Source of the DNA: Bacillota bacterium
Lineage (GTDB): Bacteria; Bacillota; Sulfobacillia; RBS10-35; JAJYVN01
DNA: 52,212 nt
Assembly: GCA_021791815.1 (NCBI GenBank)
Contig: JAJYVV010000003.1
Span: 1-52,212, forward strand
Reading direction: 5' to 3'
Below, one piece after another: positions 1 through 52,212 of the stretch; the first letter of the stretch is position 1, and every line of letters begins with the position of its first letter. The position numbers and the translations under genes were made by a program. The notes beneath the pieces were generated by a model, which was given only the letters and a program-made list of their open reading frames with translations, ran no database searches and had not been told where the DNA came from.

Positions 1-1058
1 TCCGCCGAGGCGTGGGCGCAGATGCAGGGGGCGGTGAACTCGAGCGAGCGGTCGAGGTCGATGCCCGCCGGCGCGCCGTCGCGCACGGCCGCCAGGAACT
101 GCGCGAGGGCGAGATGATCGCGGGAGGGGTGACCGCCGGCGGCCCAGGGCGCCGCCGGGCCGTGGGGGCGGGGCAGGTCGCTTCCGAGGGGTATGCGCAT
201 CAGGCCGCGGGCGTGCGGCACGGCCTCGAGGTAGGCACGGCAGGATTCGGGGTGGCCCGCCTCGACCTCGCGCTCGGTCTCCACGAAGCCCCGGGTGCCG
301 TAGACGGAGTAGTAGCAGGACTTCGGCTCGCGGGCGACCGCGAAGCCGCAGAGCACCTTCAGGACGCCCCCGCCGGCCAACTGGAACAGACCCACCTCGA
401 TGTCCGGCACCGGGGCCGCCGGGTCGATCCGCGGGCCCGTCCCCAGCGCCGTGGCGCGCACGCAGCGGTCCCCGAACACGTGGAGCAAGGGGCCGAGGGC
501 GTGCGTACCATACTGCATCGGCGGGAACGCGCCGCGCCACGCCCGCGTCCCGTCCGGGGCCGTGAACTGCCACCGCAGGTCGTGGACATACTCCCCTTCG
601 CCGTACACGGGGGAGCCGAGGAGGCCGCCGTCCACCATGGCCCGCCATGACTCGATGAAGGCGAAGTAGCGGTAGTTCTCCAGCATGCTGTACACGCGGC
701 CGGAGGCCCGCGCGGCCTGCGCCAACGCCGCGCACTCCTCCAGCGTGCAGGCCGCCGGGACCTCGCAGCCGACATGCTTGCCCGCCCGCAGCGCGGCGAT
801 GGCGTGGCGGGCGTGGAGCGGCGCGGGCGTGGCCACGACCACCGCGTCGACCGGCGCCTCGAGGAAGTCGTCCAGGGCGGTGAAGGCGCGGGGCACATCG
901 AATTCCCGGCGCGCGCGTTCGAGCGCCGCGGCGTCGAGGTCGCAGATGGCCTCCACCCGCGTCTCGGGGAACGCCCGCAGCTGGCGCAGCAGGCTGGTGC
1001 CCCGGCGCGAACTGGAGGCATCGGGGCGTCCCACGCCGAGGATGCCGACGCGCACCAC
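1..1058 (-). CDS. Gfo/Idh/MocA family oxidoreductase (3' end runs off window)
   Basis: Minus-strand translation VRVGILGVGRPDASSSRRGTSLLRQLRAFPETRVEAICDLDAAALERARREFDVPRAFTALDDFLEAPVDAVVVATPAPLHARHAIAALRAGKHVGCEVPAACTLEEC: Rossmann N-terminus and family layout; the EKP motif reads EVP. Confidence 0.85.
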   Translation of the reverse strand, partial: MVRVGILGVGRPDASSSRRGTSLLRQLRAFPETRVEAICDLDAAALERARREFDVPRAFTALDDFLEAPVDAVVVATPAPLHARHAIAALRAGKHVGCEVPAACTLEECAALAQAARASGRVYSMLENYRYFAFIESWRAMVDGGLLGSPVYGEGEYVHDLRWQFTAPDGTRAWRGAFPPMQYGTHALGPLLHVFGDRCVRATALGTGPRIDPAAPVPDIEVGLFQLAGGGVLKVLCGFAVAREPKSCYYSVYGTRGFVETEREVEAGHPESCRAYLEAVPHARGLMRIPLGSDLPRPHGPAAPWAAGGHPSRDHLALAQFLAAVRDGAPAGIDLDRSLEFTAPCICAHASA

Positions 1059-1261
1059 CGGTACCACCCCCCGGGCGAGCCCGAGCGCCGCGGGCCAGGG
1101 TGCGGCGGTGCCGGCTTCTGGATCCCGCCGCCGCTGCCCTGCGGGCGCACGCCCGGGGCTTCGGGCGCCGCGCGGGCGGCGATTCCGACCGCCGCCAACC
1201 GCCGCCGGGCGGGCCGGGTGTACGGGGGGCGGACCTTCGCCCGCCGAGGAGGGATGTCCCC

Positions 1262-2215
1262 GTGCACCCGGCCGGCCGGCCCGCCCCCGCCGCGCCGAGC
1301 TTTGCCGCCGTCCTGGACCCCCTGCTGCCTCGGGCCCTGCGGGCGGCGCGCGCCTTCCTCGGCCCCGGCCCGGCGGGCGGCATGGCCGAGGACGCGGTCC
1401 AGGAGGCGTTGCTGCGGGCGTTCCGCGCCTGGCCCGCGCTCCCGGACAAGGAACGCGACGTATGGCCTTGGCTCTGCACGATCGTGCTCCGCGAATGCCG
1501 GCGCCTGGCCGGGCGCGAGCGCGAGCGGACCGAGCGGCTCGTTCCGCTCCCGCCCGGCGACGGGCTGGACGACGGCCGTCCGGGGGCGCCCGCCGGCCCC
1601 CTCGAAGCCGTCATCGCCGGCGAGGACCGCGCGGAGGCCGTCCGCGCGCTCGGGGCGCTCCGGGGCGGCCTCCGGACGGCCGCCGAGCTGCGGTATGTCC
1701 ACGGCCTCTCGTGCGCGGACGCGGCGGCGGTGCTCGGCGTCCCGGTCGGCACGCTGAAGTGGAGGATGCATGCAGCGCACGCGCGCCTGCGGGCCGCCCT
1801 CGTGCCGGGTGAGGAGGCCGGCCGCTTCCGCCCGGGATGGGAGGCCCCTCCCGAAGCCGCCCTTCCGCCGGCCGCGCCCCTGCCGCCGGTCCTGCGCGTG
1901 GCCGTGCCTGGGGCCTCCCCCGGCTGCTTCTCGGGGCAGGCCGGCGGCTGGCCGCCGGGCGCCCTTGAGGTCCCCGCCGCCGACGGGCCGGTCCACTTCG
2001 CCGCGCCGTCGCGGGTGGCCGGCCGCCACCCCGGGGCATGGGTGGCGGCCGAGCGGGCCCACCATCTCTGGTGGGAGGCCGCGGGCCGGGTCTGGCGGGC
2101 CTGCGGGCCGTCCGTCGGCGCCGTGCGGGCGGCGGCCGAGGGGCGCGCCGCGGAGGTAGGCCCTGCATGGGCGACGTCGCCGGCCCCGCACCGGGGGGGC
2201 GACGCCCGTGGATGA
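1262..2215 (+). CDS. ECF-type RNA polymerase sigma factor with C-terminal extension
   Basis: GTG start after GAGGAGGG; AEDAVQEALLRAFRAWPAL (sigma region 2) and AAELRYVHGLSCADAAAVLGVPVGTLKWRMHAAHARLRAAL (region 4); about 120 further residues of unrecognised sequence. Confidence 0.85.
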   Translation: MHPAGRPAPAAPSFAAVLDPLLPRALRAARAFLGPGPAGGMAEDAVQEALLRAFRAWPALPDKERDVWPWLCTIVLRECRRLAGRERERTERLVPLPPGDGLDDGRPGAPAGPLEAVIAGEDRAEAVRALGALRGGLRTAAELRYVHGLSCADAAAVLGVPVGTLKWRMHAAHARLRAALVPGEEAGRFRPGWEAPPEAALPPAAPLPPVLRVAVPGASPGCFSGQAGGWPPGALEVPAADGPVHFAAPSRVAGRHPGAWVAAERAHHLWWEAAGRVWRACGPSVGAVRAAAEGRAAEVGPAWATSPAPHRGGDARG

Positions 2216-4421
2216 GGCGCACCCCGCCTCCCGTCTCCTGGCCCGCCTGGCGGACGTCCGCGTCCTGGCCGGCCAGCACCGTATCGCCCTGTCGCCCGAC
2301 GGCGCCGCCGTCGCCTACGCGGTGCGCCGCGCCCACGGCGATCCGGAGCCGGAGAGCGGCTTCTACCCGAGCGGCGCGCCGCTCCTCGCCCGCGGCTGCA
2401 CGCTGCTCGTGACCGACAGCGCGTCGGCCGAAACCGCCTGCCCCCTGCCGGACCCGAGCGCCCGCTCCTGGCGACCCTCCTGGGCCCCGGACAGCCGCCG
2501 CCTGGCGTTCTACGCGGATGCGGGCGGAAGGGTGCGGCTGCACGTGTGGGACCGCGCCGGCGACGGCCCGCCCCGAGCCTACCCCGAGCCCGCCGTCCGC
2601 TGCCGCGGGCATGCGGCCGACCGGCCCCGCTGGAGCCCCGACGGCGCCGCCCTCTACCTGCCGCTTTGCCCGCCCGGCCTGGAGGGCGCCTTCGCGGGCG
2701 GGACCGCGGGCCCCGAGCCGCAGCCCATCGTGCTGCGCGCCGGCGCGGCGGCGGAACCCGCCCTGGAGGAGGGCCGGCGGCGGTGGGGCGCCGACGTGGG
2801 CCGGGTGGATGCCGCCACCGGCGCCGTGGAGCGCCTGACGTCGGGCCTGCCGGTGGCCGAGCCCCACCTGTCGCCCAACGGGCGCTGGCTCGCCTTCTAC
2901 ACCCTTTCGCGCGCGGAGCCGGCCGCCGGCGACGGGGCCGAGGCGTGCGACCTGTATGTCCTGCGGGCAGCCGGGGGGGAGCCCCTGCCGCTCGCGGTGG
3001 GCCTGCCCGGGTCGAGCCACCGCCGGCACCGGCCGGCGTGGGGGCCGGATGGGTCCCGCCTGGCGTTTTTGCGCGAAGGGCGTCCGTTCGTGGCCGACCT
3101 CCACGCGGCCCCTGGCCGGCCGGAGCCGTGGGGCGACCCGCCGGAAGCGGCCGACGAGCGGTATCTGGCGTGGACCCCGGACGCCGCCGCCCTGCTTGTG
3201 CGCGGGCGGAGCGGGGCGCTGTGGCGGGTTCCCGCGGCCGGGAAGCCCGTCCGGATCGCCGTTCCGGACGGGTGGGTCCCCTCGCGTCCGCTCCAGCCCG
3301 AGGCCGGGGACGCCGCGGCCTCGTGGCGCGGAGGGTTGCTGGTCCCGGCCCGGGCCGCCGACGGGGCGACGGCGCGCCTGTTCGGGCTGCCGGCTGTCGG
3401 GGCGGCGCGCGTGCTGTGGGAGGACGCGGCGGAGATCACGGCGCAGCCGTTCCATGAGACCTGGCACTGGTTCGCGGACGTGACCGCGGAAGGCGATGTC
3501 GCGGTGCACGCCCGGGAGACGGCCGCGGAGCCGGCGGACCTGTGGTGCTGGCGCTCGGGGGACGGGCGGGATGCCGGCCCGACCCCCGCGCGGCGCCTAA
3601 CGGAGCTCAACCCCGGCCTGTCGGCGCCGGGGCGGCGGGAGGTCGTGCGCTTTCGGACCCCGGGGCCGGGGGGCGAGTCCCGCGGCCTGCTGTGGCTGCC
3701 CTGTTCCGGGGAGCCGCCGTTCCCGGCCGTGGTGATCCTCCACCCGGATCTGGCGCCCTCGGCGGCGCCCTGCCGCTTCGAACCGGAGGCCGCCGCCGGT
3801 TTCGCCGCGGCGCACCTGGTCGCGCGCGGGTTGGCGGTGTGGATGCCCGACTTCTCCTGGCCGTCGGGCGACCGGGACCGCGGCGAGGCCGTGGCCTGGG
3901 ATGCGGCCGCCGCGGCGGACGCGGCGGTCGCGGCCGGGTGGCTCGACCCCGCGCGCCTGACCGTGGCCGGCTACGGTCTGGGCGGCTTCGCCGCCCTCAG
4001 CCTGCTCCTGCGCACCGACCGCTTCCGGGCCGCCGCCGTCACGGCCGCGATCGTGGACTGGAGCGCGTACTTCGGGGACCTGCAGGTGTGGCAGGGCGCG
4101 CCCGATACGTTCGCGGCCGGGCAGTGCGAGGCGGTGCTCGGGGCCGCCGGCGGTCCGTGGGCGGACCCATGGCGCTATGTGCGCGCATCGCCGCTCTACG
4201 CGTTGGACCGCCTGCGGACGCCGGTGCTGGTGATCGCCGGAGGCGAGCCGGCGCCGGGCGGCGCCGGGGCCCTGTTCGCCGGACTGCACCGCCTGGGCCG
4301 CGAGGCGGTGCTCCTGCGCTACCCGCGGGAGGTGGGGGAGGCCCCGTTCCACTGGCGCCCCGAGGCCTTCCGAGACGTGGCGCGCCGGATCGCGGAGTGG
4401 CTGGTCGCGGCGGTGGGCTGA
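2208..4421 (+). CDS. S9 family peptidase (prolyl oligopeptidase / acylaminoacyl-peptidase-like)
   Basis: 737 aa; N-terminal beta-propeller-like segments (LSPDGAAVAYAVRR, WAPDSRRLAFYAD, WSPDGAALYLPL) and C-terminal hydrolase with AGYGLGGFAALSLLLR and VLVIAGGEP; overlaps the sigma factor stop by 8 nt. Confidence 0.85.
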   Translation: MDEAHPASRLLARLADVRVLAGQHRIALSPDGAAVAYAVRRAHGDPEPESGFYPSGAPLLARGCTLLVTDSASAETACPLPDPSARSWRPSWAPDSRRLAFYADAGGRVRLHVWDRAGDGPPRAYPEPAVRCRGHAADRPRWSPDGAALYLPLCPPGLEGAFAGGTAGPEPQPIVLRAGAAAEPALEEGRRRWGADVGRVDAATGAVERLTSGLPVAEPHLSPNGRWLAFYTLSRAEPAAGDGAEACDLYVLRAAGGEPLPLAVGLPGSSHRRHRPAWGPDGSRLAFLREGRPFVADLHAAPGRPEPWGDPPEAADERYLAWTPDAAALLVRGRSGALWRVPAAGKPVRIAVPDGWVPSRPLQPEAGDAAASWRGGLLVPARAADGATARLFGLPAVGAARVLWEDAAEITAQPFHETWHWFADVTAEGDVAVHARETAAEPADLWCWRSGDGRDAGPTPARRLTELNPGLSAPGRREVVRFRTPGPGGESRGLLWLPCSGEPPFPAVVILHPDLAPSAAPCRFEPEAAAGFAAAHLVARGLAVWMPDFSWPSGDRDRGEAVAWDAAAAADAAVAAGWLDPARLTVAGYGLGGFAALSLLLRTDRFRAAAVTAAIVDWSAYFGDLQVWQGAPDTFAAGQCEAVLGAAGGPWADPWRYVRASPLYALDRLRTPVLVIAGGEPAPGGAGALFAGLHRLGREAVLLRYPREVGEAPFHWRPEAFRDVARRIAEWLVAAVG

Positions 4422-4696
4422 GGGCCGCCGGCGGCTGCTCCGCCGCGGATGGGCACCCGCCCCCCGCCGCGCGGCCTCCCGTCCGCGACGGCCCGCCTGC
4501 CGGCTGCCTTCGCCACGGATCTCGTCCCGCGCGCGGGACTCCATCACGACGGGGGCGCCTGGGAGCCCTACGCTTGCCGCGGCCGGCGGAGGACTGGACG
4601 CGGCTGGAGACCCGCGCCGGGCTTGCCCGGGACCCGCATCGCGGTGGGCTCCGCCCCGTTCGCCTCCGCCCGGGCCCGCGGCCGACAGCCCCGCCC

Positions 4697-7600
4697 TCAG
4701 AACGCCGCCCGCCGCCACCGCAGCGAGGTCGGGCCCCGGCGGAAGCCGGCCGCCGTCAGCGCCTCGAGCACGGCGGCCGGGGCGTCCAGGACGGGGGCGC
4801 CGTCCCATTCCGCGACCTCCACCCGCCCGCGTGGGCCGGGCAGTTGGTGCAGGGCCGCCGCCACCTCCGCCAGGGCCGCCGCCGGGAGTTCCCGCAGCGG
4901 CTTGCAGAGACGACCGTGGGCCGAGCACTGCAGGGCCGGACGGCCCGCCTGCACGACGACGAAGCTGCCCGGGCGCCGCGGCGCCTCGCGCCACACGCAG
5001 GCGGGGTCGCAGCCCCCGATCACGCGCGTGCCGCCGGGTGCGGCGCCCCCCACCTCGCGGAGGCCGTCGACGTCGGCCGGCCGCGCGAACTGCAGGCCGC
5101 CCAAGCCCCGGACGAAATGGCCGCGCAGCGCCCCGGCGCGCTCCAGCGCCGGCACACCGGCGCTCCAGGGCACGGGCGGGCCAGCGAGTTCCCATACCTC
5201 GCGCGAAACCACGCCATACCGTCCGAGCATCTGCGCGGCCCAGGCCTCCGCCTGCGGCGCAGCCGGCGGCAGGGGCCACCACCGCCCGCCCTGCGCCGGC
5301 TGCCCGGGGCTCGGTTTCGCGCGCAGGGGCTCCAGCGCGTCGTTGGAGATCGCTCCGGCGCGGGCCAGTTCCGCCAGCCGCCCGGCCAGGGCGCCGGCCT
5401 CCATGCCCGTCCGCGCCCGCAGGTCCGCGAACCATGGCGCGGAGCCCGGCGCCAGCGCGGCGGCCAGCTCGGGAGGCCCGCCGATGGCGGCCGGCGCGGC
5501 CGCGAGCGCCGGGTAGTCCTCGCGGGCGAAGAAGGCAACGGCATCGCCGCGCGCCGCCCAGAGGAACTCCCCGCGGGCGAGCAGGCGGTCGAGGTCGGCG
5601 GCGCGGAAGCCCGGGATCTTGGCCGGCAGCACCTGCTCGAGCCACACCTCCACGGGCAGGAAGCAGCCCTGCAGGCGCCCGAGGCACGCGGCCGCGTCCC
5701 CGCCGGCCTGCCGCCGCCAGACGAACTCGGCGAAGGCGTCGCGGGAGACCGGCGCGATCTCGGCGCGGGCCAGCGCGAGCGCGCGCCGCCGCACCATCCG
5801 CCGCACCGCGGGGTGGCCGTACCGCCCGCCCCCGAGGGGCACGAGACCCAGGGCCCCCAGGTCGGGGGGCTCCCAGCCGAAGCGCCGCCGGACCTCTTCG
5901 GGCGTCAGGCCGGGGACGGCCGAGGCCCAGCGGAGGACCCACGCGGTCCGGGCCTCCGGGAGGCCGGCCGCGGCGGCCGCCCAGGCCGCCACGTCCTCGG
6001 CGGCCACCAGGCGGCCGTCCGCCTCCACCACGCGCCCGGCCGCGCGCAGCTCGGCGAGCAGGCCGCGCTCGTCTTCCGCGACCTCTGCGGGCAGCACCGG
6101 GCCCACCCGCAGGAAGCGGTCGTGCAGTTCATCCGCGGACCGCGGGCGCCCCCACAGGCGCCGGCGCAGGGCGGCTTCGGCCTTCTCCAGGTATGCGCCG
6201 GCCGCCGCCTCCGCCCCGTCCTCCTCCGCCAGCCCGGCGGCGAGGTCCGCGGCGCCCGCCTCCGCGCGCGGCGCGTCCCCCGCATACAGGCCCTCGGCCT
6301 TGAAGCGGAACTCCAGCTCGGACGCGAGCGGGCTCGGCCCCGGCCTCTCCCGCACGGCGACCGCGATGCGCCGCGCGGCCACCGCTTCGAGGACCGCCCG
6401 CCAGGCCGGCACGTCGAAGGCGTCCTCCAGGCATTCGCGCAGCGTCTCCTGGACCAGCGGGAAGTCCGGATAGCGCCGCACCGCCGCCAGGAGGTCGGCG
6501 GCCCGCAGCCGCTGCAGCCAGAGCGGCGCCCGCCGCCGGCCGTCCCCCCGTTCCAGCAGGAGAGCCCGTCCCGCCACCTCCCGGAAGCGGGCGGCGAACA
6601 GGGCCGTGCGCGGCAGGTCCGCTACGAGGGCGTCCTCCAGGGCCCGCGGGCTCCAGCGCACGAGGAGGTCGGCGGGCGACCCGCCGGCCGAGCGGCCGCT
6701 CCCGTCGGGCCGCGCCGGCAGCCTCAGGAGGAACCCGTTGTCCGAGACGGCGGCGTCGGCGGCCACCCCGGCCTCCCTCAGCAGCATGGCGCGGAGGGCC
6801 AGGCTCCACGGCCGCGTCACCGCGCGTCCCAGGGGCGCGTGGAGGCACACGCGCAGATCGCCCAGCGGGTCGCGGTACCACTCGAGCACCAGCTGCTCGG
6901 GGGAGGGCAGGCACCCCGCCGCCGCCTGTTCCGCCACGAAGGAGCGCAGCGCGCGGGCCGCGCCGGCCTCCAGCCGGCAGTCCTCCGCCACGTCCGCCCA
7001 CCAGCTCCCGTCCCGGTCCGAGCCGCCCAGATGGCGCTGGGCGTCCCCCCAGAAGCGCAGGAGGGCCTCCCCGAGTTCGGCCGGGCGCCCCGGCCCGTCC
7101 CCGTGCCAGAACGGGACGCGGGGCAGGGCGCCGGCCCCGGGGGTGACCAGCACGCGGTCGTGGGTGATGGCGGCGATGCGCCAGACGGTGGTGCCCAGCA
7201 CGAACGAGTCGCCCCGGCGGCTCTCGTGGACGAACTCCTCGTCGAGCTCGCCCAGGCGTCCCCCGTCCGGCCCGTACACCCCGAACGCGCCGCGGTCGGG
7301 GATGGTCCCGACCCCCCGGATCGCGGCCCGGGACGATCCCGGCCGCGCGCGGACCGTGCGAGCCTCCCGGTCCCAGGTCGCCAGGGGCCGCGTCCCGTAC
7401 CGGCCCGACACCAGTTCCAGGACGGCCTGGAGGTCGTCCGCGCCGAGGTCGCGGTAGGGGTGGGCGCGGCGGACGAGGTCGAGAAGGGCCGCCGGCGTCC
7501 AGTCCTCCACGGCGGCCATGGACACCACATGCTGGGCCAGGACGTCCAGGGCCCCCCGGGGCACGCGCGTGGCCTCGATGCGTCCGAGCCGCATCTCCCG

Positions 7601-8824
7601 CGCGACGATCGCGGCTTCCGCGAGGTCCGGGGCCGTCCGGCAGACGATGCGTCCCGCGCTGGTGCCGCCCACCTGGTGGCCCGCGCGCCCCACCCGCTGC
7701 AGGCCGCGCGACACCGCGCCCGGGGAGCCGACGAGGATCGCGAGGTCGATGGCGCCCACGTCGATGCCCAGCTCCAGCGTCGCCGTGGCGCAGAGGGCCC
7801 GCAGTTGCCCGCCCTTGAGCGCCGCCTCCACCTGCTCCCGTGCCTCGCGGGACACCGAACCGTGGTGGGCGCGGCAGATCTCCTCGCCCGCGAGGTCGTT
7901 CAGGCGGCGGGTGAGCGACTCGGCGCGGCCGCGGTTCGGGACGAAGATCAGCGTCGTGCGGTGGGCCCGCACGTCCTCCAGGACCAGCGGCGCGATCGCG
8001 TCCCAGACGGAGTCGCCGGGGATGTCCCGGAAGTCCGGGACGGGGACCGTGACGCGCAGGTCCAGCCGCGGGGCCGAGGAGCCGGATGGCCCGGGGGCCG
8101 TGCGGTCGACGACGGTCACGTCGTGGCGGCCGCCGAGGAAGGCGGCGATGGTCTCGAGGGGCCGCTGGGTCGCCGACAGGCCCACCCGCTGGGGCGCCCC
8201 ACCGGCCGCGAGCCGCTCGAGGCGCTCCAGGGACAGGGCCAGGTGGGTGCCGCGCTTCGTTCCGGCCATGGCGTGGATCTCGTCGACGATGACCGTCTCC
8301 ACGCGGGCGAGCGCGGGCAGCGCCCGGGGCGAGGTGAGGAGGAGGAAGAGCGACTCCGGGGTGGTGATCAGGATGTCGGGCGGGGTCCGGACCTGGCGGG
8401 CGCGCGCGGAGGCGGGCGTGTCGCCCGTGCGCACGGCCACGGTGGGCATGCGCAGCGTCTCGCCGCGCCGGGCGGCCTCGGCGGCGATGCCCGCGATCGG
8501 CGCCTGCAGGTTGCGGTGCACGTCGTTGTCCAGGGCCTTCAGCGGCGAGATGTAGAGGACGCGGACGCCGGACCCGGAAGCCGGTCCGCGCGGGGCGGCC
8601 GGACGCGCCAGCCGGTCGATGGCCGTCAGGAAGGCGGCGAGGGTCTTGCCGCTCCCGGTGGGAGCGGCGAGCAGCACGTGCTCGCCCCGCGCGAGCAGGG
8701 GCCACGTGGCGGCCTGCGCGGCCGTGGGCTCGCCCAGCGCGCGGCAAAACCACCCGGCGACCGCCGGGTGGAAGCCCGCCAAGGGATCGGCCGGAGGGGC
8801 CGGCGGCGTGCTGCCACGGCGCAT
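4697..8824 (-). CDS. lhr: Lhr-family DEAD/DEAH ATP-dependent helicase
   Basis: About 1375 aa from ATG at 8824: AAPTGSGKTLAAFL (Walker A), VDEIHAM, GLSATQRPLETIAAFLGG, LVGSPGAVSRGLQRVGRAGHQVGG, long Lhr-type C-terminus. The longer ORF to 10375 is an upstream extension. Confidence 0.9.
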   Translation of the reverse strand: MRRGSTPPAPPADPLAGFHPAVAGWFCRALGEPTAAQAATWPLLARGEHVLLAAPTGSGKTLAAFLTAIDRLARPAAPRGPASGSGVRVLYISPLKALDNDVHRNLQAPIAGIAAEAARRGETLRMPTVAVRTGDTPASARARQVRTPPDILITTPESLFLLLTSPRALPALARVETVIVDEIHAMAGTKRGTHLALSLERLERLAAGGAPQRVGLSATQRPLETIAAFLGGRHDVTVVDRTAPGPSGSSAPRLDLRVTVPVPDFRDIPGDSVWDAIAPLVLEDVRAHRTTLIFVPNRGRAESLTRRLNDLAGEEICRAHHGSVSREAREQVEAALKGGQLRALCATATLELGIDVGAIDLAILVGSPGAVSRGLQRVGRAGHQVGGTSAGRIVCRTAPDLAEAAIVAREMRLGRIEATRVPRGALDVLAQHVVSMAAVEDWTPAALLDLVRRAHPYRDLGADDLQAVLELVSGRYGTRPLATWDREARTVRARPGSSRAAIRGVGTIPDRGAFGVYGPDGGRLGELDEEFVHESRRGDSFVLGTTVWRIAAITHDRVLVTPGAGALPRVPFWHGDGPGRPAELGEALLRFWGDAQRHLGGSDRDGSWWADVAEDCRLEAGAARALRSFVAEQAAAGCLPSPEQLVLEWYRDPLGDLRVCLHAPLGRAVTRPWSLALRAMLLREAGVAADAAVSDNGFLLRLPARPDGSGRSAGGSPADLLVRWSPRALEDALVADLPRTALFAARFREVAGRALLLERGDGRRRAPLWLQRLRAADLLAAVRRYPDFPLVQETLRECLEDAFDVPAWRAVLEAVAARRIAVAVRERPGPSPLASELEFRFKAEGLYAGDAPRAEAGAADLAAGLAEEDGAEAAAGAYLEKAEAALRRRLWGRPRSADELHDRFLRVGPVLPAEVAEDERGLLAELRAAGRVVEADGRLVAAEDVAAWAAAAAGLPEARTAWVLRWASAVPGLTPEEVRRRFGWEPPDLGALGLVPLGGGRYGHPAVRRMVRRRALALARAEIAPVSRDAFAEFVWRRQAGGDAAACLGRLQGCFLPVEVWLEQVLPAKIPGFRAADLDRLLARGEFLWAARGDAVAFFAREDYPALAAAPAAIGGPPELAAALAPGSAPWFADLRARTGMEAGALAGRLAELARAGAISNDALEPLRAKPSPGQPAQGGRWWPLPPAAPQAEAWAAQMLGRYGVVSREVWELAGPPVPWSAGVPALERAGALRGHFVRGLGGLQFARPADVDGLREVGGAAPGGTRVIGGCDPACVWREAPRRPGSFVVVQAGRPALQCSAHGRLCKPLRELPAAALAEVAAALHQLPGPRGRVEVAEWDGAPVLDAPAAVLEALTAAGFRRGPTSLRWRRAAF

Positions 8825-9289
8825 GGGGGCCAGTTCGCGGCGCAGACGGCGATCCCCGTTCCCAAAGGGCCCCCCGCCTTGCAGCCGGAGCGCGGCGCGT
8901 GGGTGGGCCGCCGGGGCCGCGGGCGTAGCCACGGGGTATGGGCGCGTTCCGGTGGCGCCGGCGGTCCTCGAACGGTCCGCCCCTCGCGGCTGGGGCACGT
9001 GGGCGGTGAGAGGCGCGTCCGGCGCCGCGGACAGGCGATCGGCGGTGTCCCCGGCCGCCCGCCGTCTGGGAGCGGGGCGCCGATCGGACAGGGGTGGGCG
9101 CTCCGGGCCCTCCCGGAGACGCCGGACGGCCCCGACCGGTTGCCGCGCCGGCCATCCGCTGGCCGTGCGAGGGGGACCCTCCCGGACCCGGGTCGAAGCA
9201 CCCCCGCCGCCGGGGCGGGCTCGCCGGCCCCTTCCGAGCCCGCCCGACCTCCTGGCCCGCCCCGGCCGTATCCCCTGGGAGGTGCCGCC

Positions 9290-10354
9290 GTGCCCCGCGC
9301 GACCGCGGACCTTCTGACCCCGGCGCTTCTCGTGGACGTCGACCGCGCCCGCCGCAACCTCGCCCGCATGCAGGAATACTGCACCGGGCACCGTCTCGCG
9401 CTGCGGCCCCACGTCAAGACGCACAAGCTGCCGCTCTTCGCGCGCGAGCAACTCGCGCGGGGCGCGGCGGGCATCACCTGCCAGAAGCTCGGCGAGGCCG
9501 AGGTCATGGTGGACGCCGGCTGCGACGACATCCTCCTGTCCTACGAGGTGGTGGGGGAGCGCAACCTCCTGCGGCTGGGCGCGCTGGCCCGCCGCTGCCG
9601 GTTGGCGACGATCGCCGACAGCCGCGCGGTGGTGGACGGCCTCGCCTGGGCCGCCGCCCGCGCCGGCGTGGACCTGCCGGTGCTGGTGGACGGGGACGCG
9701 GGCTATGGCCGCACCGGCATCGCGGCCCCACACGACGCGGTGGCCCTGGCCGAGGCCGTCGCCTCCACGCCGGGCCTGCGCTTCGCGGGGCTCTTCACCT
9801 ACCCGACGCTGTCCGGGACGCGGGACTGGCTCCGCCAAGCCTTGCAGGGCCTCGCCCGTTCTGGCCTCGCCGCCCCGGTGGTCAGCTCCGGCGGCACGCC
9901 CGGCGCGCTCGCGACCCACGAGGTGCCCGAGATCACGGAACTCCGCGTCGGCACGTACATCTACAACGACCGAACCATGGTGCGCCGCGGGGCCGCCGCG
10001 CCCGAGGACTGCGCGCTCTCGGTTCTCGCCACCGTGATCAGCGCCCATGCCGCCGACCGCGTCATCCTCGACGCCGGGAGCAAGGCCCTGACCAGCGACC
10101 TCGTCCAGCACGAGGCGGCGCTCGGCCACGGCGACGTCCTCGGATATCCGGGGGCCCTGGTGGGCCGGCTCTATGAGGAGCACGCCGTCTGCGACATGCG
10201 GGCCTGCGCCGCCCTGCCCCGGGTCGGCGACCGGGTGCGCGTCGTGCCCAACCACGCGTGCGCGGCGGTGAACCTGTACGATGAGGTGGCGCTGGTGCGC
10301 GGCGACGAGGTGCTGGACATCCTGCCCGTCGCGGCGCGGGGCCGCAGCCGGTGA
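9290..10354 (+). CDS. D-threonine aldolase / DSD1-like PLP-dependent enzyme (alanine racemase-fold N-terminus)
   Basis: TPALLVDVDRARRNLARMQEYCTGHRLALRPHVKTHK...ARGAAGITCQKLGEAEVMVDAGCDDILLSYEVVG; GTG start preceded by GGGAGG. Confidence 0.88.
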   Translation: MPRATADLLTPALLVDVDRARRNLARMQEYCTGHRLALRPHVKTHKLPLFAREQLARGAAGITCQKLGEAEVMVDAGCDDILLSYEVVGERNLLRLGALARRCRLATIADSRAVVDGLAWAAARAGVDLPVLVDGDAGYGRTGIAAPHDAVALAEAVASTPGLRFAGLFTYPTLSGTRDWLRQALQGLARSGLAAPVVSSGGTPGALATHEVPEITELRVGTYIYNDRTMVRRGAAAPEDCALSVLATVISAHAADRVILDAGSKALTSDLVQHEAALGHGDVLGYPGALVGRLYEEHAVCDMRACAALPRVGDRVRVVPNHACAAVNLYDEVALVRGDEVLDILPVAARGRSR

Positions 10355-10390
10355 ACCGCGCCGGCCGGCGCACATGGGAGGTCATGCGCG

Positions 10391-10780
10391 GTGGGCGAGC
10401 CCAGGCGCGAGATCCGGACCCCCGACGCGCCGCTGCCCGGAGGCGGCTACTCGCAGGCGATTCGGCGCGGCAACATCGTCTACACCGCGGGGCTCGGTCC
10501 GCACGACCCCGCGACGCGGCAGGTCGTCGGCGACGACATCGCGGCGCAGACCCGCCAGACGCTGCGCAACCTCGAGGCGGTGCTGGCGGCGGCCGGCGCG
10601 GGCCTTGGCGACGTGGTCAAGGTGACGGTCCACCTGCAGCACCTGGGGCGCGACTTCGCCGCCTTCGACCGCGCGTACCGCGAGGTGATGCCGGAGCCGC
10701 GCCCCGCGCGAACCACGGTGGGGTCGCAGCTCGCCGCGATCCTCGTCGAGATCGACATGATGGCCGTGTTGCCTGGATAG
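10391..10780 (+). CDS. RidA family protein (enamine/imine deaminase)
   Basis: 129 aa: IRTPDAPLPGGGYSQAIRRGNIVYTAGLGPHDPATRQVVGDDIAAQTRQTLRNLEAVLAAAGAGLGDVVKVTVHLQHL...EPRPARTTVGSQL. Confidence 0.93.
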   Translation: MGEPRREIRTPDAPLPGGGYSQAIRRGNIVYTAGLGPHDPATRQVVGDDIAAQTRQTLRNLEAVLAAAGAGLGDVVKVTVHLQHLGRDFAAFDRAYREVMPEPRPARTTVGSQLAAILVEIDMMAVLPG

Positions 10781-10783
10781 GTC

Positions 10784-10816
10784 GCATGGGCGGCGCCCGC
10801 CGGGCGCCGCCCATGC
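10784..10816. terminator. Strong GC hairpin between convergent genes (bidirectional terminator candidate)
   Basis: GCATGGGCGGCGCCC-gcc-GGGCGCCGCCCATGC: perfect 15-bp stem, 3-nt loop, immediately after the RidA stop; no clear U-tract. Confidence 0.7.
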
Positions 10817-10849
10817 GCAATCCGGACAGCGGGCGGAAGGGCGCGGCCC

Positions 10850-12205
10850 TCAGCATCGGATGCTCGACAGCGGCGCCGACTTCACGGTAGGGCTGCCCTG
10901 CTGGTCCTCCTGAATCCAGACGAGGCGGCCGCCGACGGGCTCCACGCTGCCCGCGCTCGTGGCCACCCCGGCCAGGGTGACGCCGGGCACGCTGCACCAG
11001 GACGTCGCGCCGGCCGGGAGCAGGTCGAGCGACTGGCCGGAGGATTCTCCGCCGATGACCGCGAGCAGGGCGCCGTCGGGCAGCACCTGCACGCCCTGCG
11101 GGGCCGGGCTCTGGCCGCCCGGCAGCGGCGGGAGCGTCACCGGCGTCCAGGTCGCGCCACCGTCCGTGGTCACGCGCACCGAGGGCATCGCGGTTCCCGC
11201 GCCGCGGCCCACGAGGAGCGCCTCCTGTGGGCCGACCGCCGCGATCTCGTTGAGATCGCAGCCGTTCGCCAGGTCCGCCGCGTTGCGGTCGTAGGCCTCG
11301 GTCCACGTGGCGCCACCGTCCGCGGAGCGCTCGATGGGCTGCGGGTGGTCGTTCATCGCGCACGAGCCGGTGGCGGTGGGCGCCGGGCCCCAGCGCAGGC
11401 AGGGCCCGCCGCTCGGGCAGGCCAGGGCGGCCGCCTGCCACGACGCGCCCCCCGCGGTGGCCTGCGTGAGCGCGAACGCGGGGGACCTGGAACTCGGCCC
11501 GCTGCCCGCCGCCGCAACCGGTCCGTAGATCGCCTGCACGGCGCCGCCGGACGTGACCGAGAAGCCGCCGAACCCGCCGGGGTCGAAACCCGTGGGCGGC
11601 GGCACCGCGTTCCATGTCTTCCCGCCGTCGGTCGTGTACGCGGCGGCGTGGTAGACCGGCGGCGCGCCGTACTGGACCTGGCCGACCTCCCACTCGGCGT
11701 ACACGGTGCCGGCGGCCGACGGATCGGGCACGGCGCTCTCGCAGGGCGGCGTCGGCGACGCCGTGCCCGTGACCGCGTACCCGACCTTGGTGAGGGCGGC
11801 GGGCACGCCGCTCGTGGATACGGAGGTCCAGGTCTGGCCGCCGTTCCGCGACACATCGACCGCGCCGGTGGCGCAGGCCGCGAGAACGCCCGGTTGGGCC
11901 GGGTCGGCGGCCGGGCCGACGATGTTGCGCTCGACCCAGAGCTGCGCCGTGGTGGGCAGCGCGCTCCAGGAAAGCGGCGCGGCGGCCGACGAGGAGGCGC
12001 TCCCCACCCCTGCGGTGGACGAGCCGGCGGCGGAGGATGAGCCGCCAGTGGGCGGCGCGGCGGTGCCGGTGGATCGGCCGCCGGCGGGCGCCGCCGGGGC
12101 CTGGCCGCACGCGGCCGCCAGGAGCGCGGCGGCGCAAAGGCCGGCGAGCGCGGCCGTGGCGGCCCTGGTGCGGCGGGGCGCGGTTGCTCGGGCGGTCGAC
12201 GTCAC
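10850..12205 (-). CDS. YCF48/BNR-repeat beta-propeller lipoprotein
   Basis: GTG start after AGGAGGGTCC; N-terminus VTSTARATAPRRTRAATAALAGLCAAALLAAACGQ (lipobox LAAC) and several NGGQTW/DGGATW Asp-box motifs. Confidence 0.8.
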   Translation of the reverse strand: MTSTARATAPRRTRAATAALAGLCAAALLAAACGQAPAAPAGGRSTGTAAPPTGGSSSAAGSSTAGVGSASSSAAAPLSWSALPTTAQLWVERNIVGPAADPAQPGVLAACATGAVDVSRNGGQTWTSVSTSGVPAALTKVGYAVTGTASPTPPCESAVPDPSAAGTVYAEWEVGQVQYGAPPVYHAAAYTTDGGKTWNAVPPPTGFDPGGFGGFSVTSGGAVQAIYGPVAAAGSGPSSRSPAFALTQATAGGASWQAAALACPSGGPCLRWGPAPTATGSCAMNDHPQPIERSADGGATWTEAYDRNAADLANGCDLNEIAAVGPQEALLVGRGAGTAMPSVRVTTDGGATWTPVTLPPLPGGQSPAPQGVQVLPDGALLAVIGGESSGQSLDLLPAGATSWCSVPGVTLAGVATSAGSVEPVGGRLVWIQEDQQGSPTVKSAPLSSIRC

Positions 12206-12327
12206 GATGGACCCTCCTGTTCCGGTCGGGGGGCGCCGTGCGTCGCCGCCCGGGGTTGTCAGACGGCCGCCCGCCTGTGGCGGTTCCCGGGGGCTGCTGG
12301 CAGGGCGCCTGCGCGTCCCCGGGAGCG

Positions 12328-13791
12328 CTACACCGCCGGCGCATCCCGCCCGGCGCGCAGCCCGGCCGCCATGGCGAGCCCCGCGGCGCCGACGGCGGCG
12401 ACCAGCGCGATCACGTCGTGGAAGCCTCCTGCCGCCGGTCCGCCCGACCGCTCCCGTACCTCGAAGAGGGTCATGACCAAAGCGATGCCGACCGCGCCGG
12501 CGGCGCGGTCGACGATGTTGAACAGCGTGTTGCCGTCGGGGACGCGCTCCGGTGGGAGCTCCCCGATCAGGCGGCCCAGCATGGGCTGGATCACCAGGCC
12601 GATGGCGAAGCCGCGGCCGGCGAGGAGCAGACCGAGGACCGACACAGCCGTCGACGTCGTGACCCAAAGCATGCCGCACGTGGCCGCCGTGAGGATCGCC
12701 ATGCCCAGGACCGCGGTGCGGCGGACGCCCCACCTCCGCGGAAGGGTGTTCCCGAGGATGCTGCCCACACCCGTCGTGATGCCCTGGGGAAACAGCGCGA
12801 GGCCGGCGGTGAGCGCCGTCCGGCCCTGGAACTCCTGCATGAAGGCCGGAGTGACGACGATCAGCGCGAAGGTCACCACGGACACGGTGGCGACCAGTCC
12901 CATGGCCAGGGCGCCCTGGGCGGTGCGCACCAGGGCCGTGTCCACGATCGGATGGGCGGTTCGCCCGGCCCATCCGGCGTAGGCCAGGAGCCCGCCGGCT
13001 CCGCCCGCCCAGAACGGCCATACGGACGGCGCCAGCCAGCCCCGGGCCAGGCCCGCCGAGGCGCCGTACGTGACGAGCGCGAGGCCGCCGCCGAGGAGGG
13101 CGAATCCCGGGAGGTCGAACGCGCCGCGGGCGCCGGGGCGCACGGGCTCGACGGCGGCCGGGAGCCGCGCCGCGCCCAAGACGGCGACCGCGCCGACGGG
13201 GACGTTGACCAGGAACACGGCCGGCCACCCCGCCGCATGCAGGAGGACGCCGCCGAGCGCCGGGGCGACGGCGGGCGCCAGGAACAGGACCATGCCGGCG
13301 ACGGCCGGCAGGCGCGCCGAGCCGCGGCCCGTGCCGAACAGCATGTTCATCGCCAGCGGCACCAGCGGCGCCCCGAAGGCGCCCTGCGCGACGCGCGCGG
13401 CGCAGAGGGCGCCGAGGGTGCGTGAGGCCGCGCACAGGGCGGACGAGACCGTGAACGCGGCCAGGCTATAGACGTAGAGGCGCCGGGTGCCGAAGCGCTT
13501 GGCGAGGTCCGCGGAGGCGGCGAGGGCGATGGCCAGGGCGAGCAGGTAGGCGCTGACCACCCACTGGGCCGCGCCGAGCGGCCCGTGCAGCGACCGGGCG
13601 ATGCTCGGCAGCGCGACGTTGACGATGCTGCTGTCGATCATGCTCATGAACGGTCCGGCCAGGAGCCCGACCTGCAGCAGGAAGCCCAGGCGCTCGGACG
13701 CCGGGTCGCCCGCGGGCACGGCCATCCCTCCTGTGCGGCTGCGCGGGTCCGGGGCGGGCTGCGCCGGAACGTTGGGTAGCCGATCAGTCAA
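12328..13791 (-). CDS. MFS transporter, DHA2 (EmrB/QacA) type
   Basis: 487 aa: GPFMSMIDSSIVNVALPSIARSLHGPLGAAQWVVSAYLLALAIALAASADLAKRFGTRRLYVYSLAAFTVSSALCAASRTLGALCAARVAQG; many hydrophobic helices. Start may be internal (MAVPAGDP...). Confidence 0.88.
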   Translation of the reverse strand: MTDRLPNVPAQPAPDPRSRTGGMAVPAGDPASERLGFLLQVGLLAGPFMSMIDSSIVNVALPSIARSLHGPLGAAQWVVSAYLLALAIALAASADLAKRFGTRRLYVYSLAAFTVSSALCAASRTLGALCAARVAQGAFGAPLVPLAMNMLFGTGRGSARLPAVAGMVLFLAPAVAPALGGVLLHAAGWPAVFLVNVPVGAVAVLGAARLPAAVEPVRPGARGAFDLPGFALLGGGLALVTYGASAGLARGWLAPSVWPFWAGGAGGLLAYAGWAGRTAHPIVDTALVRTAQGALAMGLVATVSVVTFALIVVTPAFMQEFQGRTALTAGLALFPQGITTGVGSILGNTLPRRWGVRRTAVLGMAILTAATCGMLWVTTSTAVSVLGLLLAGRGFAIGLVIQPMLGRLIGELPPERVPDGNTLFNIVDRAAGAVGIALVMTLFEVRERSGGPAAGGFHDVIALVAAVGAAGLAMAAGLRAGRDAPAV

Positions 13792-13896
13792 CGCATGGGG
13801 TCACGGTTCCGGCTCGGTCGATAGCCGGCCGGCCCACCGCCGGGTCGATACCTCGGGAGGGCAAGCCGCGCGGGGGCACCGCCTTGACCCACGGCC

Positions 13897-14595
13897 TCAG
13901 GCGGGAGGGGCCGGCTCGCCGGACCCGGGGCCCCGTGGGGGATCATCGGGAGGTCCCGGCGCCGGGGGCCGCAGGAACAGGGCGATCACGCTCTCGGCGG
14001 TCGGCACCGCCGACCACAGCGAGGGGCTGGCGGCGGCGACGGCGATCCCCTGCATGCACATCGCGAGCAGGATCACCAGATGCCGCGGGGCCCCGGAGAC
14101 GAGGTCCCCCCCCTCTGCGCCCTGGGCGACGAGCGCGGTGAGGAGCCGTTCCGAGTCGGCCACGAGGGCCGCGGCCTGGCGGCGGGCCTCTTCGGGCACC
14201 GCGTCGCTCATCAGGGCCTGAAGGACGACCATGAACGTGTGCGGGCTCGACGCCAGCCCGGCGGTCTGCTGCTCGATGAGCCACCGCAGGCGGCCGGAGG
14301 GCGGGCCGGGCCGGTCGATCGCCGCGCGGAGGAGCGCGACGGCGCCGCGGGCCGCCCCGTCCACCAGGGTGGCGAAGACGGCCTCCTTGCTGGGGAAGTA
14401 GTGGTAGAGCAGCCCCTTGCTCATCCCGGCCGCCTCAGCGAGGTCCTCGATGCGCGTGCCCACGTATCCGTTGCGCGCAAACACCCGCGCCGCGGCCTGC
14501 AGAATGGCGGATCGGCGTTCGGCGCGGATCGCCTCGTTGGCCGCCTCGTTGCGCGGCGCGGACGCCACCTCCTTGACCGACCGTATGGTCAACAT
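13897..14595 (-). CDS. TetR/AcrR family transcriptional regulator
   Basis: RRSAILQAAARVFARNGYVGTRIEDLAEAAGMSKGLLYHYFPSKEAVFATLVDG HTH; directly upstream of the MFS gene, same strand. Confidence 0.9.
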   Translation of the reverse strand: MLTIRSVKEVASAPRNEAANEAIRAERRSAILQAAARVFARNGYVGTRIEDLAEAAGMSKGLLYHYFPSKEAVFATLVDGAARGAVALLRAAIDRPGPPSGRLRWLIEQQTAGLASSPHTFMVVLQALMSDAVPEEARRQAAALVADSERLLTALVAQGAEGGDLVSGAPRHLVILLAMCMQGIAVAAASPSLWSAVPTAESVIALFLRPPAPGPPDDPPRGPGSGEPAPPA

Positions 14596-14598
14596 ACG
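14573..14598. promoter_or_regulatory. Overlapping palindromes, putative TetR operator
   Basis: TTGACC-gaccgtat-GGTCAA (14573-14592) and CGTATG-gtcaa-CATACG (14582-14598), overlapping the annotated tetR start codon. Confidence 0.55.
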
Positions 14599-14753
14599 TG
14601 CCGGGCCGCGGGGACGTCAAGGCGCGTGCCGCCGCCCGGGCAGCGGCTTCTGGGCCGTTGGCATGGCGTGGCGCAGGGCCCCCTGTCGCAGGGCGCGAAC
14701 TTCCTGTCGCGGCAGCCGGCCGGCTCGTTGGGGGTCCAGGGGAGGAGGCCGCG

Positions 14754-15254
14754 GTGGGCGTCTTCGATCGGATGCGCGGCCTGGCCCGCGAGGTCCGACA
14801 GCTTCAGGGCGGCGTGGACAAGGCGCTGAAGCGTTCCGCCTTGCGGGCCCAGGTGGGCGAACAGGAGGCCGCGGTCCGCGAGGCGCTCGTCCAGATCGGG
14901 GAGATCTCCTGGCGCGCGTACGAGGCCGGAGCGCCCGTTCCCGAGGGTGCGGAGGTCCCCATGCGTGCCCTGGATGCGGCCCGCGCGGAGCTCTCCCGCC
15001 TCGAAGACGAGATCCGCGCCCTGGAGGCATCCGAACCGGGCCCGGGGGCCGCCTGCCCGCACTGCGGCGCGTCCACGACGGCGGGCCAACGGTTCTGCAT
15101 GCGGTGCGGCTGGTCTTTGGGGGACGCATCCGCCACCGTCGCTCCCGCGCCGCGGCACTGCGGGTCGTGCGGCGCGTCCCTCACGCCGCAGGATGCCTTC
15201 TGCGGGTCCTGCGGCGCGGCCGCGGCTCTCCGGGCGGGCCAGGGCGGGGGCTGA
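14754..15254 (+). CDS. Zinc-ribbon protein with coiled-coil N-terminus
   Basis: GGAGGAGG then GTG; CPHCGASTTAGQRFCMRCGWSLG and CGSCGASLTPQDAFCGSCGAAA (two CxxC...CxxC zinc ribbons). Confidence 0.75.
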   Translation: MGVFDRMRGLAREVRQLQGGVDKALKRSALRAQVGEQEAAVREALVQIGEISWRAYEAGAPVPEGAEVPMRALDAARAELSRLEDEIRALEASEPGPGAACPHCGASTTAGQRFCMRCGWSLGDASATVAPAPRHCGSCGASLTPQDAFCGSCGAAAALRAGQGGG

Positions 15255-15328
15255 AGCTCGCGAGGCCCGCGGCCCCCAGGGCTCCCGCACGGGGAGGCGT
15301 GCAGGCAGTGTCGGCCGCGGGCGGTGGG

Positions 15329-16213
15329 ATGCGCGAGTGTGCGCGATGCGGCACGGGCATGCCCCGGAACGCCGCCTTCTGCCCATCCTGCGGCTGGCGC
15401 AACGCGCCGACCCGCCTTGGCATCCTCGATGCCCGCTGGTGGCGCATCCTCGGCGGCGGTTACATCCTCTTCGTCATCGTCAGCCACGTCGTCCGTTGGA
15501 CCGGCATCCTGAACCTGGTCCCGACCGAACTGCTCCTCGGGAGCTTCCTCGTGCCCGTGTCCTTCGTTTACTTCCTGTATGAGAATGGCACGTTCGCCCA
15601 GATGCCGGCCACGGCGGTGGCGGGCGCCTTCGTCCTGGGCGGCGTCCTGGGGGTCTCGGCGGCCGGCATCCTCGAGGCCGGTTTCGGGCAAGTCGTGCTG
15701 GTGGGCTTCATCGAAGAAGCCGCCAAGATCCTCGGCGTCATCTGGTGGCTCGGAAGCGCCGAACTGCGGGGCGAAGGCGGGGGCATCGTGCTCGGCGCGG
15801 CCGCGGGGATGGGCTTTTCCGCGTTGGAGACGATGGGCTACGGCCTATCGTCCCTGCTGACGCCGAACGGGTTCGATCCGTCCTCCATGGTCTCCGAACT
15901 CATGGCCCGCGGCGTCCTGAGCCCCCTCGGCCACGGAACCTGGACGGCGATCCTGGCGGGAACGATGTGGCGCGAGAAGGCGGCCGGACGCTCGCCCTTC
16001 GGCCGCCCCGTGCTCAAGGCCTACGTCACCGTGGCCGTGCTCCATGGCCTGTGGGACCTGGCGGACTCGTCCCCGGCCCTCTCCCGGCTCAGCATCCATC
16101 TGCCGTTCGTGCAGTTGCCGGTCAGTTCGCTGCTCATCGGGGGCGTGGGCCTGTATATCCTCCGGGGCATGGTGCTCCGCAGCCGCCGCGGGCCGGATCC
16201 CGTCGCGGCGTGA
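15329..16213 (+). CDS. PrsW-family intramembrane metalloprotease with N-terminal zinc ribbon
   Basis: MRECARCGTGMPRNAAFCPSCGWRNAP ribbon followed by multi-TM segment with GFIEEAAKILGV, GMGFSALETMGY, SPLGHGTWTAILAG, VLHGLWDLAD. Confidence 0.82.
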   Translation: MRECARCGTGMPRNAAFCPSCGWRNAPTRLGILDARWWRILGGGYILFVIVSHVVRWTGILNLVPTELLLGSFLVPVSFVYFLYENGTFAQMPATAVAGAFVLGGVLGVSAAGILEAGFGQVVLVGFIEEAAKILGVIWWLGSAELRGEGGGIVLGAAAGMGFSALETMGYGLSSLLTPNGFDPSSMVSELMARGVLSPLGHGTWTAILAGTMWREKAAGRSPFGRPVLKAYVTVAVLHGLWDLADSSPALSRLSIHLPFVQLPVSSLLIGGVGLYILRGMVLRSRRGPDPVAA

Positions 16214-16389
16214 CCTCCTGGGGCCCGCGGGGTCGCTGGGCGGGCAGCACGAGCGGTTCGCCGAGCCGGTGGACCCAGGGCGGGCTGTCGGGTCCGGGTG
16301 CGGCCCGCAGGGCGGCGTCCGCAGTCCAGTACGCCGCAGGAACGCGGCGTCGTACAGGGTGGGCAGGCGCCCCCGGTCGGCGACGGCCG

Positions 16390-17112
16390 ATGCCCGGTCC
16401 ACGGAGTCCTCATCCGTCACGAACAGGAGGGGTAGCTTCCGAAAGTTCCGCCACGCCTCCGCCGCTTCATCCTCCGTTCGCAGGCCCTCGCGGGCGCGGC
16501 GCCGGATCGCCGGCCCGATCTCCGCCCAAGCGAAGGCCGGCAGGACGTTCGCGAGGTGCGTATCCGGCTCGGGGACGGCGAGTTTGCTCAGGACGCTACC
16601 GTCGATGCACGGCGTGCGATCGTGGGCGCCGACGGCGTGGCGCACGGCCCCCGGGGTCCGGGAGCGCCAGCAGCCTTCGCGGTTGGATGCGGAGAGCAGG
16701 CGGGCGACGAAGCGCCCCTCGCCGTCCGTCAGGAAGTCGGCGTGCGGCGGGGAGAAGCGCGGGTGGACCAGGGTGAAGACGAACCGCCCCCCCGGCCGGA
16801 GCACGCGCCGCACGGCGCCGTAGGTGGCCGTAAGGTCCGGAATGCCCATGGGCGCCAGGTTGCTGTAGACCGCGTCGAAGCTCTCTTCGCCGCAGATGCG
16901 CAGGTCCGGCGGGTCGCCCTCGGCGTACTCCACCCCGATGGCCAGCAACTCGACCCGCAACCGAGGTGGAGGATCCGCCGGCCCCGCACTTCACCCATCG
17001 CTCCGAGCCGGTACCGCGTCACAAGCCCGTGCACTGTGGCGGCGCTTCCGTCGTCGGCGCCCAGGCACGCCGCGTACCGGAGCGCGAAGGAGTCGTAGAC
17101 GGCGGTGGACAT
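16390..17112 (-). pseudogene. Decayed class I SAM-dependent methyltransferase
   Basis: MSTAVYDSFALRYAACLGADDGSAATVHGLVTRYRLGAMGEVRGRRILHLGCGS stops matching the family near 16955 and resumes in another frame as RVELLAIGVEYAEGDPPDLRICGEESFDAVYSNLAPMGIPDLTATYGAVRRVLRPGGRFVFTLVHPRFSPP; the segment after motif I is missing. Confidence 0.72.
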
Positions 17113-17386
17113 GCCCGCGATGGACGGTTCGGGGCCGGCCGGGGTACCCCCTTGCGGGTCCGGGGCACCCGCCCCGCGGGCGCCCCGGCGGCGCCGGCCG
17201 TCCGGCAGTCCATACAACCCCGTTGGGGCCCCCCTCGGCGACCCGTCCGGCGCGCCGCGCGACGATGCGGTCGGCCGCCCGCTTGGGGGAAAGGCGGGGG
17301 CAGATCAGCGTCCTCCCCCGCCACCCGCGCAAGCCGCGCCTCCGGTGGACGACGACCGCCGCACCCGCCGTCACGGCCGAACCCCG

Positions 17387-18625
17387 CTATCCCCCTTGTC
17401 CAGCACGGGGCCCGGCTCCCGCCTCCGGGGTCCCGCCCGGTTCCGCGCCCGACCCCTCCTCCCCGCCGTAGTGGGCCGCGACGGCGCGGAACGCCTCCTT
17501 CGGTTCCCAGGGCATGTCGGGGTACGTCGTGCCGTGCCCCCGCGCAAAGGTCTTGACGAGGCCCATCCCGGACATGTCCAGGTCGTACAGCGGGTCTTCG
17601 CTGTATTTCGAGGACCACCCATCCACGAAGCTCGAGACGAACGCGCCGTCGATCCCGGCGCCGTCCAGGATCCGCAGCGTCTCCACCAGTTCGCGCGCCT
17701 GTAAGCCCTCGTCGCGGATGTATGCGCCCTTGAGGCGTACCCGGAAAAGGCGGCCGATCAGGCGGAGGTGGTGCAGGACCACCGTGCGTTGCTCCAGCAC
17801 GCCGAAGCCCAGCGCCCCCGAACTGTCCGCGCCCCGATAGGTGCGCATCCCGAACTCGGTCACGGCGACCGGCTTGCCGGTGGCGAGGAGGGGCTGCAGC
17901 ATCTGCACGTACCGGTCCTTGATACGCGCATCTCGGTAGTGGTCGATGCCCACGATGTCGAAGGGCGCCCAGTCGACGGCCTCGAAGGCAAGGGACGCAT
18001 GGGTCAGGGGACCGCCGAAGACCGCGCGGGCGGCGGCGGCCGCCCGGCCAAGGAAGGCGTTCAAGGGCCCGTTGTGCGTGCCGGCCTTCAGCCGCTCGCG
18101 GGCGGTCGGGGTCCCGAAGCGTTCCTCGATGCTGCGGCCGGGTACGATGCCCCGCATGAACAGGGTCAGCTCCGTGCCCAGGATGAACGTCACCCTGTCG
18201 GGGTGCCGGCGGCGCAGGGTCTCGGCGGCGGCCGCCGCCGAGAGAAGGGCCTGAAGCGTCTGCTCCGCCGGCCGCTCCCAGATGGTGGGGGAGTACCACA
18301 CCTCCAGGCCGAGGCCCAAGCCGATCTCCGCCACGGCCGCCAGCCGGTCGAGGTGGGAGCCCGTCACCCGGACGGCGTTGCAGTGCAGGTCGTCGCGGAT
18401 GATCTGCAGCTCCCGGTGGGCCACGGCCAGGTCGAGCCTCGGCCTCGAGTCGACGTGCCACAGCAGCCCGGACAAGACGGTCCCCGAATCATAGACCACG
18501 CCGCGCCGCTGCACCGGCCTCGCCCCTTCCGCGAAGGGGGCGGCGGCGGCGGCATCCCGCCCCCGGCCCATGCCGTCCCGGCCGAACCCAGCACCACAGG
18601 ATCGGGCGCGCGGCGCCACGGGCAT
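17387..18625 (-). CDS. TIM-barrel glycoside-hydrolase-like protein (family often labelled 'abortive infection protein' in actinobacteria)
   Basis: GVVYDSGTVLSGLLWHVDSRPRLDLAVAHRELQIIRDDLHCNAVRVTGSHLDRLAAVAEIGLGLGLEVWYSPTIW...FDIVGIDHYRDARIKDRY...GKPVAVTEFGMRTYRGAD...YPDMPWEPKEAFRAVAAHY; true start probably downstream of 18625. Confidence 0.7.
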   Translation of the reverse strand: MPVAPRARSCGAGFGRDGMGRGRDAAAAAPFAEGARPVQRRGVVYDSGTVLSGLLWHVDSRPRLDLAVAHRELQIIRDDLHCNAVRVTGSHLDRLAAVAEIGLGLGLEVWYSPTIWERPAEQTLQALLSAAAAAETLRRRHPDRVTFILGTELTLFMRGIVPGRSIEERFGTPTARERLKAGTHNGPLNAFLGRAAAAARAVFGGPLTHASLAFEAVDWAPFDIVGIDHYRDARIKDRYVQMLQPLLATGKPVAVTEFGMRTYRGADSSGALGFGVLEQRTVVLHHLRLIGRLFRVRLKGAYIRDEGLQARELVETLRILDGAGIDGAFVSSFVDGWSSKYSEDPLYDLDMSGMGLVKTFARGHGTTYPDMPWEPKEAFRAVAAHYGGEEGSGAEPGGTPEAGAGPRAGQGG

Positions 18626-18736
18626 CGCCGCCGCAGCGGCTTGGACGGCCGGATGGCCAACCGGAACCGTCCCGCCCGACCCGGGCGGAAGAAGCAGGCG
18701 AGGCCTTGCGGTGCGCCCAGGGTCGAACCATGATCG

Positions 18737-19741
18737 TCAGAGCTCCGCCGGATCCAGGGTGACATGCTCGATGCGGGTCCTCCGATGCGAATAGGCAAGG
18801 TGCACACGGCCGTCCCCGCCCTCGATGATCGCCGGATACGAGAACTCGCCGTCCCCCGCGGCGAGAACGATGGGCGGCCCCCAGTTCCGGCCGCGATCCT
18901 CGGACACACGCAGCGCCAGCGGCGAGCGGGCGCTCTCGGTGGGGTTGTGCGCGAGGAGCAGGCGCCCGTCGGACAGGACCTGGGCATCGATCCCCGTGTC
19001 GGGATTGGGCAGGTCGGTGGGTTCGGCCTCGCTCCACGTACGGCCTCCGTCCGCAGAGCACGAGCGCCAGATGCGGCGGTCGCCGGTGCGCAGATACATC
19101 TGCATTTCCCCATCAGGCCAGGCGGCCAGCGCCGGCTGAATCGCGCCGCTGCACCCTTGTGGCACGGCGATGGCCTGTCCATAGCGCCAGGTCCCGCCGC
19201 CCGCGGGGCGTGTTCCCAGCCAACTCCGGCGCTCCAGGTCGCTGTATGCGCCGATCGCCAACTCGCCGTTCGGCCGCACGAGGGGCTTGTTCTTGACCAG
19301 GAAGCTGCGCTGGTCGCGCAGGGATTGCTCCTGGCTCCAGGTCCAGCCGCCGTCCCGGGACTGGACGATGTAGCTGAAGCTGTCGTGCCCGCGCGCCCTG
19401 CCCTCGAAGTTGCCCTCCGGCCGCTCGACGCGCGTGAAGAAGAGCTCGATCCGTTCCTCGCCGTCGGGTCCGGTATGCGCGCAGAGGGCCGCGTTGCCGT
19501 ACGCGCGCGGGTCGTTCATGCCCGCGACGGCGCGCACGTCCTGCCATTGCGCCGCCCCGGCGGGCCGCCGCGCGAAGAGGATCACGCCGTTGCCGCCCTT
19601 GTGGTCCGCCCCGGCGAACCACGCGCAGATCAGCTCGCCGTTGCCGCGCTCGGCGATGGTCGCGCCGTGCGCGGACGAGTAGCCGGGCAGCCGGTCGAAG
19701 ATGAAGCAGCGGTCGACGGGCACGCCCTCACCCCGTCCCAC
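18737..19741 (-). CDS. Sialidase-fold (BNR repeat) family protein
   Basis: 334 aa: SAHGATIAERGNGELICAWFAGADHKGGNGVILFARRPAGAAQWQDVRAVAGM, QSRDGGWTWSQE, SADGGRTWSEAEPTDLPNPDTGIDAQVLSDGRLLLAHNPT, SEDRGRNWGPP. Confidence 0.85.
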   Translation of the reverse strand: MGRGEGVPVDRCFIFDRLPGYSSAHGATIAERGNGELICAWFAGADHKGGNGVILFARRPAGAAQWQDVRAVAGMNDPRAYGNAALCAHTGPDGEERIELFFTRVERPEGNFEGRARGHDSFSYIVQSRDGGWTWSQEQSLRDQRSFLVKNKPLVRPNGELAIGAYSDLERRSWLGTRPAGGGTWRYGQAIAVPQGCSGAIQPALAAWPDGEMQMYLRTGDRRIWRSCSADGGRTWSEAEPTDLPNPDTGIDAQVLSDGRLLLAHNPTESARSPLALRVSEDRGRNWGPPIVLAAGDGEFSYPAIIEGGDGRVHLAYSHRRTRIEHVTLDPAEL

Positions 19742-20023
19742 CTATACCACCAGTCCCGCGGCGCGCACAGCCGCCCGCATCCCCCCCGGCAGGCGCCCAT
19801 CCGGGGACCGTTCCGGCGCCGGGGGGCATCTCGCCGCCGTCGATGCGCAGGGCGGCCACGAAGGGCGGCAGAGCCGGAGTCTGCGGGGCGGGGGGCGTCG
19901 GGCCGGAACCTCCCGGTGGGCCACGGGCCGAGGGTTGCGCCGCGCGCGCGGCGGGCGGTGGCGCGGTGCAACGATCGGCCCGGGACCGGCCTCGGGGTCG
20001 CCATTGTCGCGGTCATCGCCACC

Positions 20024-20374
20024 GTGTATGGAATCTTCCGTCTTTTGCTCACGCTCCTGGGACTGGCCGGGATGGCCCTCGCCTCCGCCGGGATGCCCAT
20101 CCAGCACAGGACGGGTACGCTCCTCTGTGCGACGGCGTCGGACCTCATTCTGAACATCGGATTCCTGGCCTTCGGCATGGGCGCTTTGCCGCTCAAGGGC
20201 TGGTCCTGGGTCGCCGGCATGGTGGCCCTGGCGCTGGAAGTGGCCGGCGAACTCGTTGCGTTCGTGCCGCACGGCTCCCACGCCCACCTCCTCACCATGC
20301 AGGTCCTCGCCGTCGTGATCTTCTGGTACCTCGTCCGCCTGGATGTTCGCTCCGCCTTCGGGAAGCCCGCGTAG
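20024..20374 (+). CDS. Small hydrophobic membrane protein, function unknown
   Basis: VYGIFRLLLTLLGLAGMALASAGMPIQHRTGTLLCATASDLILNIGFLAFGMGALPLKGWSWVAGMVALALEVAGELVAFVPHGSHAHLLTMQVLAVVIFWYLVRLDVRSAFG; start uncertain. Confidence 0.5.
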   Translation: MYGIFRLLLTLLGLAGMALASAGMPIQHRTGTLLCATASDLILNIGFLAFGMGALPLKGWSWVAGMVALALEVAGELVAFVPHGSHAHLLTMQVLAVVIFWYLVRLDVRSAFGKPA

Positions 20375-20497
20375 CGCCGTCCCAGTTCCGCCGCGGCTCA
20401 TGCGGCCGGCTCCCGCCATGCGGGCCAGCCCCCTTCGGCCAGATGGACGGCGCAACGGCCGCCGCCTCCACGCCCGCTGCCGTTGGCCGCCCTCCGA

Positions 20498-20510
20498 GCG
20501 GGAGTTTAAG
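20498..20510 (+). repeat. IS terminal inverted repeat, left
   Basis: GCGGGAGTTTAAG, exact reverse complement of 22553-22565. Confidence 0.88.
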
Positions 20511-20565
20511 CGTGGGTGGGGGACGACGGGGTCCCAAGGCTTGAGGCAGAGGCGTTTTGGGACAG

Positions 20566-22308
20566 TCACGGTGTAGTACCTGCGGAGGTGGCCGGGTGGG
20601 GGTCTGGGTGGAAGCGCTGCAAGCCGAGCAGGGTGAACAATCGCTGCTGCTCGGCGTCGCGGCGGGTGAGACGGATGCCGACCGGAACGGCGCGCGGGCG
20701 CTTTCCGGGTTGGGGTTGGGGGAGATCGGCGACGGCTCGTATCTGGGCCAGGGTCTCGATGAGGGCGGCGAACCCAGGGGCGCGTGCGGGGTCGGCCCGC
20801 CGGACCTCGCGGTACAGAAGGGCGCTCAACAGGAGGGCGAAGACGCAGTATGCCGCGTGGACGCGGACCTTTTGGTCGGTCCAGTGGAACAAAGGACGCC
20901 AGCTGACGAAGTGCGGGTCCTTCCATTGCTTGAAGGCATCTTCGATCTCGGCCTGGCTGCGGTAGGCGGCGATGATCTCCTCATCCGTCCACTTGGACTG
21001 GTCGGTGAACAACAGCGTCTTGCCGAAGTAGAGATCGACCATCTCTTGGAGACCCCGGTCGTCCCACTCGTAGGTGAGATGAACGCGCCCACCTTCGTCC
21101 GCGGTGACCGTGTAGCGGAGGTACGGTCCAGGCTCTCGACCCCGCAGCAGGCGGGCGATGAGGCGCTTGGTCCCGTCCGGGGTGGGCCTTTTGCCACGAG
21201 GCAAGGGTGATTGGGTCCAGCGGTGCAGCTTGGCCTGCAGGGCCTGCAAGCCCGCTTCGATCTGGCGACGCTGCCGCTGCAGGCCCTGCATCTGGCCCGC
21301 CAGCAGGTGGGGGTTGAAGGTGGCGACGACGGTCCGTTCGACACCATAAACCTGCCGGGTGACCCGGTGAGCGAGAAGTCCCGGCCAGCGATCGGGGTTC
21401 ACCTCGTGATAGGCGACCTGCGGGATGGCCAGCACGTCCTTGTGTTGTCCGGGCACCAACGAACCGACGAAGCGCAGGCGATCGCGCGCGACGCGGTCCA
21501 GATTGGCCTGACTGTTGTTACCCTTATCGAAGACCAAGGTCACCTCGGCCTCCGGCCCGGCCACCGCGCGGCAGCGGGCGACGAGGCGGGCGTATACATG
21601 CTCAAACGCCTTGCTGTCGGGGACGTTGCCGGGGTAGGTCTCGTGCAGCAGGGGGACATGGCCGTCGGCGGTGGCCAAAAGGCCGAGCCCGATCTGACGC
21701 AGATCGTTGCGCTTTTGTTTGTTGTGACCACGTTGGGGGAGTTCGGCATCGGTTCTGGTGTTGATGTATGTGAAGAAGTTCGTGGCGTCGTAGATGAGCC
21801 CCCGCACCTGGACGCCGAATTCCGCGACCGCCGCCCGGGCCAGATCCAACTCGATGGCCTCGATGGCGGCCGCGTCGACGCGGTCCATCGCTTGCCAGAA
21901 GCGTTGACTGGTGAAGTGTTGTGCCGATAGGCCCCAGAGCCGGCGTAGCATGGTGCGCTCGTACCAACCGCCAATCTGGGCCTTGCTCTTGGCCGCGACG
22001 ACCCGATTGATGGCCGCGAGCAACAGGTAGCGGCCGACGCCGACCTCCTGCTGTCCCTGGGGCACGTGGCGGTCGACGATGCTCTCCAAGCCGAGACGCT
22101 CCGCGATAGCCAGCACGGCGGCGACCGCGCCGAAGTCGTAGACGACGACGTCGTACGCGCCGGGTCCCTGCAGGCAGCGGGCCACGACGTCCTCCATCTT
22201 GCCGAGGTACCGCTGCCAGACGATGCGAGGCTTGCCGTTGACGCGCTTGGACTCGACGGCGTACCAGTACTCGTGCCCGCGGACGGTCTTGCGCATGAGG
22301 CGCGGCAA
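20566..22308 (-). CDS. IS1634-family transposase
   Basis: YDATNFFTYINTRTDAELPQRGHNKQKRNDLRQIGLGLLATADGHVPLLHETYPGNVPDSKAFEHV...VTLVFDKGNNSQANLDRV and C-terminal YRSQAEIEDAFKQWKD. Confidence 0.93.
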   Translation of the reverse strand: MPRLMRKTVRGHEYWYAVESKRVNGKPRIVWQRYLGKMEDVVARCLQGPGAYDVVVYDFGAVAAVLAIAERLGLESIVDRHVPQGQQEVGVGRYLLLAAINRVVAAKSKAQIGGWYERTMLRRLWGLSAQHFTSQRFWQAMDRVDAAAIEAIELDLARAAVAEFGVQVRGLIYDATNFFTYINTRTDAELPQRGHNKQKRNDLRQIGLGLLATADGHVPLLHETYPGNVPDSKAFEHVYARLVARCRAVAGPEAEVTLVFDKGNNSQANLDRVARDRLRFVGSLVPGQHKDVLAIPQVAYHEVNPDRWPGLLAHRVTRQVYGVERTVVATFNPHLLAGQMQGLQRQRRQIEAGLQALQAKLHRWTQSPLPRGKRPTPDGTKRLIARLLRGREPGPYLRYTVTADEGGRVHLTYEWDDRGLQEMVDLYFGKTLLFTDQSKWTDEEIIAAYRSQAEIEDAFKQWKDPHFVSWRPLFHWTDQKVRVHAAYCVFALLLSALLYREVRRADPARAPGFAALIETLAQIRAVADLPQPQPGKRPRAVPVGIRLTRRDAEQQRLFTLLGLQRFHPDPHPATSAGTTP

Positions 22309-22337
22309 GCGAGACCCTCCCCGGTGATGGCCGCCGT

Positions 22338-22545
22338 CAGGTGCTACCCATGGTCGACCTATTCTCCAGTTGGGTTCTGGTTCCTGCGTTTATCCGCTCC
22401 TTCCCGGGAGACTATCAGGTGCTACGTTCCCGGGAGCCGCCTCCGGTCTGCCCGTTCGCTCGCGCTCGCCTGAAACATCAAGCGGGACAAGGGTTTCCCC
22501 TCGCCCCGCCCTCCGCGCTGTGCTCGACCCGGCTGCAGGTGCTAC
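22338..22545 (+). repeat. Three direct copies of CAGGTGCTAC in the IS non-coding end
   Basis: Exact copies at 22338-22347, 22416-22425 and 22536-22545; the middle copy lies between two TCCCGGGA palindromes (22402-22409, 22428-22435). Confidence 0.8.
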
Positions 22546-22552
22546 GCCCGCT

Positions 22553-22565
22553 CTTAAACTCCCGC
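22553..22565 (-). repeat. IS terminal inverted repeat, right
   Basis: CTTAAACTCCCGC, exact reverse complement of 20498-20510. Confidence 0.88.
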
Positions 22566-22898
22566 GAGGCATCCGCGTCGAGGGTCGTCCATCATCGATA
22601 CGCCGCCCACCCCGTGATGGCCCATCCGATGCTCGTCCGCCAGAAGGCGCCACGAGCGTCGCTGGATCGGCGGCGGCGCCGCCTCTGGTGACGCAAGGAC
22701 CGTTGGGCGCCGGTCGCGTCAAGCCGCAGGGCCTTCGCCCGATGGGCTCCGCCCGTCGGCCGCCCGCGGAGCCTCCAGGCGACCCGGGGGATCAGGGGCG
22801 GCGGCATCGGCGCAGGCGGGCGGCCGGACCTCACCGAAGGTTCGCGCCGGCCGAGCCGTCGCGGTGCCGGCCCAGGTCCACGGGAAAGAGGTGTTCCG

Positions 22899-23351
22899 AT
22901 GACAAGGCAGGAGTCCGTGCGCACGTCCCGATTTCTGCACCGGGCGCTTCATCCCGACATGCGCGCGCTGCGCACCGCCATCGGCGAGGCCAATGGGATC
23001 AACGCCAAGCTGGCTGTGTTCGTCACCAATCTGGTTGGGACGATGTGGTGCGCCTACCTCTTCACCTGCATCGCGCTGCTCGGGCTGCCCACCGCGCTGC
23101 GGCCGGGCGGCGAAGGGATCGTGGCCTGGATCGCGCAGACGTTTCTCCAGCTCGTGCTCCTGTCCGTGATCATGGTCGGGCAGAACGTGCAGAGCCTGGC
23201 CGCAGACGCCCGCTCGGAGAACACCTTTCGCGACACGGAACAGATTCTCGACCGGCTCGACATCCACACGGAAGGCGGGCTCAAGGCGATTCTGGACCGC
23301 CTGGACGACATCGAGCGCCGGCTTCCCGCGCGGAGCGATGCGGCGTCGTAG
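22899..23351 (+). CDS. DUF1003-like small membrane protein
   Basis: 150 aa: INAKLAVFVTNLVGTMWCAYLFTCIALLGLP...WIAQTFLQLVLLSVIMVGQNVQSLAADARSENTFRDTEQILDRLDIHTEGGLKAILDRLDDIERRL. Confidence 0.6.
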   Translation: MTRQESVRTSRFLHRALHPDMRALRTAIGEANGINAKLAVFVTNLVGTMWCAYLFTCIALLGLPTALRPGGEGIVAWIAQTFLQLVLLSVIMVGQNVQSLAADARSENTFRDTEQILDRLDIHTEGGLKAILDRLDDIERRLPARSDAAS

Positions 23352-23452
23352 CGGGCCAGGGCGCGCCGCTCCGTCATGGATCCCGCCGAGCGGCCCACGG
23401 GCCGGGCGGCGCTCGGGGCCGCGGGCGCCCGTTTGCGGAAGGGGCGGAAGCG

Positions 23453-24340
23453 GTGGACGAGACGGCGCTGCTGCAGCCCCTCTTCGACGATCCGCTCCGC
23501 GAGGTCGTCCACGTCCGGCCGGGCTACGCGAGCCATGCGTCGGACGTCTGGCTCGTCCGCACGGATGCCGAAGAGGCCGTGGTGCGGGCGTCCCGGCTGG
23601 GGCCGGAGGCGCGGGGGCCCTTCCATGAGGGGTGCCGCGCCCTCTTCGGCTCGGATCCGAGCCGGGTCTGGGACCTGGAGGCGATCAACGGCCACCTCGG
23701 CGCCTGCGGCGCCCTGCGGGTGCCGCGCGTCCTGCGGCGGGGATGGGTGGGATCCCGCCCCTGCGTCGTCGTGGAGCGCCTGCCGGGGACGTCGATCGAG
23801 ACGTTCGCCGGCGCGTCCCCGCGCGTGCTGGCCGACCTGGGCCGGGGTCTGGCGAAAATGCACAGGCGCACGGGCGACTGGTTCGGCACGCTGACCCCCC
23901 GCCACCGGGTGCCGCTGGATCGCTTTCCGACCCGGTTGGCCGAGAGCATCGCCGCGCTGATCCCCGCGTATCGCCCGGACCTGGGGGAGCGGGCGGACGG
24001 CGCGGTCGCGGCCGCCAGGCGGCTACCCGTGCCGCCCGCCGCGTGCCCGATCATGCCGGACCTGGATCCGACCCAATTCCTGGTCCACGGCGACCGGCTC
24101 AGCGGGCTCGTGGACACGGAGTACTGCTGCGCCGGGCCCCGGGAACTGGACTTCGTGGCCCTGGAGTACGTGCTGGACCGGGCCGGGGCGCGGATCTTCG
24201 CCGAGGCGTACGCGCGGGTGCTGGGGCTTCCGGTCCTGGGCGGCGTCCGGCCCCTCTACCGCCTTCTGTATCTGCTGCTGGAGGTCCAGGGGCGCGGGCC
24301 GTTCGACGGGTGGATGGCCCAACCGGCCCTGTTCGATTGA
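23453..24340 (+). CDS. Aminoglycoside phosphotransferase (APH)/choline kinase-fold protein
   Basis: ARPRVLADLGRGLAKMH..., PDLDPTQFLVHGDRLSGLVDTEYCCAGPRELDFVALEYVLD. Confidence 0.75.
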   Translation: MDETALLQPLFDDPLREVVHVRPGYASHASDVWLVRTDAEEAVVRASRLGPEARGPFHEGCRALFGSDPSRVWDLEAINGHLGACGALRVPRVLRRGWVGSRPCVVVERLPGTSIETFAGASPRVLADLGRGLAKMHRRTGDWFGTLTPRHRVPLDRFPTRLAESIAALIPAYRPDLGERADGAVAAARRLPVPPAACPIMPDLDPTQFLVHGDRLSGLVDTEYCCAGPRELDFVALEYVLDRAGARIFAEAYARVLGLPVLGGVRPLYRLLYLLLEVQGRGPFDGWMAQPALFD

Positions 24341-24344
24341 GGGG

Positions 24345-25445
24345 CTACCGGCCGCCCATGCCGGCGGCCCTTTCCGCCAGCATCTGCTCCAGCGGGTTGG
24401 CGGGGTTCGGCAGCGGCAGCGCCACAAGACGCCCCAGCCGCGCCGACTCATACACCGCCATCAGGATTTCCAGGGTCGCCCGCGCGCTGCGGCCATCGAG
24501 CGGATGCCGGTGGCCATCCTCCAGCGCGTCCAGGAGTTCCGCCTGCGGCGACAGGCCCCGGTGCCATGGGCCGGGGGCCGGGTCGACCACCTCGGGCCCG
24601 TTCCGCGCGACCACACGGAGCAGGGGCCCCTGGCCGTCGGGGGCGTCGCCCGCCACCTCGATGCGGCCGTCGGTCCCGTGCAACACGATGCGGTTGTAGT
24701 TGGGACCCGAGACCCGCGCTCCGAGGCCCTCCCGCTCGGGGGTCGCCCCGGCCCCCCCCGTGGTGAGCCACGCCCGCACGCCGCCCTCGAACTTGACGTG
24801 CGCCATGGCCGCGTCCTCCAGCGTGTGGCCCCAGCCGGTGCGCCGGCTCCGCGCGTCCACCTGCCCCAGGACCCACTCGGCCGGGGCGTCCCCGGCGTAG
24901 AAGCGCACCAGATCCACCGTGTGGGTGCCGTCCACCATGAGGGACGACCCGGGATGGCCCGCCGCCTGGATGTGCTCCAGGCGGCCGATGGCGCCGCCGC
25001 GCAGCAGCTCCCGCGCCTGCGCGTACTGGGCCATGTACCGCCGCTGGTGCCCCACCACCAGGGTTACGCCGTATCGGGCGCAGGCCTCGATCATGGCGTC
25101 GGCCTCGCCCAGGTTCATGGCCATCGGCTTCTCGCACAGGATCGCCCGGGGGCGGTACGCGGCCGCGGCGATGGTCAGCGGCGCGTGCAGGGTTTCGTTG
25201 GTGCAGACGAGCACCACATCCGGCCGCACCGCGGCCTGCATCGTCCCGTGGTCGGTGAAGCGCAGGGCGCGCGGTACATGGAACCGCTGACCGAAGCTCT
25301 CCAGGGCGTCCGCCTTCACGTCGCAGATGGCCGCGATCTCCGCCCTTCCCGTGGCGAGGAACGCCTCCGCGTGGTAATTGGCGATCCCCAGCCCGCCCAC
25401 GCCGATGATCCCGACCCGCGCCGCGCGGTCCGTATGCTCCGCCAT
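24345..25445 (-). CDS. Gfo/Idh/MocA family oxidoreductase
   Basis: MAEHTDRAARVGIIGVGGLGIANYHAEAFLATGRAEIAAICDVKAD...RPRAILCEKPMAMNLGEADAMIEACARYGVTLVVGHQRRYM. Confidence 0.93.
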   Translation of the reverse strand: MAEHTDRAARVGIIGVGGLGIANYHAEAFLATGRAEIAAICDVKADALESFGQRFHVPRALRFTDHGTMQAAVRPDVVLVCTNETLHAPLTIAAAAYRPRAILCEKPMAMNLGEADAMIEACARYGVTLVVGHQRRYMAQYAQARELLRGGAIGRLEHIQAAGHPGSSLMVDGTHTVDLVRFYAGDAPAEWVLGQVDARSRRTGWGHTLEDAAMAHVKFEGGVRAWLTTGGAGATPEREGLGARVSGPNYNRIVLHGTDGRIEVAGDAPDGQGPLLRVVARNGPEVVDPAPGPWHRGLSPQAELLDALEDGHRHPLDGRSARATLEILMAVYESARLGRLVALPLPNPANPLEQMLAERAAGMGGR

Positions 25446-25574
25446 GCCGCTCCCCCCGCGGCGGCCCCGTACCGCGCCGGGGCGCCCTTCCCTTCCCGCG
25501 GGCGTACGGAGCGGAGCAGGACGCGTCCGGGGGTCATGGAAGGCCGGCTGCCGGCCCACCCGGGGAAGCGGGGG

Positions 25575-26714
25575 ATGTGCATGGCCGAGGCCCGAGCCCT
25601 GCGCGTCGCCGTCGTCGGCTGCGGCAAGATCGCCGCGGCGCACGCCGGCGCCTACGTCCGCGACGGCCGCGCCCGGCTGGCGGCCGCGGTCGACCCCGCG
25701 GCGGAAGCGGCGGCGGACTTCGCGCGCCGCTTCGGCGTGCCGCGCACCTACCCCGACCACCGCGCGATGCTCGATGCGGAGCGCCCGGACGTGGTGTCCG
25801 TCTGCACATGGCCGCCCGACCACCCGGCTCCGGTCGTGGACGCGGCGGCGGCCGGCGCACGCGGGATTCTCTGCGAGAAGCCCCTGGCCGTGACCCTGCC
25901 GGAGGCCGACCGGATGCTGGCGGCGGCGGAGCGCGCCGGGGCGGTCTTCATGGTCGGGCACCAGCGGCGCCTGGAGGCGAGGTACCGCCTGGCGCGCGAC
26001 CTGATCGCCTCGGGCGCCCTGGGTGAGGTGGTGGACGTCCACGGCACCTGCGGGGGCGACCTCCTCACCGACGGCACGCACCTGTTCGACCTGGCCCGGT
26101 TCCTCCTCGGGGACCCCCCGGCCGCCCATGTCTTCGCCGGCATCGACGTCACCCTGCCGGAGCGGATGGCGCCGACGGGCTTCGGCACCCTCCACTACAA
26201 CGCGACGCACCGCCGGTACGGGCACCGCATCGAGGGGGGCGCCGCGGGCCACGTGCAGTTCGCGCCGCCGGACGGCGCGCGGGCGGGTCCGCGCTTCCGC
26301 TTCGAGACGGGCAGCATGGCCCGCCCCTTCGGCTACCAGCACTTCCGGGTGGAGGGCACGCAGGGGCGGCTCGCGGTGAGCGGGGACCCGGCGGACGGCG
26401 AGCGGGCCTGGCTACGGGTCCAGCGTCGCGGCGGCGGTCCCGGAGGGGCGTGGGAGGACGTGCCCCTGCCGCCCTGCGACCCCCTCGCGGCCGAGGTGGG
26501 GGCCCTGATCGACTCCGTGCTCGCCGGCGCCCCCACGCCCGATGCGGCGCTGCTCGCGGCGGGCTCGGCGCGCGCCGACCTCGAACTGGTCCTCGCCGCC
26601 CTCGACTCCGCCGTGCGGCGCCGGCTCATCGGGCTGCCCGCCTCCCTGACCGACCACCCGCTCGAGCGGTTGGATGCCGGCGAGACCCGCAGTCAAGGGG
26701 GGACCGCCCCGTGA
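25575..26714 (+). CDS. Gfo/Idh/MocA family oxidoreductase
   Basis: MCMAEARALRVAVVGCGKIAAAHAGAYVRDGRARLAAAVDPAAEAAADFARRFGVPRTYPD...GILCEKPLAVTLPEADRMLAAAERAGAVFMVGHQRRLEARYR. ATG at 25581 also possible. Confidence 0.93.
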   Translation: MCMAEARALRVAVVGCGKIAAAHAGAYVRDGRARLAAAVDPAAEAAADFARRFGVPRTYPDHRAMLDAERPDVVSVCTWPPDHPAPVVDAAAAGARGILCEKPLAVTLPEADRMLAAAERAGAVFMVGHQRRLEARYRLARDLIASGALGEVVDVHGTCGGDLLTDGTHLFDLARFLLGDPPAAHVFAGIDVTLPERMAPTGFGTLHYNATHRRYGHRIEGGAAGHVQFAPPDGARAGPRFRFETGSMARPFGYQHFRVEGTQGRLAVSGDPADGERAWLRVQRRGGGPGGAWEDVPLPPCDPLAAEVGALIDSVLAGAPTPDAALLAAGSARADLELVLAALDSAVRRRLIGLPASLTDHPLERLDAGETRSQGGTAP

Positions 26715-27526
26715 ACCTCGGCGTCGTGCAGCACTCGCTCGCCTGCGGGGAGGATCCCCTCCTTGCCCTCGACCGCGCGCACGAACTGGGCGTGCAGGTC
26801 GTGAGCATCTCTGCCGCCCCGCTGCTGCGGGATCCGGCGCTCCTGTCCCACGTCGCCGACCGGGCCGCCGCCTACGGCATCGGCGTGGAGACCGGATGGG
26901 GCGACCGGTTCCTCGACAACGGCGCCGGCCAGCCGGTCGAGCCCTTCCGCGCCTTCGTGCGCGGCCTCTGCCGGCCGCTGGGCGTCCGCGTCGTCGGCAC
27001 CGCCGGCGGGAGCGACCGCTGGGACCGCCGGATGCCCCTGGCGGAGCAGTTGGCGCGCCTGACGGCCGCGCTGCGCCCGCTCGCCGCCGTGGCGGCCGAG
27101 GAGGGCGTGGTCCTGGCCCTCGAGAACCACGCCGACTATCGCGGACCCGAGGTCGCGGCCGTCGTGGCCGCGGTCGGCTCGCCCGGCCTCGGCGTCCGAT
27201 TCGACACCGCAAACCCATACGCGGTCATCGAGGAGCCCCTCGCCGCCGCCGAGGCGCTGGCGCCCCTGACGGTCGCGACGCACATCAAGGATCTGAGGGT
27301 GCGCCCCAAGCAGCAGGGGCTCCTGGCCCTCGTGGGTTGCGCGCTGGGGGAGGGCGACGTCGACCTCGGGGCCATCGTGCCCATGCTCGCCGCGCGCGCC
27401 CCCGACCCGGCGCGCCTGACCCTCACGGTGGAGGTCGAGCCGCCGCCGGGCACGGACGTCTGGGCGGCGGCCCGCCGCAGCGTGGCGTGGATGCGCGAGG
27501 CGTTCGCGGACCTGCTGGGGCGGTGA
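26711..27526 (+). CDS. Sugar phosphate isomerase/epimerase (xylose isomerase-like TIM barrel)
   Basis: VNLGVVQHSLACGEDPLLALDRAHELGVQVVSISAAP...VVLALENHADYRGPEVAAVVAAVGSPGLGVRFDTANPYAVIEEPLAAAEALAPLTVATHIKDLRV; GTGA overlap with upstream gene. Confidence 0.9.
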   Translation: MNLGVVQHSLACGEDPLLALDRAHELGVQVVSISAAPLLRDPALLSHVADRAAAYGIGVETGWGDRFLDNGAGQPVEPFRAFVRGLCRPLGVRVVGTAGGSDRWDRRMPLAEQLARLTAALRPLAAVAAEEGVVLALENHADYRGPEVAAVVAAVGSPGLGVRFDTANPYAVIEEPLAAAEALAPLTVATHIKDLRVRPKQQGLLALVGCALGEGDVDLGAIVPMLAARAPDPARLTLTVEVEPPPGTDVWAAARRSVAWMREAFADLLGR

Positions 27527-27582
27527 CGGGCGCGCCCAGCGGTGGAAGCGGGGCCCGGGCGGAGACCGGAGGAGGTGTCCCC

Positions 27583-28593
27583 TTGCCGGCGGCCCCCATG
27601 CGCGTCGCCCTCGTCGGCCTCGACAGCTTCTACTTCGCGCAGACCCTGGCGGCCCGTCTCCGTTCGATGCCCGAGGTGGTGCCCGCCGGCTGCTGCACGG
27701 CCGGCGCGTCCGACGCGGACATCGCGGCGAACTGCGGGGAGACGCCCGAGGCGTTCGCCTCCCGACACGGGCTGGCCCTCCACCGCGACCTCGACGCCCT
27801 GCTCGCCGCGGAGAGTCCGCGCGCGGCCGTCGTCGCCACGCGCCCCTCGCGCGCGGGGCCCATCGCCGCGGCCCTGGCCGCGCGCGGCGTCCATGTGTAC
27901 CTCGTCAAGCCCGCGGTCCTCGAACCGGCCGACGCCGCCGCGCTCCGGGCGGCGGCCCTGGGGGCCGGGGCCTGCGTCGCCGCCGGCCTGACCGCCCGCC
28001 TGCAGCCTTGCGTCGCGGCCGCGGCCCGCCGCGTCCACGCCGGCGAGATCGGGAGACCCGTGGCCCTGCGCATCGCGCACCAGCACGGCCATCTCAGTTC
28101 GTGGGCGCCGGGGTGCTGGTACCGCGACCCGGCGGAGGGCGGCCCGGCCGTCTTCCTCGGCTGGTATGTCGTCGATCTCGCCCGGTGGCTGACCGGCTCT
28201 CCCCTGGAGGAGCTGCGCGGCGCCGCCGCGCGCCTGGTCGACCTCGGCTCCCCGTTCCCCGACTTCTACAAGGCCGTGGGCCGCACGGCCTCGGGAGCGC
28301 TGGTCGCGCTCGAGCTGCACTTCGGCGTGCGCTACCCGTGGCCGTCGTTCGAGATCGAGGTCATCGGCGAGACCGGTGCCGTCACGGCGAGCGACCAGGC
28401 GTGGGCGGGCCGCTTCTCGGCGGCGGGCGCCATGCATCCCCTGGCGCCGCCCGGGCCCGACCTGGAGACCGCCGAACTGCGCGATTGGCTGGCGGCCTGC
28501 GCCGAGCCCGGCCGGCGGCCGCTTTTCGGGGTGGACGACCTCGTGGCGACCGTCCGTGGCTGCCGGATGCTGCGTGAGGCGACGGGGGGATGA
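27583..28593 (+). CDS. Gfo/Idh/MocA-like oxidoreductase
   Basis: TTG start after GGAGGAGGT (or ATG 27598); MRVALVGLDSFYFAQTLAARLRSMPEVVPAGCCTAG...GVHVYLVKPAVLEPADAAALRAAALGAGACVAAGLTARLQPC. Confidence 0.8.
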   Translation: MPAAPMRVALVGLDSFYFAQTLAARLRSMPEVVPAGCCTAGASDADIAANCGETPEAFASRHGLALHRDLDALLAAESPRAAVVATRPSRAGPIAAALAARGVHVYLVKPAVLEPADAAALRAAALGAGACVAAGLTARLQPCVAAAARRVHAGEIGRPVALRIAHQHGHLSSWAPGCWYRDPAEGGPAVFLGWYVVDLARWLTGSPLEELRGAAARLVDLGSPFPDFYKAVGRTASGALVALELHFGVRYPWPSFEIEVIGETGAVTASDQAWAGRFSAAGAMHPLAPPGPDLETAELRDWLAACAEPGRRPLFGVDDLVATVRGCRMLREATGG

Positions 28594-29144
28594 GTGGGGT
28601 GTCGGCCGCGGCGGTCCAGTCCGTCCAGGTCAATCCGGCCCATACCATGGCCAAACGGCCGGTTCAGGCGATCGAGCTCGTCGAAGGCCTCGGCGTGCTG
28701 GGCGATGCGCATTACGGTGCCACGGTCCAGCACCGGTCGCGCGTCCGCCAGGACCCGGCCGGGCCCAACCTGCGCCAGGTGCATCTCATCCAGGGAGAAC
28801 TCCTCGACGAACTCGCCGGCCGCGGCTTCCGGCTGCGTCCGGGGCAGATGGGCGAGAACATCACCACGCGGGGAGTGGACCTCCTCGCGCTCCCGAAGCA
28901 CACCATCATGACCATCGGCCCGGAGGCCATGGTGCTCGTCACCGGATTGCGCAATCCGTGCACCCAGCTGGACGGCGTCCAAAACGGCCTCATGGCGGCG
29001 GTGCTGGAACGGAGCGCGGGCGGCGCACTGATCCGCAAGGCCGGGATCATGGCCATCGTCATCCAGTCCGGCCGCGTCCGGGCCGGAGACGCCATCCGCC
29101 TGCACGCGCCGCCGGAGCCCCGCCGCCCCCTGGACAAGGTTTGA
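28590..29144 (+). CDS. MOSC domain-containing protein
   Basis: 184 aa: VEGLGVLGDAHYGATVQHRSRVRQDPAGPNLRQVHLIQGELLDELAGRGFRLRPGQMGENITTRGVDLLALP...VTGLRNPCTQLDGVQNGLM; ATGA overlap with upstream gene. Confidence 0.92.
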   Translation: MSGVSAAAVQSVQVNPAHTMAKRPVQAIELVEGLGVLGDAHYGATVQHRSRVRQDPAGPNLRQVHLIQGELLDELAGRGFRLRPGQMGENITTRGVDLLALPKHTIMTIGPEAMVLVTGLRNPCTQLDGVQNGLMAAVLERSAGGALIRKAGIMAIVIQSGRVRAGDAIRLHAPPEPRRPLDKV

Positions 29145-29145
29145 G

Positions 29146-29190
29146 CGCCCAGGCGGGGCGGCGGTGCCGCCCACCCTCCCCGCCTGGGCG
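29146..29190. terminator. Bidirectional terminator hairpin between convergent genes
   Basis: CGCCCAGGCGGGG ... CCCCGCCTGGGCG (29146-29158 / 29178-29190), 13-bp perfect stem between gene ends at 29144 (+) and 29192 (-). Confidence 0.7.
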
Positions 29191-29191
29191 T

Positions 29192-30592
29192 TCACGCGCC
29201 GCGCAGGCGGTGACCGTTCGCATGCTCCCCGACGTTGCCCCGGTACTCCACGTCCACCCCCGCGCCGTCCGCGCGGATGCGCAGCGTCCGGCCGAACGGC
29301 GTGCGCACCCAGTACCAGTCGAGGCGCAGCGTGCCGTCCGGCTCCCAGGCGGCGTGCCCCGCGCACGGCTCCGCCCCCGGGTCGCCCTGCTCCCATCGCC
29401 CCCAGCCGCAGGCAATCCGCCGCTCGGCGCCGCCTTCGACCATGCGCACCCCGCACGAGGGACCGCCGAAGTCCAGCGTCAGGGTCTCCAGTCGGGCGGC
29501 GTTCGGCTCGAAGGTCCAGGTCCCGCCCGCGGCAAACGCGGCGCCCGGTGCGTCGCCACCCGCCGGCGCGAGCGACAGGGCACCCAGCCGCCCGGCCAGA
29601 GCCGCATCGTCCGCCGCGGAGCCTGCTCCGGCCCCGAGCGCCGGGAGCACGTGTTCCCATACGCAGTCGAGCACACCCTGGAGGTTGCCGGTCCCGCCCG
29701 TCATGGCCAGCACCGCGTCCTGCTCGGGCAGGACGACGCAGTACTGGCCCCAGGCGCCGTCGCCGCGATAGGCGCCGTGCCGGCAGCGCCAGAACTGGTA
29801 GCCGTAGCCCTGGGCCCAATCGGGATTCGGCCCGCCGCCGTTGTGGATCTGAACCGACGTCGCCTCGCGGATCCAGTCCCGGGGGACCAGTTGCCGGTCG
29901 CCCCAGCGTCCTTCCTGCAGGAGGAGCTGGCCGAAGCACGCGATGTCCTCGGTGCGCAGCGACAGGCCCCACCCGCCGGTGTGGATGCCCTCCGGAGAGG
30001 ATTCCCACGTCGCGCCCCGGATGCCCAGGGGCTCGAGGAGCCGCGGGGCGAGGTAGTCGAGCAGTGTCCGGCCCGTGACACGCTGCACGATCGCGGAGAG
30101 CATGTAGGTCGCGGCGCTGTTGTAGACGAACTTCGACCCCGGCTCATGCTCGACGTCCAGGCTGAGGAACCGGCGGACCCATGCCGTGTTGCCTCCCTCC
30201 CGCACGCGCGGCGTCGCGTCCTGGTCGTGGCCGGTGCCCATCGACAGCAGGTGGCGCACGCGCATGGCCGCGAGGTTGGGTCCGATCCGCGGCGGCAGGT
30301 CGTCGGGGAAGAAGGAGACGACCGCGTCGTCCGGGGACAGGCGGCCTTCGTGAACCGCGAGGCCCACCGCCGTCGACGTGAAGCTCTTGCTGAGCGAGTA
30401 CAGGGCGTGCGGCGTCTCCGCGGCGTACGGCCGCCACCAGCCCTCCGCCACGACCCGGCCGTGGCGCAGCAGCATCAGGCTGTGCATCTGCAGGTTCCGC
30501 GCCGCCAGCGCGTCCAGGAGCGCGGCGATGCGTCCCGCCGCCACGCCCTCGGACGCGGGGGCGCTGCGGGGCAGGCGCCGGGCCGTCTCCAC
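29192..30592 (-). CDS. Beta-lactamase/penicillin-binding-like serine hydrolase (class C fold)
   Basis: 466 aa: ETPHALYSLSKSFTSTAVGLAVHEGRLSPDDAVVSFFPDDLPPRIGPNLAAMRVRHLLSMGTGHD...FVYNSAATYMLSAIVQRVTGRTLLDYLAPRLLEPLGI. Confidence 0.92.
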   Translation of the reverse strand: METARRLPRSAPASEGVAAGRIAALLDALAARNLQMHSLMLLRHGRVVAEGWWRPYAAETPHALYSLSKSFTSTAVGLAVHEGRLSPDDAVVSFFPDDLPPRIGPNLAAMRVRHLLSMGTGHDQDATPRVREGGNTAWVRRFLSLDVEHEPGSKFVYNSAATYMLSAIVQRVTGRTLLDYLAPRLLEPLGIRGATWESSPEGIHTGGWGLSLRTEDIACFGQLLLQEGRWGDRQLVPRDWIREATSVQIHNGGGPNPDWAQGYGYQFWRCRHGAYRGDGAWGQYCVVLPEQDAVLAMTGGTGNLQGVLDCVWEHVLPALGAGAGSAADDAALAGRLGALSLAPAGGDAPGAAFAAGGTWTFEPNAARLETLTLDFGGPSCGVRMVEGGAERRIACGWGRWEQGDPGAEPCAGHAAWEPDGTLRLDWYWVRTPFGRTLRIRADGAGVDVEYRGNVGEHANGHRLRGA

Positions 30593-30709
30593 GAGCGGTC
30601 CCTCCCGCGCCGGTCCGGGGCAGGCGCCCCGGGGCCCGGCGCGGGCGCCTACGGCGCGCGGCGGCGCCCCACCTGCCGCATTCCGGCCGGGGGACGCCGC
30701 CGCCCTTCG

Positions 30710-31219
30710 TCAGTTCAGGATGTACGCGGTGACCCGCTGCACGCCGAAGTTGGAGACCTGGCGCGGGTTTCCGTCGATGAACATGTCGATCCGGTTGCCC
30801 TGGATCGCGCCGCCCTCGTCGCGGGCCCAGGCGTACTCGCCGCCCGCCGGAAGCGAAGGGGACCGGTAGCCCTGCACATACAGGTGCGTACCCAGCGGAA
30901 TGACGCCCGGGTCGACCGCCACGTCGCCCGGCACCAGCGGCTTGCCGAAGAAGTCGACCGCCGGGTAGGGGTAGTTGTCGGCGAGGCTCGGGCCGTACGC
31001 CGTCGCCGTCAGGTGCACCACCCCGGTGATCGCGTGGCCGCCGATGGTGGCGCCGACCCCGAGGCCCGCCGGGACCTGCCCGGCGGACGTTCCGGCCAGC
31101 TTGGCCCAGGAAGCGGGCGCCGTCCCTCCGCTCGCCGCAAGGGCCGGCGCCGAGGCCGTCAGGGCCAGCACGACGCCGGCCGTTCCGGCCAGCGCCGCGA
31201 GTCTCCGACGCAGAGACAT
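30710..31219 (-). CDS. Secreted 3D-domain protein (cell-wall hydrolase-like, RpfB/YabE C-terminal domain)
   Basis: Signal peptide MSLRRRLAALAGTAGVVLALTASAPALA; ATAYGPS...GKPLVPGDVAVDPGVIPLGTHLYVQGY...EYAWARDEGGAIQGNRIDMFID. Confidence 0.88.
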   Translation of the reverse strand: MSLRRRLAALAGTAGVVLALTASAPALAASGGTAPASWAKLAGTSAGQVPAGLGVGATIGGHAITGVVHLTATAYGPSLADNYPYPAVDFFGKPLVPGDVAVDPGVIPLGTHLYVQGYRSPSLPAGGEYAWARDEGGAIQGNRIDMFIDGNPRQVSNFGVQRVTAYILN

Positions 31220-31230
31220 CTTGCACGCAC

Positions 31231-31420
31231 CCCCTGCACGCCTGCGGGGTTAGCTCACGGTTCGCGTCCGGCGCTTGCCCCTTCCGGCCCGCCGGCGCGC
31301 CGCGGGTTGGGAGGAAAGAGTGTCCCCTTCCCCGGCAGGTCCGCGCGACCTCCGGGGATTCACCCTGCGGTGTTCCCCCGCGCCCTGGCTGTTCCAGGGC
31401 TTCGGCGATGTGCCCGCCAC
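31231..31420 (-). ncRNA. Cyclic-di-AMP riboswitch (ydaO/yuaA class)
   Basis: Reverse complement shows ATCGCCGAAGCCC ... CGCGGGGGAACACCGCAGGGTGAATCCCCGG ... GACCTGCCGGGGAAGGGGACACT ... GTGAGCTAACCCCGCAGGCGTGC, matching the conserved ydaO cores (GGGGGAAC, GGGTGAATCC, AGCTAACC-C-GCAGGCGT), just upstream of the 3D-domain gene. Confidence 0.88.
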
Positions 31421-31623
31421 GCTAACACCGGCAAGGTGCGATGGTCAGGCGGCCGCGCAGGCCGCCTCCGGGCGGCGCGCCGGCCATTCGCGCCGCATCC
31501 GCCGTAGGGCGTCCCGCGCTCCGGCGCTGCGCCGCGCATCCACGTGCCGGCCGGCCTGCCGGAAACCGCCTTGGCTGGAGGTCCGCGCCGGCGGCGGCGC
31601 GGCGGTTGCGCGACATGCGGCCG

Positions 31624-31657
31624 GCCGGGGGCCCGGCGCGCCCGCCGGGCCCCCGGC
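31624..31657 (-). terminator. GC hairpin downstream of the PIN-domain gene
   Basis: GCCGGGGGCCCGGCG-cgcc-CGCCGGGCCCCCGGC, 15-bp perfect stem. Confidence 0.6.
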
Positions 31658-31695
31658 GCCGCCCGACCCTGGCTGGAGTGGAAGATCTTTTCCCG

Positions 31696-32163
31696 TCAGA
31701 CGGGGCCGGCGCCGTCCCGCGGAGCGGCATGGCCCGCGGCCGACCACCAGTCCGGAAGGTGGATGCCACTGCGCTGGAAATCGCGGGTGTTCCGCGTGAA
31801 GACGCGTCGCGGGCCGCGCACCGCCGCCGCGGCGGCGAGGTAGGCGTCCACGAAGTCCGCGCCCCCGTCCGCGTGAATGGCGAGGGCTTCGACGACCACG
31901 TCCCACTCGGGGCAGACGATCCCCGGCAGCGACAGGAACGATTGGAGCGTGGCGGCCACCTCGGCCGGCCGATGCCCAAACGCCTTGGACTCCAAGACCC
32001 AGACGCATTCCGCCACCACGAGGGCGGGCACGACGAGGAGCATGTGCTCCCCGGCGCGCTCCACCAGCGCGCGTGCCCCCGCCGCCAACTCCGCGGGAAC
32101 GCCCGCAATGAAGTACACGACGACGTTGGTGTCGAGCAGTCCATGCTCGTGCGCTTCATGCAC
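31696..32163 (-). CDS. PIN-domain (VapC-like) toxin
   Basis: LLDTNVVVYFIAGVPAELAAGARALVERAGEHMLLVVPALVVAECVWVLESKAFG...ADFVDAYLAAAAAVRGPRRVFTRNTRDFQRSGI; GTG start overlaps the antitoxin stop. Confidence 0.87.
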   Translation of the reverse strand: MHEAHEHGLLDTNVVVYFIAGVPAELAAGARALVERAGEHMLLVVPALVVAECVWVLESKAFGHRPAEVAATLQSFLSLPGIVCPEWDVVVEALAIHADGGADFVDAYLAAAAAVRGPRRVFTRNTRDFQRSGIHLPDWWSAAGHAAPRDGAGPV

Positions 32164-32434
32164 GGGATGGGTCCTCGTCCGCTCGATCCCGCGCGGCGAG
32201 CGCCGTGCGGGCCTCTTCATACTCGCGGCGGGCCGCGGCGAGCGACCAGCCGGGATCTCGCGGAGGCAGCGACCCGAAGAGGTCGCCTGCGGCCGCCACG
32301 CGCAAGGCCGTGAGGGTCGCCTGCCCGGGCCCCGTGACGCGGACGACGACGGTCCCGCCCTCCGTGAGGCCGATCGCGTCGCGCACCTCCTTCGGGATCG
32401 TGATCTGACCGTTCCGCAACACTTTGGCGGTCAT
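32156..32434 (-). CDS. AbrB/MazE-type antitoxin
   Basis: MTAKVLRNGQITIPKEVRDAIGLTEGGTVVVRVTGPGQATL swapped-hairpin domain; overlaps toxin gene by 8 nt. Confidence 0.9.
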   Translation of the reverse strand: MTAKVLRNGQITIPKEVRDAIGLTEGGTVVVRVTGPGQATLTALRVAAAGDLFGSLPPRDPGWSLAAARREYEEARTALAARDRADEDPSRA

Positions 32435-32538
32435 GGGCTGTAGTTCCCCCCTCCGGTAGCATATCCGGAGGGTCAGATTGGGGCCAGGGTCCTCGTCCCG
32501 CGGCGCGCGTGCCGCCGCGCGTGATCCCCGGAACCGCG

Positions 32539-34938
32539 ATGCCATCCGCGGCGTCCATCCCGGCGGCGGAGGTGGTCGGGGTGCACCGTCCCGGGCGGTG
32601 GGCGCTGGCCCGCCGGGTCGCGGCGGTGCCGTTCGCCCTGGCGGTCGCGGGGTGCGCGGCCGCTCCGGCGTCCCAGAGGGCGCATTCGCCGCGGCCGCCC
32701 ATCGGCACCCCGGGCTCCCGCTCCCCGGGCTCCGCTCCCGCGCCCACCTCCTCCAGCACCGCCACGCCCACCGCCGCGGCGTCGTCCTCTTCGATCGCGC
32801 CGCCCCCCGCGGCGTCGGCGATGCCCGCCCTGCCGGTGACCCTGGGGCCGGCGGCGAGCATGACGCCGCCTCCCGCCTACATCCCGACCCTGCGGTTCAC
32901 CGACGCGGCGTTCCCATCGGCCGCCGACGGCTGGGCTTCGGGGGTGGCCACGCCCGGCTGCGGCGGCATGGGCAGCACGCGCACGGCCACGGGCGGCGTG
33001 ATCGAGGCCACGACCGACGGCGGCGCCACGTGGACCGTGCAGTACCAGGGTCCGGACGCCGTGCTGGCACTGGCATTCGCCGATCCGCTGCACGGGTGGG
33101 CCATCGCGGTGCCGGCGGCCTCCATCTCCGCGTGCAGCGCGCTTCCATCGCCGGGCCAGCTGGCGGGCCAGGTCCTGCTCGCGACGACGGACGGCGGGCA
33201 CACCTGGGCCGCGGTCGACACCGACGCCGCCGGCATCGACGCCCTCTCCTTCTCGGGAGCCGAGCACGGCTTCGCCGGCCGGACGGGATGTCCGGGCTCG
33301 ACGCCGCCGGGGGCCGCCGGATGCGGCGGCGGCCTGCTGCGCACGACGGATGGGGGGCGCACCTGGCAGGCCGTTCCTTCGGCGGATCCGCCGGTGGGCG
33401 GCGCCGGCCTCCCGCTTCCGGTCCTGGCGGTGACCGCCGCCGGAGCCAACCTGTGGGCCCTGGAGGCGGGGCCCACCGGCGGGACAAGTCCCGCCGGGCC
33501 GGCCGGCGTCGCGCGCGTGATGGCCAGTGCCGACGGCGGCGCTTCGTGGTCGCCGGGGGGCACGCTGCCCCTGGCGGACCCGGGGGAGGGCGCCGGGGCC
33601 GTCGGCGCACTGGCGTTCAGCTCTGCTGCCGTGGGCTATGCGAGCGTCTACGCCCTGGGGTCGTGCGCAATGGCGGGGTGCGGCGTCAACGCCGTGTTCC
33701 GCACCGCCGACGGCGGCGCCTCGTGGAGCGTGGTCACCGCGGGCCAGCCTCGCTGTAACGTCGCGCGCCCCGCGCTGGCGGCCACGTCGGCGGAGGCGCT
33801 CGTGGCGCGCGGCGTCAACCTGGCGGCGTGCGCGGGTCCGCAGACCACGCTGGTGCGGTCCACGAACGGCGGGGCGACGTGGAACGCCGCAACGACATGG
33901 TCCGAGCTCGGGCCCGTGCGCCTGCTTGCGCCGCCGGGCGGCGCCGCGACGTTCTGGGCCGTGTCCGGCCCGGCGCTGCTGCGCTCGGCCGACGGCGGCG
34001 CCACCTGGGCGCAGGTGCTGCCCGCGCCCGCGCCCACGGCCGCCGTGGAGTTCCTCTCGCCCACGGTGGGCTGGGGCGTCGGCACGGTCTCGGACCCGGG
34101 CGCCGTCCTCCGCACGTCCGATGGCGGGCGCACCTGGTCCGTCGCCGCCTCGTTCGCGGGCGCCGAGCTGTCCGGGGTCAGCTTCGCGAGCGCCCGCGAC
34201 GGCTGGGTCGTGGGCGCGACGCCGGCATGGGACCCGCAGTCCGGCACCGGCCTGCTGGGGCACACGGCCGACGGGGGCCGCACGTGGGGTCTCGCCGCGC
34301 CGGCGGGCTCCGGCGCGGCGGCCCCGCCGGCGAGTCCCATCCCCAACGCGGCGGCCGTCCGGTTCCTGTCCGCCCGGGACGGCGTCCTCATCGGCCTCGG
34401 CGCGAGCTCGGCCTGCTCGTCGGGCTGCCCGCCGCCCGACCTCTTCACCAGCGGCGACGCCGGCGCGACGTGGCGGTCCTCCGGCGCGGTGCCCAGCCCC
34501 GGGGGCCTTGCCGCCGCGGACATCACCAGCACCGGCGCGGTGTGGGGCGTCTGGGGAGGCGGGGCGGGCTGCGGCCCCGTCCTCCGCGAGGGGGCCGGCG
34601 CGCCGGCCCGCTGGACGGCGCTCGGCTGCCTCTCCGGGCTGTCCTTCGCCGGCAGCCCGCAGGTGCAGTTCGCATCGCCGGCGCAGGGCTACGCGGTCCT
34701 GCTGCAGGTCCTGCGCCCCGTCGATCCGGGGAAGCGCGCCGCGGTCACGCGCCCGCTCCTGCTGTCCACCGCGGACGGGGGCCGCACATGGACCGCCGCG
34801 CCGCTGCCCCTGGCGGCCGACGACTGGTTCGGCAACAGCCTGTTCTTCCTCGATCCGGGCCACGGCTGGCTGCTCAGCGGCGGCGCCGTCTGGGAGACCA
34901 CCGACGGCGGTGCGCACTGGACGGGTCTGGCGTTCTGA
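32539..34938 (+). CDS. YCF48/BNR multi-repeat beta-propeller lipoprotein
   Basis: Lipobox region FALAVAGCAAAP; about 12 Asp-box-like motifs (TTDGGATWTV, TTDGGHTWAA, TTDGGRTWQA, SADGGATWAQ, TSDGGRTWSV, TADGGRTWGL, STADGGRTWTA, TTDGGAHWTG). ORF opens at 32509. Confidence 0.85.
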   Translation: MPSAASIPAAEVVGVHRPGRWALARRVAAVPFALAVAGCAAAPASQRAHSPRPPIGTPGSRSPGSAPAPTSSSTATPTAAASSSSIAPPPAASAMPALPVTLGPAASMTPPPAYIPTLRFTDAAFPSAADGWASGVATPGCGGMGSTRTATGGVIEATTDGGATWTVQYQGPDAVLALAFADPLHGWAIAVPAASISACSALPSPGQLAGQVLLATTDGGHTWAAVDTDAAGIDALSFSGAEHGFAGRTGCPGSTPPGAAGCGGGLLRTTDGGRTWQAVPSADPPVGGAGLPLPVLAVTAAGANLWALEAGPTGGTSPAGPAGVARVMASADGGASWSPGGTLPLADPGEGAGAVGALAFSSAAVGYASVYALGSCAMAGCGVNAVFRTADGGASWSVVTAGQPRCNVARPALAATSAEALVARGVNLAACAGPQTTLVRSTNGGATWNAATTWSELGPVRLLAPPGGAATFWAVSGPALLRSADGGATWAQVLPAPAPTAAVEFLSPTVGWGVGTVSDPGAVLRTSDGGRTWSVAASFAGAELSGVSFASARDGWVVGATPAWDPQSGTGLLGHTADGGRTWGLAAPAGSGAAAPPASPIPNAAAVRFLSARDGVLIGLGASSACSSGCPPPDLFTSGDAGATWRSSGAVPSPGGLAAADITSTGAVWGVWGGGAGCGPVLREGAGAPARWTALGCLSGLSFAGSPQVQFASPAQGYAVLLQVLRPVDPGKRAAVTRPLLLSTADGGRTWTAAPLPLAADDWFGNSLFFLDPGHGWLLSGGAVWETTDGGAHWTGLAF

Positions 34939-35024
34939 CCCGTGGTCCGGGGCTGGAGGAGGGGCACGGCCGGCGACCGGGGGCCCCCGGCGACGGGCGG
35001 CCCCGGTGCCCGGGTGCGTCCCCC

Positions 35025-36050
35025 TCAAGGCCGGGCGGCCAGTTGCGCCAGGGCCGCGCGCGCCCGAAGAGCCGCCCCGATGTCGCCGGCTTCCCAGGTC
35101 TTCGAGCCCAGTGCCTCCCACCACAGGGCGAGCAGCGGGGGCTCGTGCCCGTCCAGCCAGGCGGCCAGGGCTCCGGGTTCCGCGGCGACGCCGAGGAGCG
35201 GCGCCACGTTGCGGAGCACCGTGATGCGGACCAGCTCCCGGCTCACGAGGCCCCACTGGCCCCAGGCGACCTCCCGGCGCCAGGCCGCCCCGGCCCTTTC
35301 CGCCTCCTCCACCGTCTCCGCGCTGAGGCCGAAGCGGAGCGCCTGGGCCGCGGCCGCACCGGATCCGGGCCCCGCCGCCTCGCTGGCGACTCCGCGTGCC
35401 CACCGCAGCAGGGCCATGGCCGCGTCGTGGCGCGACGCGGCGTCCTCGCGCCCGCGGGGCAGCGCCCCGCCATCCGCCAGGGCCCGGGCGGCGTCGGGCC
35501 CGACCGCGGCACGCAGCCGGCCCAGGAGGTGGTGCCCCGACGGCGGGACGCCCCTCGCCAGCAGGGCGGCGTGTGCGGCCGAGACCACCGCCTGCCTGCA
35601 GCCGTCGATGGCGGCCGGGCCGGCGGTGCCCTCCGCCGGGGGCTCCGGGCCCATCGCGGCCGCGGCGCGTGCGGCCCGCGCCCCCGGGTCCCGCCAAGGG
35701 AGCCGGGCGTCCACCCCGAGTCGCCCGAGTCGTCCATCGTCCAGCAGGATGACGCCGCAGGCGAGCCGCGGTAGCCACCAACCCCCCGCAAGGCCTCGCG
35801 CGAAGGCGGCCCAGCTCGCGCGCACCACGTCGTCCCCCACGCCGTCGCGGTCGGAGAGCAGCATCACGTCGCCGTCGCTGGCCGGGCCGGCGTCGCCCCA
35901 GGCGGCCGACCCGTACAGCAGGGCTGCGTCGAAGCGCTCGGCGTCGCGCCATGCGGGGATGGCGGCGGCGGCCGCCGCCCGGATGCGCGCGCTCTCCGGT
36001 GTCGGCCGGGCCTCGCAGGGCGCCACAGGGGCGTCCACGGGTTCCACCAT
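35025..36050 (-). CDS. Nucleotidyltransferase-domain protein
   Basis: RFDAALLYGSAAWGDAGPASDGDVMLLSDRDGVGD (GSxxxGxxxxxSDxD pol-beta NTase core) followed by an alpha-helical C-terminus. Confidence 0.72.
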   Translation of the reverse strand: MVEPVDAPVAPCEARPTPESARIRAAAAAAIPAWRDAERFDAALLYGSAAWGDAGPASDGDVMLLSDRDGVGDDVVRASWAAFARGLAGGWWLPRLACGVILLDDGRLGRLGVDARLPWRDPGARAARAAAAMGPEPPAEGTAGPAAIDGCRQAVVSAAHAALLARGVPPSGHHLLGRLRAAVGPDAARALADGGALPRGREDAASRHDAAMALLRWARGVASEAAGPGSGAAAAQALRFGLSAETVEEAERAGAAWRREVAWGQWGLVSRELVRITVLRNVAPLLGVAAEPGALAAWLDGHEPPLLALWWEALGSKTWEAGDIGAALRARAALAQLAARP

Positions 36051-36431
36051 CCCTTCGTCTCGCCCGCCGTCCAGCTGCCGGCAGGCGGCCGGACGGGCCC
36101 GGTCTCCCACCCGCGGCCCGGCCGTGTCCGGGGCGGACCCCGGGCCCTCGTGGGGGCGGGTCATGTCGTGGATACCCTGCAGGGGCTGAACCCCCTCTGC
36201 AGCGACACGCCCGCACGCCGCAAAGAACCGCACGGTCCCGGGTTGTCCGCGACCACCCACGGCGCGCGTCGCCTCCGCCGGGGCGCGGGATGGGGGGCGA
36301 CGACGGGCGAGGCCGTTTCGGCCGCCCGGAGAGGTCCCGCCGGCCACCGGGATGAATCGCCGGCCAGACGTGATGGCGCATGCCGGCGCCGCGGGCCAGC
36401 GGGCGGCGCCAGGTCCTCGGGGGCGCGGCCG

Positions 36432-37526
36432 CGGCTGGTCCTGGACCAGCTCGCGCCCTGGCCCCCGAGGGGAACGCCGTGGCTCGTGGCATACGGCCAC
36501 ACCGGCGACATCCTCGGCATCAGTCCGGGCATGGTCCACAACGACGCCCACCCCAACTTCCCGGACCTGCGGCCGCTGCTGTCGGCGCCCAACCGCTCCC
36601 CGGCGGCCCTGCTGCCCGGGGCCGTGGCGGACCACCAGGACGGGAGCGTCCTGCGCGGCCTGCCGCTCGTCGTGGGCGAGTGGCAGTTCTACGCGAACCC
36701 GCCGTTGCTCGGGGAACTCGGCGTCGCCTCGCCCCCACGGTGGACCTGGCAGGCCTTCGTGGATGCGCTCGCCCGGGCTGTCGGCCGGGGGAGCGCCCCT
36801 TCCTCCGTGCTGGTGGCGGGGACCGGCTGGGGGGATGCCAACCTCTGAGGGGCCCTGGTTCCGGGCCTGGGCGGGAGCCTGACGGCCGGAGGTGCCCTGG
36901 ACCTGAGCGGAGCCGTGGCCGCGACGACGCGGCTCGTGTCCGTGGCGCGCGGCTGCGGGTGGCACCCGGATCCGGAGAGCAACTGCAACAACCCGCACTG
37001 GAGCGACTTCTACACCGGGGGCTTCTTGCGGAGCGCCGGGGATGCGCTGTTCGCGTTCCTCCAGCCGATGCGCATCTATCCGGGCCGCGTGCCGCCCGCG
37101 CTGCGGAGCCTGCCGACCGCGGCGTTTCCGCGGATGCCGGCCCGAGACGTCGTGCCCGCGTACTCCGGCCTGGGCCTGTCCCCGTACGCGACCGATCCCG
37201 AGCTGGCCACGCAGGTCCTGCTGTGGCTGTATGAGCCTCGGCAGCAGCGGCTGCTCGCCGCCCATGGCTGGCTCCCGGTGGTGGAGGCCGTGGCCCAGCA
37301 GGTCTGGCCGACCCTGCGGGGCGCCATGCCCCCCTTCTGGGCGAAGTTCGATGCCCCGGGGTACACCGACGTTCAGGAGCAGATCACGGCGGGCCGGCCG
37401 ACGAACCCCATCGCGCTGAGCATTGCGGTGGAGGACGCCTGCCAGGCCCTGTATGGCGGCGCGGACGTCGCGCAGGAGTTGGCCACCCTGCAGAAGCGAC
37501 TGGAGGCGTTGATCGGGGCGGGCTGA
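36432..37526 (+). pseudogene. Decayed extracellular solute-binding protein (ABC sugar type) with in-frame TGA
   Basis: ...LVVGEWQFYANPPLLGELGVASPPRWTWQAFVDALARAVGRGSAPSSVLVAGTGWGDANL-TGA(36846-36848)-GALVPGLGGSLTAGGALDLSGAVAATTRLV...GGFLRSAGDALFAFLQPM...YATDPELATQVLLWLYEPRQQRLLAAHGWLPV...VQEQITAGRPTNP in the same frame; no intact signal peptide upstream. Confidence 0.72.
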
Positions 37527-37603
37527 GAGCGCCGATGCGGGGCCCGGGCGCGCCGGCCCCGGCGGGGCGTGAGGCGGCGAGCCCCGGGACCGCGCGGTCG
37601 CCG

Positions 37604-38656
37604 TCAGGCCTCCCCGTACACGGGCCACGGGAAGGAGGAGCGCACCGGGACATACCGCGCGGTGCGGGCGGCATCCAGGGCCGCGAGCATCACCTCGAGG
37701 ACGTGGTAGGCGTGCGGACCGGTCATCGCCGGCCGCGTCCCGGAGGCCAGGCACTCCGCGACGTACGAGGCGCCGCACGACCAGTGGTAGCCCTCCTGAT
37801 CGGTGGCGCGCGTTTCCCAGCCGGTGGCGCCCGCGCGGCTGACCTCGATCCCGCGGGGCGCGAAGTCGTGGCCCAGCCAGCTGACCGCGCCCCCGGTGCC
37901 CAGGAGTTCGATCGTGGCCCGGCGGTCGTGCTCCGGCGGATACACGAAGCCCGTCATGATGCTCCCGAAGCGGGCGTCGCCGAAGTCGAGCAGGAGCATG
38001 GTGTTGTCATCGGCCTCGACCGTGATCTCGGCTCCCGCGACCGTGCGGCGGGGCCGGGCCACGCCGGACAGGGCCACGACGCCGCGGGCCGGTCCGAGGA
38101 GGCCCGTCAGGGTGGTGACGTTGTACACGCCGAGGTCGAAGAGCGCGCCGCCGCCCGCCTTGTAGAACCACTCCGCATGCGGGCCGCCGTGCCCGTACTT
38201 CGCCCGGGCCGCGCAGACCTTGCCGATCTCGCCCCCGCCGACGACCTTGGCCGCCGCCCGGAAGGTCGGGCTGAGGACGCAGTTGGGCGCGCCATACAGC
38301 CCGAGACCTCGCCGTTCCGCTTCCTCCAGCAGAGCGGCGCCGTCCGCCAGGGACGTCGCGATCGGTTTCTCGCACCAGACGTGGCGGCCGGCCCGCAGAC
38401 CCTTCCGGTTGATCGGCGCGTGCAGGGGCATCGGGGTCAGGTTGACCAGCAACTCGAAATCGGCCCGGGCGAGCATGGCGTCGACGTCCGTGAACGCGCG
38501 GGCCACGCCGTGGCGCTGCGCCGCGCGGCGCGCGCGTTCCGGGTCGACGTCGCACACCGCCTCGACCTGCACCGCTGCGCTCGCCGCAAGGTTGGGCAGA
38601 TACGCGCCCTCGCTCACCCCGCCGCAACCGACCACGCCCACGCGCGTGCGCGCCAC
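37604..38656 (-). CDS. Gfo/Idh/MocA family oxidoreductase
   Basis: VARTRVGVVGCGGVSEGAYLPNLAASAAVQVEAVCDVDPERARRAAQRHGV...GRHVWCEKPIATSLADGAALLEEAERRGLGLYGAPN. Confidence 0.93.
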   Translation of the reverse strand: MARTRVGVVGCGGVSEGAYLPNLAASAAVQVEAVCDVDPERARRAAQRHGVARAFTDVDAMLARADFELLVNLTPMPLHAPINRKGLRAGRHVWCEKPIATSLADGAALLEEAERRGLGLYGAPNCVLSPTFRAAAKVVGGGEIGKVCAARAKYGHGGPHAEWFYKAGGGALFDLGVYNVTTLTGLLGPARGVVALSGVARPRRTVAGAEITVEADDNTMLLLDFGDARFGSIMTGFVYPPEHDRRATIELLGTGGAVSWLGHDFAPRGIEVSRAGATGWETRATDQEGYHWSCGASYVAECLASGTRPAMTGPHAYHVLEVMLAALDAARTARYVPVRSSFPWPVYGEA

Positions 38657-38984
38657 GCACGACCCCTCCAGCACCCGCCGGCGATGCGCTTGCCGCGGCA
38701 GACCACGGATTCGCCAGGGGCGCGCCCGTTCCCGTCCGACGCGGAGGCGCGGGCGTTCCCCGGGTGCCCCATGACCCCGAGGGGTCGGGGCCACGATACG
38801 CGGGGCCCCACGGCGAGTGGTCGGCCAGGAGTCGCCACCATGACCACCGAAGTTGCGGCTGGTCCGGATGCGGACCCCGCGCCGCAAGGCGCCCGCGGGC
38901 CGCCGCTCGGCCCCAGCCCGGCGGCTCGCCCTCCGCGGGCAGGCGGCGGCCACGACGCTCGTTGCTGAGGGGAGTGGGCGGCCC

Positions 38985-39752
38985 GTGTGGAACTCGTTCC
39001 GCACCGACGCGCAGGTCTCCATCGAGACCGAGATCATCCGGTACCCGGGCGGCGGCGGAGACCAGATTCACGCGTACATCGCGCGCCCCCGCGGGGCGGG
39101 CCGACATCCGGGGGTGGTCCTCGTGCACCACATGCCCGGCTGGGACGAGTTCTACCAGGAATTCGCCGAACGGCTGGCGCGCCACGGGTACCTGGTCATT
39201 TGCCCAGACCTGTATTGCCGCTTCGGCCATGGGACGTCGGATGACGTCACGGCGAAGGTGCGGAGCCAGGGCGGCGTCCACGACGACAGCGTGGTGGCGG
39301 ACTGCGGGGCCGCGCTCGCCTGGCTCAAGGCGCAGCCCGACTGCAGCGGCAAGGTGGCCATCATGGGCACCTGTTCCGGCGGGCGCCACGCCCTGCTGGC
39401 GGCCTCCAGGGTGCCGGGCTTCGCCGCCGTCGTCGACCTGTGGGGCGGCGGAGTGGTGGCGTCGCCCGATCAGCTGAGCCCGGCCCGTCCGGTCGCCCCG
39501 ATCGACTACACGAAGGATCTCCAGGTGCCCCTGCTCGGCCTGTTCGGCAATGATGACCGGTCCCCGAGCCCGGACCAGGTCGACCTGCACGAGGCCGAGC
39601 TGCGCAAGTACGGTAAGGACTATGAGTTCCACCGATACGATGGAGCCGGCCACGGCTTCTTCTATTACCACACCCCGAACTACCGCCCGGCGCAGACGAT
39701 GGATGCCTGGGGCAAGATATTCGCGTTCTTTCAGAAGCACCTGAGCGACTGA
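38985..39752 (+). CDS. Dienelactone hydrolase family protein
   Basis: TEIIRYPGGGGDQIHAYIARPRGAGRHPGVVLVHHMPGWDEFYQEFAERLARHGYLVICPDLY...KVAIMGTCSGGRHALLAAS...GLFGNDDRSPSPDQ...RYDGAGHGFFYYHTPNYR. Confidence 0.92.
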   Translation: MWNSFRTDAQVSIETEIIRYPGGGGDQIHAYIARPRGAGRHPGVVLVHHMPGWDEFYQEFAERLARHGYLVICPDLYCRFGHGTSDDVTAKVRSQGGVHDDSVVADCGAALAWLKAQPDCSGKVAIMGTCSGGRHALLAASRVPGFAAVVDLWGGGVVASPDQLSPARPVAPIDYTKDLQVPLLGLFGNDDRSPSPDQVDLHEAELRKYGKDYEFHRYDGAGHGFFYYHTPNYRPAQTMDAWGKIFAFFQKHLSD

Positions 39753-39775
39753 TCCAAGCGGGGGGATGGGACGTC

Positions 39776-40060
39776 ATGTGCACCATGATTTCGAATACGG
39801 TCCGCATGCGGGGAGCGGCCAAGGGTCGGCCCGGGTGGTTCGGCATCACCCAGGCCACCGTCGCCTTCGACCACCCGGTCAACGGCGGCCTGGAGCACGC
39901 GGTGCTGCTCGACTTCTCGAATTACGCCCTCGAGCCCGGAGCGCGCGTCGCCGTGGAGTTGGACCTGGCCTCCGCCCGTGCCTTGGTGGACAAGCTGACG
40001 GCGGCGCTGGATGCGGCCGAAGCCGGCGGCTTCGCGCCGGATGCGGAAACGTGGCGGTGA
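39776..40060 (+). CDS. Small conserved protein resembling DUF6295
   Basis: MCTMISNTVRMRGAAKGRPGWFGITQATVAFDHPVNGGLEHAVLLDFSNYALEPGARVAVELDLASARALVDKLTAALDAAE. Confidence 0.65.
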   Translation: MCTMISNTVRMRGAAKGRPGWFGITQATVAFDHPVNGGLEHAVLLDFSNYALEPGARVAVELDLASARALVDKLTAALDAAEAGGFAPDAETWR

Positions 40061-40484
40061 CCGGAGGCGGGGACGGACCCTCACCGGCTCCGCCCACGGC
40101 GGGCTCCACCGCGCCTCGCGTGGGGACTCTCCGGGGCCGCCCCACTGCGTTCCGGCGCACAGAGATGCGCGGCCAAGGGCCTTCCGTTCCCCGGCGTTGG
40201 GAGCTCCTCGACCCGCCGGACGTGAACCATGGGCCTGCTGCGGTGGCGCCAGTCGCCCCCGCGCCGCGACGCGGGGGAGGCGTGGAGACCCCGGACCAAG
40301 CCCCGGATGTTCGACGGGGCCACCGTGCGCGCGTCCACGAAGCCCCCGTGATCCTGATCCGCCTCGCCCCGGTCCTGGAGAAGCGGCGGGAGCGGCGCCG
40401 ATCGCCGGCGGCCGAGGTCCCCGCGCCCGGGGCCGCGGAGATCCCGACGCCGCTGCCCCGCGGTCCGTTTCGCCCCGAGTAGAG

Positions 40485-40529
40485 GGGGGATGGGGCGGGG
40501 CCAGCGCCTCTGGCCCCGCCCCATCCCCC
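40485..40529. terminator. 19-bp perfect GC hairpin
   Basis: GGGGGATGGGGCGGGGCCA-gcgcctc-TGGCCCCGCCCCATCCCCC (40485-40503 / 40511-40529). Confidence 0.6.
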
Positions 40530-40530
40530 G

Positions 40531-40893
40531 TTGGGTGCCTGCGATCGCGAGACGGCCAACACGCGCCGCATCCGGGAGAGGGTTCCGGACGACCGGTGCG
40601 GGTGGCAGCCGCACCCGAAGTCGATGACGATGGGCCGCCTCGCGCGCCACGTCGCGGAACTCTTGGCCCGGGCCCCGACGGTCCTCGCGACGGACGGCGC
40701 CGACCACCAGCGGTCGCGCGCGACCTGGACGGCCCGCCGCGGGGAGCAGATCCTCCTTTCCATGCCGCGGCGGGCCCAGCTGCCCATGCAGCTGGCCCAC
40801 GCCATCCACCACCGGGGCCAGCGGAGCGTCTCCCTTCGCCTCAACGAGATCCCCGTGCCCGGCATGGATGGGCCGTCCGTCGACGGGGCCTGA
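40531..40893 (+). pseudogene. Truncated DinB-family protein
   Basis: TRRIRERVPDDRCGWQPHPKSMTMGRLARHVAEL (N-terminal DinB-like) joined directly to WTARRGEQILLSMPRRAQ...HAIHHRGQRSVSLRLNEIPVPGMDGPSVD (C-terminal DinB-like), with the central helices missing. Confidence 0.72.
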
Positions 40894-40994
40894 GGCCCGC
40901 GCGTCGTCGGCGGACGGCCCTCGTGGGCGCGGACGGACGGGCCGCCCCCCCACGGGGCGGATCGCGGGTTCACGGGGCGGCGTCCCTGCGGCCG

Positions 40995-41897
40995 TCAGCC
41001 CGCCGGCGCCGCGGCCGTCCCTGGGGCCACCCGCAGATACATCGCCAGCCCGGCCAGGGTCGCAAGGCCTCCGACCGCTTCGGCGAGCGTGGGCGCTTGG
41101 TGCAGCCAGACGAACCCGATCGCCGCCGCCCCAAGGGGCTCAAGGAGGTAGGCGAGGCTGACGGAGGCGGGGGGGATCTGCGCCAGGCTGTAGTTGGCGA
41201 GGGCGTGCCCGAGCAGGGTGGGCAGCAGGGCGAGGGCCCCGAGCAGGATCCAGACGCGGGTCGGGAACCCGCCAAGCGGCGCGCCGGAAGCCATGGCGAG
41301 CCCCGTCAGGGCGGTCGCCGCGACCGTGAACACGCAGAGGTTGTATGGGACGGCGCCGAGCGACGGGCGCACGGCCCGGCCGGCGAGCAGGTATGCCGCG
41401 GAGGCGACCGCCCCACCCAGCGCAAGCGCGTCCCCGAGCCCCGCCGTGCCGCGCAGCGACCAGTCGCCGCCCCCCAGGAGCACCATGCCGCCGAGGCTCA
41501 CCGCCACCCCTACCCACTGCCCCGGGCTGGGCCGGCGCCCGAACAGGATGGCCTCCAGGGCGAGCAGGGGCAGCGGGGCCGCGTTCACGAGCGTGACGGC
41601 GGGCGCGATCGTGGTCAGGCGCAGGGCGCCGATCCAGAGGTAGAAGTGGGCCGCCAGCGCCATCCCCGCACCGACCGTCCAGAGCCGGCCCGGCCAGCGG
41701 CCCAGGGTCGGGGAACGCGCGGCCGCGCCGAGGCCGAAGGGCGCCAGGGCGGCAGCCGCGAGCCAGAGCCGCCAGGCGGCCACGGCCGCGGGCGGGGTGG
41801 GGGCCGTGGCGGTGATCATGGGCCCGGAGGTGAAACTGGTCAGCACGGCCACGGCGAGCGCGAGGGCCGCCGTCCGGGGGCCCGCGGGTATGCGCAC
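40995..41897 (-). CDS. EamA/DMT family transporter
   Basis: About 300 aa, about 10 hydrophobic helices: LTSFTSGPMITATAPTPPAAVAAWRLWLAAAALAPFGL...HFYLWIGALRLTTIAPAVTLVNAAPLPLLALEAILFGRRPSPGQWVGVAVSLGGMVLLGGG...PPASVSLAYLLEPLGAAAIGFVWLHQAPT. Confidence 0.9.
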   Translation of the reverse strand: MRIPAGPRTAALALAVAVLTSFTSGPMITATAPTPPAAVAAWRLWLAAAALAPFGLGAAARSPTLGRWPGRLWTVGAGMALAAHFYLWIGALRLTTIAPAVTLVNAAPLPLLALEAILFGRRPSPGQWVGVAVSLGGMVLLGGGDWSLRGTAGLGDALALGGAVASAAYLLAGRAVRPSLGAVPYNLCVFTVAATALTGLAMASGAPLGGFPTRVWILLGALALLPTLLGHALANYSLAQIPPASVSLAYLLEPLGAAAIGFVWLHQAPTLAEAVGGLATLAGLAMYLRVAPGTAAAPAG

Positions 41898-42006
41898 GGC
41901 CGCCAGGGATTCGCCCTTGGCCGGGCCGCGCCTCCCCCGATCCGGGGCGGGGCTCCGGGGGGGCGGCAGACAGGGGCCGCAGCCCCGGGAGCCGAAGTGC
42001 CACCGC

Positions 42007-43827
42007 GTGGGTTGGAGCGCGGCCGCGGTGGCGACCCTCGTCCTCCTGGCGGCCGTGGTGGCGGCGGCGGTCAGCCACCGCGTCCCGTCCGCGGTGGTCG
42101 GCGGCGCCTTGGTGTGCCTGCTGGCAGGCCTGCGCATCCTCCCGGTGGCGAGGGCCTTTGCGGGGTTCGGGAGCGAACTCGTGTTGCTGGTCGGCGGCAT
42201 GATGGTCGTGGCGGCCGGTCTGACCCGCACGGGCGCCGCGGACCGGCTCGTGGCGGGCGTCGAGGTGGCCGCGGGCCGGCCGGACGGGGTGCTCGCGGAA
42301 CGGCGGCTGCTGGGCGGCCTGGTCCTGGCCGGGGCGGCGACCGCGGCCCTGCTCGGCGACGTTCCGGCCATGGCGGTCTGGCTGCCGGCCGTCTCCCGCA
42401 TCGCCCGTCGCCATGGGACGACGCCCGGCCGGCTGCTCCTGCCCATCCTCTTCGGGGTGCTGGCCGGGTCCGAGGTCACGCTGATCGGTACGGCCGGCAA
42501 CATCCTGGCGAGCGGCATCCTGACGGCGGTTCCCGGGCAGGTGGGCTTCGGCGTGTTCACCCAGGCCCCGGTCGGGCTGGTGGCCGTCGCGGCCGTATTC
42601 GCGCTCGCGGTGACCGTGGGGCCGGCGCTGCTGCCGGCGAAGCATCCGGGGGAGCCCGCCGACGTTGACTTCGCCAACCTGAAGATGTACCAGGGTGAGG
42701 TGGCGGTGGCCGCGCATTCGGCCCTCGACGGGCGCCGGTTGCGCGAGGCCGCCGTGCTTCGGGAACTGGGCCTGCGCGTGACCGCGATTTTTCCCGGTGC
42801 CGACGCGCCGGGGCGCCGGGGCCTGCCCCTGCCCGGGAGCTCCCCGCCCGCCACCGCGGGCCCCGACAGCGTGGTCCGGGCCGGGGACAGGCTCCTGGTG
42901 CAGGGCAGCGCCGAAGACCTGCTCGAGGCGCAGAACTCCGGGCTGTTCGAGCTGCGGGGCCCGGCCGAGGCGGCGACGGTGACGGCCGAAGCCCTGGTCG
43001 TACCCGAATCGGGCCTGGTCGGTCGCACCCTGACCGAGCTCGGGTTCCGCCAGCGCTACGGGCTGGACGTGCTCGCGGTGTGGCGGCACCGCGGCCAGCC
43101 CCTGACGCGGTTGCAGCACCTCCGCCTCCGGCCGGGCGACATCCTCCTGCTGTCGGGTTCGCGCCTCGCGGCCCTCCGCCTGCATGAGCGCCTCGACGCC
43201 CTGCTGCTCGGCGAGCGCGACGCCGCGCCCCCGCGGCGGGACCGGGCCGCGGTGGCCCTGGGGCTGCTTGCCGCCTTCGTCGCGGTGGCCGCCACGCGGC
43301 TCATGGATCCGGCGGCGGCCGCCGTCGGCGCGGCGGCCGGCATGGTCCTCACCGGCTGCCTGCGGCCGGAGGAGGCGCTGGCAGCCCTGGATCTGCCGAT
43401 CCTCCTGTTGCTGGCCGGCATCGTCCCTCTCGGCACGGCCCTGCAGGCCACGCCCGTGCCGGCCCTGGTCGCCGCGGGCCTGGCGCCCCTGGCCCGCGCC
43501 GACGGGCCGCTCGCCGTGTGGGCGGTCCTCTTCCTGGTGGCGGCGCTCACCACCCAGCTCCTGTCCGACGTCGCCACGGTGCTGCTCTGGGTGCCGGTCG
43601 CCCTGCGGTCCGCCGCCCTGCTCCACGCCGACGCGCGGCCGCTGGCCCTGGCCGTGATGCTGGGCGCCCAAGCGCCGGTGGTCGCCCTCGGCCACAAGGT
43701 GGCCCTGCTGGTGCCCTCCGCGGGGCGCTACAGCAACCGGGATTTCCTGCGCTACGGCCTGCCCGCCGCAGCGCTGCTCCTTGGCGCCGGCCTGTGGGCC
43801 GCCCCGCGGGTCTTCCCCTTTCGTTGA
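42007..43827 (+). CDS. SLC13-type permease with internal TrkA-C domains
   Basis: FAGFGSELVLLVGGMMVVAAGLTRTGAADRL...LIGTAGNILASGIL..., cytosolic LREAAVLRELGLRVTAIFPG/VRAGDRLLVQGSAEDLL repeats, QLLSDVATVLLWVPVAL...VVALGHKVALLVPSAGRYSNRDFLRYGLP. Confidence 0.88.
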   Translation: MGWSAAAVATLVLLAAVVAAAVSHRVPSAVVGGALVCLLAGLRILPVARAFAGFGSELVLLVGGMMVVAAGLTRTGAADRLVAGVEVAAGRPDGVLAERRLLGGLVLAGAATAALLGDVPAMAVWLPAVSRIARRHGTTPGRLLLPILFGVLAGSEVTLIGTAGNILASGILTAVPGQVGFGVFTQAPVGLVAVAAVFALAVTVGPALLPAKHPGEPADVDFANLKMYQGEVAVAAHSALDGRRLREAAVLRELGLRVTAIFPGADAPGRRGLPLPGSSPPATAGPDSVVRAGDRLLVQGSAEDLLEAQNSGLFELRGPAEAATVTAEALVVPESGLVGRTLTELGFRQRYGLDVLAVWRHRGQPLTRLQHLRLRPGDILLLSGSRLAALRLHERLDALLLGERDAAPPRRDRAAVALGLLAAFVAVAATRLMDPAAAAVGAAAGMVLTGCLRPEEALAALDLPILLLLAGIVPLGTALQATPVPALVAAGLAPLARADGPLAVWAVLFLVAALTTQLLSDVATVLLWVPVALRSAALLHADARPLALAVMLGAQAPVVALGHKVALLVPSAGRYSNRDFLRYGLPAAALLLGAGLWAAPRVFPFR

Positions 43828-43919
43828 CCCGCACAGGGCGCGCCGGGCCACGGCGTCCCGCGGGGCGGTGCGGAGGCCGCGCCGAACCCGGGCGGGTGGG
43901 CGGCCTGTGGGCCTCGGTC

Positions 43920-44402
43920 CAAGAGTTCCTCGATCATGAACCGTGTCTTGGGCAACAGGCGGGAGGACGGGTCAACCCGCAGGGCGGCATCCACGGCGTC
44001 GGCCGCCCTGCGCAGTCCGAGCCGGCCGGCGAGGGTCAGGATGTCGGCGCGATCCTCCACGCGCGAGGCCAGGCACTTCCTCGCGAAGATAGAGGCGGGC
44101 TCGGGTACCCAGACCAGCAGGCCCGGCAGGGCATCCAGGACCTCCCGCTCGCGCGCAGGGATCGGGCTGCGGAATTCCTGCACGCCGTCGTGCAGCCAGT
44201 CCGGCACGAGGTCCATCGCTCGCGCGATCCGCCGCGCCTCCTGGGCCACGACGGCCTCCGGCTCGAACACCCCGTCGACGTCCCGGGTCGCGGCGCGCGC
44301 ATCGTGGGCAAGGCGCGTGGCGGCGCCGCCAACGTGCACGCCGCGCTCGTGAAGCCCTTTGGCCAGCGCGCAGCGCCCGCTCGATCGCGTCCTTGCGTGT
44401 GA
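43920..44402 (-). pseudogene. Frameshifted AbiEii/DUF6036-like nucleotidyltransferase
   Basis: VTRKDAIERALR then 1-nt frame change to LAKGLHERGVHVGGAATRLAHDARAATRDVDGVFEPEAVVAQEARRIARAMDLVPDWLHDGVQEF...SIFARKCLASRVEDRADILTLAGRLGLRRAADAVDAALRVDPSSRLLPKTRFMIEELL with no stop at the usual C-terminus. Confidence 0.65.
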
Positions 44403-44435
44403 CGAGCCGACAGCCGGTCCGGCTCGGCCCCCCCA

Positions 44436-44819
44436 CACCCGGTCGAATTCGGGCTCCCCGATGAACACCAGGCGCCGGCGGAAGGCCGGGGGAGTCTCCA
44501 CATGTGCAAGGGGCCAGAACCCCTCGCGCGGCTCGTGGAACCAGGAGCGCTCCAGGAAGCGCCCTGGACCCTCCGCCCATCCGGGCGCCGGAAATCCATC
44601 CCCCTGGGCGAAGTGCTCGGCCATCGCAGCCAGGTACGCGTCGAAGCGTGGGTCGCCCGTGGGCGCCGGCTCCTCGGCCAGCAGTCCTGGCCGCCCTGCG
44701 CGCCCCGGACGCCGGTAGTCGTCGACGAAGTCCCGGATCGCGAACGGGTCGGCCGATTCGCGCAGCGCGCGGGCCACGAGGCTGCCCGTGACGGCGACGG
44801 TCCGCGGGCGATCGGTCAC
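44436..44819 (-). pseudogene. Partner protein of the nucleotidyltransferase (antitoxin-like), no own stop codon
   Basis: [128 protein letters not shown], then reads on in frame into the nucleotidyltransferase body. Confidence 0.55.
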
Positions 44820-44950
44820 GCCTCGGCCACGCCCCGCAAGGAAGTATAGCGCGGCGCTCCGCGGCCCATGGCCGCCGCGAAGAGGAGCGAAGGCCTCGGC
44901 CGCGTATCGGCCCACGCGAAGGTTGGAACCGTCAAGGGGCGGCAAAGGAC

Positions 44951-45868
44951 ATGGCGCAGGCCCGCGACCCGGTCGATGCCGCGGTCTCCAGGGCCGAACT
45001 GCGCGGCCTGCTCGGCGAACTCCCGGCGGCGTCCGGACCCGTGCCCGCGACGCTCCTCTCGACCGAAAAGCGCGAGCCATACGTCCTGGAGCACCTCCTC
45101 CTCGACCTCAACGGCGTGGAGCGGGTGCCCGCGATCTACACCCGGCCGCGGGGCGTCTCCGGCCGGCTGCCGGTGGTCCTGTTCAACCACTCGCACGCCG
45201 ACTTCGGAAAGACCGAGATGCTCCAGGCCGGACCGTACATGCCCCCGCAGGGCTGGGCCGAGGTCCTCGCGCGCCGGGGAGTGGCCGCCCTCGCGATCGA
45301 CGCCTGGAACTTCGGGGAGCGGCGCGGGCGGACGGAATCCGAGCTGTTCAAGGAGATGCTCTGGAGGGGTCAGGTCCTCTGGGGCATGATGGTCTTCGAT
45401 TCCCTGCGCGCGCTGGACTACCTCGCGGGGCGTCCGGACGTCGACCCGGGGCGGATCGGCACGCTCGGCATGTCCATGGGCAGCACCATGGCTTGGTGGG
45501 TCGCGGCGCTCGATCCCCGCGTGCGGGTGTGCGTGGACATCTGCTGCCTGACGGATTTTGAGACGCTGATCCGCGTGAGGGGCTTGGACGGCCACGGCAT
45601 CTATTATTACGTGCCGCGGCTGCTGCGCCACTTCTCGACAGCCGGGATCAACGCCCTGATCGCGCCCCGTCCCCATCTCGCCCTGGCCGGCGACTTCGAT
45701 CGGCTCACCCCGCCCGAGGGGCTGGAGGCCGTGGACCGGGAGTTGCGCGCCGTCTACGCCGCGCGCGGCGCAGCGGACGCGTGGCGGCTCTCGCGGTATG
45801 CCGTCGGCCACGTGGAGACGCTGGGGATGCGCACCGAGGCGCTGGCGTTCCTGGAGCGCTGGCTGTGA
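44951..45868 (+). CDS. Alpha/beta hydrolase (acetylxylan esterase/dienelactone hydrolase-like)
   Basis: 305 aa: [19 protein letters not shown]...[82 protein letters not shown]. Confidence 0.88.
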
Positions 45869-45934
45869 GCGGCGGGGCGGCGTTCTCCGGCCGGAACGCC
45901 GCCCGCCGCTTCCAGGTCGCGACGGCGGTGCGGC

Positions 45935-46170
45935 GCTTCGCGATAAGCCCGTGCGGATCGAGGACGAACTTCCGCGCCACGCCGCGGCCGAAATCGCGGT
46001 AGCCGCGGGCGCCTCGTCCAGTGGGAGGACGTTGGCGTTGAAGGCCTTGGCGCCCTGGGCCCGGCCGCGGAGGGCGTCCACGCCCCCGCGATCCGCCGTC
46101 CCATACAGGCCCGGTATGCCCAGCCGGTGTCCGGGTGATGTCCATGATGGCGTTGAGCACCGTGGTGGTC
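45935..46170 (-). pseudogene. Remnant of glutathione-independent formaldehyde dehydrogenase C-terminus
   Basis: Three minus frames read in order: VLNAIMDITRTPAGH / GIPGLYGTADRGGVDALRGRAQGAKAFNANVLPLDEAPA / GYRDFGRGVARKFVLDPHGLI, matching the order of the zinc-ADH family FdhA C-terminus with an internal deletion and two frameshifts. Confidence 0.7.
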
Positions 46171-46216
46171 GTCGGCCGGGGTTGGGTTGGGCAGCAGACC
46201 GGGCACCACAGCCGGC

Positions 46217-46744
46217 TCAGGGCGGCTCCCCGGAGGCCCGTTCCTGCTCTGGCTGGAGCGCATGGCGGAACCGTATCTCCGTCCCGTTGCGCCGCACGGC
46301 GCCGTCGGGGCGCCACCCGGTGGACCCGTAGAAGGACGCTGCGCGTTCGTAGCCGCGCCGCGTCCACAGGACGGCCGCGCGGTAGCGGTCCTGGCGGAAG
46401 GCGGCCAGCGCCACCGCCATCAGGGCGCGGCCCGCGCCCTGCCTCCACGCCTCCGGATGAACGGCGATGGTGTCGAGTTCGCCGAGGCTCGCGGCGTCCG
46501 CATCCCCGCACGGCCGGATCCCCGTGAATCCCACGATGGAGCGTTCCGCCTCGACCACCCACCACCGGTGGGGCGCCGGGCGGCAGATGTCCCGTTCCCA
46601 TCGGGCGATTTGTCCGGCATCGAGGCTCCGTGGCGGCAGCAAGCCCACGAAGCCCGCGTTCCACGAGGCGATGTAGATCGCGGCCACGCGCGGCGCGTCG
46701 GGGGCCTTTGCCGGCCGCACGGTCAGGGTCGGGAGGACGGACAT
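46217..46744 (-). CDS. GNAT family N-acetyltransferase
   Basis: LTVRPAKAPDAPRVAAIYIASWNAGFVGLLPPRSLDAGQIARWERDI...LGELDTIAVHPEAWRQGAGRALMAVALAAFRQDRYRAAVLWTRRGYERAASFYGSTGWRPDG. Confidence 0.92.
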   Translation of the reverse strand: MSVLPTLTVRPAKAPDAPRVAAIYIASWNAGFVGLLPPRSLDAGQIARWERDICRPAPHRWWVVEAERSIVGFTGIRPCGDADAASLGELDTIAVHPEAWRQGAGRALMAVALAAFRQDRYRAAVLWTRRGYERAASFYGSTGWRPDGAVRRNGTEIRFRHALQPEQERASGEPP

Positions 46745-47217
46745 CGCCGCCACCCTTCGGAGGCCGGTGGGGGGCACTCGACACGTGGCCGGGGCGTCGT
46801 CGCCGGACGATCCCACGACGGCTTCCGGACCACCGGGGGGCGAGCGCCCGCTTCGCCATGGGGCGCAGCGCTCCTCCGCTCGATTCCGGCAGGGGGACCG
46901 GCCCGCTGGCCCGGGTCCGCGCGGATCGGTGGCCGCGGACGCGTGGCTGGGCGGCGCACCTCGCGCTGCCACCGGAGGAGGGTAGGCGCGCCGGTTGCGG
47001 CGTTCGCGCCCGTGGTGCCGCCGTCAGCGGACGGGTGGAGATCGATCCCGTCCCGTCTTGAACATCCCGCCCACGGCCGCGGTGGCGACGGCGCCGGATT
47101 TGGGCGATCCCAAGGCGGCCCGCGGCCCGCCCGCGCCGCGGCGCCGCCCCATGCGCCCTCCGGCCGGAGGGAAGTTGGACCAGCGGCGCGAACGCCGTCG
47201 TCCGAGAGGGGACGGGC

Positions 47218-48747
47218 GTGCCCATCGGTGGCGGCGACGGGGACCGGCGGCGAGCGGCGGATTCGCCCGCGCCGGAGCGGGTGCGCTTGGCCCAAGACCC
47301 GGCGGCCGCCGCGCTGCCGGCGCGCGCGGCGCGGAGGGCGCGGGCGCACACCGCCCCGGTCAACGTGCCGCTGGTCCTGGCGGGGCTCGCTGGAGCGGCC
47401 GGCCTCCTCGTCACGGGCATGCTGCTCGGAGGCATCGTGCGGCCCGCGGGTGGGTCGGCAGCCGCGGGCGCCGGCGCGCCAGGCGCCGCCAGTGCCCCCG
47501 CCGGCCCTGGCGGCAGCGCTGCGGCGGCCCGGGCGCAGGCCGATGCCTCGACCGCCGAGTCGCAGGCCGCGCAGGCGGAGGCGGTCACGGCCCAGGCCGA
47601 GGCGCTGCTGCAGGCGGCCCAGTCCGCCTCGGCCCAGGTGGGCCGCCTGGCGACGGCCAGCCTGGCCCGCAATCCCGCGGCGACGAGCCCGTCCGCGGCG
47701 CTGCAGCCCCTCGAAGCCGACGACACCCAGCTGGTGGCCCTGGTGGCTCAGGCGCAGCAGGCGTCGGCCGCCGCGTCTGCGGCCGCAAGCGCCGCCGCCG
47801 CGGCGGACCCCGGCGCGGACGCCGCCGTCAGCGGCGCCGACGCCGCGGGGAGCCGCGCCCAGGCCGCCGTCCAGCAGGCGCAGGCGGCCGGCGCCCAGGT
47901 CGGGACGCTGGTCGCGCAGGCGGAGGCCGAGGTCCAGGCCTGGGCCTCCGTGCACGCGGCGGCGCCCGGCTACTTTGGCGCGACCGTGGAGGACGTGCCG
48001 GCGTCGTTCGGGGTCCCGGGATGCGAGGTGGACGCCGCCGCGCCCGGCAGCCCGGCCGCCGCGGTGGGACTGGTGGGCCGGACGCAGCGCACCGACCCCG
48101 TCGGCGACGTGGTCACCTCCGTCACGGACGGCACGGACGGAGGGGCCGTGTGGCCGGTGGCCGACTGCGCCGCCTTCGTCGCGGCCATGGCGCAGACGCG
48201 GGCCGGTGACCAGGTCACCGTGGCCTACTACCACCGCCAGGTGATCTGGTACGAGCTGTCTGGCCGGTGGGTGCTGGAGTCGGGGACCGCGACCCTCACC
48301 GCCGCGCCGGGGAGCAACTGCCCGGCGCCGATCGCCGGCACCATCAGCCCTGCGCTGACCGGCAACCGCATCAACCTGACGATCGCGCTCGTCGGGCCGC
48401 AGGGGAGCCGTGCGGGGTTGGGCGTGATGCTCGACACCGGCGGCGTCCAGTCGTACTTCCCCGACGCGCTCCTGCGGAGCCTGGGATACCGCCCGTTCCT
48501 GGCGACGCTCGCCGGCGGCATCGTCCCCGGGGCGATGGGGGCCGCCAACCTCTACCGCATCCCGGGGGCGGCGCTCACCGCCCTGGACGGTGGACGCTAC
48601 GTCCCGCTGGCCACGGGCACCCTGACGGTGATGGGCGTGGTCAACGGGACGCTCTCCGGCCTGGGCCCGGACATCCTCAAGCAGGGCGCCCGGCTGACGA
48701 CGGCGGGCGGCCGCTGGACCTTGACCCCGCCATGCCAGGCCGGGTAG
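47218..48747 (+). CDS. Membrane-anchored protein with Ala/Gln-rich linker, PDZ-like and retropepsin-like domains
   Basis: One TM (VPLVLAGLAGAAGLLVTGMLLGGIV), long Ala/Gln-rich region, PDZ-like GYFGATVEDVPASFGVPGCEVDAAAPGSPAAAVGLV...GDVVTSVTDGT, then GVMLDTGGVQSYFPDALLRSLGY...LSGLGPDILKQGARLTTAGGRWTL. Confidence 0.7.
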   Translation: MPIGGGDGDRRRAADSPAPERVRLAQDPAAAALPARAARRARAHTAPVNVPLVLAGLAGAAGLLVTGMLLGGIVRPAGGSAAAGAGAPGAASAPAGPGGSAAAARAQADASTAESQAAQAEAVTAQAEALLQAAQSASAQVGRLATASLARNPAATSPSAALQPLEADDTQLVALVAQAQQASAAASAAASAAAAADPGADAAVSGADAAGSRAQAAVQQAQAAGAQVGTLVAQAEAEVQAWASVHAAAPGYFGATVEDVPASFGVPGCEVDAAAPGSPAAAVGLVGRTQRTDPVGDVVTSVTDGTDGGAVWPVADCAAFVAAMAQTRAGDQVTVAYYHRQVIWYELSGRWVLESGTATLTAAPGSNCPAPIAGTISPALTGNRINLTIALVGPQGSRAGLGVMLDTGGVQSYFPDALLRSLGYRPFLATLAGGIVPGAMGAANLYRIPGAALTALDGGRYVPLATGTLTVMGVVNGTLSGLGPDILKQGARLTTAGGRWTLTPPCQAG

Positions 48748-48860
48748 GCCGCCCCCCGCGATCCCCTGTCCGTGGCCCCCGCACGATTCTTCGGCGCACC
48801 CCGCATCCACCCCGAAGCGTTCGGGCCGCATCGGCGTTTCTGCAGGGCGGAGGGGATGGG

Positions 48861-49538
48861 GTGGCCACCGCTGCCGGTGCCCGGTCGGGCCGCGCGGCCT
48901 CGTTCCGGGACCTCCCCACGCCCCTGCCCGAGGCGCCGGCCGCGGCTTCAGGGGCTCCCCGTCGGCCGCCGGCCGCGCGGCCCGCGCCCCGGCCCCTGCC
49001 CGACGAAGACCTGATGTCCGCCTTCGCCACGGGCGACCTGGAGGCGTTCGGGGAGTTGGTCGCCCGCCACCGCGCCGCCGTGATCGGCTTCTGCCGGCGG
49101 CTCCTCGGGGATCCCCACGAGGCCGAGGACGCCGCGCAGGACGCCTTCGTCGCCCTGTACCGCTGCGGTCCCCGCTACGTCCCCTCCGCCCCGTTCCGCG
49201 CCCTGCTCTACCGCCTGGCCCGCAACGCCTGCGCCGACGCCCGCCGGCGACCGGCCCCGCTGCCCGGCCCAGACCTTCCCGAGACACAGGACCCGGACCC
49301 GGGCGCGCCGGAGGCGGCCGAGCGGCGGCTGCGGGCGGCGGAGCTCCGCCGGGCCGTGGCGCGCCTGACCCCTCTGCAGCGGGAGGCGGTGGTCCTTACG
49401 CACTTCGAGGGCCTGACGTACACCGAGGCGGCCGCCGTGCTGCGGGTGCCGGTGGGGACCGTGTGCTCTCGGGCGGCGGCGGCCTTGGCGGCCCTGCGCC
49501 GCCTGCTGCCGGTGCCGGGGGAGGAGGGCGGCAGGTGA
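48861..49538 (+). CDS. ECF-type RNA polymerase sigma factor
   Basis: DEDLMSAFATGDLEAFGELVARHRAAVIGFCRRLLGDPHEAEDAAQDAFVALYR...RLTPLQREAVVLTHFEGLTYTEAAAVLRVPVGTVCSRAAAALAALRRLL. Confidence 0.92.
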   Translation: MATAAGARSGRAASFRDLPTPLPEAPAAASGAPRRPPAARPAPRPLPDEDLMSAFATGDLEAFGELVARHRAAVIGFCRRLLGDPHEAEDAAQDAFVALYRCGPRYVPSAPFRALLYRLARNACADARRRPAPLPGPDLPETQDPDPGAPEAAERRLRAAELRRAVARLTPLQREAVVLTHFEGLTYTEAAAVLRVPVGTVCSRAAAALAALRRLLPVPGEEGGR

Positions 49539-50008
49539 CGCAGCCGTGCGCGGACGCCATGGACGCGATCGCGGCGGTGGCCCGCGGCCGGGCGCCGGAC
49601 GTCGGGCCGGGGGTCCGCGCCCACCTTGCGGGATGTCCGAGGTGCCGGGGGGCCTACGCCCACGCCGCCGCGTGTGCGCCGTGGCTCGCGGCCGGCATCG
49701 TGGACGACGCCGGCGGCGCGGCCCACCGGGAGGCCTCCTCCGCCTGGGAGCGGCGGCTGTTCCTCCGCCTCCTGGCCGAGGAGAGGGCGTCGGGCACGCC
49801 CGGGCCCCGCCCGGGCCCCGACGCCCGGGGCCGCCGCGCGGTGGGGCCCGCGCGCCACGGGCCGGCTCGCGGCGATTCCGGCCCGAGACCGCGCAGCCCG
49901 GCATGGGCGCGCCTGGCCGCGTGGCTCGGCGGCTGGGAGACTGGACCCGAGGAAGGGGAGTGGCGGCGGTGGCGGCGGCGGCCGGAGGCGGACGCAAGCC
50001 CACGATGA
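49535..50008 (+). CDS. Zinc-finger (HxxxCxxC) putative anti-sigma factor
   Basis: VRAHLAGCPRCRGAYAHAAAC; GTGA overlap with the ECF sigma gene; no obvious TM helix. Confidence 0.65.
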   Translation: MTQPCADAMDAIAAVARGRAPDVGPGVRAHLAGCPRCRGAYAHAAACAPWLAAGIVDDAGGAAHREASSAWERRLFLRLLAEERASGTPGPRPGPDARGRRAVGPARHGPARGDSGPRPRSPAWARLAAWLGGWETGPEEGEWRRWRRRPEADASPR

Positions 50009-50691
50009 CGGTCACCGTGGCGTCGGGTGAACGCCTGGGGGAGGTGCGCCTGCGAGAGGACCCTTGCGTCTTCGCGCGGTTCGAGAAGGGCGCGTCGACG
50101 GGGTGGCTCCAGTACGTCGCGGGCGCGCTGTTCCAGGTGCACCGCACGTACTATGTCGCGGAGGTCGACTGGGACGGCCGGACGCTCCACGAGATCGAGG
50201 TCGAGTACTACGAGCCGGAGTTCCCGGACGCGCGGCTCTGGATGCAGTGGTATGTGGAACAGACGGACGAGGCTTGGCGGCTCGTGTGGTGGGGCCAGCG
50301 CTACCCGAACGCCACCGCGGAGCTCCGGCCCCAGGGACGGCTCATGCCGCGAGTACTCCGGCCCGGCGCGGCGTCGGGCGACCACGCCGTCGACGCCGAC
50401 ACCTACATCCTGGATAACGGCGGCGGCAAAAGGGTCCCCTGCCTCCGCCTCTGGGAGGGCCGCGGCGACGGCTTCCGGGAGTACTTCATCGATGGCCAGG
50501 GCGACTGCCTCTACGGCCGGTACTGGACGGCGTCCGGTGCGGCGCCCCCGGCCGGTCCCCAAGCGGACCAGGCCATGGAGCGCGAGGGCCGGCGCCACGT
50601 CCTGGCGTGGGAACAGATCCCCCACAGGATGATGTGGGCGGTGTGGGCGCGCGACCCGGAGACGGCCCGCAACGGCGACCCCGGGCGGTGA
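50005..50691 (+). CDS. Hypothetical protein in ECF sigma operon
   Basis: ATGA overlap with upstream gene; aromatic/acidic sequence GWLQYVAGALFQVHRTYYVAEVDWDGRTLHEIEVEYYEPEFPDARLWMQWYVEQTDEAWRLVWWGQRYPNATAE, no family recognised. Confidence 0.75.
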   Translation: MTVTVASGERLGEVRLREDPCVFARFEKGASTGWLQYVAGALFQVHRTYYVAEVDWDGRTLHEIEVEYYEPEFPDARLWMQWYVEQTDEAWRLVWWGQRYPNATAELRPQGRLMPRVLRPGAASGDHAVDADTYILDNGGGKRVPCLRLWEGRGDGFREYFIDGQGDCLYGRYWTASGAAPPAGPQADQAMEREGRRHVLAWEQIPHRMMWAVWARDPETARNGDPGR

Positions 50692-50697
50692 GACCCC

Positions 50698-50726
50698 GGG
50701 GGGAGGGCGCCGGGCGCCCTCCCCCC
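50698..50726 (+). terminator. GC hairpin after the ECF operon
   Basis: GGGGGGAGGGCGC-cgg-GCGCCCTCCCCCC, 13-bp stem, 3-nt loop, 7 nt after the stop codon. Confidence 0.65.
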
Positions 50727-50807
50727 ACCCCCGCCCGAACATCATCCCGCGCAGCGGCCGTCGCCCCGGCGTCGGTCCCGCGCGGCGAACCCGACCGCGC
50801 CGAGTAG

Positions 50808-52212
50808 GTGCCTGCCACGGACACCGCCGCGGGCACCCGGCGCTGGTGGGCCCTGGGCGCGGTGATGCTCGCGGTCCTCGCCGCCCCCCTCGACGCCACG
50901 GTGCTGAGCGTGGCCCTGCCGACCCTCGCCACGGCGCTGCTCGCCACGGAGGCCCAGTTGCAGTGGTTTTCCTCCGGCTACCTGCTCGTCGTCACCGCCG
51001 CTGTCTCCTCGGCGACCGCTCGGGGCGGAAGGCGGTGCTGCAGGGCGCCTTGGCGCTGTTCGGCGCCGGTTCGGCGGCCTGGGCGCTTGCGCCGACGCCG
51101 GGGGCGTTGCTGGCCGCCCGGCTCGTGCTGGGTCTCGCGGGGGCCGGCGTCATCGCGATGGCCGTGTTCGCCCTCGCGGTGCTGTTCCCGCCGGACGAGC
51201 GGCCCAAGGCCGTCGGCGTCTGGGCCGCGGCCAACTTCGTCGCCGTGCCCGTCGGCCCCGTCCTCCGCGCTGGATCCTCATCCACCACCGGTGGGGCTGG
51301 GCCTTCCTGATCAACGTCCCGGTCGCGGTGCTCGGTCTCCTGGCCGTGCCGCTGCTGGTGCCCGAATCGCGGGCTCCCGTGCGGCCGGCCCTCGACGGCG
51401 CCGGGATCGCCGCCTCCACGGCCGGCCTGACGCGCGTCACCTACGGCCTGGTCGAGGCCGGTGTGGCCGGTTGGGGCTCGCCGCGCGCCGTCCTGGCGGT
51501 CCTGTTCCTGTTCTGCGTCTGGGAGCGCACGCTCAGCCGCCGACCGGGGGGCAACCCCTGGTCCCCCGGTCCTGTTCCGGTCCCGCTCGTTCACGTGGGG
51601 CGTCGTCCTCATGTCCGTGGCGGTGCTCGCCATGTTCGGCGCCCGGTTGATCCTGCCGCAATACTTCCAGGGGGTCCTCGACGAGGATGCCGCGGGCTCG
51701 GGCCTGCGGCTGCTGCCGATGGTCGGCGGGCTCATCGCCGGCGCGTTGCCGGCCAATCGCGTCGCCCGCGCCGCGGGCCGGGGAACGGCGGTGGCCGCCG
51801 GATGCGCCGTCCTCGCGGCGGGCGTCGCGCTGGGCGTCGGCCCCGGCCCGGCGACCGGGCCGGGGTTCGCCGCCGCGTCGGCGGCCCTGGCTGCGGTGCC
51901 GGAGGAGCGCGCGGGGGTGGCCTCGGCCGTCCTGCAGGCGTGCAAGAACCCGGGCGGGCCGTTTGGCAGCGCCATCCTCGGGAGCGTGCGGAACGCCGCC
52001 TACCGGGCGGGCCTCCCGGTGGCCGGCGGGCCGCCGCGGCCGCGGCCCGCGGGCGCGTCTTCGCCGCCGTGGCGACGGCGCGGCGCCTCGGGTCTCCAGC
52101 CCTGCGGGGCGGGGCCCACGTCGCCTTCGTGGTGGGACTCGACCGAGTCCTCTGGGCCAGGGCCGGAGTGGCGGCCGTGTTCCTATCCGGGCGGTCGCGC
52201 CGGCGGACCGGG
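50808..52212 (+). pseudogene. Frameshifted DHA2-type MFS transporter (runs to window end)
   Basis: Family segments in order but in changing frames: WWALGAVMLAVLAAPLDATVLSVALPTLATALLATEAQLQWFSSGYLLVVTAAV / LGDRSGRKAVLQGALALFGAGSAAWALAPTPGALLAARLVLGLAGAGVIAMAVFALAVLFPPDERPKAVGVWAAANFVAVPVGPVL / WILIHHRWGWAFLINVPVAVLGLLAVPLLVPES / LFRSRSFTWGVVLMSVAVLAMFGARLILPQYFQGVLDEDAAGSGLRLLPMVGGLIAGAL. Confidence 0.8.

Follow-up and report, generated by a model that had tools for sequence, protein, structure and literature searches.

Our analysis suggests that the gene at positions 47218–48747 (forward strand) of the window, by which we mean the whole 52,212-nucleotide stretch of Bacillota DNA studied here (contig JAJYVV010000003.1), probably encodes a retropepsin-like aspartic protease that carries an HtrA-type PDZ domain and is tethered to the membrane on its extracytoplasmic side. 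The computation supports the identities of the two domains, an order in which the PDZ domain precedes the protease, a conserved DTG motif, one transmembrane (TM) helix and a predicted helical bundle between the membrane and the PDZ domain. The protein belongs to a known kind of protease, of which it is a conserved variant, confined to its lineage and unusual in its domain order. Its catalytic activity and its dimerisation we infer by analogy.

The gene is an intact open reading frame of 509 amino acids with a GTG start. The start agrees with the homologues: in genomes G005 and G009 a conserved cytoplasmic motif opens at the same V-P-[IL]. This motif, VPIHINPEEIRGLGPEARAQIEEAL, begins at the shared VP in both genomes, the remainder is not retained in the window protein, and the N-terminal VPIHINPEE motif is limited to a few homologues. 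Compared with the orthologue in G005, which is 78–79% identical across PDZ domain and protease, the frame is under purifying selection (dN 0.156, dS 0.83, dN/dS ~0.19 for this part; dN 0.30 and dS 1.36 for the Ala-rich part). One could argue that the frame is an artefact, a low-complexity, high-GC stretch with PDZ-like and DTG-like words that arose by chance. The window is indeed GC-rich, with many long spurious open reading frames on both strands, and no database model matches the window sequence. However, a chance frame with an orthologue at 79% identity, such a low dN/dS, relatives in 19 of the 154 genomes of the class (whole-genome searches, E ≤ 0.001) and a confident predicted fold is hardly conceivable, and we regard this explanation as refuted by the conservation data.

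Searched alone against Pfam and NCBIfam, the window protein gave no useful match, and the retropepsin and PDZ assignments run through its homologues and the predicted fold. The retropepsin-like (clan AA) domain spans residues 368–506 (48319–48735, forward strand). Asp_protease_2 (PF13650) matches 12 of the 22 protease sequences, with a best E of 8e-6, and in a whole-genome search two of its matches lie above the curated cut-off (G121:C42 and G009:C38). The gag-asp_proteas model and NCBIfam clan_AA_DTGF (1.4e-4) also matched among the homologues, and an hmmsearch of the family profile against PDB sequences weakly recovered candidapepsins, Ddi1 and the EIAV protease. The strongest PDB profile match (E 1.2e-4) was to the surface-anchored protein 4mkm. 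We treated it as chance because it is confined to the part that follows the flap, consists of weak stretches and is absent from the listed fold matches.

AlphaFold2, run on the alignment of the 19 PDZ-bearing members (A1), gave a model with a mean pLDDT of 88.9. The pTM of this first model was 0.55, and the arrangement of PDZ domain and protease relative to each other is therefore uncertain. With Foldseek, the model matched the EIAV protease in the PDB (E 2.1e-3, probability 1.00, TM 0.61 on the target), followed by pepsins, APRc of Rickettsia and the FIV and HTLV proteases, so that the top ranks were all aspartic proteases. The top probabilities were mostly 0.96–1.00, with PDB E-values of 2e-3, not under 1e-3. 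In a viral library, a phage aspartic protease ranked first, and retroviral and pararetroviral proteases were also among the top matches. A second model, built from 10 sequences, repeated the clan AA top matches. Both predicted structures thus place a retropepsin-type fold around LDTGG and support such a fold for the C-terminal domain.

The DTG catalytic motif (D406-T407-G408) is encoded by GAC ACC GGC at 48433–48441 (forward strand), exactly where the original prediction had put it; the catalytic Asp is D406 and not D407, as had been stated there. In its context MLDTGG (48427–48444), two hydrophobic residues precede the D[TS]G. The residue that follows is Gly in the window protein and in nine other members, and Ala in seven. 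According to the usual motif definition, S, T or A should follow D[TS]G (PMC4140852). The Gly concerns a motif position and not the fold, and we therefore call the protein retropepsin-like rather than a strict member of MEROPS A2. The GLGPDIL that had been noted downstream is present as well: LGPDIL, residues 482–487 (48661–48678, forward strand), is the putative equivalent of the downstream hydrophobic-hydrophobic-Gly motif of the psi loop. Homologues have LLG, VVG or LIG at this site, followed by P-D-[IV]-L, where the window protein has GLG. The window protein thus departs slightly from the textbook at two points, DTGG and GLG in place of hydrophobic-hydrophobic-Gly, where the standard residues are found in other members. 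Between the two motifs, GGIVPGAMGA (48514–48543, forward strand; G[VIL][VI]PGA in the family) folds as a beta-hairpin in the model (strands E178–183 and E190–199, with G184 and G188 invariant in A1) and is a putative flap.

The DTG is kept in 17 of the 19 PDZ-bearing members (DTGG in 10, DTGA in 7). It is also found in a permuted relative (L035), and the PDZ-less L036 has DSG in its place. DSG for DTG is an allowed exchange in aspartic proteases. Two PDZ-bearing copies with intact frames have lost the motif, L006 (G012:C112; DPAG) and L014 (G009:C214; EPAG), and in L034 (G002:C111), a PDZ-less protein of the window's own family, it is replaced by RPSG. All three retain the rest of the fold signature, and L014 compared with L006 has a dN/dS of ~0.33, which means that purifying selection persists. 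Since L006 and L014 persist without DTG, some members of the family function with no catalysis.

Such DTG-less paralogues make a binding-only role the main rival of our interpretation. The window protein would then be a non-catalytic surface protein for binding or sensing, its fold being kept to bind peptides or to form dimers, and its DTG being a relic or structural. We consider this improbable, because the motif is the rule across the families of the class, mostly kept even in relatives of only 41–61% identity, because L036 retains a DSG, and because L006 and L014 form one small clade in the tree of protease domains, as expected of a derived loss. In genus g10, paralogues with and without DTG occur together (about five loci in G009). 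The genome of the window itself contains a 67-aa remnant (L002, G000:C167:11340-11540) that matches the end of the protease domain with 43% identity and is probably a decayed paralogue. It also encodes another short retropepsin-like protein with DTGA (L070, G000:C171:17674-17952; Asp_protease_2, 52 bits).

The PDZ-like block of the original prediction turned out to be an HtrA/Deg-type PDZ domain, residues 251–360 (47968–48297, forward strand). No PDZ model matches the window sequence itself. PDZ_2 matches 11 of the 19 PDZ-bearing homologues (best E 3.1e-4), and in the PDB a profile of this part found HtrA/Deg-type serine proteases (best E 2.4e-4). The family consensus has the features of these domains, namely a GxLGV start, PGSPAA-GL, a GD(V/I)I core and the order of beta strands and alpha helices. 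Invariant positions are, in domain numbering, G18, C19, E20, G46, D47 and C67.

The window protein has four Cys, 269 and 317 in the PDZ domain and 368 and 506 around the protease, and all four are unchanged in the 19 members of A1. It had been noted that two Cys bracket the protease-like part, and this holds throughout the PDZ-bearing family. The invariance of both pairs is consistent with disulfides in an extracytoplasmic protein: C269 may pair with C317 within the PDZ domain, and C368 with C506 around the protease.

That a PDZ domain precedes the protease had been considered unusual. The same order, with the PDZ domain at 251–360 and the protease at 368–506 in the window protein, is found in all 19 members of A1, and the class contains other orders as well. 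L082 and L094 are built as protease-protease-PDZ (in L082, Asp_protease_2 at 218–304 and PDZ_6 at 380–420), each with a second, earlier DTG, and we infer that their two protease halves form a pepsin-like pseudo-dimer in one chain. L035 (G125:C30) consists of zinc ribbon, TM segment, protease and PDZ domain. Its PDZ domain is 50% identical to that of the window protein, the flank of its TM segment resembles that of L005 and L052, and its protease domain groups, on long branches, with L036 and L097, two zinc-ribbon proteins that lack a PDZ domain. Taken together, the 19 PDZ-first members, L082 and L094, and L035 show that the PDZ-first order is real and that the modules were joined in more than one order. 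L035 (L035:886-2367), L036 (L036:415-2127) and L097 (L097:1306-2289) make up another set of retropepsin-like proteins, which are anchored by a TM segment and begin with a segment that resembles a zinc ribbon; the zinc-ribbon Pfam matches in L035 and L097 are under the cut-off.

The N-terminal part of the window protein begins with VPI and a predicted cytoplasmic segment, residues 1–47 (47218–47358, forward strand), with nine K/R against five D/E. The single TM helix that had been predicted follows at about residues 50–71 (47365–47430, forward strand); it is the only hydrophobic segment, and the best 19-residue hydropathy, 2.20, falls on residues 52–70. The predicted topology is N-in/C-out. Several homologues have a lipobox-like or signal-peptide-like N-terminus in place of the TM helix, on account of which the C-terminal part would lie outside the cell.

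The next 175 residues are 42% Ala and 11% Gln. This segment had been described as an Ala/Gln-rich, helical stalk of about 170 residues. Composition and helices stand, but the segment is probably a three-helix bundle and not a straight stalk: AlphaFold2 on 10 homologues predicts helices at 98–144, 159–196 and 201–247 (47509–47958, forward strand), with pLDDT mostly 89–98. Foldseek matches to this module, to Smac/DIABLO and further helical bundles, have E-values of 0.3 or weaker. The loop between helices 1 and 2, ARNPAATSP (47665–47691, forward strand), carries a conserved motif, AR[NDQ]PxAxxP, in which A, R, P, A and P are invariant in all 10 module-bearing homologues. L055 has the same module with ordinary composition, not Ala-rich, and hence the Ala/Gln-rich segment seems to be a conserved folded module in its high-GC version. 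Nine members (L007, L008, L010, L016 and L029–L033) lack the module and have other or short N-terminal regions instead. These come after a TM, signal-peptide-like or lipobox-like N-terminus, and this variety of secretion-type N-termini also supports an outside location.

Besides the relatives in the class, one more (L019) was found on contig JAJYSZ010000065.1 of a Bacillota metagenome-assembled genome. A sample of 399 genomes of the phylum contained no additional PDZ-protease member, and, as far as this sample covers the phylum, the two-domain family seems to be confined to the class. The sample did contain short PDZ-region matches and a PDZ-less DTGA protein in G258. The latter (L045:1471-2013, G258:C69) is small (181 aa) and secreted-looking, has an Asp_protease_2 match above the cut-off and adjoins a gene that resembles a repetitive phage tail/pectate-lyase-type protein. 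No relatives were found in plasmids searched with the window domains, in a phage collection searched with the G258 protein or in viral contigs searched with both.

How could the protein work? In single-domain retropepsins two chains pair to form one shared active site. By analogy, two chains of the window protein would pair and their two D406 would form one active site under the GGIVPGA flaps. The helical bundle would keep the catalytic head at a distance from the membrane and may aid pairing. The PDZ domain could bind C-termini or strands exposed on envelope proteins, or on the protein's own chain, and present or gate them; in this way it would contribute substrate selection or gating. Disulfides C269–C317 and C368–C506 would stabilise the secreted part. 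Such a protease would probably process proteins of the envelope or surface or serve in their quality control. One could go further and imagine a class-restricted surface system in which the HtrA-like PDZ domain, mounted on a dimer-forming bundle, gates the retropepsin as an aspartic counterpart of DegS/HtrA, and in which L006 and L014, as pseudoproteases, pair with active copies and tune them. This more elaborate scenario is speculative, and we think it quite unlikely to be right as a whole.

The characterised proteins closest to the window protein are APRc (RC1339) of Rickettsia conorii and RloA1-3 of Pseudomonas aeruginosa. APRc is a retropepsin-like protease embedded in the membrane (PDB 5c9b, 5c9f); it is a dimer, is active at pH 6 and loses autolysis when the catalytic Asp is mutated (PMC4140852). 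Like the window protein it has an N-terminal membrane part, a C-terminal single-domain retropepsin predicted to lie outside, and a DTG, and it is one of the top PDB fold matches of the family model. Unlike the window protein, it has three predicted TM segments, and the part of the source considered describes no PDZ domain or helical bundle; it has DTGA and LLG where the window protein has DTGG and GLG (PMC4140852). RloA1-3 are secreted, dimeric retropepsins whose DTG lies at the dimer interface; the secreted members have a disulfide (PMC12239564). They share with the window protein, judging from its predicted location, an extracytoplasmic single-domain retropepsin. They differ in being signal-peptide enzymes and RimB homologues; the paper makes no mention of PDZ, and the part considered describes no TM anchor or helical bundle. 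Their disulfide connects the C-terminal tail with the strand that follows the flap (PMC12239564). In the window protein the putative Cys pair brackets the domain instead.

PDZ-containing bacterial aspartyl proteases have been catalogued as the “AP family” and are functionally uncharacterised; like the window protein, they combine a PDZ domain with clan AA domains (PMC6411480). The window protein does not have the protease-then-PDZ architecture seen in L082 and L094, its PDZ domain being N-terminal to the protease. In these two, two protease halves are followed by the PDZ domain, whereas in the window protein the PDZ domain is followed by a single protease and a helical bundle is added. L035 resembles it in its related PDZ domain and its DTG, and differs in having zinc ribbon, TM segment and protease before the PDZ domain. 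No PDZ-first single-domain retropepsin with a helical bundle is described in the sources covered, a small part of the literature. Few bacterial retropepsin-like proteases have been characterised, and this family joins PDZ and retropepsin domains in both orders within one bacterial class, together with a helical module and DTG-less copies. It could offer a clean biochemical test of PDZ control over a dimeric aspartic protease outside the cell.

HtrA and DegS are trypsin-like serine proteases with the PDZ domain after the protease and a catalytic fold unrelated to retropepsins. The window protein resembles them in its predicted membrane anchor and extracytoplasmic protease and in its PDZ domain, which is of HtrA type according to the PDB profile matches. 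Upstream of the gene lie genes for a GNAT acetyltransferase (opposite strand) and an alpha/beta hydrolase; downstream are genes for an ECF sigma factor (PF04542, PF08281) and a zf-HC2-like anti-sigma factor. It is tempting to see in this a DegS-like site-1 protease, whose PDZ domain senses envelope damage and whose protease cleaves the neighbouring anti-sigma factor: the gene is directly upstream of the pair, and TM anchor, PDZ domain and protease resemble DegS in parts. Yet at none of the homologue loci examined, including 3.7 kb downstream in G005, are ECF sigma, anti-sigma, GNAT or hydrolase genes neighbours. The anti-sigma protein lacks a TM segment (its best 19-residue hydropathy is 0.98) and would be out of reach of an extracytoplasmic protease. 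Given both observations, a DegS-like role on this pair is very unlikely. Neighbourhoods are shared little beyond pairs within genera, which is why we set the ECF link aside.

The gene after the sigma/anti-sigma pair (49990–50688, forward strand) has no Pfam match and is a possible third member of that operon. Elsewhere in the window there are a DDE transposase (PF01609; 20566–22308, reverse strand) and a pair of PIN-domain toxin and MazE/AbrB-type antitoxin genes (31696–32545, reverse strand). G125 has a similar toxin-antitoxin pair close to its L035 protease locus (L060:10118-10790).
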